A program made the translations under genes and the position numbers. The notes under the pieces are model-generated. The model saw only the letters and a list, made by a program, of their open reading frames with translations. It was not told the DNA's origin and searched no databases. Shown here piece by piece: positions 1-64,000 of a stretch of DNA of 64,000 nucleotides. Source of the stretch: Sinimarinibacterium flocculans (GTDB lineage Bacteria > Pseudomonadota > Gammaproteobacteria > Nevskiales > Nevskiaceae); assembly GCF_003201205.1 (NCBI RefSeq), contig NZ_QICN01000001.1, positions 558,001-622,000 on the forward strand, in the 5' to 3' direction. Position 1 is the first letter of the stretch. The number at the start of each line of letters is the position of its first letter.

Positions 1-205
1 CGATCACTTGCAGATTCAGGTCGTCGCGCGTCGCCTCGTCGAACAGCGCGGCAAGGCTCATGGCGGCGTACTCCGGGAACACCAGCAGCCTGGCGCCCTC
101 GTCGGCGGCCTCGGCGACCCAGCGCGACAGCAGGGTCTCGACCTCATCCCAGGTCCGCGGCTCCGATACGGGAAACTGTGCGGCGGCGAGCCGGAACGCA
201 CTCAC
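1..205 (-). CDS. Carbon-nitrogen hydrolase (nitrilase family), N-terminal fragment
   Basis: Only the first 68 codons lie in the window; the gene runs off the left edge. The frame opens with a GTG at 203-205 and reads VSAFRLAAAQFPVSEP, then GARLLVFPEYAAMSL. The A-Q-F-P-V strand and the L-L-V-F-P-E-Y segment are the standard start of nitrilase-superfamily amidohydrolases; the E of FPEY would be the catalytic glutamate of the Glu-Lys-Cys triad, while Lys and Cys fall outside the window. Family members cleave C-N bonds of amides or nitriles in the cytoplasm; the substrate cannot be told here. The GTG overlaps the TGA of the upstream acetyltransferase gene (GTGA), implying translational coupling. 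Family assignment is firm, function is not. Confidence 0.8.
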   Translation of the reverse strand, partial: MSAFRLAAAQFPVSEPRTWDEVETLLSRWVAEAADEGARLLVFPEYAAMSLAALFDEATRDDLNLQVI

Positions 206-798
206 TGCTTCAACTCGCGCAGCCAGTAGGTCATCGGCTTGCGGGTGGATTCGACATCGCCGATGTCGGGCCACGACAGGGTGGTCTGCAGCGCCGGCAC
301 CTTGCGGTAGCCGCGGCGCTGCCAGAAGCCGTCGTTGGGCACATAGCCCGCCGGCCGGAGCGGGTGGTCGTCTGGCCGCTGCACGGCGCAGAACGCGCAG
401 ACCGGCAGGTTCAGCGAGCGCGCGTGCGCCTCGCGCAACTCGAAGAACTTCACGCCGAGGCCGCGACCGCGATAGTCGTTCAGCAGCACCGATTCGCCGA
501 AATAGTCGATGCGCGACAGCTCATGGCCGGCGTCGATGAAGGGCTGCTGCATGTCCGCGGGGGCGTCGGCAAGCGGGATCACCGTCGAGGCGCCGATGCA
601 GCGCCCGCCGTCGCGTACCAGGACGCACATCGCCCGTGGGCAGTCGACGTAGACCTGCAGGTACTTCGCCTCGTACTCGGGGCTGCCGTCGTAGAGGTAA
701 GGCCACTCGCGGAATACGGTACAGCGCAGCGCGGCGAGCGCATCGCGCTCGCGGGCGATGTCGGCGCCGTGCAGCGACTCGATCTGCAGATTCGACAT
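202..798 (-). CDS. GNAT family N-acetyltransferase
   Basis: A 198-residue protein starting at ATG 796-798 (MSNLQIESL). The central stretch IPLADAP...ESVLLNDYRGRGLGVKFFELRE holds the GNAT acetyl-CoA pyrophosphate-binding motif A (here D-Y-R-G-R-G-L-G). It would transfer an acetyl group from acetyl-CoA to an unknown acceptor in the cytoplasm. It sits 8 bp after the NTF2-like gene and overlaps the following nitrilase-family gene by 4 bp, so the three are very probably one transcript. GNAT and nitrilase domains occur fused in some bacteria, which supports joint function, perhaps modification followed by hydrolysis of one small molecule; that is inference. Confidence 0.85.
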   Translation of the reverse strand: MSNLQIESLHGADIARERDALAALRCTVFREWPYLYDGSPEYEAKYLQVYVDCPRAMCVLVRDGGRCIGASTVIPLADAPADMQQPFIDAGHELSRIDYFGESVLLNDYRGRGLGVKFFELREAHARSLNLPVCAFCAVQRPDDHPLRPAGYVPNDGFWQRRGYRKVPALQTTLSWPDIGDVESTRKPMTYWLRELKQ

Positions 799-806
799 CG
801 GCGGGC

Positions 807-1214
807 TCAGGCGCCGACCTGGCGCAGCCAGTCCTGCAGGTTGTAGTAGTTGGTGACGCGGGCGATCAGGCCATCGCGGATCTCGAAGAAGGCACCGCCG
901 GGCAGACGGTAGGTCTGGCCGCTGGCGGGCGGCAGGCCTTCGTCGGTCTTGAGGTAGGTGCCGAGCACGACGTACTCGGCGGCGGCGCGTCTGCCCTCGG
1001 CGTTTGCCGTGATCGAGATGTCGACGATCTGTTCGCTGTAGCTCGCGTTCATGCGGTCGATGAAGAGCCGGAACGCGGCCTTGCCGGTTTCGCGGGCGCC
1101 CTGGTTGAGATCGTGCGCGACGTCGTCGGTGAGCAGGGCGAAGAATCCCTCCCAGTCGCGGGCGTTGAATGCGGCGTAGTAGCGGGCGATCAGGTCGGTG
1201 GTTGCAGCTTGCAT
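807..1214 (-). CDS. NTF2-like / ketosteroid-isomerase-related protein (SnoaL-like)
   Basis: A 135-residue single-domain protein. The start MQAATTDLIARYYAAFNARDWEGFFALL is the typical first helix of the SnoaL/NTF2-like fold, followed by a curved sheet ending in FFEIRDGLIARVTNYYN. Members bind small hydrophobic ligands in a conical pocket, some as isomerases or cyclases. No reaction can be assigned. It is the first gene of the leftward trio with the GNAT and nitrilase genes and lies 39 bp downstream of the LysR gene, so it may share that transcript or be under that regulator. The start at ATG 1212-1214 is the only sensible one. Confidence 0.8.
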   Translation of the reverse strand: MQAATTDLIARYYAAFNARDWEGFFALLTDDVAHDLNQGARETGKAAFRLFIDRMNASYSEQIVDISITANAEGRRAAAEYVVLGTYLKTDEGLPPASGQTYRLPGGAFFEIRDGLIARVTNYYNLQDWLRQVGA

Positions 1215-1253
1215 CGGACGGCTCGGCGGAAAAGCGGGCGGGCAGTTTACCGG

Positions 1254-2120
1254 CTACGCAGCGGGCAGCAGCCGCATCAGCGCCTGCGCGGCACCGGAGC
1301 GCGTGCGTCTTTCGTGCCAGACCAGCCCGAGTTCGCGGTGCAGCCGCAACCGCGGGACGTGCAGGCGGGCGAGGGTATCGTCGAGCATCGACTCCGGCAG
1401 CACGCTCCATCCCAGGCCGATGCCGGCGAGCATCTTCAGGGTCTCGAGATAGTTGGTGGCGAGGCGTACGTGCGGTCGCACGCCTTCGCGCTCGAGCGCG
1501 CGGGTGACGATGCGGTGCGTATATGTCGCCTCGTCGGGAAGGACGGCAGGATGCCCGGCGAGCTGGACCAGCGAGACCTGGCGGCGGCCCGCGAGCGGAT
1601 GGTCGGGGGCGGCGACGACCACGAGCGGGTCGGGCCAGACGAGGCGCTGCTGCAACTGGGCGAGCGGCTGCGTCGGCAGCGTGACGATGCCCAGCTCGAG
1701 CTGGCCGGCGAGCACGGCCTGGCAGACGACTTCCGAATCCATGAAGTGGATGTCGAGATCGACCTGCGGGAATTCGCGCGTGAACTGACCGAGGACCGGC
1801 GGCAGGCGGTGCAGGCCGATGTGATGGCTGGTGCCGATCGACAGGCGCCCGCCGACCTGCGCATGCAGCTGCGACAACGCGCGGCGCGCATCCTCGATGT
1901 CCTGCAGCGTCTTGTGCGCGTAGGGCAGCAGGGTGCGGCCGGCATCGGTCAGGCCGACACTGCGACCGACCCGATCGAACAGCGACTGGCCGATCTGCGA
2001 TTCGAGCGCGGTGATGCGTTTGCTCACGGCCGGTTGTGACAGATGCAGCCGCTCCGCGGCCACGGTGAAGGAGCCGGCCTCCGCGACGGCGACAAAGGCG
2101 GTCAGCAACTGCGTGTCCAT
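1254..2120 (-). CDS. LysR family transcriptional regulator, divergent from leuC
   Basis: A 288-residue LysR-type regulator. Residues 1-60 form the winged helix-turn-helix (MDTQLLTAFVAVAEAGSFTV; then LSQPAVSKRITALE), followed by the linker helix and a periplasmic-binding-protein-like effector domain (about 90-288). It is transcribed away from leuC across a 102-bp gap that holds a perfect T-N11-A palindrome, the usual LysR site. A LysR gene next to leuC is common in pseudomonads, so control of leucine biosynthesis by a pathway intermediate is likely but inferred. It could also control the downstream NTF2/GNAT/nitrilase genes, 39 bp away on the same strand. Confidence 0.9.
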   Translation of the reverse strand: MDTQLLTAFVAVAEAGSFTVAAERLHLSQPAVSKRITALESQIGQSLFDRVGRSVGLTDAGRTLLPYAHKTLQDIEDARRALSQLHAQVGGRLSIGTSHHIGLHRLPPVLGQFTREFPQVDLDIHFMDSEVVCQAVLAGQLELGIVTLPTQPLAQLQQRLVWPDPLVVVAAPDHPLAGRRQVSLVQLAGHPAVLPDEATYTHRIVTRALEREGVRPHVRLATNYLETLKMLAGIGLGWSVLPESMLDDTLARLHVPRLRLHRELGLVWHERRTRSGAAQALMRLLPAA

Positions 2121-2135
2121 CGGGCGTTCCCATTT

Positions 2136-2150
2136 ATTCCATAGTGGAAT
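2136..2150. promoter_or_regulatory. LysR-type operator (T-N11-A palindrome) between lysR and leuC
   Basis: The sequence ATTCCATAGTGGAAT is a perfect inverted repeat (ATTCCA, 3-bp spacer, TGGAAT) and contains T-N11-A, the LysR-type box. It lies 15 bp upstream of the regulator's start codon and about 75 bp upstream of leuC. An AT-rich stretch immediately beside it (2151-2165, TATATAAAA) may hold promoter elements. This position fits autorepression of the regulator and activation of leuC. Confidence 0.7.
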
Positions 2151-2222
2151 GCAGTATATAAAAACGATTCATTGGAGTTATTGATGGCCGATGCCTAAGA
2201 TGCGCGCCGTCTTCTCTCCACC

Positions 2223-3662
2223 ATGGGTTCTCCAGCCATGAGCCGCAGCCCCGACGCCCCCGCGCGAACCTTGTACGACAAGATCTGGGACGCCCACGTC
2301 GTCGCCGACAACGGCGACGGTTCGGCGCTGATCTACATCGATCGCCATCTGGTGCACGAAGTCACCAGCCCGCAGGCCTTCGACGGCTTGCGCATGAACG
2401 GCCGCAAGCCCTGGCGCCTGGGCGCGAACCTGGCCGTGGCCGATCACAACGTGCCGACGACGAAGGATCGCGTGCACGGCATCAAGGATCCGATCTCGCG
2501 TGCGCAGGTCGACGCGCTCGACGCCAATTGCGCGGAATTCGGCATCACCGAGTTCGGCATGAACGATCTGCGCCAGGGCATCGTCCACGTGATCGGGCCG
2601 GAGCAGGGCGCGACGCTGCCGGGCATGACCGTGGTCTGCGGCGACTCGCATACCGCGACGCACGGCGCTTTCGGTGCGCTAGCCTTCGGCATCGGCACCT
2701 CGGAGGTCGAGCACACGCTGGCGACGCAGACGCTGGTGCTGAAGAAAGCCAGGACCATGCTGATCCGGGTCAACGGACAGGTCGGCCCCGGCGTCACCGC
2801 CAAGGACATCACGCTCGCCGTGATCGGGCGGATCGGCACGGCCGGTGGTACCGGCCACGTCATCGAGTACGCCGGCGAGGCGATCGAGGCCCTGTCGATG
2901 GAAGGGCGCATGACCCTGTGCAACATGGCCATCGAGGGCGGCGCGCGCGCCGGCCTCGTGGCGGTCGACGACAAGACCATCGCCTATGTGAAGGGCCGCC
3001 CGTTCGCCCCGCGGCCGGAGCAGTGGGACGCCGCGGTGGCGAGCTGGAAGCAGCTGCGCAGCGATCCCGGTGCGGTGTTCGATACGGTCGTCGAGCTGGA
3101 TGCCGCGCAGATCGAGCCACAGGTGAGCTGGGGAACCTCGCCTGAAATGGTCGGACCGGTTTCCGCGCGGGTGCCCGATCCGGCCAGCGTGGCCGACCCG
3201 GTCAAGCGCAGCGGCATGGAGAAGGCGCTGGCCTACATGGGCCTGGCCGCGAACACGCCGATCACCGAGATCGCCATCGACAAGGTGTTCATCGGTTCCT
3301 GCACGAACTCGCGCATCGAGGACCTCCGCGCCGCGGCCGAGGTCGTTCGCGGCAAGCGCAAGGCCGCGAACGTCAAGCTGGCGATGGTGGTGCCGGGCTC
3401 CGGGCTGGTGAAGCAGCAGGCGGAAGCCGAGGGACTGGATCAGGTGTTCACCGCAGCCGGATTCGAGTGGCGCGAGCCGGGCTGCTCGATGTGCCTGGCG
3501 ATGAACGCCGATCGCCTGGAGCCGGGCGAGCGCTGCGCCTCGACCAGCAACCGCAATTTCGAGAGTCGGCAGGGGCAGGGCGGTCGCACGCACCTGGTCT
3601 CGCCGGCCATGGCCGCTGCCGCCGGCATCGCCGGTCATTTCGTTGACGTCCGGAGCCTCTAG
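2223..3662 (+). CDS. leuC: 3-isopropylmalate dehydratase large subunit
   Basis: LeuC with LeuD isomerises 2-isopropylmalate to 3-isopropylmalate in leucine biosynthesis. The protein is 479 residues and collinear with E. coli Leu[32 protein letters not shown], and the [4Fe-4S] ligands in [12 protein letters not shown] and in GCSMCLAM. The cluster has one labile iron that binds substrate. Two in-frame ATGs are possible: 2223 gives [10 protein letters not shown]..., 2238 gives MSRSP...; neither has a strong ribosome site (a GGG lies 9 bp before 2238), and the family normally starts close to TLYDKI, so the shorter form (474 residues) may be correct. leuD follows after 3 bp. Confidence 0.97.
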
Positions 3663-3665
3663 ATC

Positions 3666-4304
3666 ATGCGCGCTTTTACCGTAGTGACATCCAAGGTCGC
3701 GCCGATGGATCGTCCTAACGTGGATACCGACGCGATCATTCCCAAGCAGTACCTCAAGTCGATCCGCCGCACCGGATTCGGCCCGTTCCTGTTCGACGAC
3801 TGGCGCTATCTGGATGCGGGCACGCTCGAGATCGACCCGGCGGCGCGCCGGCCGAATCCGGCATTCGTGCTCAACGATGCGAAGCATGCGGGCGCGCAGA
3901 TCCTGGTCGCGCGAGACAACTTCGGTTGCGGCTCGTCGCGCGAGCACGCGGTGTGGGCGCTGGACGACTACGGCTTTCGTGCCGTGATCGCGCCGAGCTT
4001 CGCCGACATCTTCTTCTCCAACTGCTTCAAGAACGGCGTGCTGCCGGTGGTGCTGCAAGCCGCCGAAGTGCAGGCGATCTTCGAGATGGTGGAGGCCGAT
4101 GCGAACGCGCAGGTCACGATCGATCTGCCGGCGCAGCAGGTGAGACTGGCGGACGGCCGCAGCTTCGCGTTCGAAATCAATCCGCACCACAAGCACAACC
4201 TGATCAACGGCCTGGACGAGATCGGCCTGACGCTGCAGCAGGCCGATGCGATCAGGGCCTACGAGGCGAAGCGGCGCGTCGAGGCGCCGTGGCTGTTCAA
4301 CTGA
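3666..4304 (+). CDS. leuD: 3-isopropylmalate dehydratase small subunit
   Basis: A 212-residue LeuD, the swivelling small subunit that completes the LeuC active site. The start [22 protein letters not shown] and the signature [14 protein letters not shown], then [13 protein letters not shown], are diagnostic. Length is normal for proteobacterial LeuD. It starts 3 bp after leuC and precedes leuB by 23 bp in what must be one leuCDB transcript. leuA is not in the window, as is usual in gammaproteobacteria that split leuA off. Confidence 0.97.
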
Positions 4305-4327
4305 GACCCGACCCGGAAGCATCACGC

Positions 4328-5407
4328 ATGAGCAACAAGAACATCCTGATTCTCCCTGGCGACTACATCGGCACCGAGATCATGGCCGAGGCGGTCAAGG
4401 TCCTCGAGGTGCTCAAGGCCGAGGGCGAGGCCATCGAATGGTCGTTCGGCCATCTCGGCGGTGCCGCCTATGACGCCGAGGGCCATCCGTATCCGCCATC
4501 GACGCAGCAGGCCGCGCGCGCAGCCGACGCGATCCTGATGGGCGCCGTCGGCGGTCCGAAGTACGACAGCCTCCCGCGCGCGGTGCGCCCGGAGCAGGGG
4601 ATTCTCGGCATCCGCAAGGATCTGGGACTGTTTGCGAACCTGCGTCCGGCGCTGGCCTACGAGGAGCTGGCGGCGGCCTCGTCGTTCAAGCCGGAGGTGA
4701 TCGCCGGACTGGACATCCTGATCCTGCGCGAGCTGACCGGCGACATCTACTTCGGCCAGCCGCGCGGTCGCCGCACGAACGCGGACGGCGCCGAGGAAGG
4801 CTACGACACGATGCATTACAGCGTGCCGGAGATCGAGCGCATCGGTCACGTCGCCTTCCAGGCGGCGCGCAAGCGCGGCAAGCGCCTGTGCTCGGTGGAC
4901 AAGGAGAACGTGCTGGAGACCTCGCGTCTATGGCGCGAGGTGATGATCCGTGTCGGCCAGGACTACCCGGACGTCGCGCTGTCGCACATGTACGTCGACA
5001 ACGCGGCGATGCAGCTGGTCAAGAACCCGAAGCAGTTCGACGTGATCGTCACCGGCAACATCTTCGGCGACATTCTCTCCGACGAGGCGTCGATGCTCGC
5101 CGGGTCGATCGGCATGCTGCCGTCTGCGTCGCTGGACGTGAACAACAAGGGCCTGTACGAGCCGATCCACGGCAGCGCGCCGGACATCGCCGGCCACAAC
5201 AAGGCCAATCCGCTGGCGACGATCCTGTCGGTGGGCATGATGTTCAAGTACAGCTTCGACCGTGCCGACATCGCCGAGCGCATCGACGCCACGGTCAAGA
5301 AGGTGTTGCGCGCCGGTCATCGCACCGGCGACATCGCGCAGCCGGGCGAGAAGGTCATCGGCACGAAGGAAATGGGCGACGCCTTTGTGGCTGAGTTCCG
5401 CAAGTAG
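4328..5407 (+). CDS. leuB: 3-isopropylmalate dehydrogenase
   Basis: LeuB oxidises and decarboxylates 3-isopropylmalate to 2-ketoisocaproate with NAD+ in the cytoplasm. The 359-residue protein shows [11 protein letters not shown] (usually GDGIG; here the conserved second G-D-G is G-D-Y), [15 protein letters not shown], the Mg/substrate residues in VDNAAMQLV and [13 protein letters not shown], and the NAD-binding [15 protein letters not shown]. The G-D-Y-I-G substitution in the first loop is unusual for LeuB but the rest of the active site is intact. The ATG at 4328 is 23 bp past leuD. Confidence 0.96.
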
Positions 5408-5427
5408 CAAGACAGCAGAGACGCAAG

Positions 5428-6546
5428 ATGAAGAAGCTGGGAATGGTGGGTTGGCGCGGCATGGTCGGCTCGGTGCTGATGCAGCGCATGAGCGAGGAAA
5501 ACGATTTCTCGCTGGTGGAGACGCATTTCTTCAGCACCTCGAGTGCCGGCGGCCCCGGCCCCCGGGTCGCGGGCAAGGACACGCCGCCGCTGAAGGACGC
5601 GAACAGCATCGACGCGCTGCAGGCGATGGATATCGTCATCAGCTGCCAGGGCGGCGACTACACCAACGAGGTCTATCCGAAGCTGCGCGCCGCCGGCTGG
5701 GACGGCTACTGGATCGACGCGGCCAGCGCGCTGCGCATGAAGGACGATGCGGTCATCATCCTCGACCCGGTCAACCGTCACGTCATCGACGCCGCGCTGG
5801 CCAGGGGCGTGAAGAACTACATCGGCGGCAACTGTACGAACTCCATCCTGCTGATGGGCGTCGGCGGCCTGTTCCGCGAAGGGCTGGTCGAGTGGGTCAG
5901 CTCGATGACCTACCAGGCGGCGTCCGGTGGCGGGGCCAACCACATGCGCGAGCTGCTCAAGGGCATGGGCGTCGTGCACGCGGCCGTTGCCGACGAACTG
6001 GCGACGCCGGCCTCGGCGATCCTCGACATCGACCGCAAGGTCGCGCAGGCCATCCGCAGTGACATGCCGACCGAGTTCTTCGGCGCGCCGCTGGCCGGCG
6101 GCCTGATTCCGTGGATCGATGCGCAGCTCGACAACGGCCAGTCCAAGGAAGAGTGGAAGGGGCAGGCCGAGGTCAACAAGATCCTCGGCAATGTCCAGTC
6201 CGGAACGATCGTTCCGGTCGACGGCCTGTGCGTGCGTATCGGTGCGATGCGCTGCCACAGCCTTGCGCTGACCCTCAAGCTCAAGCGCGACCTGCCGCTG
6301 ACGGAGATCGAGGCCATCATCCGCTCGGGCAACGACTGGGTGCACTGGGTGCCGAACGACCGGCCGACGACGATGCGCGAACTCACCCCGGCCGCGATCA
6401 CCGGCGGGCTCAAGGTCGGCGTCGGTCGTGTGCGCAAGCTCAATTTCGGCCCGCAGTACCTGTCGGCCTTCGTCATCGGCGACCAGCTCCTCTGGGGCGC
6501 TGCCGAACCGCTGCGCCGCATGCTGCGGATTCTCGTCGGGCGGTAG
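5428..6546 (+). CDS. asd: Aspartate-semialdehyde dehydrogenase
   Basis: Asd reduces aspartyl phosphate to aspartate semialdehyde with NADPH, the branch point to lysine/diaminopimelate, threonine and methionine. The 372-residue protein has the NADP-binding start [20 protein letters not shown], the catalytic Cys at residue 136 in GGNCTNS, and the conserved [14 protein letters not shown] near 275 with the catalytic His. This is the long gram-negative type (E. coli Asd is 367). It follows leuB by 20 bp, the Pseudomonas-type leu-asd layout, and is followed by a catalytically dead paralogue. Confidence 0.97.
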
Positions 6547-6548
6547 AA

Positions 6549-6574
6549 TCGCGGCCCCGAACCAGGGCCCGCGA
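6549..6574 (+). other. Hairpin that buries the start codon of the asd paralogue
   Basis: Right after the asd stop codon, TCGCGGCCC (6549-6557) pairs with GGG-C-CCGCGA (6565-6574, one bulged C), loop CGAACCA. The 3' arm ends on the A of the ATG at 6574, and no Shine-Dalgarno sequence precedes that ATG. A free mRNA would hide the start; ribosomes finishing asd could melt the stem. A TAGAAT at 6544-6549 resembles a -10 box, so a separate promoter is an alternative. Confidence 0.45.
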
Positions 6575-7593
6575 TGAAACGCCGTTTCGATCTTGCCGTT
6601 CTCGGTGCCGACAGCCTCGTCGGCGCTGCCTTGCTGGAGTTGCTCGCCGAGCGCCGCTTTCCCGCGGGGGAGGTCAGCGCGCTGGGGCTGGATGCCGAGG
6701 AGGGGGCGAACGTGGAGTTCGCCGGACACGCGCTGCCGGTGGATTCGGCGTCGGCGTTCGATTTCGGTCAGGTGCAGCTGGCCTTCTTGGCGGACGACGA
6801 TCCGCGGCTTGCGGCCGAGGCCGAACGCGCCGCCGATGCAGGTTGCGTCGTCGTCGATGCCGGGGGGACGGCCTGGCGCGATCCGGAGATTCCGCGGGTG
6901 GTCGCCGGCATCAACGACGCGGCGCTGGCCGGCTTCAACGAGCGCGGCATCGTCGCGGCGCCGGATCGCGTGCTGGTGCCGCTGCTGCGGGTGCTGGCGC
7001 CGGTGCACGGCGAGTGTCCGCTGCGATCGGTCCACGTCACGGCGATGATTCCGGTGTCCGACGCGGGACGGCCGGCGTTCCAGGATCTGGCGCGCGAGAC
7101 CACGGCGCTGCTCAATGCGCGCCACATCGATCGCAGCCATTTCAAGCAGCAGATCGCCTTCAACGTCCATGGCCAGATCGGTGCCGTGGACGGGGGCGGG
7201 GCGACCGAACGCGAACGGCGCATCGGCGACGACCTGCGGAACCTGCTCGGCGCACCCGAACTGTCGGTGTCGGTCCACCTCGTGCAGGTGCCGCTGTTCT
7301 ACGGCTATGCGCTGACCGTCGATCTGCTGTCGGACCGTCCCGTGGACCTCGAAGCGGTCACCCGGGTTCTGGCCGCAAGCCCGGGGCTCGACTGCCGTGG
7401 CCCCGGTGACGCCGGCGACTGTCCGTCGCCGGTGGCCGACGCGATGGCGAGTTCCTCGGTGCAGGTGGCACGCCTGCGCCAGAGCGCCGGCACGCACTCG
7501 GCGGCCCTGTGGATCACGGCCGACAACATCCGCTGCGCGGCGGCGTCCAACGCCGTCGCCTGTGCCGAAGTCCTGATTAGTGACTATTTATAA
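6574..7593 (+). CDS. Asd-like paralogue (Usg type) lacking the catalytic cysteine
   Basis: A 339-residue protein homologous to aspartate-semialdehyde dehydrogenase along its length: Rossmann start FDLAVLGADSLVGAALLELL, then VDAGGTAWRD and the dimerisation core. Where Asd has N-C-T/S, this protein reads ERGIVAAPDRVLVP (residues 123-136), so the nucleophilic Cys is replaced by Ala; the catalytic reductase step is impossible by the known mechanism. This matches the Usg family, found next to asd/truA/fimV in Pseudomonas and to truA in E. coli, whose role is unknown. The N-terminal dinucleotide loop (G-A-D-S-L-V-G) is partly kept. Likely co-expressed with asd. Confidence 0.85.
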   Translation: MKRRFDLAVLGADSLVGAALLELLAERRFPAGEVSALGLDAEEGANVEFAGHALPVDSASAFDFGQVQLAFLADDDPRLAAEAERAADAGCVVVDAGGTAWRDPEIPRVVAGINDAALAGFNERGIVAAPDRVLVPLLRVLAPVHGECPLRSVHVTAMIPVSDAGRPAFQDLARETTALLNARHIDRSHFKQQIAFNVHGQIGAVDGGGATERERRIGDDLRNLLGAPELSVSVHLVQVPLFYGYALTVDLLSDRPVDLEAVTRVLAASPGLDCRGPGDAGDCPSPVADAMASSSVQVARLRQSAGTHSAALWITADNIRCAAASNAVACAEVLISDYL

Positions 7594-7675
7594 ATCATTA
7601 GGTATAAAAGGGCTTATGCGCGCAAGTTCACCTGCCGCGTGAACATCGGGGGTGCAGGTTGATTCAGGAGAGGAT
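7594..7675 (+). promoter_or_regulatory. Probable fimV promoter region with an inverted repeat
   Basis: The gap before fimV begins AT-rich (7585-7610, with TATAAA at 7604-7609, a possible -10). Downstream, GTTCAC (7626-7631) and GTGAAC (7639-7644) form a perfect 6-bp inverted repeat with a 7-nt spacer, either a 5'-leader hairpin or an operator half-site pair. AGGAGAGG at 7666-7673 is the ribosome site for ATG 7676. The promoter call itself is tentative. Confidence 0.35.
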
Positions 7676-10330
7676 ATGAGGCGCTCGCTTACACGCCTGG
7701 CCGCCGTGCTTCCCGGGCTGTGGCTCAGTGCTGCCGCCGCCGTCGGTCTCGGCGAGATCGACGTGTCTTCGCGTCTGAACCAGCGTTTCGCGGCAACCAT
7801 CCCCGTCTACGATGCGACGCCGGAGGCGCTCGACGCGCTCACCGTGCGCCTAGCCGGCAACACCGAGTTCGAGCGCCTGGGCATCGAACGGCCGGCGTTC
7901 CTGTCCTCGCTGCGATTCGCCGTGCGCAGCGAGGGTGCGCCGCGCATCGAGATTCGCAGCGACCAGCCGGCGCGTGAGCCGGTCCTGACGCTGCTGCTGG
8001 AGATTCGCGACGGCGGCAGCCGCGTCGTGCGCGAGTACACCGTGCTGCTCGACCCACCCGACTACCGCGACGCCGGCGACGGTGCCGACACGTTCTACGA
8101 AACGGCGACCGAGTCGGGCGGCAGCGCGCAGATCGGCCAGGCACCGGCGGCGACACCCGATGTGGCCGTCGCGACCCCGGCGCCAACGCGCATGCCGGTC
8201 GCCACGCCGACCCCGGCACCGGTCGTTGCCGGCGTGCCGGACGAACCCGCCTCCGTGGCCGATGCGCCGGCGCTGTCCGACGGACGCTACGGGCCCGTGT
8301 CGGGGGACGAGACGCTGTGGCGCATCGCCACGCGACTGCGTCCGGACGGCGCGAGCATGGACCAGATGCTGCTGGCCCTGTACCAGCGCAACCCGCAGGC
8401 CTTCGCCGGCAGCATCAACGGCTTGCTGGAAGGTGCGATGCTGGAGGTGCCGTCGGCCGCGGACATCATGTCGGTCAGCGCCGCCGCGGCCCGCGACGAG
8501 GTCATGCGCCTGCGCGGCATGACGCCTCCGGCGGCGAGCGCGAGGCCGACGCCGGCCCCGACGCCTGCGCCCACGCCGGTACCGACCCCGGTGCCGACGC
8601 CGACCCCCACGCCGGCCCCGACTCCCGTCGCCACGCCCGAGACCACGCCGGTCCCCGTCATCGACACGATGCCGGCGATGGACGCCGGCACGCTGACCGA
8701 TCCTGGCGTCGGCGACCTGCCGACGGACGACGGCGACCTGCCGACGGACGACGGCGCCGAGCTGGTCGCCGACGACATGAACGACGGTGCGCAGGAGGCG
8801 CTTGATCCCGGTTTGCAGCTCGAACCCGAAGAGCCGGCCGACGCGGCGGACGAGGAGATCGTCGTCGACGAGCCGGTCGGGTCGCCGCGTACCTCCAGCC
8901 TGCTCGAAAGCCTGGTGATTCCGCTGGTCATCGGCCTGCTGATTCTCGGCGGGCTGGGCTACGGCATCTCGCGGCTGCTGGCGCGGCGCAAACAGGCGGA
9001 TACCGTCAATGCCCCGTTCGGCGTCGTCACGCCGAAGCCGGCGACGATCGCCAAGCCGGCTGCCGCGCCGGCACCGGCTGCGGCCGCCGGAGCTGCGGCT
9101 GGCGCATCCGCGCGACGCTCGGTCGACGAAGAGTTCGAGGAACTGCAGGCGACGCTGGATGCCGAGGACCGAATGGCCGCGCCCAAGGCGGCTTCGGAGA
9201 CCGCGGAGCCGCCGTCGTTCGAGGCGACGCAGCAGGTTTCGACCGCGCAGCTCGCCACCGAGCAGTTCGACACGGCGGCGTTCGAGACTGCCGCGGCCGG
9301 CGAGAACACGGCGGGTGCCGGCGAGCCGGTGGACTTTGACCTGACCGGCCAGTTCGAGTCGCAGACCGTCCAGATCAACCTGGATGCCAACGACCCGATC
9401 TCCGAGGCGGACTTCCACCACGCCTATGGGCTGTACGACGAAGCCGCCTTGCTGCTGAACCAGGCCATCGAGAAAGAGCCGGCGCGCCCCGATCTGCGCG
9501 TCAAGCTCGCCGAAACCTATTTCGCTGCCGGCAAGACCGCCGAATTCACGGCCTGCGCCGAGTCGCTCAAGCCGATGCTCGGCGACGCCGACTGGCAGAA
9601 GATCGCGATCATGGGTCAGCAGCTCTCGCCGGACACGCCGCTGTTCCAGTCCGGGGGTGACGGCGGCGGTGCCGTGGACCTGGATCTGGGCGCCGAGGCG
9701 CCTCCGGCCGGTGCCGGAAACGGCGGCGAAGGCACGCTGGACTTCCAGCTCGACCCGGTGGACCTGCCGAAGCTCGATGCGCCCGAGCTGCAGGTGGCCA
9801 CGGTGGACAAGGGCGACGCCCTCGAATTCGATCTCAGCGAGTTCGACCTCGCATCGTCCGAGGAGGGCGAGCCGTCGGCACCGGCGGCGCCCGAACCGCG
9901 CAGTGGCGGCGAGTCGGTGGATTTCGATCTCGACCTGTCGGCCTTCGACGGCACCGAGGCGGAGGCCTCCCCGGCGGATGCGGGCGAGCCGCCCGTCACG
10001 CCCGAACCGGAGGCCGGTGCCGCACCCGCGGCGAGCGAGCCCGCCGACGATGGGCTCGACCTTCCGGTCGATACCGACACGGTGTCCTTCGACGTCGGCG
10101 ATGCCGGCGGCGGCGAGATTCGGCTGGACGACATCGACCTGGGCGAACTCGAAGGCGCCGACACGACGGCAGGCGGGGGCGACGAGGCGGCGACCAAGCT
10201 CGATCTGGCGCGCGCCTACGTCGACATGGGCGACAAGGAGATGGCGCGCTCCCTGCTGGACGAGGTCGTCGAGCAGGGCAACGAGTCGCAGCGCCAGGAC
10301 GCCAAGACGCTGATCGACCAGCTCGGTTGA
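7676..10330 (+). CDS. fimV: FimV: polar peptidoglycan-binding inner-membrane hub protein
   Basis: FimV organises the cell pole, supporting type IV pilus assembly, twitching and cAMP signalling. At 884 residues: signal peptide (1-24); FimV N-domain starting GLGEIDVSSRLNQRF; LysM domain at about 204-264 (GDETLWRIATRLRP); a Pro/Thr-rich linker; a transmembrane helix at about 408-431; a long acidic cytoplasmic tail with a TPR-like segment near 579 (YGLYDEAALLLNQAI); and the conserved C-terminal FimV motif (about 836-884, ATKLDLARAYVDMGD). The ATG at 7676 is preferred over an upstream GTG at 7652 because of AGGAGAGG and because it starts the signal peptide. The place between the asd paralogue and truA is the Pseudomonas one. 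Confidence 0.95.
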   Translation: MRRSLTRLAAVLPGLWLSAAAAVGLGEIDVSSRLNQRFAATIPVYDATPEALDALTVRLAGNTEFERLGIERPAFLSSLRFAVRSEGAPRIEIRSDQPAREPVLTLLLEIRDGGSRVVREYTVLLDPPDYRDAGDGADTFYETATESGGSAQIGQAPAATPDVAVATPAPTRMPVATPTPAPVVAGVPDEPASVADAPALSDGRYGPVSGDETLWRIATRLRPDGASMDQMLLALYQRNPQAFAGSINGLLEGAMLEVPSAADIMSVSAAAARDEVMRLRGMTPPAASARPTPAPTPAPTPVPTPVPTPTPTPAPTPVATPETTPVPVIDTMPAMDAGTLTDPGVGDLPTDDGDLPTDDGAELVADDMNDGAQEALDPGLQLEPEEPADAADEEIVVDEPVGSPRTSSLLESLVIPLVIGLLILGGLGYGISRLLARRKQADTVNAPFGVVTPKPATIAKPAAAPAPAAAAGAAAGASARRSVDEEFEELQATLDAEDRMAAPKAASETAEPPSFEATQQVSTAQLATEQFDTAAFETAAAGENTAGAGEPVDFDLTGQFESQTVQINLDANDPISEADFHHAYGLYDEAALLLNQAIEKEPARPDLRVKLAETYFAAGKTAEFTACAESLKPMLGDADWQKIAIMGQQLSPDTPLFQSGGDGGGAVDLDLGAEAPPAGAGNGGEGTLDFQLDPVDLPKLDAPELQVATVDKGDALEFDLSEFDLASSEEGEPSAPAAPEPRSGGESVDFDLDLSAFDGTEAEASPADAGEPPVTPEPEAGAAPAASEPADDGLDLPVDTDTVSFDVGDAGGGEIRLDDIDLGELEGADTTAGGGDEAATKLDLARAYVDMGDKEMARSLLDEVVEQGNESQRQDAKTLIDQLG
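8710..8751 (+). repeat. 21-bp exact tandem duplication inside fimV
   Basis: Two head-to-tail exact copies of a 21-bp unit (8710-8730 and 8731-8751) encode the repeated peptide GDLPTDD in the acidic linker just before the FimV membrane helix. In frame, so it only lengthens the linker; likely a recent slippage event. Confidence 0.85.
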
Positions 10331-10340
10331 TGACTCGGGC

Positions 10341-11009
10341 ATGGCGCCGCCGCTGACGCTGCATCCGGCGGTTCGCATCCTGCTGCTGCTGGTCACGGCG
10401 TCGACACTGCCGGCGATGAGCCTGACGACGCTGGCCGTCATCGGCGGCCTCGGCCTGACCACCCACTGGCGCCTGAGCGCTTCCGCCCTCGATCGTCTGC
10501 GCGGCGGGCTGTGGCGGCTGCGCTGGCTGCTGCTGGCGATCTTCGTGCTCTACGGCGGCTTCACGCCCGGCGAACCGCTGCTGCCGGCGCTGCCCGGCCT
10601 CAGTCGCGAGGGGCTCGCCGAGGGACTGCGGCGGATGCTGGTGCTGGTCGACCTGCTGGTGCTCGTCTATCTCCTGCTCGCCGTCACGCCGACGACGCAA
10701 CTCGTCGTCGGCGTCCGCGTGCTGCTGGCGCCGCTGCGCATCCTCGGTGTCGAGCCCGAACGGGTCGGCTTGCGCATTGCGCTGGCGCTGGAGGCGGTGA
10801 GCGGCCTGCAGCAGCGGTTGCGCGGCGATGCCGGCGTTCCGCTGTGGACGCGTGCAGCGGCGCTGATCGAGGCGGTCGAGCGCGACGCAGCGACGGCCGC
10901 TGCGCCGGTGGACCTCGCGGATGCCGGACTTCCGCGCTGGTGGGAATGGCTGTTGCCGCCGCTGCTGTTCGCCGGCCTGTATCTCCTGGCCTACGGCGGG
11001 GGACCATGA
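10341..11009 (+). CDS. EcfT/CbiQ-like membrane protein, no transporter partners nearby
   Basis: A 222-residue protein with five or so hydrophobic helices (about 11-36, 55-73, 95-118, 203-219) resembling the T component of energy-coupling-factor vitamin/metal transporters: [14 protein letters not shown] at the start and the middle [24 protein letters not shown] are typical of the CbiQ fold. The cytoplasmic coupling helices (about 125-175) do not show a clear Ala-Arg-Gly signature, and no EcfA ATPase or S component gene is present, so transport by itself is doubtful. It lies 10 bp after fimV and its TGA overlaps the truA ATG (ATGA), so it is co-translated with truA. Confidence 0.6.
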
Positions 11010-11791
11010 CGCGCTACGCCGCAGGCGTCGAGTATGTCGGCACCGGCTTCAGTGGCTGGCAAGCGCTTGCCGGCCGCCGGACCGTGCAGGCCGAACTCGA
11101 GCGCGCGCTGTCGACCGTGGCCGCCCATGCGCTTGCCGTGACGGCTGCCGGGCGGACCGATGCCGGCGTGCACGCCGTGCAGCAGGTGCTGCACTTCGAT
11201 TCGACGGCCGAGCGCAGCGACTACGCGTGGTTGCTCGGGGCCAACAGTCAGTTGCCGGCGGATGTGGGCCTGCGCTGGATCAGGCCGGTCGATCCCCGCT
11301 TCCATGCCCGGCACAGCGCCGTGCGCCGCCGCTACCGCTACGTGATCCACAATCACCGCGCACGCAGCGCATTGCTGCATGCGGGCAGCGGCTGGTGGCC
11401 GCAGCGGCTCGACGCCACCGCGATGCACGCCGCGGCGCAGGCGCTGATCGGCGAACACGACTTCTCGTCGTTCCGCGATTCGCAGTGCCAGTCGCCGACG
11501 CCGATGCGCCGTCTCGACGCGATCGCCGTTCGCCGCCACGGCGATCGCGTCGTCGTCGATGTCTGCGGGAACGCTTTCCTGCATCACATGGTGCGCAACA
11601 TCGTCGGCACCCTGGCGCTGGTCGGCCTGGGCAAGCAGCCGACTTCCTGGGTCGCCGAACTGCTGTCGCAACGCGACCGCAGGCTGGCCGGGATGACGGC
11701 GCCGGCGGGGGGGCTGTATTTCGTGGGACCGGAATATCCGGCAGAATTCGGCCTCCCGGCGCCGCCCGCGCTCGTGTTCCCCCCGGTCTGA
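11006..11791 (+). CDS. truA: tRNA pseudouridine(38-40) synthase
   Basis: TruA converts uridines 38-40 of the tRNA anticodon arm to pseudouridine. The 261-residue protein has the catalytic Asp in [15 protein letters not shown] (about residue 52), [10 protein letters not shown], and [16 protein letters not shown] near the C-terminus. Length matches E. coli TruA (270). The ATG overlaps the previous gene's stop by 4 bp and trpF follows after 3 bp, so it sits inside one long transcript, as in Pseudomonas (fimV-truA-trpF). Confidence 0.96.
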
Positions 11792-11794
11792 GCC

Positions 11795-12436
11795 TTGCCC
11801 GTTTCCCGCACCCGCATCAAGTTCTGCGGTATCCGCCGTGCCGCGGACGCTGCCGCGGCAATCGATCTGGGCGTCGACGCGCTGGGCTTCGTGATGGTGC
11901 CGGCGAGCCGTCGCTATCTCGCACCGGACCGCGCTGCGGCGCTGCGTGCCAGGCTGCCGCCCCTGGTCACCGTCGTTGCCCTGTTCATGGACGCCGATCC
12001 GGCGACCGTGCAGCTCGCCATCGATGCGCTGCAACCCGACCTGCTCCAGTTTCACGGCAGCGAGGATGCGGGGTTCTGCGCGGGATTCGGCCTGCCCTAC
12101 GTCAAGGCCGTGGCGATGCGCGGCGACGGCGATCTGCGACGCGTCGCGCGCCAGCACCGTCAGGCCGGCGCCCTGCTGCTGGACGGACATGCCCCGGGCG
12201 AGATGGGCGGCAGCGGAAAGGCGTTCGACTGGTCGACGGTGGTGCGCGGTGTCGCGCGACCGCTGATTCTCGCCGGCGGCCTGACGCCGGGGAACGTGGG
12301 ACGCGGCATTCGCGCGCTGCGCCCGTATGCCGTCGACGTGTCCAGCGGCATCGAGTCGCGACCCGGCGTCAAGGATGCTGCGAAAATGCGCGCCTTCGTC
12401 GAGGCCGTGCGGCGTGCCGACCGGCATCGCCGCTGA
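11795..12436 (+). CDS. trpF: Phosphoribosylanthranilate isomerase
   Basis: TrpF isomerises phosphoribosylanthranilate in tryptophan synthesis. The protein (213 residues) is a TIM barrel with the catalytic Cys in [37 protein letters not shown] and the phosphate-binding [10 protein letters not shown] and VDVSSGIES. The only start before IKFCGI is a TTG at 11795, 3 bp after truA; an ATG is not available. Followed by trpB and trpA. Confidence 0.95.
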
Positions 12437-12474
12437 CGACACCCGCAGTCCAGGAGCACCACAACGATTCGCCC

Positions 12475-13671
<1,197 letters not shown>

Positions 13672-13720
13672 ACATCCTGTTCAAACACCGGCCATCCGTG
13701 GCCGGACTTCTCAAACAAGC

Positions 13721-14533
13721 ATGAACCGTCTCGACAAGACCTTTGCCGCCCTGAAGAGCGCCGGGCGCAAGGCATTGATTCCGTACATCACCGCGGGCGA
13801 TCCGCACCCGGACCACACGGTGGCGCTGATGCATGCGCTGGTGCGTGGCGGGGCCGACGTGATCGAACTCGGCGTGCCGTTTTCCGATCCGATGGCCGAC
13901 GGGCCGGTGATCCAGCTCGCCTGCGAACGTGCCCTGGCGCACGGCACGGGGCTCTGGGACATCCTCGACATGGTCGCCGCGTTCCGCCGCGACGACGCGA
14001 CGACTCCGGTCGTGCTGATGGGCTATCTGAACCCGATCGAGACGCGGGGAATCGAGGCCTTCGCGGAGCGCGCGCGCGAAGCCGGTGTCGACGGCGTGCT
14101 CATCGTCGACCTGGCGATCGAGGAAGCGCCGGACTACCTGCCGGCGCTGCGCAAGCGCGGCATCGACTGCATCTTCCTGCTGGCGCCGACCAGTCCGGAG
14201 TCGCGGGTCAGGGCCGTGGCGCATCTGGCCAGCGGCTACCTGTACTACGTGTCCCTCAAGGGCGTGACCGGCGCGGCGAACCTCGACATCGCCAGCGTGA
14301 CCGCCAAGCTCGACGAGATCCGCCGGCACAGCGAACTGCCGGTCGCCGTCGGCTTCGGCATCCGCGATGCCGCATCGGCGCAGGCGGTGGGCCGCATCGC
14401 CGACGGCGTCGTCGTCGGCAGCGCGCTGGTTTCCGAGGTCGAGCGGCTGCAGCAGCAGCCGGAGGCGCTGCCGGAGGTGCTGCAAGGCCGCTTGCAGACC
14501 CTGCGGCAGGCGCTGGATGCCGACGGCGGCTAA
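13721..14533 (+). CDS. trpA: Tryptophan synthase alpha chain
   Basis: TrpA splits indole-3-glycerol phosphate into indole and glyceraldehyde 3-phosphate. The 270-residue TIM barrel retains the catalytic Glu49 ([11 protein letters not shown]) and Asp60 (MADGPVIQ), the same numbers as in E. coli, plus the phosphate loop GFGIRDA. The ATG at 13721 follows trpB by 49 bp. Active as partner of TrpB. Confidence 0.97.
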
Positions 14534-14560
14534 GATGATACGTCCACACCTGTCGCGACC

Positions 14561-15445
14561 ATGTCCGATTCGATGAGTTGGCTCGACAAGATTGCCGGTT
14601 CCAAGCTGCTGTCCAGCAACGCCCGCAAGCGCAATGTGCCCGAGGGGCTGTGGACCAAGTGCGACAGCTGCCAGTCGGTGCTGTACCGGGCCGAGCTCGA
14701 GCGCACGCTGGAGGTCTGCCCCAAGTGCGGCACGCACCGCTCGATCAGCGCCCGTCACCGTCTCGACCAGTTCCTCGATCCCGAGCCGCGCGTCGAGATC
14801 GGCACCGAGGTGGCGCCCAAGGATCCGCTGAAGTTCAAGGACAGCCGCAAGTACACGGAGCGCCTCAAGGAGGCGCAGAACGACACGCACGAGCAGGATG
14901 CGCTGATCGTGATGCGTGGCCAGCTCGTCGGCATGCCGCTGGTGGCCGCGGCCTTCGAGTTCAGCTTCATGGGCGGATCGATGGGCAGCGTCGTCGGCGA
15001 GAAGTTCGTCCGCGGCATCAATGCCTGCCTCGAATTCGGCGTGCCCTTCGTCTGTTTCCACGCCTCCGGCGGCGCGCGCATGCAGGAGTCGCTGTTCTCG
15101 CTCCTGCAGATGGCCAAGACCTCGGCGGCATTGACCAAGCTGTCCGAACGGGGCTTGCCGTACATCTCGGTGCTGACGCATCCGACGATGGGCGGCGTAT
15201 CGGCGAGTTTCGCGATGCTCGGCGACGTGCAGATCGCCGAACCGCGGGCGCTGATCGGCTTCGCCGGACCGCGCGTGATCGAACAGACCGTGCGCCAGAA
15301 GCTGCCCGAGGGTTTCCAGCGCGCCGAGTTCCTGCTCGAGAAGGGCGCGATCGACCTGATCGTGGACCGGCGCGAGATGCGCGATCGCGTGTACCGCCTG
15401 CTGGCGATGCTCACGCACTTCTCGCCGAGCGTCAGCGCCGCCTGA
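14561..15445 (+). CDS. accD: Acetyl-CoA carboxylase, carboxyltransferase subunit beta
   Basis: AccD and AccA transfer carboxyl from carboxybiotin to acetyl-CoA, making malonyl-CoA for fatty acid synthesis. The 294-residue protein has the N-terminal zinc ribbon with Cys34, Cys37, Cys53 and Cys56, then the crotonase-fold core with [27 protein letters not shown] and [19 protein letters not shown]. It follows trpA by 27 bp and precedes folC by 92 bp, the usual accD-folC order. Confidence 0.97.
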
Positions 15446-15537
15446 TACCGGCGTGGACGCAGGCTTGATGCGTTGCAGGCGCCGTTGCCGTCGTCCGTGC
15501 CTGCCGGCGTTGCGCGACACATGACCCGGCGGCATCG

Positions 15538-16794
15538 ATGACCCGTTCGCTCGACGAATGGCTGCAGTGGCAGGAACGTCTGCATCCGCAGGCGATCGAC
15601 CTCGGCCTGGATCGCGTGCGGGCCGTGGCGGCCCGGCTCGGCCTGCCCGACGCGCAGCCGGTGACGCTGACGATCGCCGGCACCAACGGCAAGGGATCGA
15701 GTGCGCACCTCGCGGCGCTGATCTACCGCGAGGCCGGCTACCGTGTCGGCCTGTACACCTCGCCGCATCTGCTGCGCTACAACGAGCGCGTACGCATCGA
15801 CGGGCAGGTGGCCGACGATGCCGCGTTGTGCCGGGCCTTCGAGGCGATCGAAGCGCAGCGCGGCGACATCCGGCTGACCTACTTCGAGTTCGGCACGCTC
15901 GCGGCGCTGTGGCTGTTCCGCGAGGCCGCGGTCGACGTGCAGGTGCTCGAGGTCGGCCTCGGCGGCCGCCTGGACGCCGTCAATCTGGTGAACGCCGACG
16001 CCGCGCTGATCACCAGCATCGGCATCGATCACACCGACTGGCTCGGACCGAATCGCGACAGCATCGCCCGCGAGAAGGCCGGCATCTTCCGGCCCGAGCG
16101 ACCGGCGATCGTCGCCGAGCCGGAGCCGCCGCCGGCCCTGACCGAGGTGGCCAGTGCCTGTGGCGCCCGCTTGCAGCGTCTGGGCGTGGACTTCGGTTTC
16201 GAGCCGCGGCCGGCCGGATTCGACTGGTGGTCGGCGCAGGGCCGGCTCAGCGAGCTGCCGTCCCCCGGGCTGTCCGGTCTCGCGCAGCTGCGCAACGCGG
16301 CCGGCGTGCTCGCCGCGGTCGAGGCGCTGCAGCGACGCTGCGCGGTGCCGGAGGACCGGCTGCGCCGGGCCCTGCCGCAACTGCGCCTGCCCGGACGCTG
16401 CGAGCGCCGCGGACGCTTCCTGCTCGACGTCGCGCACAACGAGCAGGCGGCGCAGGTGCTCGCCGAAGCCCTACGGCAGCCCGGGCTGCCCGGCCCGCGC
16501 GTGCTGGTGCTCGGCATGCTCGCCGACAAGCCGCATGCGGCCTTCCTCGCGGCGCTGGCGGGCGGCTTCGACAGCCTGGTCCTCGTCGGCCTGCCGCGGC
16601 CGCGCGGCCTCGACGCGGCGACGCTGGCGGAGCGCATCGGCCGGCAGGACGGGGTGCGATGCTGCGACAATATGCCTGCGGCCCTGACGGCCGCGCGCGA
16701 ATTGGCGGGCGACGATGGCAGCATCATCGTGAGCGGCTCGTTTCTCACTGTCGCCGCCGCCGCACCCCTGATCCACGATGCGGGTTCATGCTGA
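15538..16794 (+). CDS. folC: Dihydrofolate/folylpolyglutamate synthase
   Basis: FolC adds glutamate to dihydropteroate and then polyglutamylates folates, with ATP. The 418-residue Mur-ligase-fold protein has the P-loop ITIAGTNGKGSSA (about 41-53), TSPHLLRYNERV, the conserved YFEFGTLAAL, EVGLGGRLDAVN, and C-terminal DVAHNEQA. ATG at 15538. Followed after 3 bp by the SPOR gene, as in other proteobacteria (accD-folC-dedD-cvpA-purF). Confidence 0.96.
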   Translation: MTRSLDEWLQWQERLHPQAIDLGLDRVRAVAARLGLPDAQPVTLTIAGTNGKGSSAHLAALIYREAGYRVGLYTSPHLLRYNERVRIDGQVADDAALCRAFEAIEAQRGDIRLTYFEFGTLAALWLFREAAVDVQVLEVGLGGRLDAVNLVNADAALITSIGIDHTDWLGPNRDSIAREKAGIFRPERPAIVAEPEPPPALTEVASACGARLQRLGVDFGFEPRPAGFDWWSAQGRLSELPSPGLSGLAQLRNAAGVLAAVEALQRRCAVPEDRLRRALPQLRLPGRCERRGRFLLDVAHNEQAAQVLAEALRQPGLPGPRVLVLGMLADKPHAAFLAALAGGFDSLVLVGLPRPRGLDAATLAERIGRQDGVRCCDNMPAALTAARELAGDDGSIIVSGSFLTVAAAAPLIHDAGSC

Positions 16795-16797
16795 TCG

Positions 16798-17478
16798 ATG
16801 AATGACAAGCTCAAACGCCGCCTGACCGGTGCCGCCGTGATCGTGCTGGTGGCGCTGGCGCTGGCCGCGCTGCTGCCCGAACCGCAGCTCGCGCCTTCGG
16901 TCGAGGACGAGTTGCGCGTGGTCACGATTCCGTTGCAGGAGGAGGCGATCGTCGAGACCGCACCCCTCGACGACGGCGAAGCCGGCACCGCCGGCGAGGT
17001 CGACAGCCCGCCGGAGATCGTCGATGGCGATGGCGTCGCGCCCGAAACCCCGCCGGCCCCGGCGAGCACGCCGACGGCCCGTCCAACGACCCGGCCGACG
17101 CCGAAGCCGTCGGCGCGTCCGCCGGCGACGCCGAGTCCAAGCCCGACGCCGGCACCGGCCGCAACGGCGACGCCTCGACCGACACCGGTCGTCACGGCGA
17201 CGCCGCGTCCGCAGCCCACCGCGGCCGCCGGCGCGGATGCCGGCGGCGAGATCTGGTGGGTGCAGGTCGGCTCCTACGCCGACATCGGCAATGCCCGCGA
17301 AGCCGAGGCGCGCCTCGCCGCGCTCGGACAGACGGTGATCGTTGCGCCGATCGAAACCGCCTCCGGCACGCTCTACCGCGTGCGCGCCGGCCCGTACACG
17401 AGCGCGGCGCGCGCCCAGGCCGCGCACGAACAGGTCGTGCGCGCCGGCATGCCGGAAGCGCGTCTGATCAAGCCCTGA
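16798..17478 (+). CDS. dedD: SPOR-domain inner-membrane cell-division protein (DedD-like)
   Basis: DedD-type proteins bind denuded septal peptidoglycan and help constriction. The 226-residue protein has a short cytoplasmic start, one membrane helix (about 13-27, VIVLVALALAALL), a long Pro/Thr-rich periplasmic linker (about 80-143), and a C-terminal SPOR domain (about 150-226, WWVQVGSYADIGNAREAEARL ... YRVRAGPY; the first run split here at its 20th residue boundary). Position between folC and cvpA is the standard dedD position. The ATG at 16798 lies 3 bp past folC. Confidence 0.85.
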   Translation: MNDKLKRRLTGAAVIVLVALALAALLPEPQLAPSVEDELRVVTIPLQEEAIVETAPLDDGEAGTAGEVDSPPEIVDGDGVAPETPPAPASTPTARPTTRPTPKPSARPPATPSPSPTPAPAATATPRPTPVVTATPRPQPTAAAGADAGGEIWWVQVGSYADIGNAREAEARLAALGQTVIVAPIETASGTLYRVRAGPYTSAARAQAAHEQVVRAGMPEARLIKP

Positions 17479-17543
17479 GAGGTGGGCCGCGGCGTATCGT
17501 CATGCAGTGGTAAAATTGGACACCGTTGTCTGCGACATGCGGC

Positions 17544-18062
17544 ATGACCTGGGTCGACTACAGCATTCTCGGCGTATTCGTGATCTCCGTGCTGCTCGGT
17601 GTCTGGCGCGGCCTCACCCGCGAAGTCCTGAGCCTGCTGACCTGGATCGCCGCCTTCGTCGTTGCCTGGATGTTCCATCGGCCCGCCGCCGCGATGATCG
17701 CCCCGTACATTCCTGACCCGGTACTGAGCATGGCTGCCGCCTGCGCCGGCGTGTTCCTGCTCGCGCTGCTGGTCGGTGCGCTGCTCACGCACCTGCTGGT
17801 CACGGTGGTGCGCGAGAGCGGTTTCTCGCCCGCCGACCGGACGCTCGGCGGCGGTCTGGGGATGGTCCGTGCGGTCATCGTCGTCAGCCTGTTCGTGCTG
17901 GTCGGAGGGCGCATGGGTGCGGCCGAGGCCGGCTGGTGGCAGGAGTCCGCCCTGATCGGCCAGTTCGAGCCGCTCGCGCAGGGCTTTGCGAACGTGATGC
18001 CCGAGGCGTGGCTCGACATGATCAAACCCACCGCGAACCCCAACCCGTCCCCAGGCCCATAA
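17544..18062 (+). CDS. cvpA: CvpA family membrane protein
   Basis: CvpA is an inner-membrane protein first linked to colicin V production and more recently to envelope/bile stress; its molecular function is unknown. The 172-residue protein has four hydrophobic segments and matches E. coli Cvp[16 protein letters not shown] at the start, [16 protein letters not shown], and [22 protein letters not shown]. The ATG at 17544 is chosen over an in-frame TTG at 17526 because it aligns with the family start. purF starts 2 bp after it, a classical pairing. Confidence 0.9.
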
Positions 18063-18064
18063 CC

Positions 18065-19579
18065 ATGTGCGGAATTGCCGGCGTCGTTTCCCAGGGTACT
18101 ACCGTGAGCGCGGAGCTGTTCGACGCGCTGACGATGCTGCAGCACCGCGGCCAGGACGCGGCCGGCATCATCACCAACGAGGACCACCACCTGTTCCTGC
18201 GCAAGGAGAACGGACTGGTGCGCGACGTGTTCAGCGCCGACGAGCACATGCTGCGTCTGCGCGGGCGCATGGGCGTGGCGCATGTCCGCTATCCGACGGC
18301 GGGCTGTTCGACCTCGGCGGAGGCGCAGCCGTTCTATACCAACACGCCGTTCGGCATCTCGCTGTCGCACAACGGCAACCTGACCAACGCCGAGGAACTC
18401 AAGCAGGAGCTGTTCCTGCAGGACCGCCGGCACCTGAACACCGAGTCCGACTCCGAGGTGCTGCTCAACATCTTCGCGCACGAGCTGCTCCAGCGCGGCG
18501 TGCTGCGCCTGACCCCGGAAGACATCTTCGCGGCGGTCTCCGGGGTGCACCTGCGCTGCCGCGGCGCCTACGCCTGCGTTGCGATGATCACCGGCTACGG
18601 GGTCGTCGGTTTTCGCGATCCCTACGGCATCCGCCCCGCCGTCTACGGCGTGCGCGAGACCAAGAACGGTGTCGACTACCTGATCGCATCCGAATCGGTG
18701 GCGCTCGACGCCCTGGGCTACGAGCTGCTGGCTGACATCCAGCCCGGCGAGGCGGTACTGATCACGCTCGACGGCAAGTTGCACAAGCGGCAGTGCGCCG
18801 CCAACCCGATCTACTCGCCCTGCATCTTCGAGCACGTCTACCTGGCGCGGCCAGACTCGGTGATCGACGACATCTACGTCTACAAGGCGCGCCTGCGCAT
18901 GGGCGTGAAACTCGCCGAGAAGATCCTGCGCGAATGGCCGGATCACGACATCGACACCGTGATCCCGATCCCGGACACCTCGCGCGTCGCCGGTGCCGAA
19001 CTCGCCGCGCGGCTGGGCGTGAACTACCGCGAGGGCTTCATCAAGAACCGCTACATCGGGCGCACCTTCATCATGCCCGGACAGGCGCAGCGCAAGAAAT
19101 CGGTGCGCCAGAAGCTCAACCCGGTCGATCTCGAGTTCAAGGGCAAGAACGTGCTGCTGGTCGACGACTCGATCGTGCGCGGCACCACGTCCAGGGAGAT
19201 CATCGAGATGGCGCGCGAGGCCGGGGCGAAGAAGGTGTACTTCGCGTCCGCGGCGCCGCCGGTGCGGTATCCCAACGTCTACGGCATCGACATGCCGACG
19301 AGCTCGGAGCTGGTGGCGCACGGCCGCAGCGTCGAGGAGCTGCAGACGCTGCTCGGTGCCGATCGCCTGATCTATCAGGACCTTGAGGATCTGGTCGAGG
19401 CGGTCCGTGCCGGCAACCCGGCGATCACCCGTTTCGACTGCTCGGTGTTCACCGGCGAGTACATCACCCAGGACGTCACGGCCGAGTACCTGAGCCAGCT
19501 CGAGCTGTTCCGCAGCGACTCGGCCAAGTCGGCGCGCAAGCAGGCCCGAACGGTGATCGAGCTGACGAACAACGCTTGA
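18065..19579 (+). CDS. purF: Amidophosphoribosyltransferase
   Basis: PurF makes phosphoribosylamine from PRPP and glutamine, the first committed purine step. The 504-residue protein begins MCGIAGVV, so Cys2 is the N-terminal glutaminase nucleophile (no propeptide). It has [19 protein letters not shown], and the PRPP-binding loop [14 protein letters not shown] in the C-terminal transferase domain. Length equals E. coli PurF (505). It ends 144 bp before metZ; a small hairpin (ACGCA 19581-19585 with TGCGT 19593-19597) followed by a T-rich run could end part of its transcripts. Confidence 0.97.
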
Positions 19580-19611
19580 GACGCAGCGGTTTTGCGTTTA
19601 CCTTTCGCCAC

Positions 19612-19661
19612 GGCGCCGATTTGAGCCTGCTTGCGGGCGCCTTACAAATGCAGCTAAACGG
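19612..19661 (+). ncRNA. SAM-II (metA-type) riboswitch aptamer upstream of metZ
   Basis: The stretch matches the SAM-II pseudoknot. P1 is GGCGCC (19612-19617) with GGCGCC (19636-19641). Loop 1 starts GATTTGA (19618-19624), continues GCC (19625-19627) and TTGC (19631-19634). The 3' tail reads ACAAATGCAGCTAAA, the near-invariant signature of this class. Pseudoknot pairing is TTGC with GCAG (19650-19653) and CC with GG (19660-19661). SAM-II RNAs bind S-adenosylmethionine and switch off methionine genes; metZ is a typical target. The class is known mainly from alphaproteobacteria. Confidence 0.88.
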
Positions 19662-19680
19662 TACGAGAGGTCCGTTTAGC
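19653..19680 (+). promoter_or_regulatory. Predicted antiterminator hairpin of the SAM-II switch
   Basis: GCTAAACGG (19653-19661) pairs perfectly with CCGTTTAGC (19672-19680), 9 bp with a 10-nt loop. The 5' arm is the 3' strand of the SAM-II pseudoknot and the 3' arm is the left arm of the following terminator-like hairpin, so this helix excludes both. It should form when SAM is absent. Confidence 0.7.
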
Positions 19681-19700
19681 CGTTCGGCAAACGGGCCTTT
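19666..19700 (+). terminator. Predicted SAM-controlled terminator hairpin before metZ
   Basis: AGGTCCGTTT (19668-19677) pairs with AAACGGGCCT (19689-19698) with one T-G wobble, extended inward by GCC/GGC (19679-19681 with 19686-19688, one bulged A) around a GTTC tetraloop. It is followed by TTTCGCGTTTTC, an interrupted T run. Its left arm is shared with the antiterminator helix, giving the layout of a transcriptional OFF switch. Confidence 0.65.
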
Positions 19701-19723
19701 CGCGTTTTCGAGGAGCGTGTGCT

Positions 19724-20911
19724 GTGAATGAGACCTTCGATCCGGAATGGGGCGCCTCCACGCTCGGCGTGCGCGCCGCGGAGCCGCGCACGGAGAACCG
19801 CGAGCACGCCGCGTCGGTCTCGATGACGTCGAGCTACGTGTTCGGCAGCGCGGCCGAAGCCGCGGCGGTGTTCCAGGGGCAGGCGCCCGGCTACATTTAC
19901 TCGCGGTTCACCAATCCGACCGTCGAGGCCTTCGAGCGGCGTCTCGCCGCGATGGAAGGCGGCGAGAGCTGCGTGGCCACCGCCAGCGGCATGGCGGCGA
20001 TCCTGAGCCTGTGTCTTGCGCTGCTCAGGCAGGGCGATCACATCCTCTCGTCGAGCGGCGTCTTCGGTTCGACGATCAACCTGTTCAACAACGTGCTGAC
20101 GCGCTTCGGCGTGACGACCTCCTATGTCGACACGACGGCGGACGTCGCGACCTGGGAGGCGGCGTTGCGGCCGAACACGAAGCTGCTGTTCGTGGAGACG
20201 CCGTCGAACCCGCTGGTGGAACTGGCCGACATCGCCTCGCTGGCACGGCTGTCCCGTGCGCACGGCGCTTGGCTGTGCGTCGACAACTGCTTCCTGACCC
20301 CGGTGCTGCAGCAGCCGCTGAGGCTCGGTGCCGACTTCGTGATCCACTCGGCGACCAAGTACATCGACGGGCAGGGGCGCGCCGTGGGCGGCGCCATCGT
20401 CGGTGACGCCGAGAGGGTCGGCAAGGACGTGTTCGGCTTCATGCGTACCGCGGGTCCGTGCATGAGTCCGTTCAATGCCTGGGTGTTTCTCAAGGGTCTG
20501 GAAACCCTGGCCGTGCGCATGCGCGCGCACTGCGACAACGCCCGGGCCGTCGCCGAGTGGCTCGAGGAGCAGCCGAGCGTCGCCCGGGTCTTCTATCCGG
20601 GGCTGGCGAGCCATCCGCAGCACGTGCTCGCGCAGCGTCAGCAAAGCGGCTACGGCGGCGTCGTCAGCTTCGAGCTCGAGGGCGGGCGCGATGCGGCGTG
20701 GAAGCTGATCGATGCGACCCGTATGCTGTCGATCACCGCGAATCTCGGCGATACGCGCACGACGATCACGCATCCGGCAACGACGACGCACGGCCGCATC
20801 AGCCAGGAGGCGCGCGACGCGGCGGGCGTGACCGAGGGCCTGGTGCGGCTTGCCGTGGGCCTGGAGGACGCGCGGGACATCATCGCCGACCTCGCCCGCG
20901 GCCTCGGCTGA
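19724..20911 (+). CDS. metZ: O-succinylhomoserine sulfhydrylase
   Basis: MetZ makes homocysteine directly from O-succinylhomoserine and sulfide with PLP. The 395-residue protein is a Cys/Met-metabolism PLP enzyme: YIYSRFTNPTVEAFERRLA, ATASGMAAI, ETPSNPLVELADI, the PLP lysine at residue 212 in IHSATKYIDGQGR, and ITHPATTTHGR. The GTG at 19724 has AGGAG at 19711-19715. The purF-metZ order is the Pseudomonas one, and the SAM-II riboswitch directly upstream fits a methionine gene. Confidence 0.95.
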   Translation: MNETFDPEWGASTLGVRAAEPRTENREHAASVSMTSSYVFGSAAEAAAVFQGQAPGYIYSRFTNPTVEAFERRLAAMEGGESCVATASGMAAILSLCLALLRQGDHILSSSGVFGSTINLFNNVLTRFGVTTSYVDTTADVATWEAALRPNTKLLFVETPSNPLVELADIASLARLSRAHGAWLCVDNCFLTPVLQQPLRLGADFVIHSATKYIDGQGRAVGGAIVGDAERVGKDVFGFMRTAGPCMSPFNAWVFLKGLETLAVRMRAHCDNARAVAEWLEEQPSVARVFYPGLASHPQHVLAQRQQSGYGGVVSFELEGGRDAAWKLIDATRMLSITANLGDTRTTITHPATTTHGRISQEARDAAGVTEGLVRLAVGLEDARDIIADLARGLG

Positions 20912-20914
20912 GCC

Positions 20915-21673
20915 GTGCCGACGAGGGACGCTGCGTTCGCGGCGCTCGTCGAGCGCGATCCGCAGCGCAAGTGCGAGGCGGTGGTGGCGATCGGCAGCGC
21001 CGGTGCCGACGCACCGGCATCGGGCTTCGACTGGCAACGCGTGCCGGGCCGGCCGCCGCGGCCGGTGCTGGTGCATCCGCGCGACGTTCCCAGACGGTCC
21101 CTGGGCAGTGCCGATGGGCGGCGGGCGCTGCTGCACGCCGTGGCCCACATCGAGTTCAACGCGATCAACCTGGCGCTCGACGCCGTGTGCCGCTTCGACG
21201 GTCTGCCGCCGGCGTTCTATGCGGACTGGCTCAGCGTCGCCCGCGACGAGGCGCGTCACTTCCGGCTGCTGCGCGCGCGACTGCAGCAGCTCGGCTGCGA
21301 CTATGGCGACTTTCCGGCGCACAACGGGCTCTGGGAGGCGGCGGAGAAGACCGCGCACGACGTGCTGGTCCGGATGGCGCTGGTGCCGCGCGTGCTCGAG
21401 GCGCGCGGCCTCGACGTGACGCCGGGCATGATGGCGCGCGTGCGCGAGGCCGGTGACGAGCCGACGCTGGCGATTCTGGCCACGATCCTGGACGAGGAGG
21501 TCCGGCACGTGGCCATCGGCACCCATTGGTTCCGGCACCTGTGCGCCAGTCGCGGACTCGAGCCGGTGGCGACCTTCCGCGGGTTGCTCGGCGAGCATGG
21601 CGTGCGCCTGCATCCGCCGCTGAATCTCGACGCGCGCGAGCGCGCCGGGTTCGTGGCTGCGGAGCTGTCCTGA
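20915..21673 (+). CDS. DUF455 ferritin-like protein
   Basis: A 252-residue protein of the DUF455 family, an all-helical ferritin-like fold whose function is unknown. Metal-ligand-like motifs are visible: HAVAHIEFNAINLALDA (about 75-91), ARDEARHFRLL, and LDEEVRHVAIG near 195, giving the Glu/Glu-x-x-His pattern of di-iron proteins. It starts with GTG 3 bp after metZ and therefore probably lies under the same SAM-II riboswitch. No relation to methionine metabolism is known; the link is only positional. Confidence 0.8.
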   Translation: MPTRDAAFAALVERDPQRKCEAVVAIGSAGADAPASGFDWQRVPGRPPRPVLVHPRDVPRRSLGSADGRRALLHAVAHIEFNAINLALDAVCRFDGLPPAFYADWLSVARDEARHFRLLRARLQQLGCDYGDFPAHNGLWEAAEKTAHDVLVRMALVPRVLEARGLDVTPGMMARVREAGDEPTLAILATILDEEVRHVAIGTHWFRHLCASRGLEPVATFRGLLGEHGVRLHPPLNLDARERAGFVAAELS

Positions 21674-21685
21674 CGCAGGGCCGAT

Positions 21686-22687
21686 TCAGTAGTAGATCGT
21701 CACCGTGACGGTATCGCTGTAAACGCCCTGGGGCGGCGTCGCCTGCGCGGCGACCCGCGCATGCACGGTGACGCTCTGCACGCTGCCGTTGCCGGTTCCG
21801 CCCACCGTGTCGGTGTTCGGCGTGTCGCCCCAGCGCTGCGTGCGTGCGGCGTCGCGATACAGCTCGTAGCCGACGTATCGGCCGGCGAGGCTGCGCATGC
21901 GCCGCTGCTGGCCGGTCGCATGCAGGCCGTCGTCGAGTCCGATCTGGTACGGCGTGGTGTTGGTACAGCGCGGCGAGATGGTCGCCGTGGTATCGACGGC
22001 CGTTGCGAGCAGTCCGCGCGTGCCGAAATCGACATCCTGCACCGTGAATCCCGGCGTGCACGCGGCGTTGACGGTCGCGCTGGCATCGAAGGGAAAGGTC
22101 GTGGTGCCGCCGCCGTCGCCGGCGCTCGTACAGTTGCCGGGTACCGTGGCACTGCCCAGCAGTCGTTCGTCGTAACGGTAGCGCGCTTCGGCGTCGATGC
22201 CGCTGAAGCTGTTCAGGTAGGTGCCGGGCACGGCGGAGAACTGGTTGGCCGGCACGCGCGCATAGACCGTACGTGACCCCGAACCGGAACCGCCGAGCAG
22301 CGGTACCGCGTACTGCAGCACGACTTCGACGTGGTTGCCGGGATAGGTGCCCCAGACCTGCGTGCGCGATGCATCGCTGTACAGGTTGAACTGCAGCGCC
22401 GACGCGCCGCTGAGCATCCTGCGCGGCGTGATGCCGCCGTCGCCCTGGGCGCCGTCGCCGATGCTCAGACACAGGCGCACGGCGGCGTTGGCGAGCAGGC
22501 TCAGGCCGAAGGTCTGACACTGGTAGCTGAGCGTGGCACTGACATCGGCCCAGCCGTTGAACGGGTCGCTGAAGCCGAATGCGACGTTGGACAGGCTGGC
22601 GCTGCAGGTCGTCGTCGCGAACGCCGGCGGCGTGGACGCCAGTGCTGCGGCGGCCAGGGGCAGCGCCAGTGCGCGCCGCCATCGCAT
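21686..22687 (-). CDS. Two-domain spore coat U (SCPU) protein, probable pilus tip subunit
   Basis: A roughly 333-residue secreted protein: signal peptide ending PPAFA, then two SCPU domains in tandem (about 30-165 and 185-333), each with paired cysteines and a C-terminal strand motif (ARVPANQFSAVPGTYLNSF; VTVHARVAA...YSDTVTVTIYY). Two-domain SCPU proteins are tip adhesins in archaic (Csu-type) chaperone-usher pili. It is the last gene of the leftward pilus operon. ATG 22687 leaves a 5-bp gap after the usher; an upstream ATG at 22705 would overlap the usher by 13 bp and add six residues. Neither has a good ribosome site. Confidence 0.85.
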   Translation of the reverse strand: MRWRRALALPLAAAALASTPPAFATTTCSASLSNVAFGFSDPFNGWADVSATLSYQCQTFGLSLLANAAVRLCLSIGDGAQGDGGITPRRMLSGASALQFNLYSDASRTQVWGTYPGNHVEVVLQYAVPLLGGSGSGSRTVYARVPANQFSAVPGTYLNSFSGIDAEARYRYDERLLGSATVPGNCTSAGDGGGTTTFPFDASATVNAACTPGFTVQDVDFGTRGLLATAVDTTATISPRCTNTTPYQIGLDDGLHATGQQRRMRSLAGRYVGYELYRDAARTQRWGDTPNTDTVGGTGNGSVQSVTVHARVAAQATPPQGVYSDTVTVTIYY

Positions 22688-22692
22688 GAGCG

Positions 22693-25140
22693 TCAATCGT
22701 CGCATCGCAGGGGACCGATCACCGGCAGGTCGTGCAGATCGTCAGCATAGTCAAAGCGGACGGTGCAGACCGAGCCATCGGCGCGGACGACATCGACGCG
22801 ATTGTGCGCCTGCAGTTCCTCCAGGTAGACCTGACCGTCGTAGCCGACCACCGCCGTCGCGGTCTCGCCATGGTGGACGCGGCTGCCGAGCGGTACCGCC
22901 GAACCGTCCGCCTGATGCAGGACCAGCAGGGCGGCGCGCGTGCGCTCCAGGCCGAAGCGGGCGACGGTTCCGGCGCGGGCAGCCGGCACGGCGCTGAGCT
23001 GTTCGTGGTCGAAGCGGATCTGCGGCGGCAGGTGCAGCGGGTCGATGGCGATGCGGTTGGGCTGCCAGGCATTCAGGCCGGTGAGCAGGTAGTGACCGTG
23101 CGCGTCGGTACGCCCGATCTGCCGGTTCTCCAGCAGCACCGGCACGTCGGCGACGCCGCCGGTCGATACCAGCGCGAAACCGTCGTCGACGCTGCGCGCG
23201 AGAAACACGCTGCGCTCCATCAGCACGACGGCGCCGCCGGCGCCGGCGAAGACGCTGTCGCGATCGCCGTCGCGGCGCAGTCCGCCTCGCCATTGCACGC
23301 GGTCGGCGCGGTAGCCGGCCTCGATCTGATGCGTGTTGCCGGTGTCGGCGCGCTCGCTGCGCAGCGCCCAGCCTCCGCCGCCGTCGGTGGGAACGGGCCG
23401 GCTGGCGTAGGCACTGTAGCGTTCGTGTCCGTCCCGTCGCTCTGCAGCTGCGCCGACGCTGATGCGGTGGCCGAGGCTCACCGACAGGCCGGCAAAAAAG
23501 CCAAGGGCGCGGTCGTCGTCGAGATCGCGGTTCAGGCTGGCAAACAGGGACAGCCGCGGCAGCGGTGAGACGCTGTAGCTGAGTCCGAGGCTGCGTGAGC
23601 GACCGTCCTCGACGCGGTCGAGGCGGACGTAGCTGAGCGACCACTGGCCGCCGGCGCTCGCGCCGAGTCCGACCAACGCGCGTTCCGCGCGTCGCGGCGG
23701 TGCACGGCCGTCGACTGCCGCAAGGTCGCGGTAGTCGCCATGGGTGCGCTGCAGCGCGTAGTCGACGACGAAGCCGCCCGCGGTACGGTTGTAGCCGAGG
23801 TGGCTGAGGCTGCCATCACCGTCGCCGCTGCTGTAGGCGCCCGCGCCATGCAGCGTGCCCCAGTGGCCGAGGCCGACGAGGGCACCCGCGCCGGCGACGG
23901 CGAGGCCGTCCTCGCCTTCGGCATGTGCTTCGAGGGTGAGCCAGTCGCGCAGGCCGTGGCGCAGGCTGGCACTGCCGGCCACGCCGTCGCGGTAGTCGAA
24001 GGAGTCGATGCCGTAGCTGCGGCGGACCTGGCCGAGCTCCACCGAGTAGTCGCTCAGACCGCGCTGGAGCAGGCGGCTGGCATTGTAGAAGTCGAAGGAC
24101 AGCACCTGGCTGCGGCCGAGCGTGTCGGTGATCACGAGTCGCGCCTGTCCGGTACCGCTCACCGCCGGCGGCGCGGTCAGCTCGAAAGGGCCGGGCGCGA
24201 CGTCGCCGTCGTAGCGGCGCACGCCGTCGACATAGAGCTCGATCGTCGACGGCAGCGCGGCTTCGCCGAGGAACTGCGGGATCGGGTAGGTGATCAGGCC
24301 CGGCTGCAGACTGAAGTCGCGTCGAAGCTGGATGCCGCCGAGCCGTGTCGCCCGCGTCCACGGCAGCGCGCCGCTGACGAAATCGCCGACGCTCAGCGTC
24401 CACAGGCCGGACGGTGCGTAGCGCGTCCAGTTGCTGTCGAGGCGCACGTAGGGCTCGCTGTCGCCCTGCTCGCGCAGCTGCGACAGTCCGCTCGATTCGA
24501 AGATCCCGGTGCCACCGAACACCCGCAGTGCGGTTGCGGCGCTCACCGTCCCCTGGCGGTCGTGGATGGCGAAGAGATCGTAGTTCAGCAGGGCCCCCGC
24601 TTGCGCGTCCGCAGACCAACGCCGGTGGCCGACCGTATCGATCGACCGCCGCTGGAGGTCCAGCCGATCGACACGGGCATCGACGTGCAGCTGCTGACGG
24701 GCGGCGTCATAGCGGAAGTCCACGCCGGGAACGGCGTCGAGCCCGAGGTAACGGTCCTGCGGGAGGTCGTCGACGGCGATACCCAGCGCGTGCAGGTTCG
24801 AGGGCCACGCGTACAGCCGCCGGTCCTCGTCGGCAAAGACCTGCACGACGCGCCGTGTCGGCACCTGGTTGACGACGACGTCCAGATACAGCTCCTGGAC
24901 CGCGTCGCTCATGCCCGGGCCTTCGGCGAGGATCACGCCGACATCGCGCGCATCGTTCGACGCGGATGCGGTGGCGGCGACACCCCAGGCGACCAGCGCC
25001 AGGAGGCCGAACCACGTCCGGTGCGCAGGGCTAGTGCGAGACCGGAACGCGGGCGTGCCGGTCGTCGACGCGGACCTCGATGGCGGCGGCTGCGTCGAGG
25101 CTGCCCGCCGGCGGGTCCAGCAGCCAGGAACGTCCGGCAC
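22693..25140 (-). CDS. Outer-membrane usher of an archaic chaperone-usher pilus
   Basis: The usher is the outer-membrane beta-barrel that assembles and exports pilus subunits. After a hydrophobic segment (WFGLLALVAWGVAATASA) comes the N-terminal domain that recruits chaperone-subunit complexes, then a barrel with a plug (ELYVDGVRRYDGDVAPGPFEL; GSGTGQARLVITD-like), and two C-terminal domains (DAHGHYLLTGLNAWQPN near 700). No ATG, GTG or TTG occurs in frame between 25140 and the hydrophobic core, so the start must lie inside the chaperone gene: GTG 25140, or ATGs at 25170, 25197 or 25227. I report GTG 25140; this gives an unusually long basic n-region and an overlap of 110 bp. Confidence 0.8.
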   Translation of the reverse strand: MPDVPGCWTRRRAASTQPPPSRSASTTGTPAFRSRTSPAHRTWFGLLALVAWGVAATASASNDARDVGVILAEGPGMSDAVQELYLDVVVNQVPTRRVVQVFADEDRRLYAWPSNLHALGIAVDDLPQDRYLGLDAVPGVDFRYDAARQQLHVDARVDRLDLQRRSIDTVGHRRWSADAQAGALLNYDLFAIHDRQGTVSAATALRVFGGTGIFESSGLSQLREQGDSEPYVRLDSNWTRYAPSGLWTLSVGDFVSGALPWTRATRLGGIQLRRDFSLQPGLITYPIPQFLGEAALPSTIELYVDGVRRYDGDVAPGPFELTAPPAVSGTGQARLVITDTLGRSQVLSFDFYNASRLLQRGLSDYSVELGQVRRSYGIDSFDYRDGVAGSASLRHGLRDWLTLEAHAEGEDGLAVAGAGALVGLGHWGTLHGAGAYSSGDGDGSLSHLGYNRTAGGFVVDYALQRTHGDYRDLAAVDGRAPPRRAERALVGLGASAGGQWSLSYVRLDRVEDGRSRSLGLSYSVSPLPRLSLFASLNRDLDDDRALGFFAGLSVSLGHRISVGAAAERRDGHERYSAYASRPVPTDGGGGWALRSERADTGNTHQIEAGYRADRVQWRGGLRRDGDRDSVFAGAGGAVVLMERSVFLARSVDDGFALVSTGGVADVPVLLENRQIGRTDAHGHYLLTGLNAWQPNRIAIDPLHLPPQIRFDHEQLSAVPAARAGTVARFGLERTRAALLVLHQADGSAVPLGSRVHHGETATAVVGYDGQVYLEELQAHNRVDVVRADGSVCTVRFDYADDLHDLPVIGPLRCDD

Positions 25141-25774
25141 CGGCGAGCACGTAACCGAGCAGGCCGTCATGCCGGTGCAGGACCTGGCCCTGCGCATCCA
25201 GCACGCGCAGTCCGGAAAGCTGCGCATGCCGCGCGGACGGGTTGCGCACGGCGAGCCGCAGCCGGCCGTCGGTAGCGGTTTCGGTCGACCACGTCAGCTC
25301 TCCTTCTGCGGGGGCGGCGCTGCTGGCGGCGATGAACAGCGGTACCGAGTAGCGGATCACGAAGTTCAGCCCCGGCGGCAGTGTCGACGCCGGTTGCGTG
25401 CGCGCCGGAGGCAGTTCGTCGACCAGCAGGCGGTAACTGCGCTCGACGGACGCTGCCGCGCTGCCGTCGCGGCGCACGATGCGCACGAGCTGCTGCGAGC
25501 CGGGAGCAAGGGTTGTCATCGGCGGGCTGACGACGAGATCCGTGCTCGGTTCGAGCACGTCCTCGCCATCGACCTGGGACCACGCGAAGACGCGTAACTG
25601 TGCCTGGATCGGCTGGTCGCCGTGATTGTGAAGACGCAGGCCCTGGACGCGTTCGTCGGCAGGGAAGTCGACGCGCGTCGGGCTGACGCTGAAGCCGGAC
25701 GCGAACAGCGGCGCCGACAGCAGCGCCAGTGCGCCGCAGGCCCAGCCTGCGATGACGCGTCCGCACCTCCCCAT
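25031..25774 (-). CDS. Periplasmic pilus chaperone (PapD/CsuC-like)
   Basis: The chaperone holds pilus subunits by donor-strand complementation and delivers them to the usher. The 247-residue protein has a signal peptide (1-26, ending PLFASG), then FSVSPTRVDFPADERVQGLRL, the typical first strand of the PapD immunoglobulin-like fold, QQLVRIVRR on the F1-G1 region, and RSYRLLVDELP and NFVIRYSVPLF before the second domain. ATG 25774 lies 20 bp after the preceding subunit gene. Its 3' end is overlapped by the usher frame. Confidence 0.88.
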   Translation of the reverse strand: MGRCGRVIAGWACGALALLSAPLFASGFSVSPTRVDFPADERVQGLRLHNHGDQPIQAQLRVFAWSQVDGEDVLEPSTDLVVSPPMTTLAPGSQQLVRIVRRDGSAAASVERSYRLLVDELPPARTQPASTLPPGLNFVIRYSVPLFIAASSAAPAEGELTWSTETATDGRLRLAVRNPSARHAQLSGLRVLDAQGQVLHRHDGLLGYVLAGAGRSWLLDPPAGSLDAAAAIEVRVDDRHARVPVSH

Positions 25775-25794
25775 GTCCGTCCGCTCCGAAAGAC

Positions 25795-26286
25795 TCAGTA
25801 GGTCACGGTGACCGTGATCGTGTCGGTGTACGTGCCGGCCGGCGGCGTGTCCTGGACCGGTACGCGACCGTAGACCGTGAAGGTCTGGTTCGCGCCCGTG
25901 CCGGTTGCCGACACCGTGTCGGTGTCGATGATATCGCCCCAGTGGCTGCTGCGGCCGGCGTCGGAGAACAGATCGTAGGTGACGTCGTTGGCGCCGTTGA
26001 GCATCTTGCGCGCAGTGGTGACGCCGCCGCCGTTGTCGCCGGCGCTGAGGCCGATGTCGTACACCACGCCTTCGGTGCACAGCACGGTGATGTCGGCATC
26101 GCTGTCGACCGCGCTGCTGAGCAGGCCCGCGGTGCCGAAATCGAGCAGCGGGTCGGCACTGACGGCGCAGGCTGCCTCGAGGACGATCTGCACGTCGAAA
26201 GTGGTGGTCTGCTCGGCGGCGAGGGCCGCGTTGCCGCCAAGGGCCGCAGCGGCCGCCGCGGCGATGAGAAGGGGACGCTGTGTCAT
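25795..26286 (-). CDS. Spore coat U (SCPU) domain pilus subunit
   Basis: A 163-residue secreted protein, one SCPU domain after a signal peptide (1-24, IAAAAAAALGGNAALA). It has FDVQIVLEAACAVSADPLLDFG, a cysteine pair, KMLNGANDVTYDLFSD and the closing YTDTITVTVTY, which is the donor/acceptor strand region of Csu-type subunits. This should be the polymerising major subunit. First gene of the leftward operon. ATG 26286 with GGAG about 9 bp upstream. A longer reading from 26397 runs into promoter DNA and has no signal peptide at its start. Confidence 0.85.
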   Translation of the reverse strand: MTQRPLLIAAAAAAALGGNAALAAEQTTTFDVQIVLEAACAVSADPLLDFGTAGLLSSAVDSDADITVLCTEGVVYDIGLSAGDNGGGVTTARKMLNGANDVTYDLFSDAGRSSHWGDIIDTDTVSATGTGANQTFTVYGRVPVQDTPPAGTYTDTITVTVTY

Positions 26287-26620
26287 GGCTTGCTGCTCCG
26301 GTTCGCTTCGGTACGCGCCGCGACGTCGCCGCGGCATCAGGACCGATACTGCGCCGGAGAACATCCGTGCCTCTCGCGCGGGTGATGGGCGTGGCATCGC
26401 GCGCGAGCAACGGTAAGGGAATATCCGACGCCAACCCGGACATCGCCGCTCGTCTGTAGTGGGATGCCGCTTATCCCGCGTAGGAAATTGCTCTCAAGTT
26501 TGCGACGCGAAGTCCGATAAGGACGACAACAGCGGCAACAACACCCGACCTCGGGGCCGCTGCGGCAGGACCGGAGCCGGTTGGCGCCGGATCCGGTTTC
26601 GGACATCCAAGGAGCTTTCC
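26287..26620. other. Divergent intergenic region, pilus operon and flagellin
   Basis: This 334-bp gap carries the start regions of the leftward pilus operon and the rightward flagellin gene. The flagellin side holds a sigma-28 promoter (26494-26520) and AAGGAG at 26609-26614. A short inverted repeat GGGAT/ATCCC lies at 26461-26477. I see no convincing promoter for the pilus side. Confidence 0.6.
26494..26520 (+). promoter_or_regulatory. Sigma-28 (FliA) promoter of flagellin
   Basis: TCAAGTTT (26494-26501), an exact 11-bp spacer, and TCCGATAA (26513-26520) match the FliA consensus TAAAGTTT-N11-GCCGATAA at 14 of 16 positions. It lies about 100 bp before the flagellin ATG, so the transcript has a long leader. 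Confidence 0.88.
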
Positions 26621-27775
26621 ATGCAAGTCATCAACACCAACGTGATGTCGCTCAATGCCCAGCGCAACCTGACGACCTCGCAGTCCTCTCTCGCCACCTC
26701 GCTGCAGCGCCTGTCCTCGGGCCTGCGCATCAACAGCGCCAAGGACGACGCCGCCGGCCTCGCGATCAGCGAGCGTTTCAGCAGCCAGATCCGCGGCCTC
26801 GACCAGGCGCAGCGCAACGCCAACGACGGCATCTCGCTGGCGCAGACCGCCGAAGGCGCACTGGCGCAGGTCACCAACAACCTGCAGCGCATCCGCGAAC
26901 TCGCGGTGCAGTCGGCCAATGCCACCAACAGCAGCACCGACCGCACGGCGCTGCAGGCCGAAGTCGACCAGCTCCTGTCGGAAATCGACCGCGTCGCCAA
27001 TCAGACGGAGTTCAACGGCGTCAAGCTGCTCGACGGCAGCTTCACCTCGGCCGTGTTCCAGGTCGGCGCCAACGCCGGAGAGACGATCTCGGTCTCGTCG
27101 CTGGTGGATGCCAACACCGCGGCGCTGTCGTCGGTGACCTCGGCCACGGGCCAGTCCAGCGTGACCAGCGGCATCTCCGATCTCGCCGCGGCCACGGCCG
27201 GCGATCTGGTGATCAACGGCGTCGACGTCAGCACCGGCATCGGTGCCGCCGGCTCGATCAACCAGCGCGTCGGGCAGGTCGTCGATGCGATCAACAACAC
27301 CTCCTCGCAGCACGGCGTCAGCGCCGCCTTCGATTCGGTGAACGGTCGCATCGTGCTGACCTCGGACGCCGACATCGCCGTCACTGGCAACGATGACGGC
27401 ACGGTCACCGGCTTCAACGTGGCGGGCAACGACGGCGACGCCACCGCGGCGACGACCAACGGCCTCACCACGCTGAGCGTGGCCTCGTTCTCGGGAGCCT
27501 CGCTGGCCATCCAGCAGATGGACAGTGCGCTCTCCCAGGTGAACTCGGCGCGTGCGACCCTCGGTGCGATCCAGAACCGCTTCGAGTCGGTGGTGCAGTC
27601 GCTGTCGACGACCTCGGAGAACCTGTCGGCCGCGCGCTCGCGCATCCAGGACACCAACTTCGCGGCCGAAACCGCGAACCTGACGCGCGCGCAGATCCTG
27701 CAGCAGGCCGGTACGGCGATGCTGGCCCAGGCCAACTCCGCGCCGCAGAACGTCCTCAGCCTGCTCCAGGGCTAA
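26621..27775 (+). CDS. fliC: Flagellin
   Basis: The flagellar filament subunit, exported by the flagellar type III system. The 384-residue protein has the conserved N-terminal D0/D1 helices ([51 protein letters not shown]), a short variable middle (about 165-290), and the C-terminal D1/D0 helices ([35 protein letters not shown]). Start ATG 26621 with AAGGAG at 26609-26614. Transcribed from a sigma-28 promoter and followed by flaG and fliD. Confidence 0.97.
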
Positions 27776-27788
27776 GGGCGGTAGCGGA

Positions 27789-27810
27789 CCCCGGGGCCCA
27801 GGCCCCGGGG
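27789..27810 (+). terminator. Perfect G+C hairpin after flagellin
   Basis: CCCCGGGGCC (27789-27798) and GGCCCCGGGG (27801-27810) are exact complements, 13 bp after the flagellin stop. There is only TTC after it, not a T run, so it may stabilise the abundant flagellin mRNA or partly terminate rather than act as a classical terminator. Confidence 0.55.
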
Positions 27811-27844
27811 TTCAATCGGCCAGTCCGCCGACGGAGGGAGCCGC

Positions 27845-28204
27845 GTGAGCGATCCGATCATCGTGACGTCCAGCCGGGCCGCACCGCAGGGTGCCGGCCC
27901 GTCCGTCGTGGTGCCGAACGCGTCGGCGGAGGCCGGTGCGGACGTGGTACGGCCGGCTAGCGGCGCCCCGGCCGTCACCATGGTCGACGGACTCGAGGAC
28001 GCCGTCCGCGCGCTGCAGCAGCAGGCGATCGATGTCGGCGCCGAGCTCGAATTCAGCATCGACGACGAACTCGATCGCGTCATCGTGACCTTGCGCGACC
28101 GGCGCGATGGCACGGTGCTGCGCCAGATTCCGAGCGAAGAGGTCCTGCGCATCGCGCGCTTGCTCAGAAGCGACGCGGCGCCGCTCGTGCAGGTCGTCGT
28201 CTGA
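27845..28204 (+). CDS. flaG: Flagellar protein FlaG
   Basis: A 119-residue FlaG-family protein. The C-terminal half (about 50-119) carries the conserved part: LQQQAIDVGAELEFSIDDEL, DRVIVTLRDRRDGTVLRQIPSEEVLRIA (split: VIVTLRDRRDGT and VLRQIPSEEVLRIA). FlaG influences filament length and assembly; the exact role is unclear. The start is GTG 27845 with GGAGGGAG just upstream. It sits between fliC and fliD, the normal place in Pseudomonas and Vibrio. Confidence 0.88.
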   Translation: MSDPIIVTSSRAAPQGAGPSVVVPNASAEAGADVVRPASGAPAVTMVDGLEDAVRALQQQAIDVGAELEFSIDDELDRVIVTLRDRRDGTVLRQIPSEEVLRIARLLRSDAAPLVQVVV

Positions 28205-28217
28205 GCCGGAGGCAGGC

Positions 28218-29546
28218 ATGGCAAGCATTTCCTCTCTGGGCGTCGGATCGGGACTGGACATCGCGTCCCTGGTTTCGCAGCTGGTTGCCGCCGAGCGTGC
28301 GCCGACACAGAACCGCATCGACACCTCGCAATCCCGGATCAACGTACAGCTGTCGGCGATCGGCACTTTCAAGGGCGCGCTCGCGGATGTGCGCAGCAAG
28401 CTCGAGACCCTGCAGTCCGGCGCGCTCGCCGGCCTCAAGGCGAGCAGCAGCAAGACGGAGACCTTCACCGCGACGGCCGCAGACGGTGCGGTGGTCGGCG
28501 ATTACCAGGTGGAGGTCGTCTCGCTGGCGCGGGCGCACAAGATGGTCAGCGGCGCCTACGCCGACGGCGCCGGCACGGTGCTCGCCAACGGCGACGTCGA
28601 GATCAGCGTCGGCGGCGAGCCGTTCACGGTCACGCTGGGCGACGGCAACAACACGCTCGAGGATCTGCGCCGCATGATCAACGAGTCGGCCGACAACACC
28701 GGCGTCAGCGCCACGCTGATCAACGAGGCCGGCGGCACACGACTGATGCTCACGGCCTGGGATACCGGCACCGCGCGGCAGATCGCCGTCACCGGCATGG
28801 CCTTCAGCGAGCAGCAGGCGGCGGCCGATGCGCATGTGCGCATCGAGGGCTTCGATCACTACGCATCGTCGAACACCGTCACCGATGCCATCGACGGTCT
28901 GACGCTCAAGCTGGTGGCCGCCGAACCCGGCGTGTCGCACACGCTCAGCGTCGGGCACGACGCCGAGGCGGCGCAGAAGGCGGTCACCGCATTCGTCAAC
29001 GCCTACAACGCCGCGGTCAAGACGATCGGCAGTCTCACCCGCTACAACGCCGACACGCGGCAGGCCGCCGCGCTGACGGGCGACAGCACGGTGCGCGGCG
29101 CCATGCAGGCACTGCGCGGCGTGATCGGCAGCGGCAATGGCACCGGTACGTTCAGATTCCTGTCGGACATCGGCATCAGTACGCAGACCGACGGCACGCT
29201 CAAGCTCGATACGCAGGCACTGACGGATGCGCTGGCCAGCGATCGCAGCGCCGTCGTCACCCTGCTCGATGGCGAGGGTGGCTACGCGGAGCGTCTTGCC
29301 GCCGTGCTCGACAACGTCGTCGGCGATGACGGCCAGGTCGAGACGCGCACCGATTCGCTGCAGGCGCGCCTGAAGGATCTGGGACGTCAGCAGGACGCGC
29401 TGAACCTGCGCATGGAACAGGTCGAGAACCGCTACCGCTCGCAGTTCACTGCGCTGGATACGCTGGTTGCGCAGATGAACAGCACCAGCAGCTACCTGAC
29501 GCAGCAGCTGGCGAGCCTCGCCAACCTGACCACGCAGAACAAGTGA
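28218..29546 (+). CDS. fliD: Flagellar filament cap protein FliD (HAP2)
   Basis: FliD forms the cap under which flagellin folds at the filament tip. The 442-residue protein has the N-terminal coiled segment ISSLGVGSGLDIASLVSQLV, QSRINVQLSAIGTFKGALA, the FliD middle domains, and a C-terminal helix pair (LNLRMEQVENRYRSQFTALD; MNSTSSYLTQQLASL). ATG 28218, 13 bp after flaG. No fliS follows, although fliS usually comes next; the next gene converges from the other strand. Confidence 0.95.
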   Translation: MASISSLGVGSGLDIASLVSQLVAAERAPTQNRIDTSQSRINVQLSAIGTFKGALADVRSKLETLQSGALAGLKASSSKTETFTATAADGAVVGDYQVEVVSLARAHKMVSGAYADGAGTVLANGDVEISVGGEPFTVTLGDGNNTLEDLRRMINESADNTGVSATLINEAGGTRLMLTAWDTGTARQIAVTGMAFSEQQAAADAHVRIEGFDHYASSNTVTDAIDGLTLKLVAAEPGVSHTLSVGHDAEAAQKAVTAFVNAYNAAVKTIGSLTRYNADTRQAAALTGDSTVRGAMQALRGVIGSGNGTGTFRFLSDIGISTQTDGTLKLDTQALTDALASDRSAVVTLLDGEGGYAERLAAVLDNVVGDDGQVETRTDSLQARLKDLGRQQDALNLRMEQVENRYRSQFTALDTLVAQMNSTSSYLTQQLASLANLTTQNK

Positions 29547-29547
29547 T

Positions 29548-29573
29548 GCCTCGCGTCAGCGGATGACGCGGGC
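29548..29573. terminator. Hairpin between convergent fliD and pseudokinase
   Basis: GCC-T-CGCGTCA (29548-29558) pairs with TGACGCG-GGC (29564-29573) around loop GCGGA, straddling the stop codon of the leftward gene. It starts 1 bp after the fliD stop. There is no T run on either strand, so termination is a guess. Confidence 0.35.
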
Positions 29574-31295
29574 GATGCAGCCGTTGCGATCGATCAGGAA
29601 GGAGACGCGCCGGCCGTCGTCGGTGCGCATCGGCGGCGTCTGCAGCCGCCCGTCGCTGAGCTTGACGACATCCTCGAAGCCCGCGATGTCGGCGTAGGTG
29701 AAGTCGCGCTGGGCGAACAGCTCGGAAACATGCCGGCTGCAACGGGACCGTTCCAGCGCCAGCTGTCTGGCATGTGCCTCGCGGCGCTGCTCGGCCTCGA
29801 TGCGCGCCGCTTCTTCGGGGCTGAGCGTCGGCGCAGCAGGCGGGCGCAGGGCGGCGACTTCGAGGGCGGTATCAGTCGCCTGCTCGGAAACCTGGGGGGA
29901 TCGGCTTGCCGGAGCGGAGGCTGACCCGGCATCGGCGAGCTGCACCGGTGCCGGCGTGGACAGCGGGACCGGTAGCGGGGTCGCCGTTGGCGAAGCGATC
30001 ACCGGTGCCGGCGTCGCGGCGGCGATGCCTGCCGGACTTGCGCGCGGCGTTGGTACCGGTGCCGGGGCTGATTCCGGTTCCGGCCCTGCCCGCGGATCGA
30101 CGGTCGCGGTGCCGATCGGCACCGAATCGTCCTGCGGGGTCTCCGCGCTGATCCGTTCGAACGCGGCCCGGTCCAGTGCGGGGCCGTCGGCAGCGGCCAG
30201 CGAGGTCGGGACGAAGCGCGGGCGGTTCTGTGCCGTTGCCGGCACCGCGGCGGTATCGGCGGCGGCGACTGCGGCGGGCGCCGGAGGCGGCGGCGACGTG
30301 CGCGGTACCAGCAGCCAGGCACCGCCGGCGATGCCGACGACCACCGTGGCCGCGACCGCCAGCCACAGTCCCGCTGGCGAGCGGCGCGGCGCGGCAGCGG
30401 GCACGACCGTCATCGCGCGGCGCGGCCTGGCCGACGCCACCTGCAGGTGGCTGCGCCATTCCTGCGCGCCGGGCCTGCGACCGGGCTCCAGATCAAGGGC
30501 GCGCTCGACCACAGCGATCAGCTCGGCGGAGACCGCCTCGTCCGCGAGGCCGGCCAGCGACGGCAGGGGCTCACCCTGCAGCCGCCGTGCGGCATCGGGC
30601 GGCGTGCGCCGCGCAATCAGCTGCCAGGCGATCGCCGCGAGCGCATAGACGTCGCTCGCCGGCGTGACCGAAAGATCGGGCTGCAGTTCCTCGGGCGCCG
30701 CATACGGCGCGGTTGCCACGCTGTGCACGGTGCGCGTCTGCAGCCGCAAGGGGCCGCGCAGGCTGCCGAAGCCGTGCAGGATCACGGAGCCGTCGTCGTG
30801 GACCCAGAGCTGGCGCGGGTCGACGACGCGATGGACCAGGCCGGCGGCGTGGATGGCGGCAAGCGCATCGAGCGCGTCGGCGAGCAGGCGCGGGATGCGC
30901 GTGGCGTCGATGGCGCCGGGCTGCTGCAGCATCGCGGCGAGCGGCTGGCCGGTCGACGGTGTGCAGGCATGCCAGGCCGTACCGCCGGATTCGAAGGGAT
31001 CGTCGATCGTCGCCAGGGCCGGGTGCGCGATCGCCGCGAACTGGCGCGCGCGATCCAGATAGCTGCGCGTCCACCAGCGCAACGCGCTGCGGTCGCCGCT
31101 GTCGACCGGCTCGACGCCGTCGGCGCCGCGCCGGACCACGCCCAGCGGGAACAGCTCGTGCAGGACGCAGACCCCGCTGCGATGGCGGGCGAGGTAGCGA
31201 TGGCCCTGACCGTCATGGTCGAGCGCCCGCTGCACGACGTAATCCCCGATTGCGGCGCCCGCTGCGAGCGGCGCCTGCGACGCGTCCTGCTTCAT
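29556..31295 (-). CDS. Membrane-anchored Ser/Thr pseudokinase
   Basis: A 579-residue protein with a bacterial protein-kinase domain (about 15-285), one membrane helix (about 308-330), a Pro/Ala/Thr-rich periplasmic stretch, a short coiled coil and a conserved-looking C-terminal piece with two cysteines. The kinase fold is clear (IGDYVVQRAL; GLVHRVVDPRQL; TAPYAAPEEL; SDVYALAAIAWQL), but every catalytic residue is replaced: the beta-3 Lys of V-A-I-K-E is His46 (CVLHELFP), the HRD aspartate is Val157, the following Asn is Gln162, and the DFG aspartate is Gly175 (LHGFGSLR). It therefore should not phosphorylate by the normal mechanism. Probably a scaffold or sensor. Partner unknown; it sits between fliD and hemH. 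Confidence 0.8.
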   Translation of the reverse strand: MKQDASQAPLAAGAAIGDYVVQRALDHDGQGHRYLARHRSGVCVLHELFPLGVVRRGADGVEPVDSGDRSALRWWTRSYLDRARQFAAIAHPALATIDDPFESGGTAWHACTPSTGQPLAAMLQQPGAIDATRIPRLLADALDALAAIHAAGLVHRVVDPRQLWVHDDGSVILHGFGSLRGPLRLQTRTVHSVATAPYAAPEELQPDLSVTPASDVYALAAIAWQLIARRTPPDAARRLQGEPLPSLAGLADEAVSAELIAVVERALDLEPGRRPGAQEWRSHLQVASARPRRAMTVVPAAAPRRSPAGLWLAVAATVVVGIAGGAWLLVPRTSPPPPAPAAVAAADTAAVPATAQNRPRFVPTSLAAADGPALDRAAFERISAETPQDDSVPIGTATVDPRAGPEPESAPAPVPTPRASPAGIAAATPAPVIASPTATPLPVPLSTPAPVQLADAGSASAPASRSPQVSEQATDTALEVAALRPPAAPTLSPEEAARIEAEQRREAHARQLALERSRCSRHVSELFAQRDFTYADIAGFEDVVKLSDGRLQTPPMRTDDGRRVSFLIDRNGCIARVIR

Positions 31296-31439
31296 CCCTG
31301 AACCCCCTCGTCGGCGAAGCCTCCTGCCGCGCGGTCCGTGGCCGCGCGGGCGTTTCCCCGATGGTAGGAACTTCGCCGCGCGGGCAGTACCGGGAATCTC
31401 CCCAGCCGGCTTCCGCGACCGCCGTTCCTGACGGCGGCG

Positions 31440-32546
31440 TCAGCTTTGAGGGCGGTTCAGCAGGGTGGCCTGCAGCCTGCCGGCGCGGTCCATGCGCGCG
31501 GCGATGTCTTCCGGCGCCGGCGCCGTTGTCGTCCAGCCGGCGAGATGGCGGCGCAGCAGCGCGGCCAGGGCCTCGATGTGGGCCGTTCCGGCATTGAGCG
31601 CCGGGATGTAGCGCAGGGCCTCCCCGCCGCCCGTGACGAAGGCCTCGCCGTAGCGCAGCGACACCTCCTCGAGCGTTTCCAGGCAGTCCGCCGAAAAGCC
31701 GGGGCAGATCACGTCGAGCTTGCGCACGCCGCTGGCGGCGAGTGCCGCGATGCGTTCGTCGGTATAGGGCGTGAGCCAGCGGGTGCGCCCCACGCGTGAC
31801 TGGAAGCTGACGCTCCAGGCTTCCGCTGCGAGGCCCAGACGCTGCGCGAGCAGTCGCGCGGTCTTCTGGCACATACAGTAGTACGGATCGCCGGCCTCGA
31901 AGTAGCGCAGCGGAATCGAGTGGAACGACATCAGCAGGTGTTCGCCGCGACCCTGCGCGTCCCAGTGCGCGCGCACCGAGGCGGCCAGTGCCTCGATGTA
32001 GCCGTCGTCGTCGTGGTAGGTGTCGATGGTGCGCAGCGACGGTGGCCAGCGTCGTGCGGCCAGTTCGGCATAGACGGCATCGAAGACGGCGGCGGTGGTC
32101 GTTGCCGAGTACTGCGGATACAGCGGCAGCACGAGCACCTGCCGGACGTTCGCCGCGTCGAAGGCCTCGAAGGCCGCGGCGATGGACGGGTTGCCGTAGC
32201 GCATCGCCAGCTGCACGACGGCAGCGTCGCCCAGCGATCGCTGCAGGGCCTCGCACTGGTCGCGGCCGATGGCGAGCAAGGGCGATCCGCGCTCGGTCCA
32301 CACCGCCGAGTAGGCGTGCACGAGCTTGCGTGAGCGAAAGGGCAGGATGACGCCGTGCAGCAGCGGCCACCACAGCACCCGCGGCACCTCGATGACGCGA
32401 CGGTCGCCGAGAAACTCGCCGAGGTATCGACGGATCGCCGGTGCGGTCGGTGCGTCGGGCGTGCCGAGATTGACCAGCAGGATGCCCGTGCGCGACGGCG
32501 CACGATGGGCGGCGTCAGCCGCGAGGGTGAGCGTCGAATCAGTCAT
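31440..32546 (-). CDS. hemH: Ferrochelatase
   Basis: HemH inserts Fe2+ into protoporphyrin IX, the last step of haem synthesis, at the inner face of the membrane. The 368-residue protein has TGILLVNLGTPDAPTAPAI, LPLYPQYSATTTAAV, the metal-binding His in LLMSFHSIPLRY, SFQSRVGRTRWLTPYTD and ICPGFSADCLETLEE with the conserved active-site Glu. ATG 32546. It lies 43 bp past the AGCS transporter on the same strand. Confidence 0.96.
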   Translation of the reverse strand: MTDSTLTLAADAAHRAPSRTGILLVNLGTPDAPTAPAIRRYLGEFLGDRRVIEVPRVLWWPLLHGVILPFRSRKLVHAYSAVWTERGSPLLAIGRDQCEALQRSLGDAAVVQLAMRYGNPSIAAAFEAFDAANVRQVLVLPLYPQYSATTTAAVFDAVYAELAARRWPPSLRTIDTYHDDDGYIEALAASVRAHWDAQGRGEHLLMSFHSIPLRYFEAGDPYYCMCQKTARLLAQRLGLAAEAWSVSFQSRVGRTRWLTPYTDERIAALAASGVRKLDVICPGFSADCLETLEEVSLRYGEAFVTGGGEALRYIPALNAGTAHIEALAALLRRHLAGWTTTAPAPEDIAARMDRAGRLQATLLNRPQS

Positions 32547-32589
32547 CCGCGCAGCTTACGTCAGCGACGCCGAATCGGTTGCGCCGCGC

Positions 32590-34239
32590 TCAGCCGGACC
32601 GCCGGCGCCGGAAGTAGTCGTGATAGGCGTGCATCGCGCGCGAGCCGAGCAGCAGCATCACCGGCAGGTTGATCGCCAGCATGAATCCCAGTGCGACCGT
32701 GCTGATCGTGTCGACCTCGATATCGGTGCGGATGTAGCCGAGACAGGTGACGAAGATCAGCACGCACCACAGCAGTCGATAGGGCACGACCCAGCCGTTG
32801 CCGGCGAGATAGATCACCCCCTGCTCGCCGTAGTAGCTCCAGGTGATCATCGTCGAGATGGCGAAGGCCCAGACGGCCAGCGTCACCATCCATTGCCCGA
32901 GACCGGGGCGGGCGGAGTCGAAGGCCTTGGCCGTCAGCGTCGAGCCCGGGTAGTCGGCGAAGACGCCGGCCTCGATGACGCGCGGCGGTTCCGCGGCGGT
33001 GAGCGGGCGCCACTGGATCGAGCGGCCGGCGCCCTCGCCGACGACGTTGCCGAACAGCTTGCCGCGCGTCGCATCGTCATTTTCGGTGACGATGAACACT
33101 TGGTCGCCGGCGATCAGTCCGGGATGCGCCGTGGACGGCAGCGTGTACGAGGACGGCGCCCACTGCTGTTCGCCGACTTCGACGAGGGCCGGCGGAGCGT
33201 CCCAGTGCACGATCGCGCCGCGATTCCACACGCCGGTGATCAGGATCACCAGCGCGGTCATGGTGCAGACGACCAGCGTGTCGATGAAGGGTTCGAGTCC
33301 GGCGACGACACCTTCGGTGACCGGCTCCCGCGTCCTGACGGCCGAGTGTGCGATCGGCGCCGAGCCGATGCCGGACTCGGACGAGAACAGCGCGCGCTTC
33401 ATGCCGAAGATGAAAGCCGTACCCATGCTGGCGCCGACGAACGCGCCTCCGGCCTCGGCCGGGGAGAACGCGCAGCGGAAGATCATCGCGAAGGTGTCCG
33501 GAATCCGTTCGGCATTGACGAACAGCACGTACAGCGCGGCGATCACGTAGATGCCGCACATCAACGGCACCAGTACGCCGGCAATGCTGCCGATGCGACG
33601 GATGCCGCCGAGAATCACCGCCGCCACCAGCACCGCCATCACCAGTCCCGACAGCCAGGTCGGTACGCCGAAGTAGGCGCGGGCGATCTCCGAGGCATTC
33701 CAGGCCTGGAACATGTTGCCGCCGGTGATGCCGAACAGGATCAGTGCCACGGCGAACAGCGCGCCGGCAACCAGTCCGAGCCTGGCGAGTTTCGGACTCA
33801 GTTCCGCCAGCCCCCGCTTGCATACCCACATCGTGCCGCCGTGCGGATTGTCCGGATCGCTGACGTCGCGATATAGCATCGACAGCGTGACTTCGGTGGT
33901 CTTCAGTGCCATCCCCACCAGCCCGACCATCCACATCCAGAACACCGCGCCCGGCCCGCCGACCGAGACAGCGATGGCGACACCGCCGATGTTGCCGAGA
34001 CCGACGGTCGCCGACAGTGCCGCCGACAAGGCCTGGAAGTGCGACAGCGCGCCGTCGCCGCCTTCCGAGACGCCGGGGACCTTGCCGCGCAGCAGCTGGA
34101 CGCCGTGGGTCAGTGCGCGTCGCTGGCCGAAGCCGGACCACACCGTGAACACCAAGCCGACACCCAGCAGGCACAGCAGGGTCGGCATGCCGAGCATCAC
34201 GGCATTCACGGCATCCAGCACGGCAAACAGACGATCCAT
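32590..34239 (-). CDS. Sodium:alanine/glycine symporter (AGCS family) with extra domain
   Basis: An inner-membrane Na+-coupled amino-acid carrier. The 549-residue protein has the family motifs GDGALSHFQALSAALSATVGLGNIGGVAIA (split: SHFQALSAALSATVGLGNI and GGVAIAVSVGGPGAVFWMW) and FIFGMKRALFSSESGIGSAPIAH, plus about eleven membrane helices. Between GVWN (about 340) and LTAKAF (about 436) it carries some 90 extra hydrophilic residues, with strand-like VFIVTENDD and GKLFGNVVGEG; usual AGCS proteins (about 450-480 residues) have only a short loop there. This loop would face the periplasm or the cytoplasm depending on topology, perhaps a substrate-sensing module. ATG 34239. Confidence 0.88.
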   Translation of the reverse strand: MDRLFAVLDAVNAVMLGMPTLLCLLGVGLVFTVWSGFGQRRALTHGVQLLRGKVPGVSEGGDGALSHFQALSAALSATVGLGNIGGVAIAVSVGGPGAVFWMWMVGLVGMALKTTEVTLSMLYRDVSDPDNPHGGTMWVCKRGLAELSPKLARLGLVAGALFAVALILFGITGGNMFQAWNASEIARAYFGVPTWLSGLVMAVLVAAVILGGIRRIGSIAGVLVPLMCGIYVIAALYVLFVNAERIPDTFAMIFRCAFSPAEAGGAFVGASMGTAFIFGMKRALFSSESGIGSAPIAHSAVRTREPVTEGVVAGLEPFIDTLVVCTMTALVILITGVWNRGAIVHWDAPPALVEVGEQQWAPSSYTLPSTAHPGLIAGDQVFIVTENDDATRGKLFGNVVGEGAGRSIQWRPLTAAEPPRVIEAGVFADYPGSTLTAKAFDSARPGLGQWMVTLAVWAFAISTMITWSYYGEQGVIYLAGNGWVVPYRLLWCVLIFVTCLGYIRTDIEVDTISTVALGFMLAINLPVMLLLGSRAMHAYHDYFRRRRSG

Positions 34240-34275
34240 CGGCTCGGGCTCCAGCGTCGGTCGGGGAGGGGGGGA

Positions 34276-35610
34276 TCAGGCAAGCAAGGCCGAGGCCATG
34301 ATCCACAGGATCCCCAGCGGCGCCAGGAAGCGCAGCACGAACAGCCAGACCGGTGCCCACGGCAGGTGCAGGCTGCCCTCGTTGCTGAGCTCGTGCGTCG
34401 CCTTCTTCCACGCCCAGCCGACGAACAGTGCAGTGAACAGGCCGCCGAGCGGCAGCATCAGGTTGTTGGCGAGAAAATCCATCAGGTCGAACCAGTTGCG
34501 GCCGCCGATGGTGACGCCGGACCAGATGCCGAACGACAGCGACGCCGGAATCCCGAGCGCGAAACAGACCAGTGCGGCGACGATCACGACCTTGCGTCGC
34601 GACATGCAGTGTTCGTCGACGAAGTAGCAGACCATGGGTTCGAGAATCGACACGGCCGAGGTCAGCGCGGCGATCGCCAGCAGCGTGAAGAACAGCACGC
34701 CGAACAGCGCACCCAGCGGCATCGACGCGAAGACCGCGGGCAGGGTGACGAAGGTCAGGCCCGGGCCGGCGCTCGGGTCGAAGCCGAAGGCGAACACCGC
34801 CGGCATGATCATCAGGCCGGCGAGCACGGCGACGCTGGTATCGACCATCGCCACGGTCAGCGTCGCCTTCGGCAGGTGCTCGTGTCTCGACAGGTACGAC
34901 CCGTAGGTCAGCAGCGTGCCCATGCCGATCGACAGCGAGAAGAAGGCCTGCGCGATGGCGGCGTAGAAGGTCTCGGCGGTGACCTTGCTGAAATCGGGCT
35001 TCAGAAAGAAGCCGAGTCCGGCCGCCGCGCCGTCAAGGGTCACGGCACGCAGCACCAGCGCGAGCAGAATCACGAACAGCGCCGGCATCAGGATCTTGTT
35101 CCAGCGCTCGATCCCCTTGGCGATGCCGCCGACGACGATCCAGGCGGTCAGCGCCATGAACACGCCGGAGTACAGGATCGGCCGGACCGGATCGGCGACG
35201 AAGCCGGAGAAGACCTGCGAGAGCTGCCCGGCGTCGGTCGTGTGGATGCTGCCGCTGGCCATGAACCCGACGTAGGCCAGCGTCCAGCCGGCCACGACGA
35301 TGTAGAACGACAGGATGACGAAGCCGGTCAACACGCCGCCGTAGCCCACCAGTGGCCAGGCGCCGCCGCCGAGCGTGCGAAAGGCGCCGACCGGATTGCG
35401 CTGTGCGGCGCGGCCGACGAGCATCTCGGCGATCGCGACCGACAGGCCGAAGCCGATGATGATGGCGAGGTAGATCAGCAGGAAGGCGCCGCCGCCGTTG
35501 GTCCCGGTGGTGTACGGGAAGCGCCAGATGTTGCCGATGCCGACCGCCGAACCGGCGGCGGCCATCACGAATCCGAAACGACTACCCCAGTGTTCGCGCG
35601 CTGCAGTCAT
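34276..35610 (-). CDS. Neurotransmitter:sodium symporter (NSS/SNF family)
   Basis: A 444-residue inner-membrane carrier of the LeuT-fold NSS family, coupling Na+ to amino-acid uptake. The start EHWGSRFGFVMAAAGSAVGIGNIWRFP (split: WGSRFGFVMAAAGSAVG and IGNIWRFP) forms helix 1 with its unwound Na+/substrate site; NGGGAFLLIYL is helix 2; ALTSAVSILEPMVCYF is helix 8. Eleven to twelve helices are visible, typical for the bacterial branch. It lies 36 bp upstream of the AGCS gene on the same strand, so two sodium-coupled carriers and hemH may be co-transcribed. Confidence 0.92.
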   Translation of the reverse strand: MTAAREHWGSRFGFVMAAAGSAVGIGNIWRFPYTTGTNGGGAFLLIYLAIIIGFGLSVAIAEMLVGRAAQRNPVGAFRTLGGGAWPLVGYGGVLTGFVILSFYIVVAGWTLAYVGFMASGSIHTTDAGQLSQVFSGFVADPVRPILYSGVFMALTAWIVVGGIAKGIERWNKILMPALFVILLALVLRAVTLDGAAAGLGFFLKPDFSKVTAETFYAAIAQAFFSLSIGMGTLLTYGSYLSRHEHLPKATLTVAMVDTSVAVLAGLMIMPAVFAFGFDPSAGPGLTFVTLPAVFASMPLGALFGVLFFTLLAIAALTSAVSILEPMVCYFVDEHCMSRRKVVIVAALVCFALGIPASLSFGIWSGVTIGGRNWFDLMDFLANNLMLPLGGLFTALFVGWAWKKATHELSNEGSLHLPWAPVWLFVLRFLAPLGILWIMASALLA

Positions 35611-35677
35611 GGTGTCCCCCGCACTGTGTGCGGCCGATTATGCCGGACTGGTCTGCAGCGGCCCTCGGGGAAGGTAC

Positions 35678-37948
35678 TCAGCCGCCGGACATCGCGGCGA
35701 GTGCGTCGTCGACGGCGCGACGCACGCTGTGCAGTTCGCGCCGGTTCTCCGCTCCGGCCTGCAGGGTCTCGCTGCGCAGCAGCCATTCTTCGAGCGCGGA
35801 CGCGGTCTGGCGCAAGGTCGGCAGATGGTAGAACGCCGCCGTTCCGCGCAGGGTATGGGCCGCATCGCGGGCGGCGGCGAGGTCGTGCGCGTCGAAGGCG
35901 GTTTCCAGGTCGCGCAGTTGCAGCGGCAGTTCCTCGCGCAACAGCGCCAGGAGTTCGGGGTCAGCCGTCAGCCGGGCCGCGGCCGGTGGCGGGCCGACGA
36001 GCGCCGGGTCCAGCTTGCGCAGCAGCGCGCGCTCGTCGAAGGGCTTGATCAGCACGGCGTCGGCGCCGGACTGCAGGAAGTGATGGCGCTCCTCCGGCTC
36101 CAGGTGCGCGCTGACGGCCAGGATGCGGCAGCGTGGCGAATCACCGGACTCGGCAGCGCGGATCTCGCGCGCGCAGCCGGGGCCGTCGAGTTCGGGCATG
36201 TGGGCGTCCAGCAGGACGATCGGCGGCCGTTCGCGCAGCCATTGCTGCAGGGCACTGCGGCCGTCTCCGGCCTCGATCACCTCGAGGCCGAGCCGTCGGC
36301 ACAGCGCACCGAGATAGCGGCGGTTGACGAGGTTGTTGTCGGCCACCAGCACGCGGCGCCCGGCGAGCGGCTGCTGCTCCGTGGCCGGACTGGCGGTGAT
36401 CAGGCGCAGGATCTCGTCGTGCAGGCGGTCGCGACCGATCGCCTTGGCGTGGCAGGCGGCAGCGCCGGCGTCGCGCAGCTGCTCGTGGACGGGCAGGGCG
36501 GCGGAGGCCACCAGCGCCAGCAGCGGCGGCTGATGTTCCGCACAGGCGGCGAGAATCGCGCCCACCGCCGGCGTGCCGCGGTCGCCGGGCTTGATGCCGA
36601 GGATCACCAGGTCCGGCTTGTTCGCGCCGGCCCGCAACGCATCCGCCAGCTCCGTCGCCAGCGCGAAGCTGCGGACGTGCAGTCCCCAGAACTCGAGCCA
36701 GTGCACGAGCGCCAGGCGCGAGGTCGCGTGGCCTTCGAGCAGCCATACCGAGCGTTCCGAGAGGCGCGGGTCGAAGGCCGGCGAGCTCTCCGCGTTGACC
36801 ATCAGCTTGCACGGCAGCAGGACGCTGAACGTCGAACCCTTGCCCGGCGTGCTGTCGAGGCCGACCTCGCCACCCATCAGTTCGACCAGCTTGCGCACGA
36901 TGGACAGCCCCAGACCGCTGCTGCCGCGGGCATTGCGGCCGAGCTGGCGATAAGGCTGGAACAGGCGCTGCTGCTGTTCGGCAGAGATGCCGATGCCGGT
37001 GTCGGTGACCGAGAAGCGCAACCAGGTGCGGCCCGCCTCCTCGCGCTCGCGCATCACGCGCAGCACCACCTCGCCGCGGTCGGTGAACTTGATCGCATTG
37101 GACAGCAGGTTGGTGAGAATCTGGCGCAGGCGCTGCGCGTCGCCGCGCACCTGCCGCGGCACGTCGTGATAGACGATGCGCACCAGTTCGAGGTCCTTGT
37201 CGTAGGCCAGCGGCTCGAGCAGCGCCGTCGTGTCCTCGACGGTATCGATGACGTCCAGCGGTTCCTCGTTGAGCCGCAGACGGCCGGCCTCGATCCGGCT
37301 CCAGTCGAGCAGGTCGTTGATCATCGCCAGCAGGGCACGCGCGGATTTCTCCAGCGTGTCGAGCTGGTGCGCCTGTTCGGCGTCGAGTCCGGAGCGGCGC
37401 AGCAGGTCGGCGTAACCGAGGATGCCCGTCAGCGGCGTGCGCAGCTCGTGCGAGAGGCTGGCCACCAGCTCGCTCTGCGCGCGCGCCTCCTCGTGCGCGG
37501 CGGCGGCGGCGCTGCGCAGCTGCTGGTTCTGGGCCAGCAGGCCGTCGCGCTCGCCGCGCAGGTGCCGGGTCTGCTCGCCGACGTGGGCGTCGAAGCGGGA
37601 GCGCAGCGCATCGACCTGTTCGGCGATGCGGTCGCCGGCGTCGGCAAGCTCGCCGAGTGCGCCGCGCCGGTGGTCGGGCATGCGCTGTTCGGCGCGGCCC
37701 ATCGACAAGGCGCGCAGCCCGAGCGCGACCGCGCCGATATCGCGGGCGCTGCGGCGCAACGCCAGGACCGCCAGCAGCAGGGACGCGCCGCCCGCGGCCG
37801 CCGCGGCGGCACGCAGCGCGGGGGGCAGGCCGACGCCCGACCACGCCAGCAGCAGGCCGAGCGCCAGCGCGATGACGCCCAGCGCGAGCAGCGCCGCGCC
37901 GCCCGGCGGCCAGCGCCTGAGGCCTGCATCAGCCCTTCTGTCCGGCAT
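35678..37948 (-). CDS. gacS: Hybrid sensor histidine kinase (GacS/BarA type)
   Basis: A 756-residue hybrid kinase: two membrane helices (about 17-36 and 44-64), HAMP-like stretch and coiled coil, HisKA with His167 (SHELRTPLTGILGYA), ATPase domain (NLLSNAIKFTD; DTGIGI; GSSGLGLSIV), a degenerate receiver (about 398-520, phosphoacceptor position is Gly451), a full receiver with Asp581 (IVLLDAHMPELDG), and a C-terminal Hpt domain with His698 (AAHTLRGTAAFY). The helices are about 8 residues apart, so the periplasmic sensor domain of GacS/BarA is absent. Next to cysM and rlmD, as gacS in Pseudomonas, which supports the name; signal and outputs (GacA, small RNAs) are inferred. Confidence 0.85.
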   Translation of the reverse strand: MPDRRADAGLRRWPPGGAALLALGVIALALGLLLAWSGVGLPPALRAAAAAAGGASLLLAVLALRRSARDIGAVALGLRALSMGRAEQRMPDHRRGALGELADAGDRIAEQVDALRSRFDAHVGEQTRHLRGERDGLLAQNQQLRSAAAAAHEEARAQSELVASLSHELRTPLTGILGYADLLRRSGLDAEQAHQLDTLEKSARALLAMINDLLDWSRIEAGRLRLNEEPLDVIDTVEDTTALLEPLAYDKDLELVRIVYHDVPRQVRGDAQRLRQILTNLLSNAIKFTDRGEVVLRVMREREEAGRTWLRFSVTDTGIGISAEQQQRLFQPYRQLGRNARGSSGLGLSIVRKLVELMGGEVGLDSTPGKGSTFSVLLPCKLMVNAESSPAFDPRLSERSVWLLEGHATSRLALVHWLEFWGLHVRSFALATELADALRAGANKPDLVILGIKPGDRGTPAVGAILAACAEHQPPLLALVASAALPVHEQLRDAGAAACHAKAIGRDRLHDEILRLITASPATEQQPLAGRRVLVADNNLVNRRYLGALCRRLGLEVIEAGDGRSALQQWLRERPPIVLLDAHMPELDGPGCAREIRAAESGDSPRCRILAVSAHLEPEERHHFLQSGADAVLIKPFDERALLRKLDPALVGPPPAAARLTADPELLALLREELPLQLRDLETAFDAHDLAAARDAAHTLRGTAAFYHLPTLRQTASALEEWLLRSETLQAGAENRRELHSVRRAVDDALAAMSGG

Positions 37949-37994
37949 GCGTCTTGGTATCCGTCGGCGATGCGCGCCCGGTAGAATCGCGTCG

Positions 37995-38885
37995 ATGAGT
38001 TATCCCACCCTCGCCGATTTTATCGGCAATACGCCGCTCGCCCAGCTCAAGCGCCTGCCCGGTATCGGCAGCAACACGCTGCTGGTCAAGCTCGAAGGCA
38101 ACAATCCGGCCGGCTCGGTCAAGGACCGTCCGGCCTATTCCATGATCCGCCGCGCCGAGGAGCGTGGGGACATCAAGCCGGGCGACGTGCTGATCGAGGC
38201 GACCAGCGGCAATACCGGCATCGCGCTGGCGATGGCTGCGACGGTCAAGGGCTACAAGCTCAAGCTGATCATGCCGGAACACCTGTCGGTGGAGCGCCGC
38301 GCGGTGATGAAGGCCTTCGGCGCCGAAGTGATCCTGGTGACGCAGCGGCAGGGCATGGAAGGCGCGCGCGACCTGGCGCTGCAGATGCAGGCGCAGGGCC
38401 AGGGCAAGGTGCTCGACCAGTTCGGCAACCCGGACAATCCGCGCGCCCATTACGAAGGCACCGCGCCGGAGATCTGGAAGGCCACGCAGGGACGCATCAC
38501 CCATTTTGTCTCCTCGATGGGCACCACGGGCACCATCATGGGCTGTTCGCGGTACTTCAAGGAACAGAGCGAGGCGGTGCAGATCGTCGGCGTCCAGCCC
38601 GACGGCGAGTCCTCGATTCCCGGTATCCGCAAGTGGCCCGAGGCCTATCTGCCGAAGATCTTCGAGGCTGAGCGCGTCGACCGCGTGATCGAGGTCAGCG
38701 CGAAGGACGCCGAGGACACGATGCGGCTCGCCGGCACCGTCGAGGGCCTGTTCTGCGGGCCCAGTTCCGGCGGCGCGCTGTGGGCGGCGCTGCAGGTGTG
38801 CAAGCAGGTCGAGAATGCGACGATCGTGACCATCGTCTGCGATCGCGGCGACCGCTACATCTCCACCGGTGTCTTCCCCTCCTGA
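37995..38885 (+). CDS. cysM: Cysteine synthase B (O-acetylserine sulfhydrylase B)
   Basis: CysM makes cysteine from O-acetylserine and sulfide or thiosulfate with PLP. The 296-residue protein starts YPTLADFIGNTPLAQLKRL, the PLP lysine is Lys43 (NPAGSVKDRPA), the substrate loop is ATSGNTGIALA (from 69) and the phosphate-binding glycines are SSMGTTGTIMG. The R-P-A after the lysine and the LADFIGNTPL start are CysM rather than CysK features. ATG 37995 with a TAGAAT -10-like box at 37982-37987. Divergent from the gacS-like gene, as in Pseudomonas. Confidence 0.95.
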   Translation: MSYPTLADFIGNTPLAQLKRLPGIGSNTLLVKLEGNNPAGSVKDRPAYSMIRRAEERGDIKPGDVLIEATSGNTGIALAMAATVKGYKLKLIMPEHLSVERRAVMKAFGAEVILVTQRQGMEGARDLALQMQAQGQGKVLDQFGNPDNPRAHYEGTAPEIWKATQGRITHFVSSMGTTGTIMGCSRYFKEQSEAVQIVGVQPDGESSIPGIRKWPEAYLPKIFEAERVDRVIEVSAKDAEDTMRLAGTVEGLFCGPSSGGALWAALQVCKQVENATIVTIVCDRGDRYISTGVFPS

Positions 38886-38893
38886 ACGGCGCG

Positions 38894-39670
38894 ATGCGCG
38901 AACCCGTCCTGGTTTTCGACATCGAGACTGTGCCCGATCTCGACGGCGGACGTCGCGTGCTCGGGCTTGACGGCATGGGCGACGACGCGGTGTGGACGGC
39001 GATGCGCACGCAGCGCCTGGCCGAGCGCGGCAACGATTTCATGCCGGCGCATCTGCAGCGCATCGTCGCGATCTCGGTGGTGCTGCGGCAGGGCGACGGC
39101 ATCAGGGTCTGGTCGATCGGCGACGAGGACGCGACCGAAGGCGAGCTGGTGCAGCGCTTCTTCGACGGCGTCGAGAAATACCGGCCGGTGCTCGTGTCGT
39201 GGAACGGCGGCGGCTTCGATCTGCCGGTGCTGCACTACCGCGCGCTGATCCACGGCTGCATTGCGCCGCGCTACTGGGACACCGGGCATTTCGACCGCGA
39301 AGCCAAGTGGGACAACTATCTGGGCCGCTTCCAGTTCCGCCATACCGACCTCATGGACGTGCTGGCGCTGTACACCGGGCGCCAGAACGCGCCGCTCAAC
39401 GAGATCGCGCTGCTGCTGGGCTTTCCCGGCAAGTTGGGCATGGATGGCTCTAAGGTCTTCGATGCCTACCGCGAGGGACGGCTCGGCGAGATCCGCGCCT
39501 ACTGCGAAACCGACGTCGTCAACACCTGGTTGGTGTATCTGCGTTTCGAGCTGATGCGCGGGCGCCTGACGCCGGCCCAGCACCAGGACGAGGAGCAGCG
39601 CGTGCGCGACGCCCTGCTGGCCAGCGACGCACCGCACTGGGCGGAGTTTCTCGACGGCTGGGCGGGCTGA
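38894..39670 (+). CDS. Predicted 3'-5' exonuclease of the PolB-like family
   Basis: A 258-residue DEDD-type nuclease. Visible motifs: ExoI VLVFDIETVPDLDG (Asp and Glu metal ligands), ExoII VLVSWNGGGFDLPVLHYR, and ExoIII Y-x3-D in IRAYCETDVVNTWLV. These match the stand-alone exonuclease family related to DNA polymerase B proofreading domains, about 250 residues long, physiological role unknown. It starts 8 bp after cysM and ends 1 bp before rlmD, so it is part of the cysM-rlmD transcript. It would act on DNA or RNA in the cytoplasm. Confidence 0.85.
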   Translation: MREPVLVFDIETVPDLDGGRRVLGLDGMGDDAVWTAMRTQRLAERGNDFMPAHLQRIVAISVVLRQGDGIRVWSIGDEDATEGELVQRFFDGVEKYRPVLVSWNGGGFDLPVLHYRALIHGCIAPRYWDTGHFDREAKWDNYLGRFQFRHTDLMDVLALYTGRQNAPLNEIALLLGFPGKLGMDGSKVFDAYREGRLGEIRAYCETDVVNTWLVYLRFELMRGRLTPAQHQDEEQRVRDALLASDAPHWAEFLDGWAG

Positions 39671-39671
39671 G

Positions 39672-41015
39672 GTGAGAAAGCGCAGGTTGCCGCCGCAGGG
39701 CGAATTCACCGCCGAGATTCTCGACTTCGACCAGGAGGGGCGCGGTTTCGCGCGCATCGACGGCAAGGCGACGTTCATCGCCGACGCGCTGCCGGGCGAG
39801 CGCGTGCGCTTCCGCTACCTGCACGCCGGCAAGGACGCCGACGAAGGGCAGTGCGTCGCGGTCGAGCAGGCGAGTGCGGATCGCGTCGAGCCGCGCTGCG
39901 CGCACTTCGGCATCTGCGGCGGCTGTTCGATGCAGCATCTGCATGCGGCGAGCCAGATCGTCTTCAAGCAGAAGCAGCTGCTCGATCAGCTCGAGCGGAT
40001 CGGCAGGTTGCGGCCTGAAACCATCGCACCGCCGGTCGTTGCCGACGTCGAGCAGGGCGTCTGGGGCTATCGGCGTCGCGCACGCCTCGGCGCCAAGCGC
40101 GTGCCGAAGAAGGGCGGCGCGATCGTCGGCTTTCGCGAACGCAATACCCACTTCGTCACGCCGCTGCAGCGGTGCGAGGTGCTCGATCCGCGCATCGGCG
40201 AAAAGCTGCCGGCGCTGCGCGCGCTGATCGACGGACTGTCGATACCGGACCGCGTGCCGCAGGTCGAGGTGGCGTGCGCCGCCGACAGGGTGGCGCTGGT
40301 GTTCCGCCTGCTCGACCCGGCGAGCGAGGACGACCTGGCGCGGCTGGCCGCGTTCGGTGCCGAGGCGTCGTTCGACATCTATCTGCAGACCGGCGGTCCG
40401 GCTACGATCCGGCCGCTGACGCCGGCGGCACCCCTGGAGTACTCGCCGGACGGCTCCGGACTGCGCCTGCGGTTCGAGCCGGCCGACTTCATCCAGGTCA
40501 ACGGCAGCATCAGCCAGCAGACCGTGAGGCAGGCGCTGGACTGGCTGGAACTGTCCGTCGGCGATCGCGTGCTGGAGCTGTTCTGCGGGCTCGGCAATTT
40601 CTCGCTGCCGCTGGCGGCGCGCGGGGCCCGGGTGATGGCGGTCGAAGGCGAGATCGGCCTGGTGCAGCGTGCGCGCGAGAATGCACGGCGCAACGGTTTC
40701 GATGATCCCGCGGCGCTGTCCTTCGAGAAGGCCGACCTGTTCAAGGAAGGCGCCGATGCGTCCTGGCTGCAGGCGCCGTTCGACAAGGTGCTGCTCGATC
40801 CGCCACGTGCCGGCGCCCGCGAGATCCTGCCGCTCGTGGCCGCGCGCGCGCCGTCCCGCATCGTCTACGTGTCCTGCCACCCGGGCACGCTGGCGCGCGA
40901 TGCCGGCATGCTGGTGCACGAGCACGGCTACCGGCTGGCGCGGGCCGGCGTGATGGACATGTTCCCGCACACCAGTCATGTCGAGAGCATGGCCCTGTTT
41001 GTCCGGGAGGCATGA
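39672..41015 (+). CDS. rlmD: 23S rRNA (uracil1939-C5)-methyltransferase
   Basis: RlmD methylates U1939 of 23S rRNA with SAM and carries a [4Fe-4S] cluster. The 447-residue protein has a TRAM domain (about 8-65), cluster ligands Cys76, Cys82, Cys85 and Cys168, the SAM-binding loop LELFCGLGNFSLPLA, and the catalytic Cys in VYVSCHPGTLARD. The GTG at 39672 is 1 bp after the exonuclease. gacS-cysM-rlmD is a known Pseudomonas arrangement; the relA that follows there is absent here. Confidence 0.94.
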   Translation: MRKRRLPPQGEFTAEILDFDQEGRGFARIDGKATFIADALPGERVRFRYLHAGKDADEGQCVAVEQASADRVEPRCAHFGICGGCSMQHLHAASQIVFKQKQLLDQLERIGRLRPETIAPPVVADVEQGVWGYRRRARLGAKRVPKKGGAIVGFRERNTHFVTPLQRCEVLDPRIGEKLPALRALIDGLSIPDRVPQVEVACAADRVALVFRLLDPASEDDLARLAAFGAEASFDIYLQTGGPATIRPLTPAAPLEYSPDGSGLRLRFEPADFIQVNGSISQQTVRQALDWLELSVGDRVLELFCGLGNFSLPLAARGARVMAVEGEIGLVQRARENARRNGFDDPAALSFEKADLFKEGADASWLQAPFDKVLLDPPRAGAREILPLVAARAPSRIVYVSCHPGTLARDAGMLVHEHGYRLARAGVMDMFPHTSHVESMALFVREA

Positions 41016-41022
41016 CCGCACG

Positions 41023-41505
41023 ATGGCCCTCGAGATCGAACGCAAGTTCCTGGTCGTCGGCGACGACTGGCGTGCGCAGGTGTCGCGCGCCGCGCGGATG
41101 CGCCAGGGCTACCTCAGCCGCGAAGCCGGCCGCGCGTCGGTGCGCGTGCGCGTCGAGGACGACCGTGCCACGCTCAACATCAAGGCGGCGGTCGTCGGCA
41201 GCGCGCGTGCGGAGTACGAGTACGCGATTCCGGTCGGCGAGGCCTGCGAACTGCTGGAGACGCTGTGCGTCGGCCGGCTGGAGAAGATCCGGCACTACAT
41301 CGAGCGCGACGGCATCGTCTGGGAGGTCGACGAGTTCACCGGCGACAATGCCGGGCTGATCGTCGCCGAGGTCGAACTGTCCGCCGTCGACCAGGCTTTC
41401 GTGCGGCCTCAGTGGCTGGGTCGCGAGCTGACCGACGATCGGCGCTACTACAACCATCACCTGGCCCTGCATCCCTACCGCAGCTGGGACGCCGATGCGC
41501 ATTGA
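41023..41505 (+). CDS. CYTH domain protein (tripolyphosphatase-like)
   Basis: A 160-residue protein of the CYTH/TTM superfamily. The signature EIERKF is at residues 4-9 (MALEIERKFLV), followed by basic strand residues (VRVRVEDDRATLNIK) and late acidic residues (WEVDEFTGDNAGLIVAEVE), which together line the tunnel for triphosphate and metal. Small bacterial members hydrolyse tripolyphosphate or bind nucleotides; the true substrate is not visible. ATG 41023, 7 bp after rlmD; it overlaps the next gene by 11 bp. Confidence 0.9.
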   Translation: MALEIERKFLVVGDDWRAQVSRAARMRQGYLSREAGRASVRVRVEDDRATLNIKAAVVGSARAEYEYAIPVGEACELLETLCVGRLEKIRHYIERDGIVWEVDEFTGDNAGLIVAEVELSAVDQAFVRPQWLGRELTDDRRYYNHHLALHPYRSWDADAH

Positions 41506-41971
41506 GGTCGACATCGCGTCGCAGCACCTGAGGCTGTTCGATCACGGCCGGCGCCTGGCCGAGTACCGCGTGTCGACCGCGGCGAACGGTGCCGGCGAGG
41601 TGAACGGCTCGGGCATGACGCCACGCGGCCGTCACCGGGTCCGTGCGAAAATCGGCGCCGGCCTGCCGCCCGGCGCCGTGCTCTCGGCACGGCGGTGGAC
41701 CGGCGAGATCTGGACGCCGCAGCTGCATGCGCGCCATCCCGGACGCGACTGGATCCTGTCCCGCATCCTGTGGCTGTGCGGCTGCGAGCGGGGCCGCAAC
41801 CGGCTGGGCTGCGTCGACAGCTTCCGCCGTTACATCTACCTGCACGGCACGCCGTATGCAGACCAGCTCGGCACGCCGGCATCGAAGGGCTGCGTGCGCA
41901 TGAGCAACGAAGACATCATCGAACTGTACGAGCGCATTGCGCCGGGAACCGAAGTTGACATCAACGACTAG
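41495..41971 (+). CDS. YkuD-type L,D-transpeptidase family protein without signal peptide
   Basis: A 158-residue protein that is nearly all YkuD domain. The catalytic signature H117-G118 ... S130-K-G-C133-V-R-M is intact (IYLHGTPYADQLG, then ASKGCVRMSN). L,D-transpeptidases cross-link or attach lipoproteins to peptidoglycan in the periplasm, but this protein starts MRIEVDIASQHL without a signal peptide or membrane helix. Either it acts in the cytoplasm, for instance on recycled muropeptides (nagZ is the next gene), or an export route is not visible. Overlaps CYTH by 11 bp and nagZ by about 17 bp. Confidence 0.85.
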   Translation: MRIEVDIASQHLRLFDHGRRLAEYRVSTAANGAGEVNGSGMTPRGRHRVRAKIGAGLPPGAVLSARRWTGEIWTPQLHARHPGRDWILSRILWLCGCERGRNRLGCVDSFRRYIYLHGTPYADQLGTPASKGCVRMSNEDIIELYERIAPGTEVDIND

Positions 41972-42941
41972 AAAATCCCCACTCGGCCCGCTGATGGTCG
42001 ACGTCGGCGGCCTGGAACTCACGGCGGAGGACCGCGAGATCCTTGCTCACCCGCTGGTCGGCGGCGTGATCCTTTTCACCCGCAACTACCGCGACCACGA
42101 TCAGCTGCGCGCCCTGTGCGACGATATCCGTGGCCTGCGTGCGCAGCGCCTGCTGCTGGCTGTCGATCACGAAGGCGGGCGCATCCAGCGCTTTCGCGTC
42201 GGCTTTTCGCGTATTCCGGCGATGCGCAGCTACGGCGCGCGCCATGACGAGGATGCTGCGATGGCCGCCGCCGGTGCCCGCGACGCGGGCCTGGCGATCG
42301 GGCGGGAACTGGCGGCATTCGGCATCGACCTGTGCTTCGCGCCGGTGCTCGACGTCGATCACGGCGTCAGCGGCGTGATCGGCGACCGTGCGTTCTCCGA
42401 TCGCGGCGACGTCGTCACCACACTCGCGCGCGCCTTCCGCTCGGGGCTGCAGGCTGCCGGCATGGCCGCGACGGGCAAGCATTTTCCGGGGCACGGCGCG
42501 GTGACCGCGGACTCTCACGTCGAGCTGCCGGTGGACCGGCGTGCCGAGAGCGAGCTGCGTGCGATCGAGCTGCAGCCGTTCGCGGCGCTGATCGCCGATG
42601 GCATCGAATCGATCATGATGGCGCACGTGCGCTACACCGCGGTCGACGAGACGCCGGCGTCGCTGTCGCGCAAGTGGATACGCGGCATCCTGCGGCGCGA
42701 GCTGGGCTTCGGCGGCGCGGTGTTCTGCGACGATCTTTCCATGGGCGCCGCCGCGGTCGTCGGCGGCCTCGACGAGCGTGCCCGCCTCGCGCTGGCGGCC
42801 GGCTGCGACATGCTGCCCGTGTGCAACGACCGCCCGGGCGTCGTGGCCCTGCTCGATGCGCTCAAGGACCTGCGCCCCAACCGCGCGGCGAGCGCGCGGC
42901 TGCAGCGTCTCTATCTGCGGGACACGGGAGCGACGGCATGA
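41955..42941 (+). CDS. nagZ: Beta-N-acetylhexosaminidase
   Basis: NagZ removes N-acetylglucosamine from anhydro-muropeptides in cytoplasmic cell-wall recycling and thereby influences AmpC induction. The glycoside hydrolase family 3 protein has GGVILFTRNYRD, LLAVDHEGGRIQRF, the His-containing loop ATGKHFPGHGAV, and the nucleophile Asp in VFCDDLSMGAA. The start is uncertain: TTG 41955 gives a short extension before GPLMVDVGG and is used here, while ATG 41994 begins at MVDVGG and would drop the usual first residues. Overlaps the LDT stop, so translation is coupled. Confidence 0.93.
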   Translation: MTSTTRKSPLGPLMVDVGGLELTAEDREILAHPLVGGVILFTRNYRDHDQLRALCDDIRGLRAQRLLLAVDHEGGRIQRFRVGFSRIPAMRSYGARHDEDAAMAAAGARDAGLAIGRELAAFGIDLCFAPVLDVDHGVSGVIGDRAFSDRGDVVTTLARAFRSGLQAAGMAATGKHFPGHGAVTADSHVELPVDRRAESELRAIELQPFAALIADGIESIMMAHVRYTAVDETPASLSRKWIRGILRRELGFGGAVFCDDLSMGAAAVVGGLDERARLALAAGCDMLPVCNDRPGVVALLDALKDLRPNRAASARLQRLYLRDTGATA

Positions 42942-43495
42942 GCGCCGATCCGATGCATGCGCAGCAGGTCCTGACGCAGGCCGACTGCCTGCACGATGCC
43001 GCGGCCGTTCAGCAAGCCTACGACCGGCTCGCCGGCGAACTCGATGCGCGGTATGCGTCGGCCAACCCGCTGCTGCTGTGCGTGATGAACGGCGGGCTGC
43101 ACGCGACCGCCGAGCTGAGCCGGCGGCTGGCCTTTCCGCTGGAGATCGACTACCTGCACGCAACGCGGTATCGCGGTGCGACCCGCGGCGGCGGCCTGGA
43201 GTGGTATCGGCAGCCGGCCGCGCAGCGCATCGAGAACCGCCACGTCGTCGTCGTCGACGACATCCTCGACGAGGGTCATACGCTCGTCGCGATCCGTGCG
43301 GCACTGCAGGCGTTCGCCCCGGCGTCGCTGGCGGTGGTCGTCCTCGTCGAGAAGCTGCACGCGCGCCGGGTTGCCGACGCCCATGCGGAATTCATCGGTC
43401 TGCAGGTCGAGGACCGCTACGTGTTCGGCTGCGGCATGGACTACCAGGAATACTGGCGGCAACTGCCCGCCATCTACGCCGTGAAGGACGCATGA
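42938..43495 (+). CDS. hpt: Hypoxanthine-guanine phosphoribosyltransferase
   Basis: A 185-residue type I phosphoribosyltransferase that makes IMP or GMP from the base and PRPP. The PRPP loop is VVVVDDILDEGHTLVAI (about 101-117), LLCVMNGGLHATAEL holds the pyrophosphate loop, and FPLEIDYLHATRYRG fits the HPRT family. It overlaps nagZ by 4 bp (ATGA) and the next gene by 4 bp. Together with the following phosphorylase it turns methylthioinosine into IMP through hypoxanthine. Confidence 0.92.
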   Translation: MSADPMHAQQVLTQADCLHDAAAVQQAYDRLAGELDARYASANPLLLCVMNGGLHATAELSRRLAFPLEIDYLHATRYRGATRGGGLEWYRQPAAQRIENRHVVVVDDILDEGHTLVAIRAALQAFAPASLAVVVLVEKLHARRVADAHAEFIGLQVEDRYVFGCGMDYQEYWRQLPAIYAVKDA

Positions 43496-44253
43496 ACGAG
43501 AACGCAAGCGAGGCCGCCGGGATCGCCGTGATCGGCGGAACCGGCATGAACCAGTGGCCCGGCCTGCAGATCGACGAGCGTCGCGCGGTCGATACGCCCT
43601 ACGGTCCGCCGAGCGCGCCGCTGCTGCGCGGCCGCATCAACGGGGCGACAGCCTGGTTCCTCGCCCGCCACGGGGAGGGCCACAAGCTGCCGCCGCACGC
43701 GATCAACTATCGCGCGAACCTGTGGGCTCTGCGCGAGGTCGGCGTGCGCAGCGTGATCGCCATTGCCGCGGTGGGCGGCATCGCCGACTGGTTCGCGCCG
43801 GGCGAAGTGGCGATTCCCGACGACGTGCTCGACTACACCTGGGGGCGCGAGCATACCTACGCCGACGGGCGCGACGGCAGCCCGCTGCAGCATGTCGAGT
43901 TCACGCAACCGTATACACCGAGCCTGGCCGCGCGCTTGCATGCCGCCGCCGCGGCAGCCGGCGTGGTCATCGCCGGCGCCGGGGTGATGGCGGTGACGCA
44001 GGGGCCGCGCCTCGAAACCGCCGCCGAGATCCGACGCCTGCGACACGACGGTGCCGACATGGTCGGCATGACCGGCATGCCGGAAGCGGTTCTGGCCCGC
44101 GAGCTCGGCATGCACTACGGCTGCCTCGCGGTGTCGGTCAACTGGGCGGCCGGCGTCAAGGGCGTCGGCGACATCCACGCCGAGATCGAGCAGTCGGTGC
44201 AGACCGGCATGGCCAAGGTGCACGCCGTGCTGGCAGCGCTGCTCGCGGCCTGA
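43492..44253 (+). CDS. S-methyl-5'-thioinosine phosphorylase (MTAP/PNP family)
   Basis: A 253-residue purine nucleoside phosphorylase-fold protein: GIAVIGGTGMNQWPGL, the phosphate-binding FLARHGEGHKLPPHAINYRANL (split before ANL), AIAAVGGIADWFAPGEV, and VTQGPRLETAAEIRRLR with the active-site GADMVGMTGMPEAVLARE. Next to nagZ and hpt it matches the P. aeruginosa gene whose product cleaves 5'-methylthioinosine, made by deaminating methylthioadenosine. It releases hypoxanthine, the substrate of the neighbouring HPRT. Ordinary MTA phosphorylase is the alternative. ATG 43492 overlaps hpt by 4 bp. Confidence 0.88.
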   Translation: MNENASEAAGIAVIGGTGMNQWPGLQIDERRAVDTPYGPPSAPLLRGRINGATAWFLARHGEGHKLPPHAINYRANLWALREVGVRSVIAIAAVGGIADWFAPGEVAIPDDVLDYTWGREHTYADGRDGSPLQHVEFTQPYTPSLAARLHAAAAAAGVVIAGAGVMAVTQGPRLETAAEIRRLRHDGADMVGMTGMPEAVLARELGMHYGCLAVSVNWAAGVKGVGDIHAEIEQSVQTGMAKVHAVLAALLAA

Positions 44254-44286
44254 GCGACACGATCGCGGCGGCGCACCGGCATCGGC

Positions 44287-44877
44287 CTACTGGCCGAAGT
44301 TGAACTGCAGGTTCAGCGACGCCGCATCGACGCGGGTCTCGAGGTTGTCGCCTTCCAGCTCGAAGCGCTCGTACTCGAGGCGCAGGTCGGCCACTTCGCC
44401 TAGGGGAATGCGTGCGCCCAGGCCCCAGAAGAAATCGGTGCCGTCGTCGCTGGCACGTGCGGTCGAATTGAGCGGGCCGCGCACGTAGGCGTCGGTATTC
44501 CAGAACAGGGCACCGGCCTTGGCGTACGGCGTGACCGGTCCCAGCGGCAGATCGGCGACGGCAGCGGCGGTCCAGCCGTCGGCCTCGGCGCGGGCACCGT
44601 TGCTCTCGGCATCGCCGAAGTCGAGATACTGCGCCTCCAGCGAGAGCACCGGGTTGAAGCGGAAGCCGGCCAGGGCCTTCCACGAAACGCGGTCGTCGTC
44701 GAACTCCTCGTCGTTGCTCGGAAAGTCGGGGCTGCTGTACAGCTCGTTGTCCACGCGCGTGTAGATCGCGCCGCCGCCGAGGAACAGGCCGGACTCGGTG
44801 TCGGCCTGGGCAAAGGCGGGCAGGGCCAGCATGCCGCCGATGGCCATCAGGGAAATCGCTCGGGCACGTCGTTTCAT
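44287..44877 (-). CDS. Outer-membrane beta-barrel protein (OmpA-like, 8-stranded)
   Basis: A 196-residue exported protein: signal peptide (1-26, ending AFAQA), then ESGLFLGGGAIYTRVD and alternating amphipathic strands (LAGFRFNPVLSLEAQYLDFG; GPVTPYAKAGALFWN; GLGARIPLGEVADLRLEYER) to the final strand LNLQFNFGQ. Size and pattern fit an eight-stranded OmpA/OmpX-type barrel. The last residue is Gln instead of the usual aromatic, though F sits three from the end. Strong ribosome site (AGGAGG). It converges with the MTIP gene. Specific function unknown. Confidence 0.82.
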   Translation of the reverse strand: MKRRARAISLMAIGGMLALPAFAQADTESGLFLGGGAIYTRVDNELYSSPDFPSNDEEFDDDRVSWKALAGFRFNPVLSLEAQYLDFGDAESNGARAEADGWTAAAVADLPLGPVTPYAKAGALFWNTDAYVRGPLNSTARASDDGTDFFWGLGARIPLGEVADLRLEYERFELEGDNLETRVDAASLNLQFNFGQ

Positions 44878-45026
44878 TGCAAGGTCCTCCTGTCTTGATG
44901 GATGGGCCGCAGCGGGGCCCGGACGGCGGCAACCCTGAAGTCGAGGCACTGAATCGGTACTGAACTTCCGTCGCAGGAGGTGGGCGGCGCACTGTCGTGT
45001 GTCCGCAACAGTGCTATCTTCAGCAG

Positions 45027-45043
45027 CGGCGCCCGAGGCGCCG
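45027..45043 (+). other. 5'-leader hairpin before the DUF1329 gene
   Basis: CGGCGCC (45027-45033) and GGCGCCG (45037-45043) are exact complements around CGA, followed by TTAAAAAAA. It starts 7 bp after a TATCTT (45014-45019) that could be a -10 box, so it would sit at the very 5' end of the mRNA and may protect it. No T run, hence not a terminator on this strand. Confidence 0.4.
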
Positions 45044-45114
45044 TTAAAAAAACGATTCGCCGCCGATCACGTACGCGCCATCGGTGGCAGGAAGAGGCAG
45101 AGGAGGATCAGGGG

Positions 45115-46467
45115 ATGCGTCTGCAGATTGCGTGGTGCATGTCGCTGCTGCTGGCCGCGGCGCCGGTGGCGGCGAAGGTTTCGGCCGAAGAGGCGGCTCG
45201 ACTGGGGCAGGATCTCACGCCCATCGGTGCGCAGAAGGCCGGCAACGAGGACGGCAGTATTCCGGCGTGGGAAGGCGGGCTGACGACGCCGCCGCCGTGC
45301 TATCAGGGTGAGGGCTCGCGCTACTGCGATCCGTTTCCGGAAGACCGGCCGGTGCTCACCGTGACCGCGGCCAATGCCGAGCAGTACCGCGATCAGCTCA
45401 GCGCCGGGCAGCTTGCCATGCTGCAGAAATTCGACAGCTACAAGCTGAACGTCTACCCGACGCGCCGCACCTCGGCATTTCCTGATTTCGTCTACGAGGC
45501 GACCGCGCGCAACGCGGTCAACGCGACCCTGGAGTTCGAAGGGGAGTCGCTGAAGAACGCCATCCTCGGCTTTCCGTTCCCGATCCCGAAGTCCGCGCAG
45601 GAAGTGATCTGGAACCACAAGCTGCGCTATCGCGGCGTCGGCGGCGCCCGCTGGAACAATCAGGCGGCGGTCACTCCGTCGGGTGCGTTCACGCTGGTCG
45701 AGATCACCGAGGATGTGAAGTTTCCGTACGCCGCGCGTGACGCGACGCCGGACTCGATCGACAACATCATCATCTACTTCCTGCAGATCGTGCGCGCGCC
45801 GCCGCGGCTCGCCGGCCAGATCACCCTGGTGCACGAGACCATGGACCAGGTCCGCGAGCCGCGTCGTGCCTGGCAGTACAGTCCGGGCCAGCGGCGCATC
45901 CGCCGTGCGCCGAACGTGGCCTACGACAATCCCAGCACCGCGTCGGACGGCCTGCGCACCAACGACCAGCTCGACGCCTTCAACGGTGCCACCGACCGGT
46001 ACACGTGGAAGCTGATCGGCAAGAAGGAAATGTTCGTGCCGTTCAACTCGTACAAGCTGCACAGCGACGCGTACGACTACGACGAGGTGATCCTCAAGGG
46101 GCACATCAACCAGGACCTGAGCCGCTACGAGCGGCGTCGCGTCTGGGTGGTCGAGGCCAACCTGCGCCCGCGGACCAGCCACATGTTCAAGCGGCGCGTG
46201 TTCTACGTCGAGGAGGACAGCTGGGGCATCGTGCTGGTGGACCTGTACGACAACCGCGACCAGCTCTGGCGCTGGCAGGAGATGCATACCTTCCAGGCCT
46301 ACGACAAGCCCTTCGTCGGGCCACCGGCAATGGAGACCGCGTACGACCTGCAGTCCGGTCGCTACATCGCCTACTCGATGAACAACCAGGCGCCGGAAAC
46401 CATCGAGCGCGACTTCGAGAAGAGCTACTTCGATCCGTCGAACGTCTCCAAGCAGTCGTTCAAGTAG
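45115..46467 (+). CDS. DUF1329 secreted protein
   Basis: A 450-residue exported protein with a signal peptide (1-20, ending APVAA). It belongs to the DUF1329 family, recognisable from VSAEEAARLGQDLTPIGAQKAGN, DGSIPAWEGGLT, RRTSAFPDFVYEATARNA and the aromatic C-terminal half (MFVPFNSYKLHS; RRVFYVEEDSWGIVLVDLYD). The fold is related to lipoprotein-binding LolA-like beta structures, and members are often paired with a DUF1302 gene; none is here. Function is unknown. Start ATG 45115 with AGGAGG at 45100-45105. Confidence 0.85.
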   Translation: MRLQIAWCMSLLLAAAPVAAKVSAEEAARLGQDLTPIGAQKAGNEDGSIPAWEGGLTTPPPCYQGEGSRYCDPFPEDRPVLTVTAANAEQYRDQLSAGQLAMLQKFDSYKLNVYPTRRTSAFPDFVYEATARNAVNATLEFEGESLKNAILGFPFPIPKSAQEVIWNHKLRYRGVGGARWNNQAAVTPSGAFTLVEITEDVKFPYAARDATPDSIDNIIIYFLQIVRAPPRLAGQITLVHETMDQVREPRRAWQYSPGQRRIRRAPNVAYDNPSTASDGLRTNDQLDAFNGATDRYTWKLIGKKEMFVPFNSYKLHSDAYDYDEVILKGHINQDLSRYERRRVWVVEANLRPRTSHMFKRRVFYVEEDSWGIVLVDLYDNRDQLWRWQEMHTFQAYDKPFVGPPAMETAYDLQSGRYIAYSMNNQAPETIERDFEKSYFDPSNVSKQSFK

Positions 46468-46479
46468 CGGCGGGTATCG

Positions 46480-46507
46480 GGCGGATCCTTCCGCGGAAGG
46501 ATCCGCC
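46480..46507. terminator. 28-bp perfect palindrome between convergent genes
   Basis: GGCGGATCCTTCCG and its exact complement CGGAAGGATCCGCC (14-bp arms, no spacer) lie 12 bp past the DUF1329 stop and 47 bp from the stop of the leftward lipoprotein gene. It can fold on both strands and so could serve as a bidirectional transcript end. There is no T run on either side. Confidence 0.6.
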
Positions 46508-46554
46508 GCCTGCGCGAGAAGCGCGACCGACGTGAGCGCAGCCGACTTCGGTCG

Positions 46555-47085
46555 CTAACGCAGGCCGCCCTGGACGTCGGCAAGCACGCCTTCCAGATCG
46601 CGGACGGCTGCCGATGGCAGCCAGATCTGCAGCATCGCGCGTTCGTCGCGGATCACCGGCGTCCACAATTCGCCACCGGCGGCCTCGCGGTAGGGGCCGT
46701 GACGCTCGCGGCCGTCGCCCGAGCACCACCACACTTCGGTGCGGGGCGGCAGCTGCAGCCCCGCGAGATGGGCCGACAGCGAGGTCGCGCCGGCGGAGTG
46801 CATCTGCACCACCAGCGTCGACCAGCCTTGCGCCTGCTGCCAGCGTCCGAGGCGGCTCAGCTTGCGGTCGACCGCCAGGCGTCGCGCGAAGGCTTGCTGA
46901 TCGTCCGGTCGCGTCGCCGGCAGCTTCAGCGCGTCGGCATGCTCGATCGCGGTCCGGTCGCAGGCCGGCGGCGGGTAGGGCTGCAATGGCGCCGGTGTCG
47001 GGGCCGGACGACCGGCGCAGCCGCCGATCAGGGCGGCGGCAAGCACCGCCGCTCCGGCGATCGTGGCCTGGTGGGTCTTCGTCAT
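46555..47085 (-). CDS. Lipoprotein of unknown function, downstream of csiV
   Basis: A 176-residue predicted lipoprotein: basic start, hydrophobic AGAAVLAAAL and lipobox L-I-G-G-C with Cys23 (A follows), then a Pro-rich linker and a domain with RLAVDRKLSRLGRWQQ and TEVWWCSGDGRERHGPY. I do not recognise the domain. ATG 47085 has GGGAG 8 bp upstream; an alternative ATG at 47115 overlaps the csiV stop (ATGA) and adds ten residues. Probably anchored in the outer membrane (no Asp after Cys). Third member of the ancestral mfd-csiV operon. Confidence 0.72.
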   Translation of the reverse strand: MTKTHQATIAGAAVLAAALIGGCAGRPAPTPAPLQPYPPPACDRTAIEHADALKLPATRPDDQQAFARRLAVDRKLSRLGRWQQAQGWSTLVVQMHSAGATSLSAHLAGLQLPPRTEVWWCSGDGRERHGPYREAAGGELWTPVIRDERAMLQIWLPSAAVRDLEGVLADVQGGLR

Positions 47086-47111
47086 CGATACGGCTCCCGC
47101 CGCGGTGCGCT

Positions 47112-47726
47112 TCATGGCAGCTTCTGCACGCGCGCGAGCACGCCGAGCTTGGGGCTGTCGATGTGGTGCAACTCGGCGCGCCGCATGCGGCGCCGCTCGC
47201 TGAGTGCGAACTGGTGGCCGTCGCTTTCGGTGTAACGCAGGTCCACGTCGAGGTGCAGGTAGCGGCTCATCAGCAGGCTCACGCTGCCATCGACCGGCGG
47301 CACCAGGAAGCTGCTGTAGGTCAGCGGATCGGTGATCGTGATCGGTTCGCCATGACGGATGGCGAGGCGCGGTCCGTTCGCCTCCGGGGGGCGTGCCTGC
47401 TCCCAGGCCAGGCGCATCAGCGGCCGGAACCGCCGGGAATTGCGCAGGCGGCTCCAGTGCTCCTGCAATCCGAACTCCGCATCCGGCAGCACGCGGATGC
47501 CCGCCGCGATCAGCCCGGCGGTGTCGTCGAGTGAAAGGGCTGCGCTCTCGGCAGGTTGCTGGGCCGCGGCGCCGGCTTCGCCGCCGGAATACAGATCGAG
47601 AAACAGGATCAGGTCGACGCGGTAGCTGTCGGCGGATGCGGGCAGGGCGGCGAACAGCGCCAGGGCTGCGAGCAGGATTCCGAACCGCGGGCGGCGACGG
47701 GTCGGGGCAGTGTCGTCTTTTCTCAT
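47112..47726 (-). CDS. csiV: CsiV-like periplasmic protein
   Basis: A 204-residue exported protein: signal peptide (about 1-32, ending ALPASA), then DSYRVDLILFLD, the hallmark start of the CsiV family (peptidoglycan-binding protein characterised in Vibrio parahaemolyticus/P. aeruginosa-type bacteria), a middle LQEHWSRLRNSRRFRPLMRLAWEQ and a C-terminal RYLHLDVDLRYTE. Its homologue lies beside mfd in Pseudomonas. An IS1595 element ends exactly one base before its ATG, so it has lost its native leader; the bases before ATG are now the IS terminus TAATAATCACG without a ribosome site. Coding sequence is intact; expression is doubtful. Confidence 0.8.
   Translation of the reverse strand: MRKDDTAPTRRRPRFGILLAALALFAALPASADSYRVDLILFLDLYSGGEAGAAAQQPAESAALSLDDTAGLIAAGIRVLPDAEFGLQEHWSRLRNSRRFRPLMRLAWEQARPPEANGPRLAIRHGEPITITDPLTYSSFLVPPVDGSVSLLMSRYLHLDVDLRYTESDGHQFALSERRRMRRAELHHIDSPKLGVLARVQKLP
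47719..47726 (+). repeat. Target-site duplication of the IS, left copy (TTTCTCAT)
   Basis: TTTCTCAT immediately left of the IS; the identical right copy is at 48775-48782. On the minus strand this is ATGAGAAA, the first eight bases of csiV. Confidence 0.92.
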
Positions 47727-48774
47727 CGTGATTATTAACGAACCTCAGCCAAGGCTCGGGAAATGAGCCTGTGTGCTGGGAGGATGACGCCATGGTTCTG
47801 ATGGAGACGACGACCATGGCGATGAATCGAGTGCAGTTTCAACCTGGACTGTCGATGGCGGAGTTCATTCGGGGCTATGGCAGTGAGCGCCAGTGCGAGC
47901 AGGCGCTGATTGCGGCGCGCTGGCCGGACGGATTCGTCTGCCCGCACTGCCGGGACACGCGATCGAGCAGCTTCGAACGGGACGGCAGGACGTACTGGCA
48001 GTGCTGCCGCTGCCGACGCCAGACCACGGTGACGGCCGGCACCATCTTCGCGGCGACCAAGCTGCCGCTGACGACCTGGTTTCTGGCGATGCACCTGCTC
48101 ACCCAGTCGAAGAACAACGTCTCGGCGCTGGAGCTGCGCCGGCATCTGGGCGTGTCGTATGTCACCGCCCTGCTGGTCAAGCACAAGCTCATGCAGGTCA
48201 TGGCCGATCGGGAGCAAGGCCTTGTTCTGACGGGACGTATCGAGATCGACGACGCTTATCTGGGCGGCGAGCATCCGGGCAAGACCGGCCGTGGATCGCC
48301 CAACAAGGTGCCGTTCATTGCGGCGGTCCAGACCAGTGCCGACGGCAAGCCGCAGAGAGTCTGCTTCAAGGCCATGCGCTTCACCAAGGCCGGCATCCAG
48401 GACTGGGCGCATCGCGCCATCGATCCCGACGCCGTGGTCGTCAGCGACGCGCTGCCCAGCGTCAAGGCTGGCTTGGCCGCCGAAGTCGTTCGCTATCACG
48501 CCATCAAAACCGGCAGCGGCCGACAGGCTGTGCTGCATCCGGAGTTTCGCAACGTGAACACCGTGCTGGGCAACCTCAAGACCGCGATCACGGGGACCTA
48601 CCATGCCTTCAACTTCTCCAAATACGCGGATCGCTATCTCGCCGAAGCGCAGTACCGCTTCAATCGGCGATTCGATCTGAGGTCGATCCTCATCCGCCTC
48701 GTCCATGCCGCAGCACAGACTCGCGCTTATCCCGCGTCCGTGCTGAGACTGGCTGAGATTCGTTAATAATCACG
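47727..48774 (+). mobile_element. IS1595-family insertion sequence, complete, 1048 bp
   Basis: Ends are 25-bp inverted repeats (47727-47751 and 48750-48774) starting CGTGATTATTAACGAA and CTCAGCCA after one mismatch. Flanking 8-bp direct repeats TTTCTCAT (47719-47726 and 48775-48782) are the target duplication, the length typical of IS1595. One intact transposase fills it. Target repeats are identical, so the insertion is recent. It lies between mfd and csiV with the transposase opposite to both. Confidence 0.95.
47792..48766 (+). CDS. IS1595-family transposase (ISXO2-like)
   Basis: A 324-residue transposase: N-terminal zinc ribbon CPHC...CCRC (about 51-77, VCPHCRDTRSSSF then YWQCCRCRRQTT), helix-turn-helix-like LRRHLGVSYVTALLVKHKLMQ (split before MQ), and the ISXO2-like catalytic domain with Asp in GRIEIDDAYLGG, Asp in VVVSDALPSVKAG and the third acidic/Asn region TGTYHAFNFSKYADRYLAEA (then QYRFNRRFDL). 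No frameshift or stop, so it is likely active. ATG 47792 has GGGAGG at 47778-47783; a GTG at 47771 is an alternative. Confidence 0.93.
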   Translation: MVLMETTTMAMNRVQFQPGLSMAEFIRGYGSERQCEQALIAARWPDGFVCPHCRDTRSSSFERDGRTYWQCCRCRRQTTVTAGTIFAATKLPLTTWFLAMHLLTQSKNNVSALELRRHLGVSYVTALLVKHKLMQVMADREQGLVLTGRIEIDDAYLGGEHPGKTGRGSPNKVPFIAAVQTSADGKPQRVCFKAMRFTKAGIQDWAHRAIDPDAVVVSDALPSVKAGLAAEVVRYHAIKTGSGRQAVLHPEFRNVNTVLGNLKTAITGTYHAFNFSKYADRYLAEAQYRFNRRFDLRSILIRLVHAAAQTRAYPASVLRLAEIR

Positions 48775-48782
48775 TTTCTCAT
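48775..48782 (+). repeat. Target-site duplication of the IS, right copy (TTTCTCAT)
   Basis: Identical to the left copy. Its TCA (48779-48781) is the TGA stop codon of mfd on the minus strand. Confidence 0.92.
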
Positions 48783-51700
48783 TGTGCGCGCAGTGTAGCC
48801 AACAGTTCCTGTGCCCGCGGGGCCCGCGTCTCGGCCTGCTCGAAGTCGCCGTGGCAGTGCAGCCGGGCCTGGCCTTCGAGCTTGTAGACCTTGGGCTGCG
48901 ACTGGATCAGGCGGATCAGCCGGGCCGGGTCGATGTCCGGCCTGGGGCCGAAGTCCAGCGTCAGCGTGCGGCTGCCCGCGCGTATCCGCGACAGGCCGAG
49001 CGCCTGCGCCTGCACACGCAGCTCCGCGGATTCGAACAGGCGCTCGGCTGCCGGCGGCAGCAGGCCGAAGCGGTCGATCATCTCGACCTTGAGCTCGCGC
49101 AGCGCGGTTTCGTCGGCCGCCTCGGCGATGCGCTTGTACAGTGTCAGCCGCGTGTGCACGTCGGGGATGTAATCGTCCGGAATCAGGCTGCCGACGCCCA
49201 GATCGATCTCGCAGGCGGTCTGGCCGAACGGCGCATCGTCGAGCTTGCCGGTGCGGATCGCCTTGACCGCACGCGCCAGAAGCTCCGCGTACATGGTGAA
49301 GCCGATCTCCTCGATCTGGCCGGACTGCTCGGCGCCTAGCAACTCGCCGGCACCGCGGATCTCGAGGTCGTGCGTGGCCAGCGCAAATCCTGAACCGAGA
49401 TCGCCGAGCGTCTCGATCGCCTCCAGCCGCTTCTGCGCATCCGGGTTCAGGGCACGCCGGCTCGGCACCATCAGGTAGGCGTAGCCGCGGTGATGGCTGC
49501 GGCCGACGCGGCCGCGCAACTGGTGCAGCTGCGCCAGCCCGAGCTGGTCGGCGCGGTCGATCAGGATCGTGTTCGCACTGGGTACGTCGATACCGGACTC
49601 GATGATCGTCGTGCAGACGAGGATGTTGAAGCGCTGGTGATAGAAGTCGAGCATCACCTGCTCGAGTTCGCGCTCGCGCATCTGGCCGTGCGCGAAGCGC
49701 ACGCTGCCTTCGGGCACCAGTTCGCGGATGCTGCGCGCGAAGTTCTCGATGTCGCGCACCTCGTTGTGCAGGATGTACACCTGCCCACCGCGACGCAGCT
49801 CGCGCAGGCAGGCCTCCTGCACGAGAGCATTGCTCCACTCAGAAACCTGGGTCTTGATCGCCAGCCGAGACGCCGGCGGCGTGGCGATGATCGACAGTTC
49901 GCGCAGGCCGGCCAGCCCCATGTTGAGCGTGCGCGGAATCGGCGTGGCGGTGAGCGTCAGCACGTCGACTTCGGCGCGCAGGTTCTTCATGCGCTCCTTG
50001 TGGCGCACGCCGAAGCGGTGCTCCTCGTCGACGACGACGAGGCCGAGGTTCTTGAAACGCACGTCGTCCTGCAACAGCCGGTGGGTGCCGATGACCACGT
50101 CGAGACGGCCGTCGGTGAGCTGCCTGAGCAACTCGCTCTGTTCCTTGGTCGAACGCAGCCGCGACAGCGCCGCGACACGGATCGGAAAGTCGGCGAAGCG
50201 GTCGGCGAAATTCTTCGCATGCTGTTCGACCAGCAGCGTCGTCGGCGCCAGGACACAGACCTGGCGGCCCGCGCGAGCGGCGACGAAGGCGGCGCGCAGC
50301 GCCACCTCGGTCTTGCCGAACCCGACGTCGCCGCAGACGACGCGGTCCATCGGCCGTTCGGCGGCGAGATCGGCGAGCACCGCGTCGATCGCCGTCTGCT
50401 GGTCCGGCGTTGGCGCGAACGGAAAGCCCTCGCAGAAGCGGCGATAGTCGTCCTCGTTGACGGCGATCGCCGCGCCCTGCTTGGCCATGCGCCGTGCCTG
50501 GATCTGCAGCAGCTCGGCCGCGACGTCGTGCGCTTTCTCGCGCGCCTTGGCCTGCGCCTTGGCCCAGCGGTCCGAGCCGAGGTTGTGCAGCGGCGCTGTC
50601 TCCGCTTCGCCGCCGGTGTAGCGGTGGATCAGGTTCAGCGAGGTGACCGGGACGTAGAGCTTGTCCTGCCTGGCGTACTCGAGCACCAGGTATTCGGTTT
50701 CGATGCCGCCGGCGTCGAGCTTCTGCAAGCCCAGATACCGGCCGACACCGTGCTCGATGTGGACCACCGGCGCGCCCGGCTGCAGCGTGGACAGGTCACG
50801 CAGCACCGTGTCCGGGTCGCGCACCTTGCTGCGTCTTCGCGGCGCCGTCTGCGACGGGGCGTGCAGGCCGAAGACCTGCGATTCGGCGATCACGCTGATG
50901 TTCAGTGCGGGCAGGCGGAAACCCTGCTGCAGCGGACCGAGGGTGATGCCGTAGCGCTTGCCGTCATCGGCAAAGGCACGCCAGCCGGTGTATTCGCGCG
51001 GCAGGATGCCGAGCGGCTTGAGCCAGCCGAGCAAGGCCTCGCGCCGGCCCGGCGACTCGGCGACGAACAGCACGCGGTCGGCGCCGTCGGCCAGATGGCG
51101 CCGGACCGCCTCGCCGCCGTCGGCGAGCGCGGTCGCCTCGTTCGGCAGATCGTGCCGGCCGAAGGTCTGCAGGGCATCGAGGGCTTGCGCCGGCGGCACG
51201 AACAGCTCGGCTGGCTGCATCAGCGGGCGCTCGATGTCGCCGCGATAGCGCTCGAAACGCTCGCCGATCTGGCGCCAGTCCTCGTCGAGCGCGCTGGGCA
51301 GGTCGCCGATCGCGACGACCAGCGTGTCGGCCGGCAGGTAGTCGGCAAGACTGGCCGTGTCGGTGAAGAACAGCGGCAACCACGACTCGATGCCGCCGGG
51401 CATCAGGCCCTTGCTGACCTCGGCGTAGATGCGCGAGCGCGCCGGATCGCCGGGGAAGGTTTCGCGGTAGCGGCGGCGGAAGGTCTCGATGCCGTCCTTG
51501 TCGGTCGGGAACTCGCGCGCCGGCAGCAGACGGATCGCGTCGACCTTGTCGGTGCTGCGCTGGGTTTCGGGATCGAAGGTGCGGATGCTGTCGATCTCGT
51601 CGTCGAACAGGTCGATGCGATAGGCGTCCGCCGAGCCCATCGGAAACAGGTCGATCAGGGCGCCGCGTACCGCGAACTCGCCCTGGGTCTGCACCTCGGA

Positions 51701-52144
51701 CACGGACTGGTAGCCGGTGGCCACCAGGCGCGTGCGAAACGCCAGCGGATCGAGCCGCTCGCCGGCGGCGAGCGCGAAGGCGCGGCTGTCAAGCCATTGC
51801 CGCGGCGGCAGGCGCTGGATCAGCTGGTCGGCGGTCGTCAGCAGTACGCCGCGCCGCATCTGCGGCAGCCGGTGCAAGGCGGCGATGCGCTCGGACAGGA
51901 TCTCCTGGTGCGGCGAGAACGGGTCGTACGGCAGGACCTCCGTATTCGGCAGGTGGACCAGTGCCAGTCCGTCGTCGAGGAAGAAGCGCAGCTCGGCTTC
52001 GAGCCGGTAGGCATGCTGCTCGTTGGTGGCCAGCGCCAGCACGAGGCCTTGATGCGCGGCGGCGGCGCGCGCGATCGACAGCGCCGTCGCCGGGGGCGGC
52101 GCGGCAGCGGGGCCGGAGGAGGCGGGGGCGGATTCCACGGTCAT
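48779..52144 (-). CDS. mfd: Transcription-repair coupling factor
   Basis: Mfd removes RNA polymerase stalled at DNA damage and recruits UvrA. The 1121-residue protein has the UvrB-like N-terminal region, the RNA polymerase-interaction domain (about 460-530, APVVHIEHGVGRYLGLQKL), the translocase motifs GDVGFGKTEVALRAAF, LAPTTLLVEQHAKNF and VVDEEHRFGVRHKE, the TRG motif QLHQLRGRVGRS, and the C-terminal TRCF domain. ATG 52144 is used; an in-frame TTG lies two codons earlier. Its stop is inside the IS target duplication, so the coding sequence is undamaged. Confidence 0.96.
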   Translation of the reverse strand: MTVESAPASSGPAAAPPPATALSIARAAAAHQGLVLALATNEQHAYRLEAELRFFLDDGLALVHLPNTEVLPYDPFSPHQEILSERIAALHRLPQMRRGVLLTTADQLIQRLPPRQWLDSRAFALAAGERLDPLAFRTRLVATGYQSVSEVQTQGEFAVRGALIDLFPMGSADAYRIDLFDDEIDSIRTFDPETQRSTDKVDAIRLLPAREFPTDKDGIETFRRRYRETFPGDPARSRIYAEVSKGLMPGGIESWLPLFFTDTASLADYLPADTLVVAIGDLPSALDEDWRQIGERFERYRGDIERPLMQPAELFVPPAQALDALQTFGRHDLPNEATALADGGEAVRRHLADGADRVLFVAESPGRREALLGWLKPLGILPREYTGWRAFADDGKRYGITLGPLQQGFRLPALNISVIAESQVFGLHAPSQTAPRRRSKVRDPDTVLRDLSTLQPGAPVVHIEHGVGRYLGLQKLDAGGIETEYLVLEYARQDKLYVPVTSLNLIHRYTGGEAETAPLHNLGSDRWAKAQAKAREKAHDVAAELLQIQARRMAKQGAAIAVNEDDYRRFCEGFPFAPTPDQQTAIDAVLADLAAERPMDRVVCGDVGFGKTEVALRAAFVAARAGRQVCVLAPTTLLVEQHAKNFADRFADFPIRVAALSRLRSTKEQSELLRQLTDGRLDVVIGTHRLLQDDVRFKNLGLVVVDEEHRFGVRHKERMKNLRAEVDVLTLTATPIPRTLNMGLAGLRELSIIATPPASRLAIKTQVSEWSNALVQEACLRELRRGGQVYILHNEVRDIENFARSIRELVPEGSVRFAHGQMRERELEQVMLDFYHQRFNILVCTTIIESGIDVPSANTILIDRADQLGLAQLHQLRGRVGRSHHRGYAYLMVPSRRALNPDAQKRLEAIETLGDLGSGFALATHDLEIRGAGELLGAEQSGQIEEIGFTMYAELLARAVKAIRTGKLDDAPFGQTACEIDLGVGSLIPDDYIPDVHTRLTLYKRIAEAADETALRELKVEMIDRFGLLPPAAERLFESAELRVQAQALGLSRIRAGSRTLTLDFGPRPDIDPARLIRLIQSQPKVYKLEGQARLHCHGDFEQAETRAPRAQELLATLRAQ

Positions 52145-52204
52145 GCGCAAAGCACCCGATTATCGCAGAGCCGTGTGCGGACCGTCGGTCGCGGCCCGGC
52201 CCGG

Positions 52205-53305
52205 CTAGACGCGTCGCAGGTGATTGTCCCAGGCGCAGTCGGGAATCAGCGTGGCGTCGAGCGGTTCGAGATCCGGGCCGGCGTGCCGCAGTCCGCCCAG
52301 GCCGTCGCTGAGCAGAAAGCCGCCCTCGGTGTCGGGGGCGACGCCGCAGCCATCGTCGATGCGGGCACTACCGAGACAGCGGCCGTAGCGCGTGTCCCAC
52401 CAGACCACGAGATTGCCGACCGGGCTGCTCGTGGCGAGGATGCCGCCGCCGGCATCGACGGCGACGGAGCCGACGTAGTTGCGCAAGGCATGCTGGGTGG
52501 GTTCGTCGGCGCGAAACAGCTCGGCGGCATGCCCGCGGCGGTGTCGCCCGACCAGTGGCGGCTGTTCGTCGATCGGTCCGCTGTGCTGGCAGCCGAACCA
52601 GACCGAGCCGTTGTGATCGAGGGCCAGGTGGCGGATGGAGAGTTGATGCAGTGCGGCGTCGAGTCGGACACGCTCGAGCAGGCGACCGTCGACGGTGTCG
52701 ACGTAGGCCAGCGACGGCTGCATCGAATCGAGGTTCAGCGCGAGCTTGCCGTAGTCGGGATGCGTCAGCAGGCCGCCGTTGGCCACGCACAGTGTGCGCC
52801 CGTCGGGCATCAGCAGCAGCTCATGCGGGCCGATGCCGCCGCTGTCGAACTCGCCGGTGCGTTGCCAGCCGTCCGCTCGGCGTCGGTAGACGCCGATGAC
52901 CCCGCGGCCGGCCGCGTAGTCGTTCTCGGTGGCGTAGACGGTATGACCGTCCCGGCCGAACGCCCCGTGGCCGAAGAAGTGGCGGTCCGGCGGCAAGGGC
53001 AACGGCGTCGGGGCGGCGTCGCCGCCGAGCGCAAAGGCCAGCGCGAAGAAGCCCGGCTGACGGCCGAAGGCCACGGCAGTCCGGCCGGCATCGTCGATGG
53101 CGAAGCTGTGCCCGCGGTCGGGCAGCGCGATCACGCGCAGGGCGTGGCCGCGTGCGTCGATCACTGCGGCCTCGTAGCGGCCGGCTCGGCGGCGTGCGGC
53201 CAGCCACCGTGGCGCGCCGGCAGTGGCGGCGGCGACGCGCGGCAGCGCCAGCAGCGCGCCGGTCGCCGCGAGGGCCTGCAGCAGACGGCGCCGGTCAGTC
53301 GCCAT
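52205..53305 (-). CDS. DUF1513 exported beta-propeller-like protein of the iron operon
   Basis: A 366-residue protein of the DUF1513 family. It begins DRRRLLQALAATGALLALPRVAAA, a signal peptide with an Arg-Arg pair that could be Tat type. Repeating blade-like units follow (HTVYATENDYAAGRGVIGVY; GIGPHELLLMPDGRTLCVANGG; LSIRHLALDHNGSVWFGCQ), so a beta-propeller is likely. DUF1513 genes accompany imelysin and di-haem oxidoreductase genes in iron-regulated loci. Its start overlaps the imelysin stop by 11 bp. Molecular role unknown. It is the last gene of the operon, 60 bp before mfd. Confidence 0.85.
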   Translation of the reverse strand: MATDRRRLLQALAATGALLALPRVAAATAGAPRWLAARRRAGRYEAAVIDARGHALRVIALPDRGHSFAIDDAGRTAVAFGRQPGFFALAFALGGDAAPTPLPLPPDRHFFGHGAFGRDGHTVYATENDYAAGRGVIGVYRRRADGWQRTGEFDSGGIGPHELLLMPDGRTLCVANGGLLTHPDYGKLALNLDSMQPSLAYVDTVDGRLLERVRLDAALHQLSIRHLALDHNGSVWFGCQHSGPIDEQPPLVGRHRRGHAAELFRADEPTQHALRNYVGSVAVDAGGGILATSSPVGNLVVWWDTRYGRCLGSARIDDGCGVAPDTEGGFLLSDGLGGLRHAGPDLEPLDATLIPDCAWDNHLRRV

Positions 53306-54383
53306 CGAGTGCGTTGAAACCCAGGTTCACGGCGAGCGCCGGCGCGAGATATTCGACGAGGATGCTCTGCAGGTTCTTCATCACCAGCGCCGCGTGCTCG
53401 AGGCGGGATCGCGCAGCGGGGTCGGCGACGGCCTGCTCGAACGGCAGGTCCACGGCGTCGAGGTCAGCCTTGGCCGTCAGGGCTTCGGCGCGGACGTTGT
53501 CGTCGATCCAGCGATCGTCGGGTCCGAGCGCCACGCCGAGGCCGCTCGCCTCGTACAGCGCCAGCAGTCCGGCGAGGTTGGCGGCCATCGCGCGCGTCGT
53601 CAGTCCGCTGCGCCACAGCGGCGCGCGGCGCGCCTTCGCCCCGTCGGCACTGTCGCCGAGTGCCACGAGCAGCTTGCTGTCGCGCGTGTACTGCAGGCCG
53701 GCGGACAGCGCCTTGAGCACTTCGGTCGCGACCTCCTGCGTCGAGCGATACGTCGGGTTCCGTGCCGCCGGCCGGGCGAGTTCCTGCGCGAGCGGGGCAT
53801 CGGCACTCCACGCCGCCTGCAGCTCGCCTGCGAGTACGTGCAGGTGGCCGGCGATCGCCACGGCGTAGGCGCAGCGATAGCGACCGGCGTCGGCAGCCGT
53901 CTCGATCTGGGTCGCCGCGTTGCCGCCGTAGAGGGCGTATTCGAGCGCCGGGATGCCCTGCAGCGCGACGCTGTCGCGACGCAGCGTCTGCGGCTCCAGG
54001 CGTTGCGGTTCGGCAGCGGCCAGCAGGGCCTGCACCTGCCGCAGCGTCACGCCGCGAGGGTCGGGAAAGAAGAAGAAGCGCTCGAAGCGGTTGTCTTCGA
54101 CCAGTGGCCCGAAGCGCATCGGCTCGACCTGCGACCAGGCGACGACGAGCGCCGAGAAGCTGTGCTCGACCGCTTCCCGCCGGCCTTCCGCCTGCGGCTG
54201 CCCGCAATAGCCGGGCAGCACCTCCGCGAGGTCGCTTGCGGCGCCGACCAGCGTGTCGGTCGCCGGACGGATATGCGTCGTGAGCAGCCGCCGTCCGAGG
54301 TCGGTGGGCAGCTGCGCGTGAACGGGACTGCCGGCGAGCATCGTCGCGAGCAGCGCCCATGTCGGCAGGATGGCGTTTCTCAT
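53295..54383 (-). CDS. Imelysin family protein, second copy (motif His replaced)
   Basis: A 362-residue periplasmic protein with a signal peptide (1-22, ending SPVHA) and an all-helical imelysin fold: AVEHSFSALVVAWSQVEPMRFGPL and PDPRGVTLRQVQALLAA. The family motif G-x-H-x-x-E is here GIPALEYALYG, so the His is Pro while the Glu remains; the same is seen in a known imelysin subgroup. C-terminal KNLQSILVEYLAPALAVNLGFNALDGD. Probably binds iron or haem-derived iron in the periplasm. ATG 54383 overlaps the di-haem gene stop (ATGA). Confidence 0.88.
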   Translation of the reverse strand: MRNAILPTWALLATMLAGSPVHAQLPTDLGRRLLTTHIRPATDTLVGAASDLAEVLPGYCGQPQAEGRREAVEHSFSALVVAWSQVEPMRFGPLVEDNRFERFFFFPDPRGVTLRQVQALLAAAEPQRLEPQTLRRDSVALQGIPALEYALYGGNAATQIETAADAGRYRCAYAVAIAGHLHVLAGELQAAWSADAPLAQELARPAARNPTYRSTQEVATEVLKALSAGLQYTRDSKLLVALGDSADGAKARRAPLWRSGLTTRAMAANLAGLLALYEASGLGVALGPDDRWIDDNVRAEALTAKADLDAVDLPFEQAVADPAARSRLEHAALVMKNLQSILVEYLAPALAVNLGFNALDGD

Positions 54384-55885
54384 AGGGATTCGAGGAACCG
54401 GATCAGGTCGGCGCGCTGTTGCGGCGTCATGCGTACGACACGATCGCGCGCCGCCTGCGCCTCGCCGCCATGCCACAGGATCGCCTCCAGAAGACTGCGT
54501 GCCCGTCCGTCGTGCAGGAAGCTGGCGCGCGGATTCACGGTCTGCGCGAGACCGACACCCCACAGCGGCGGCGTTCGCCACTCACGCCCGTCGGCAAGGC
54601 CTTCGGGTCGATGGTCGGCGAGGTCCTCGCCCATGTCGTGCAGCAGCAGGTCGGTATAGGGCCAGATCAGCTGGAAGCGGTGCTCCGGCTGCGCGGCGTC
54701 GCGCCGGGTCACGTACTTGGGGACGTGACAACCGTTGCAGCGGGCCTCGTGGAAGAGCCGCTTGCCGGCCAGGACCTGCGGGTCGTCGACGTCGCGGCGC
54801 GCCGGCACCGCGAGATTGGACGAGTAGAACGCGACGAACTCCAGCAGCTCGGCCGGCACTTCCTCGGCGCCGTCGTTCGCGCCGTGCGGCAGTTCCCGGC
54901 ACGGCGACTGCGCGGGGGTGCAGTCGCCGTGGTGATCCGGCAGCAGCGGTGTCGACAGGCCCATGTCGCCGGCGAAGGCGTGGGCCGCCTGGCTCGCGAT
55001 GCCCGGCTGTCCGGCCTTCCAGCCGAAGCGGCCGAGCACGCGGCTGCCATCCGGTGCGCGCGTCCACGCCGGCTTGCCGCTGACGCCGTCGGGGTCGTTG
55101 CCAAGATCGGCATTGGCGAGGATGTCCGCTTCGTGGATGGCGGCGAGCAGGCCGAGCCCCGGCATCGGCGAGGCAAGTCGCGGCGAGACCATCAGGTCGT
55201 CGCGTGGCGGGCCGTAGCCGAAGTCGGCGATGCCGTACTCGGGAACACGCAGCGAAACCACCTCGTCGCCGGCGAGTTCGACGCGACGCTCGCGCCAGCG
55301 GATCGTCATGCGTCCTTCGGCCGGCAATCCGGCCACGGCGAAGTTCTGCAGCTGGCCGCCATAGGTCGGCTCGGGGATGACGGCGCGCTCGCCACGTTCG
55401 AGCTGTGCGCGCTCGTCGTCGCTGCGCGGCGGCACCGACAGGCGCAGGAACAGCGAGACGGCAGGCTCATCGCCGTCCGGCACGGTGCCGCGTCCGTCCT
55501 TGAGGTGGCAGCCCTGGCAGGAGCGTGCGTTGAACAGCGGGCCGAGCCCGTCGGACGCCTGCGTCGACGACGGCGCCGAGACCCAGTCCTTGCGGAACAG
55601 GCCGTTGCCGATCTGGAAACGCTGGCGGCCTTCGAAATCGAGATTGCTCGAGGGGTGCGAGAAGATGTCCGCATCGACGCGCTTGTCGCGGACCGTGGTC
55701 GCGCCGCCGGGCAGGTTCTCGAACCGTTCGGGCTCGGTGAAACCGGCGGGGGGACGCAGGATTTCGGCGACGCGCTCGCGCGTCGGCGCATCCAGGTCGT
55801 CGCGATGCGCCAGTAGTTCGGCGCGGCCCGGCGATGCGAAGGTCGCGAGGCAGCAGAGCACGGCGGCGAGGACAGGTGCGCGCAT
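54380..55885 (-). CDS. Di-haem oxidoreductase (DUF1111, thiol-oxidoreductase-like c-type cytochrome)
   Basis: A 501-residue periplasmic cytochrome: signal peptide (1-22, ending SPGRA), first haem site CQGCH at 123-127, second CNGCH at 383-387, and the family core FNARSCQGCHLKDGRG, LPGGATTVRD, RASFLHDGRARSLLEAILWHGG. The family is related to di-haem peroxidases and is found between imelysin genes in iron-regulated loci; it may change the redox state of iron for uptake. Overlaps the next imelysin gene by 4 bp and lies 7 bp after the preceding one. Confidence 0.9.
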   Translation of the reverse strand: MRAPVLAAVLCCLATFASPGRAELLAHRDDLDAPTRERVAEILRPPAGFTEPERFENLPGGATTVRDKRVDADIFSHPSSNLDFEGRQRFQIGNGLFRKDWVSAPSSTQASDGLGPLFNARSCQGCHLKDGRGTVPDGDEPAVSLFLRLSVPPRSDDERAQLERGERAVIPEPTYGGQLQNFAVAGLPAEGRMTIRWRERRVELAGDEVVSLRVPEYGIADFGYGPPRDDLMVSPRLASPMPGLGLLAAIHEADILANADLGNDPDGVSGKPAWTRAPDGSRVLGRFGWKAGQPGIASQAAHAFAGDMGLSTPLLPDHHGDCTPAQSPCRELPHGANDGAEEVPAELLEFVAFYSSNLAVPARRDVDDPQVLAGKRLFHEARCNGCHVPKYVTRRDAAQPEHRFQLIWPYTDLLLHDMGEDLADHRPEGLADGREWRTPPLWGVGLAQTVNPRASFLHDGRARSLLEAILWHGGEAQAARDRVVRMTPQQRADLIRFLESL

Positions 55886-55892
55886 CGGGGCC

Positions 55893-57161
55893 TTACTGGA
55901 ACACCGTATCCGCGTCGTCGAGGCTGGCGGAGCCCTCGAGATCGATGCGACCGAGATCGAGCGCCGCGATGACGCGTTCGATCACGCGGGTCTGGGCGAT
56001 GAGCCGGTCGATCGCCGCCTGCACGACCGCATTCCCCTCGGTATTGCCGGCACCGATCATCTGGTCGTAGGCCTCGGTGGTCTCGGCGCGATGCCGCAGC
56101 CGCTGCATCGCCTCACCGGTCGCTGCCAGCGCCGCGCGCATGTCCCGGTCGAGATCCGGCGTACGCGCGCGAACCAGATCGGACAGCGACGGCCCTTCGA
56201 TGCGGTCGGCATCGGCGCGCAGGTAGCGACCGAAGTAGACGTTGTCGATGCCGAGCTGGTCGTAGAAATGGGATTCGTGGGTGTTGTCCGAGAAACAGTC
56301 CTGCTCCTCTTCGGGATCGTGCAGGATCAGCCCCAGTTTCATGCGTTCGCCGGCAAGCTCGCCGTACGACAGGCTGCCCATGCCGGTCAGCATGGCGGCG
56401 AGGCCGGCGACCGGGTCGGTGGTCACGTGCGCGCGGGCGGCGCCACCGGGGCGCCAGGCCGCCACCATCTCTTCGAGGTCGTCGACGAGCAGGGCCGCCG
56501 CGGCTTCGAGGTAGGCGATGCGACGCTGGCAATGGCCGCCGGTGCAGTGGGCGACGTCGAAGTCCGTCGGCGGGCGTGCACCGGCGCCGGGTCCTGTGCT
56601 GTTGAGATCCTGACCCCACAGCAGGAACTCGATGGCGTGGTAGCCCGTGGCGACGTTGGCCTCGACGCCGCCGATCTCGTGCAGCGTTCCGGCGAGCAGG
56701 GTCTTGTCGATGCGCGTGGCGTCGATCGCGCGGCCGCCGACGTGCAGCTTCGGCTGCGCGATGATGTTGGCGGTGTAGTAGGCGTTGGTATCGGACTCGT
56801 AGCCGTAGGCGGCATCGACATAGTCGATCAGTCCCTCGTCCAGCGGCCAGGCGTTGACGCGTCCCTCCCAGGCGTCGACCACCGGATTGCCGAACCTGAA
56901 CACCTCGGTCTGCATGTAGGCACGGCGTGCACTCTTCCAGGCGGCCCGGGCGGCCTGCAGCCGCGCATCGTCCGGCTGCTTTGTCAGCGCGGCGATCCGT
57001 TCGGCGAGCGTGCGGGCACCGGCGAGGGCATCGCCGTAGCCGGCGAGCGCCAGTTCGGCGTAGTGATCGACGACCTGTCGCGGCGTCGGCTCGTCGGCGA
57101 TGGCGGCGGAAGCCGGCGCCATCAGGACACCGGCGAGCAACAGGATGCGGGGAAGCTTCAT
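55893..57161 (-). CDS. Imelysin family protein (IrpA-like, with GxHxxE)
   Basis: A 422-residue periplasmic protein: signal peptide (1-23, ending SAAIA), helical imelysin bundle, and the intact motif G173-Y-H175-A-I-E178 (ATGYHAIEFLLWGQD). RVNAWPLDEGLIDYVDAAYG and HESHFYDQLGIDNVYFGRYL are characteristic of the IrpA-type branch. Family members are iron-regulated and needed for growth at low iron in some bacteria; the M75 peptidase label of the family is not supported by direct activity data for this branch. It starts 46 bp after the permease gene. Confidence 0.92.
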   Translation of the reverse strand: MKLPRILLLAGVLMAPASAAIADEPTPRQVVDHYAELALAGYGDALAGARTLAERIAALTKQPDDARLQAARAAWKSARRAYMQTEVFRFGNPVVDAWEGRVNAWPLDEGLIDYVDAAYGYESDTNAYYTANIIAQPKLHVGGRAIDATRIDKTLLAGTLHEIGGVEANVATGYHAIEFLLWGQDLNSTGPGAGARPPTDFDVAHCTGGHCQRRIAYLEAAAALLVDDLEEMVAAWRPGGAARAHVTTDPVAGLAAMLTGMGSLSYGELAGERMKLGLILHDPEEEQDCFSDNTHESHFYDQLGIDNVYFGRYLRADADRIEGPSLSDLVRARTPDLDRDMRAALAATGEAMQRLRHRAETTEAYDQMIGAGNTEGNAVVQAAIDRLIAQTRVIERVIAALDLGRIDLEGSASLDDADTVFQ

Positions 57162-57207
57162 GGGTGGCAGCCCGATGGGAGTGGCGTGCGGGAACAGGGC
57201 GGATGCA

Positions 57208-58848
57208 TCACGGCAGTGTCTCCGCAGCCCTGCGGCCGACGCGGGCGAGCAGCAGGACCGGCAGCAGGCCGGCGAGCACGATGATCAGGGCAGCGACGGC
57301 GCCGTCCTCGTAGGTGCCGCGTGCGGCCTCGCCATAGAGCGTGGTGGCCAGCGTTTCGAAATCCAGGGGTCGCAGCAGCAGAGTCGCCGGCAGCTCCTTC
57401 ATGCAGTCGACGAAGACAAGCAGCGCAGCCGCGGCGAGCGCGGGCCGCAGCATCGGCAGGTGCACCCGGCGCAGCACGCCACCGGCGGTCTCGCCGAGCG
57501 TACGCGCCGCATGATCGATCGACGGCGCAATGCGCGCGAAACCGGATTCGATGCCGCCGGCCGAGACGGCGAGAAAGCGTGCGGCGTACGCGTAGATCAG
57601 CGCCGCGCCGGAGCCCAGTGTGAGCAGGCCGATCGAGCCCCCGACGAAGCCCTCGATGAGGTCGCCGGCCCAGCGGTCGAATGCACCCAGCGGTGCGAGC
57701 AGGCCGATCGCCAGCACCGTGCCGGGCACCGCATAGCCGAGACCGGCAATGCGTGCGCTGGCCTGGGCGAGGGGGCCGGGCGCAACGCGCGCGGCGTAGG
57801 TCACGGTCACGCCCAGGGCGACGATCACGACAGTCGCCGCTGCCGCCGTCGCGACGGTGTTGAGCGTGGCGTCCAGCAGGGACGGCGGCAGTCCGGCGAA
57901 GCGCAGGCGTGCGATGCTGCGCTCGACCAGGTACAGCGCCGGTGCGACGAAACCGAGCAGTACCGGCACGCTCCCCAGCGCGAACGCGGCGACGCCGGCG
58001 GCGCCGGACAGGCGTGTCGGCGTCATCGGACGGGCACGTTGCGCGGCGGTGTTGTAACGCTGGCTGCGGCGACCGCGACGCTCGATCAGCAGCAGCGCGG
58101 CCACGACCGCGAGCATCGCCAGCGCGATCTGTGCGGCTCCGGCGAGATCGGCGCGATTGACCCAGGTGGAATAGATCGAGATCGTCAGCGTGCGCACGCC
58201 GAGAAACTCGGACGCGCCGATGTCGTTGATCGTCTCCATCAGCGCCAGGCTGGCACCCACGGCCACGGCGGGACGGGCCAGCGGCAGCGCCACGCGCACG
58301 AACACCGTGCGCGGTCCCGCACCGAGCGTGCGCGCGGCCTCGATCAGGGTGGCCGACTGCATCAGGAACAGCGCGCGCGTGGTCAGGTAGACGTAGGGGT
58401 AGAGCACGAAGCCGAGTACGAAGATGCAGCCGCCGAGCGAGCGGATGTCCGGCAGGCGCAGATCGCGCGGGCTGTCGATGCCGAGTACGGCGCGCAGGCC
58501 GGACTGCAGCGGACCAATCGGGTGCAGCAGATCCATGTAGGCGTAGGCGACGATGTACGTCGGCACCGCCAGCGGCAGCAGCAGGGCCCAGTCCAGAAGC
58601 GCCCGTCCGCGGAAGTCGTAGGCCGATACCAGCCACGCGCTGCCGGTGCCGACGACGATCACCAGCGCGCCGACACCCAGCAGCAGCAGCGCGGTCTGAT
58701 GCAGCGTCGGCGGCAGTACGTGCTGCAGCAAATGCGGCCACAGGCTGGCGTCGCCACGCAGCGCGGCGGCGCCCAGCGCGATCAGCGGCAGCAGCACGAG
58801 TGCCGCGACCAGCAGGCTCGCGAAGGACCAGCCTCGTCCGCTGTGCAC
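57208..58848 (-). CDS. fbpB: Ferric iron ABC transporter permease (FbpB-like, double length)
   Basis: A 546-residue inner-membrane permease with two halves of about six helices. Each half has an EAA loop that docks the ATPase: EAARTLGAGPRTVFVRVALP (about 197-216) and HAARTLGETAGGVLRRVHLP (about 457-476). This doubled structure is typical of FbpB/SfuB iron permeases. Starts with GTG 58848, 14 bp after the substrate-binding protein gene. Works with the FbpA-like and FbpC-like products to import periplasmic Fe3+. Confidence 0.9.
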   Translation of the reverse strand: MHSGRGWSFASLLVAALVLLPLIALGAAALRGDASLWPHLLQHVLPPTLHQTALLLLGVGALVIVVGTGSAWLVSAYDFRGRALLDWALLLPLAVPTYIVAYAYMDLLHPIGPLQSGLRAVLGIDSPRDLRLPDIRSLGGCIFVLGFVLYPYVYLTTRALFLMQSATLIEAARTLGAGPRTVFVRVALPLARPAVAVGASLALMETINDIGASEFLGVRTLTISIYSTWVNRADLAGAAQIALAMLAVVAALLLIERRGRRSQRYNTAAQRARPMTPTRLSGAAGVAAFALGSVPVLLGFVAPALYLVERSIARLRFAGLPPSLLDATLNTVATAAAATVVIVALGVTVTYAARVAPGPLAQASARIAGLGYAVPGTVLAIGLLAPLGAFDRWAGDLIEGFVGGSIGLLTLGSGAALIYAYAARFLAVSAGGIESGFARIAPSIDHAARTLGETAGGVLRRVHLPMLRPALAAAALLVFVDCMKELPATLLLRPLDFETLATTLYGEAARGTYEDGAVAALIIVLAGLLPVLLLARVGRRAAETLP

Positions 58849-58862
58849 CGGAACGGTCGGCG

Positions 58863-59888
58863 TCAGTTGTCGAAGCCGATGCGTTCGGCCATCAGGCTCG
58901 CCGTCCTGCGGTGTCGCGCGATCTCGGTCAGCGGCAAGGCGTCCGGCTGCAGCGTGCCGTAGGCGGCGGTGATCGGGTCGGGCTCGGCGGCCTCGTTGAC
59001 CGGGTACTCGAAGTCGACGTGGGCGTAGATCTGCTGCGCAGCCGGGGAGACGAGGTATTCGAGCAGGCGCACGGCCTGGTCACGGTTCGGCGCATGGCGG
59101 GCGACGGCGGCGCCGGAGATGTTCACGTGGGTGCCGCCGTTCTCGAAGCGTGGCAGGACCACCTGGATCGCGTCGCCCCACTTCTGCTGCTCCGGGCCGC
59201 CGGCGCCGCTGCGCATCCGCCCGACGTAGTACGAGTTGCCGACGCCGATGTCGCAGAGCTGGCCGAGAATGTCGCGGGCGACTTCGCGGTCGCCGCCACC
59301 GGCCTTGCGCGCGAGGTTGGCCTTCAGAGCCTGGAGCCAGGCTTCGGCCGCCGCCTCGCCGTGGTGGGCGATGTAGGCGGCGATCAGCGCAGTGCTGTAC
59401 GGGTGCAGGCCCGAACGCATGCAGAACCGACCCTTCCAGCGCGGATCGGCGAGATCCTCGTAGGTGAGGCCCTCGAGGTCGAGGTCCTTGGCCGCGTAGA
59501 CCAGTCGCGCGCGCATCGACAATGCGAACCAGCGATTGCCGGCGTCGCGCAGGGCCGCCGGCACGGCGGCGCGCAGGACCTCGGAGTCCACCGCCTGCAC
59601 GAGATCGTGATCGACGAGATCGATCAGGTTGCCGAAGTCGACGGTCATCAGCACGTCGGCAGGGGAGCGCTCGCCCTCGGCGGCGACGCGTTCGGCGAGT
59701 CCGTCCTTGATGAAGATCGTTCGGACGTCGACGCCGGTCTCGCGCGTGAACGCGGAGAGCAGGGGCTGGATCAGTCCCGGCTCGCGCGTGGTGTACAGAT
59801 TCACGGTTTCGGCGTGCGCGGGGCTGGCCGCGAACAGGAAGGTGGCGGCCGTGCCGGCGAAGGTCAGGAACTGGCGCAGAGTCATCAT
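58863..59888 (-). CDS. fbpA: Ferric iron ABC transporter substrate-binding protein (FbpA-like)
   Basis: A 341-residue periplasmic binding protein: signal peptide (1-26, ending SPAHA), ETVNLYTTREPGLIQPLLSAF, ADVLMTVDFGNLIDLV and the paired tyrosines 220-221 in GVGNSYYVGRM, which ligate Fe3+ in FbpA/FutA-type proteins. GTHVNISGAAVARHAPN and AVRLLEYLVSPAAQQIYA complete the pattern. It starts 8 bp after the ATPase gene (two adjacent ATGs; the first is used). Confidence 0.92.
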   Translation of the reverse strand: MMTLRQFLTFAGTAATFLFAASPAHAETVNLYTTREPGLIQPLLSAFTRETGVDVRTIFIKDGLAERVAAEGERSPADVLMTVDFGNLIDLVDHDLVQAVDSEVLRAAVPAALRDAGNRWFALSMRARLVYAAKDLDLEGLTYEDLADPRWKGRFCMRSGLHPYSTALIAAYIAHHGEAAAEAWLQALKANLARKAGGGDREVARDILGQLCDIGVGNSYYVGRMRSGAGGPEQQKWGDAIQVVLPRFENGGTHVNISGAAVARHAPNRDQAVRLLEYLVSPAAQQIYAHVDFEYPVNEAAEPDPITAAYGTLQPDALPLTEIARHRRTASLMAERIGFDN

Positions 59889-59896
59889 GAGCGTGG

Positions 59897-60973
59897 TCAG
59901 ACGTTCGGTGAAGCGGGAAAACGAAGGGCCGCGGCCTCATCGGCGCGCAGGTGAACGACCTGCCCGGGGCGGACCGTCGGCGGTGCGGGGAGGTGTAGCG
60001 TCAGCGGCAACGCATGCCCGGCGATGCGCACGCGAAGCTGGGTGAGGTCGCCGAGAAACAGCGTGTCGGTCACCGTGCCGGCCACGCCATCGGAGGCGGT
60101 GACGATGTCGCGCGGGCGCAGGCCGACGACGGCCGGCCCGTCGGAGAGGCCAGCGGCATCGAAGCTGCCGAGTGCGGTGTCGATGCGCCCGCCGCGGACT
60201 TCGCCCGGAATCTCGTTGAGCACGCTGAAGAAGCGTGCCGCGAACAGGCTGGCCGGCTGGCGGTAGAGCATCTGCGGCGGAGCGTCCTGCTCGACGCGGC
60301 CGCCATGCATCAGCACGATGCGATCGGCGATGCACAGCGCCTCCTGCGGATCGTGCGTGACGACCACGGCGGTGATGCCGGCCTCGCGCAGCAGGGCCAT
60401 CGTGTCGTCGCGCACACGGTCGCGCAGCCGGCGATCCAGGTTGGAGAAAGGTTCGTCCATCAGCAGCACGCGCGGGGCCGGCGCCAGGGCCCGGGCGAGC
60501 GCGACGCGCTGCTGCTCGCCGCCGGAGAGCATGTGTGGATAGTGGTGCGCGCGCGCGGCCAGGCCGACGCGGTCGAGCGCGGCCTGCGCCCTGGCGGCGC
60601 GCTGCGCGCGGGTGCCCTCGTGCAGGCCGAACATGACGTTGCGCAGCACGTCCAGGTGCGGGAACAGGGCGTAGTCCTGGAACACCATGCCGACGCGGCG
60701 GCGCTCGGCCGGCACGAAGCGCGAGGGCGTGCTCATCGCCTCGCCGTCGATGTGGATGCTGCCGCTGTCGGGCCGCTCGACGCCGGCGATCAGCCGCAGC
60801 AGCGTGGTCTTGCCGCAACCCGAGTGGCCGAGCAGACAGACGGTCTCGCCGGCCCGGGCAGACCACGAGACGCCGTCCACGGCGGGACGATCGCCGTAGC
60901 GCCGGCTGACGGCTTCGATCTGCAGCGATGCGGCCGGGGCGCGATCTGGAAGAGCTTCTGAGGGAGGGGGCAC
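59897..60973 (-). CDS. fbpC: Ferric iron ABC transporter ATP-binding protein (FbpC-like)
   Basis: A 358-residue ABC ATPase. Walker A is GHSGCGKT at 49-56, Q-loop VFQDYALFPHLDV, signature MLSGGEQQRVALARAL, Walker B RVLLMDEPFSNLD, and H-loop VVVTHDPQEAL; a C-terminal TOBE-like regulatory domain follows (about 245-358). The D-Y-A-L-F-P-H-L-D-V pattern is typical for iron and Mg/spermidine subfamilies. First gene of the iron operon. No ATG fits; GTG 60973 is used. A Fur box lies 127 bp upstream. Confidence 0.92.
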   Translation of the reverse strand: MPPPSEALPDRAPAASLQIEAVSRRYGDRPAVDGVSWSARAGETVCLLGHSGCGKTTLLRLIAGVERPDSGSIHIDGEAMSTPSRFVPAERRRVGMVFQDYALFPHLDVLRNVMFGLHEGTRAQRAARAQAALDRVGLAARAHHYPHMLSGGEQQRVALARALAPAPRVLLMDEPFSNLDRRLRDRVRDDTMALLREAGITAVVVTHDPQEALCIADRIVLMHGGRVEQDAPPQMLYRQPASLFAARFFSVLNEIPGEVRGGRIDTALGSFDAAGLSDGPAVVGLRPRDIVTASDGVAGTVTDTLFLGDLTQLRVRIAGHALPLTLHLPAPPTVRPGQVVHLRADEAAALRFPASPNV

Positions 60974-61099
60974 GGCGTCAACGGCGGGCGGACGGGTCGT
61001 CTAAAACGAGCCGGCCGCTGGCTGCGCCCTGGCGCAGGCCAGTGCGGTGCCGTCTCGGCGCGGCAGCCACGTGACCGGTCATCGGGGCGTATCGTACCC

Positions 61100-61118
61100 G
61101 ATAAACGTTCTCATTTGC
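61100..61118 (-). promoter_or_regulatory. Fur box upstream of the iron operon
   Basis: Read on the minus strand, GCAAATGAGAACGTTTATC matches the 19-bp Fur consensus GATAATGATAATCATTATC at 13 positions. It lies between the clpB stop and the fbpC-like start, and fits iron repression of the seven genes downstream. The whole 60974-61151 gap contains no gene. Confidence 0.75.
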
Positions 61119-61151
61119 CGCGCCCGGGGGGGCGTGGGCCCCGCTCCCGGA

Positions 61152-63752
<2,601 letters not shown>

Positions 63753-63791
63753 AAGGGGCTCGCTCGTCTGCTTGTCGGCTGATGCTCCTGC

Positions 63792-63819
63792 AGATGCGGG
63801 CCCCGGCGTCCGATTCAAG
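63792..63819 (-). promoter_or_regulatory. Sigma-32 heat-shock promoter of clpB
   Basis: On the minus strand CTTGAA (63814-63819), a 14-bp spacer and CCGCATCT (63792-63799) match the RpoH pattern CTTGAAA-N12-17-CCCCATNT. It ends 40 bp before the clpB ATG. Confidence 0.72.
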
Positions 63820-63872
63820 TAGGCGCTTCTGTTGTCAAGTGTCAGTCCAGCGATTACATTGCGTCGGATACA

Positions 63873-63894
63873 GAGCGGGTCGGACGATCCGCTC
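63873..63894 (-). terminator. Hairpin after the unidentified right-edge gene
   Basis: GAGCGGGTC and GATCCGCTC (plus strand) pair with one G-T wobble around GGAC, 9-bp arms. On the minus strand it begins 2 bp after the TGA of the partial gene. No T run follows, so termination is tentative. Confidence 0.4.
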
Positions 63895-63896
63895 CT

Positions 63897-64000
63897 TCAC
63901 ACGTCAAGGACCCGCAAGAGGTCCCGTGTGCGGCCATCAATGGCGGAGAGACGATAGATGGGCGGGACCTCGCTTCTGCGTGGAGGGATGCGCAGCAGGA
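63897..64000 (-). CDS. C-terminal end of an unidentified protein (partial)
   Basis: An open frame enters from the right edge and ends at TGA 63897-63899. Its last residues read LLRIPPRRSEVPPIYRLSAI and then DGRTRDLLRVLDV. The sequence is protein-like, with codon use like its neighbours, and a hairpin follows the stop, but the visible 34 codons do not identify a family. clpB lies 145 bp further on the same strand, with its own promoter. Confidence 0.5.
   Translation of the reverse strand, partial: LLRIPPRRSEVPPIYRLSAIDGRTRDLLRVLDV

Follow-up and report, generated by a model that had tools for sequence, protein, structure and literature searches.

The window, i.e., the complete 64-kb stretch of DNA analysed here, belongs to a Nevskiales gammaproteobacterium and contains the gene metZ, the product of which shares 83% identity with its counterpart in Sinimarinibacterium sp. 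CAU 1509 and 79% with the one in Solimonas soli. The leader described below sits between purF and metZ and carries a match to the SAM-II riboswitch family, the 3' end of which is located 45 nt from the metZ start; metZ, as named by NF006003, is the methionine/SAM gene directly downstream of this match. Directly 3' of metZ, a gene encoding a DUF455 protein is found (PF04305, 310.7 bits; 20915-21673). The features of the locus are the following:

18062-19579, plus strand: purF, the gene preceding the leader (TIGR01134, 503.9 bits, cut-off 350)
19576-19604, plus strand: possible promoter, read by eye (TTGAGA 19576-19581, 17 nt, TACCTT 19599-19604)
19603-19678, plus strand: match to the SAM-II covariance model (RF00521, 38.9 bits, cut-off 36, E 3e-5)
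19612-19617, plus strand: 5' strand of P1, GGCGCC (inverted repeat I4)
19618-19624, plus strand: loop L1, GATTTGA (sequence)
19627-19634, plus strand: 5' strand of the pseudoknot P2, C19627 and TTGC 19631-19634 (pairing tested on 196 leaders)
19636-19641, plus strand: 3' strand of P1, GGCGCC (inverted repeat I4)
19642-19652, plus strand: linker L3, TTACAAATGCA, containing AAAT (sequence)
19653-19661, plus strand: tail GCTAAACGG, 3' strand of P2 and putative 5' arm of the antiterminator (inverted repeat I2, 9 nt, 100%)
19669-19697, plus strand: terminator-type hairpin, the fold extending to 19664-19702 (-17.9 kcal/mol, terminator score -7.6, inverted repeat I1)
19672-19680, plus strand: CCGTTTAGC, putative 3' arm of the antiterminator, within the terminator hairpin (duplex energy, inverted repeat, 196 leaders)
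19698-19709, plus strand: interrupted U-tract TTTCGCGTTTTC (sequence, terminator score -7.6)
19710-19715, plus strand: possible Shine-Dalgarno sequence GAGGAG (sequence)
19724-20911, plus strand: metZ, O-succinylhomoserine sulfhydrylase (NF006003, 662.2 bits, cut-off 522; TIGR01325, 561.2 bits, cut-off 510)

A consensus scan reported no promoter in the metZ leader, including the candidate at 19576-19604.

RF00521 is the sole Rfam family above its cut-off in the window, and SAM-V has no match of its own above the cut-off there. The earlier note had assigned the leader to SAM-II and suggested a run of this very model, the score of which agrees with the assignment, and the motifs it had listed (GGCGCC twice as P1, GATTTGA, TTGC and GCTAAA, the last at 19653-19658) were all located; P1, GATTTG, TTGC and GCTAAA follow each other in the order typical of SAM-II. 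The window contains a single aptamer, and neither RF00521 nor R2, a clade covariance model built from 41 leaders including that of the window, found a further match elsewhere in the host genome. The R2 score of the window, 65.2, is not independent evidence because the window is one of the 41 rows of R2. The identification of the metZ leader as a SAM-II riboswitch is well supported by the covariance model, and sensing of SAM is predicted from it.

The pairing of the pseudoknot had to be revised. The earlier note had paired TTGC with GCAG, a register that forms a standard pair at its outer position in no more than 68 of 196 leaders and at one of its other positions in 129; it was replaced by a pairing of TTGC with GCTAAA. 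These 196 leaders remained from 212 loci after removal of 10 duplicates and of six loci without the anchor (L017, L111, L153, L213, L226 and L228). In the window, P2, which joins the P1 loop to the tail, pairs in the canonical SAM-II register, TTGC with GCTAA and C19627 with G19661. Using a numbering (e.g., 16-50 and 15-51) which we take to be that of the SAM-II crystal structure, position 16-50 is paired in 167 of the 196 leaders, and position 15-51 co-varies, being paired in 146 leaders with 123.2 expected (0 of 1000 permutations), while the window itself is unpaired there (C/U). The signal is weaker at position 14-52 (103 leaders, 89.1 expected, 7 of 1000 permutations). The invariance of TTGC and GCTAA across the leaders proves nothing because the anchor required those letters.

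The tail of the aptamer links it to the following hairpin. GCTAAACGG is perfectly complementary to CCGTTTAGC over 9 bp without mismatch, as stated in the earlier note, and the duplex has an energy of -14.9 kcal/mol compared to a mean of -8.0 for shuffled sequences, none of 200 shuffles being as stable. The note had further described CCGTTTAGC as the left arm of a strong hairpin with a T-rich tail. The hairpin is indeed strong; the tail is not what had been described, since the interruption of the U-tract brings the terminator score down to -7.6, and the consensus scan reported no terminator in the metZ leader. When folds of the growing RNA were computed, the antiterminator had a probability of 1.00 at RNA ends 19679-19697 and of 0.75 at 19700, and the terminator appeared from 19703 onwards; when 19653-19661 was blocked, as it would be by P2, the terminator alone formed. 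Antiterminator and terminator are mutually exclusive in the window, as seen by folding, from the inverted repeats and in the comparison of leaders. At equilibrium without SAM, the terminator fold reaches -42.8 kcal/mol and the fold with the antiterminator forced -37.1 kcal/mol, a gap of 5.7 kcal/mol. The ON state must therefore be kinetic, because the terminator wins at equilibrium even in the absence of SAM.

An evolutionary test of the pairing was possible with the 196 leaders. The arm TTTAGC lies downstream of GCTAAA in 61 of them with 7.7 expected, and the relaxed arm TTT[AG]GC in 101 with 27.2 expected, the maximum of 50 shuffle rounds being 35, whereas three control words occurred 9, 2 and 7 times with 12.2, 1.8 and 4.5 expected; the exact TTT[AG]GC arm is absent from the other 95 leaders. 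The bases flanking both arms change in a compensatory manner: the trinucleotide following GCTAAA can pair with the one preceding the arm at 2.45 of 3 positions versus 1.80 after permutation (0 of 2000), and on the 38 unique combinations at 2.00 versus 1.47 (0 of 2000), with the restriction that the permutations leave some relatedness in. Examples are CGG with CCG, GCG with TGC or CGC, and GAC with GTT. Of the 196 leaders, 151 have a terminator scoring above 0 and 45 have none; such a terminator occurs in 90 of the 101 leaders with the TTT[AG]GC arm, and the arm lies inside the terminator in all 90. In a separate test of 41 leaders, the tail paired better with its own arm than with those of other leaders (-12.1 versus -10.7, 0 of 5000 permutations), although pairing in many individual leaders did not exceed that of shuffled sequences. 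The comparison supports an antiterminator pairing that is conserved across related leaders.

Based on these data, we regard the metZ leader as quite likely a SAM-II riboswitch acting as a SAM-induced (SAM-OFF) transcription attenuator. At low SAM, GCUAAACGG would pair with CCGUUUAGC as soon as the latter is transcribed; this antiterminator would consume the left arm of the next hairpin, thereby allowing RNA polymerase to read through into metZ. At high SAM, the pseudoknot P2 would hold GCUAAACGG and block the antiterminator, and the hairpin at 19669-19697 would then end transcription. We thereby infer SAM binding, the efficiency of termination and the direction of control at the metZ leader. 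That antiterminator and terminator exclude each other and that the switch follows an OFF logic, both put forward in the earlier note, is supported by the covariance model, the folding of the growing transcript and the compensatory changes in the 196 leaders.

The aptamer could also be genuine and the hairpin too poor a terminator in this host, with control exerted by pausing, by Rho or only by weak attenuation. The negative terminator score, the interrupted U-tract and the silent consensus scan speak for this possibility, as do three congeners that also score below 0 (L004 -4.1, L010 -7.3 and L015 -4.1). However, the stem is very stable at -17.9 kcal/mol, both the arm and its mutually exclusive pairing are conserved, and other relatives possess strong terminators (22.8 in L009), which makes this explanation improbable. 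It is more unlikely still that the switch controls the translation of metZ by hiding the Shine-Dalgarno sequence: SAM-II is able to act on translation, as described in the available text of PMC9373788 for the Sargasso and S. meliloti metA cases, but in the folds covering GAGGAG (19710-19715), this motif is single-stranded or sits right at the margin, and it forms no pairs with the aptamer tail. Finally, a chance resemblance or a decayed, functionless element, for which one could cite the margin of just 2.9 bits above the Rfam cut-off and a sub-threshold Rfam match of 28.5 bits adjoining a dnaK reading frame in a relative (L017), is very unlikely given an E value of 3e-5 in 64 kb, matches in 10 of 11 genomes of the genus and a SAM-II element 5' of metZ in 34 of 80 metZ loci from named records.

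SAM-induced attenuation at metZ, as preferred here, concerns an element that is widespread in the relatives of the host. The Rfam model matched 18 of 61 relatives at E <= 0.001, one of which (L017) is false, and seven above its cut-off, whereas R2 matched 36; within the genus of the window, R2 found 10 of 11 genomes and Rfam five. The same leader is hence present in related genomes, which the earlier note had proposed to check. In a draw of 369 genomes of the class, which was spread evenly over families and does not represent a share of all sequenced genomes, R2 matched 181 (158 of 314 good assemblies, 132 of 272 genera), while Rfam matched 118 at E <= 0.001 and 31 above its cut-off. A draw of 249 genomes from the phylum gave 44 R2 matches, 26 inside the class and 18 outside. 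For the 117 R2 loci drawn from the class, the gene lying in the same orientation no more than 1500 nt downstream was metZ (79), metK (12), metF (5), metN (3) or metX (1) in 100 cases, and the remaining 17 had another or no assigned gene; these names rest on one representative each, assigned by NCBIfam, where MetN was the top-scoring family but did not reach its cut-off. Family f112 has R2 matches in 103 of 120 genomes, and all 30 fetched loci precede metX. Some sub-threshold Rfam hits are false: L017 (genome G042) lies beside a DnaK reading frame and has no R2 match, and L226 looks false too. According to the covariance-model matches, SAM-II is common in this bacterial class and is often missed by standard annotation. 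The view expressed in the earlier note that SAM-II is chiefly alphaproteobacterial is out of date in the light of published beta- and gammaproteobacterial copies and of the R2 matches in 181 of 369 class genomes, and its claim that the gammaproteobacterial host and the transcriptional mechanism are notable does not hold, since both are in print and roughly half of the class genomes sampled carry the element.

An orphan element of betaproteobacteria may belong to the same family. As far as the available text goes, Leyn et al. 2014 (PMC4239095) found SAM_alpha by Rfam scan in two alphaproteobacterial orders only and described a novel metXZ element 5' of metX or metZ in betaproteobacteria, which comprises a pseudoknot and a terminator and precedes metZ in Thiobacillus denitrificans. 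In five records named Thiobacillus, R2 matches before metZ in three (L071, L086 and L088) and not in L063 and L089. The Rfam scores are 23.8 bits for L071, a Thiobacillus metZ leader, and 23.3 bits for the metX leader L243, and such low scores would explain why an Rfam scan missed leaders of this kind. The metXZ element is very probably SAM-II, a match made on genes, lineage and architecture that draws on the metZ loci named Thiobacillus and on the metX loci of family f112; a title-level search of openly licensed papers did not find this identification in print.

Several variants of SAM-II-like leaders were observed. A divergent leader, GCGCCGATTTA..ACTTGC..GGGCGC, was seen in the Pseudomonas-like family f165 (L259-L265 and L279-L298), in most rows with a linker hairpin; its 3' part consists of GAAATACCGCTAAAGCGCTGG followed by a possible anti-Shine-Dalgarno sequence, and it precedes an open reading frame of about 102 residues without Pfam match. 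Within the family, R2 detects it in 41 of 79 genomes, none of the six loci scanned with Rfam gave a SAM_alpha match at E <= 1, one title-level literature search found no paper title on it, and L264 carries the Pseudomonas sRNA P11. A stable hairpin of variable sequence is inserted in the linker between P1 and the tail in L021, L022, L025, L046, L083 and L271-L278; several congeners of the window genome carry it (G001, G003, G006 and G008 were fetched), and it helps to explain why Rfam misses them. A regular expression parsed 145 distinct aptamers and yielded at least nine long linkers, at least eight of which fold as hairpins; these are lower bounds, as the expression missed the Pseudomonas-like aptamers and others such as L276 and L278. 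A second SAM-II-like aptamer 3' of the terminator of the first was read by eye in L100, L148, L151, L153, L175, L178-L181, L187 and L212, in L179 and L180 from shorter sequence stretches, and Rfam reports such a copy in L126 alone (21.9 bits). SAM-II-like leaders also precede metK, the gene of the SAM-making enzyme (L156, L158, L167, L182, L186, L189, L195, L197, L199, which was named by NCBIfam, L202, L209, L213, L268 and L269), and L158 and L268 additionally have a SAH riboswitch match close by, in the same orientation within the locus as the SAM-II match. In L121, a SAM-I riboswitch (RF00162, 81.5 bits; 1171-1284, minus strand) is found about 210 nt from the SAM-II match (1494-1570, plus strand); the available part of Barrick and Breaker 2007 states that no species had both SAM-I and SAM-II. 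Genome G305 has seven R2 matches with mostly unassigned downstream genes.

Together, it seems reasonably likely that SAM-II, instead of being special to alphaproteobacteria, is a main SAM riboswitch of beta- and gammaproteobacteria and lies mostly below the Rfam cut-off, that the metXZ element is part of it, and that in a Pseudomonas-like family a translational subtype, whose pseudoknot linker contains a hairpin, precedes a protein of about 102 residues without Pfam match. For the window, the SAM-II element gives a clear prediction for the control of metZ. An improved SAM-II model would annotate methionine/SAM genes across many beta- and gammaproteobacteria and settle the identity of the metXZ element, and the single, hairpin-bearing and tandem forms provide a natural series for studying how a pseudoknot of this small size is coupled to transcription or to translation.

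Beta- and gammaproteobacterial SAM-II copies and terminator platforms have been in print since 2005-2009, as far as the available texts show. The founding alignment of Corbino et al. 2005 (PMC1273637) contains one gammaproteobacterial row (Coxiella), one betaproteobacterial row (Bordetella) and Bacteroides rows, with putative terminators in many members, and Barrick and Breaker 2007 list gammaproteobacterial copies, SAM-II being coupled to terminators most often in alpha- and betaproteobacteria. The window element is an ordinary SAM-II member because such copies and platforms were already published. With the founding family (metA element, SAM_alpha, RF00521), it shares P1, the pseudoknot P2, GATTTG, TTGC, GCTAAA, the position before a methionine gene and, with many members, a putative terminator; the window clade differs in that P1 reads GCGCC/GGCGC in almost all of the rows used, which is partly due to the choice of rows, and in that most members score under the Rfam cut-off. 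The available text of PMC9373788 describes a SAM-II element 5' of metZ in Sinorhizobium meliloti, which is predicted to terminate transcription and gives a matching sRNA, RZ; gene name and predicted SAM-induced terminator are the same as here, whereas that element is alphaproteobacterial. Tandem SAM-II was already known from Sherlock et al. 2022 (PMC9481103, available part), and several loci seen here resemble it in having a second aptamer, unlike the window. The metXZ element, as described in the accessible text of PMC4239095, resembles the SAM-II leaders studied here in its location before metX or metZ, its pseudoknot, its alternative structure and its terminator, and differs from them in having been published as a novel element.
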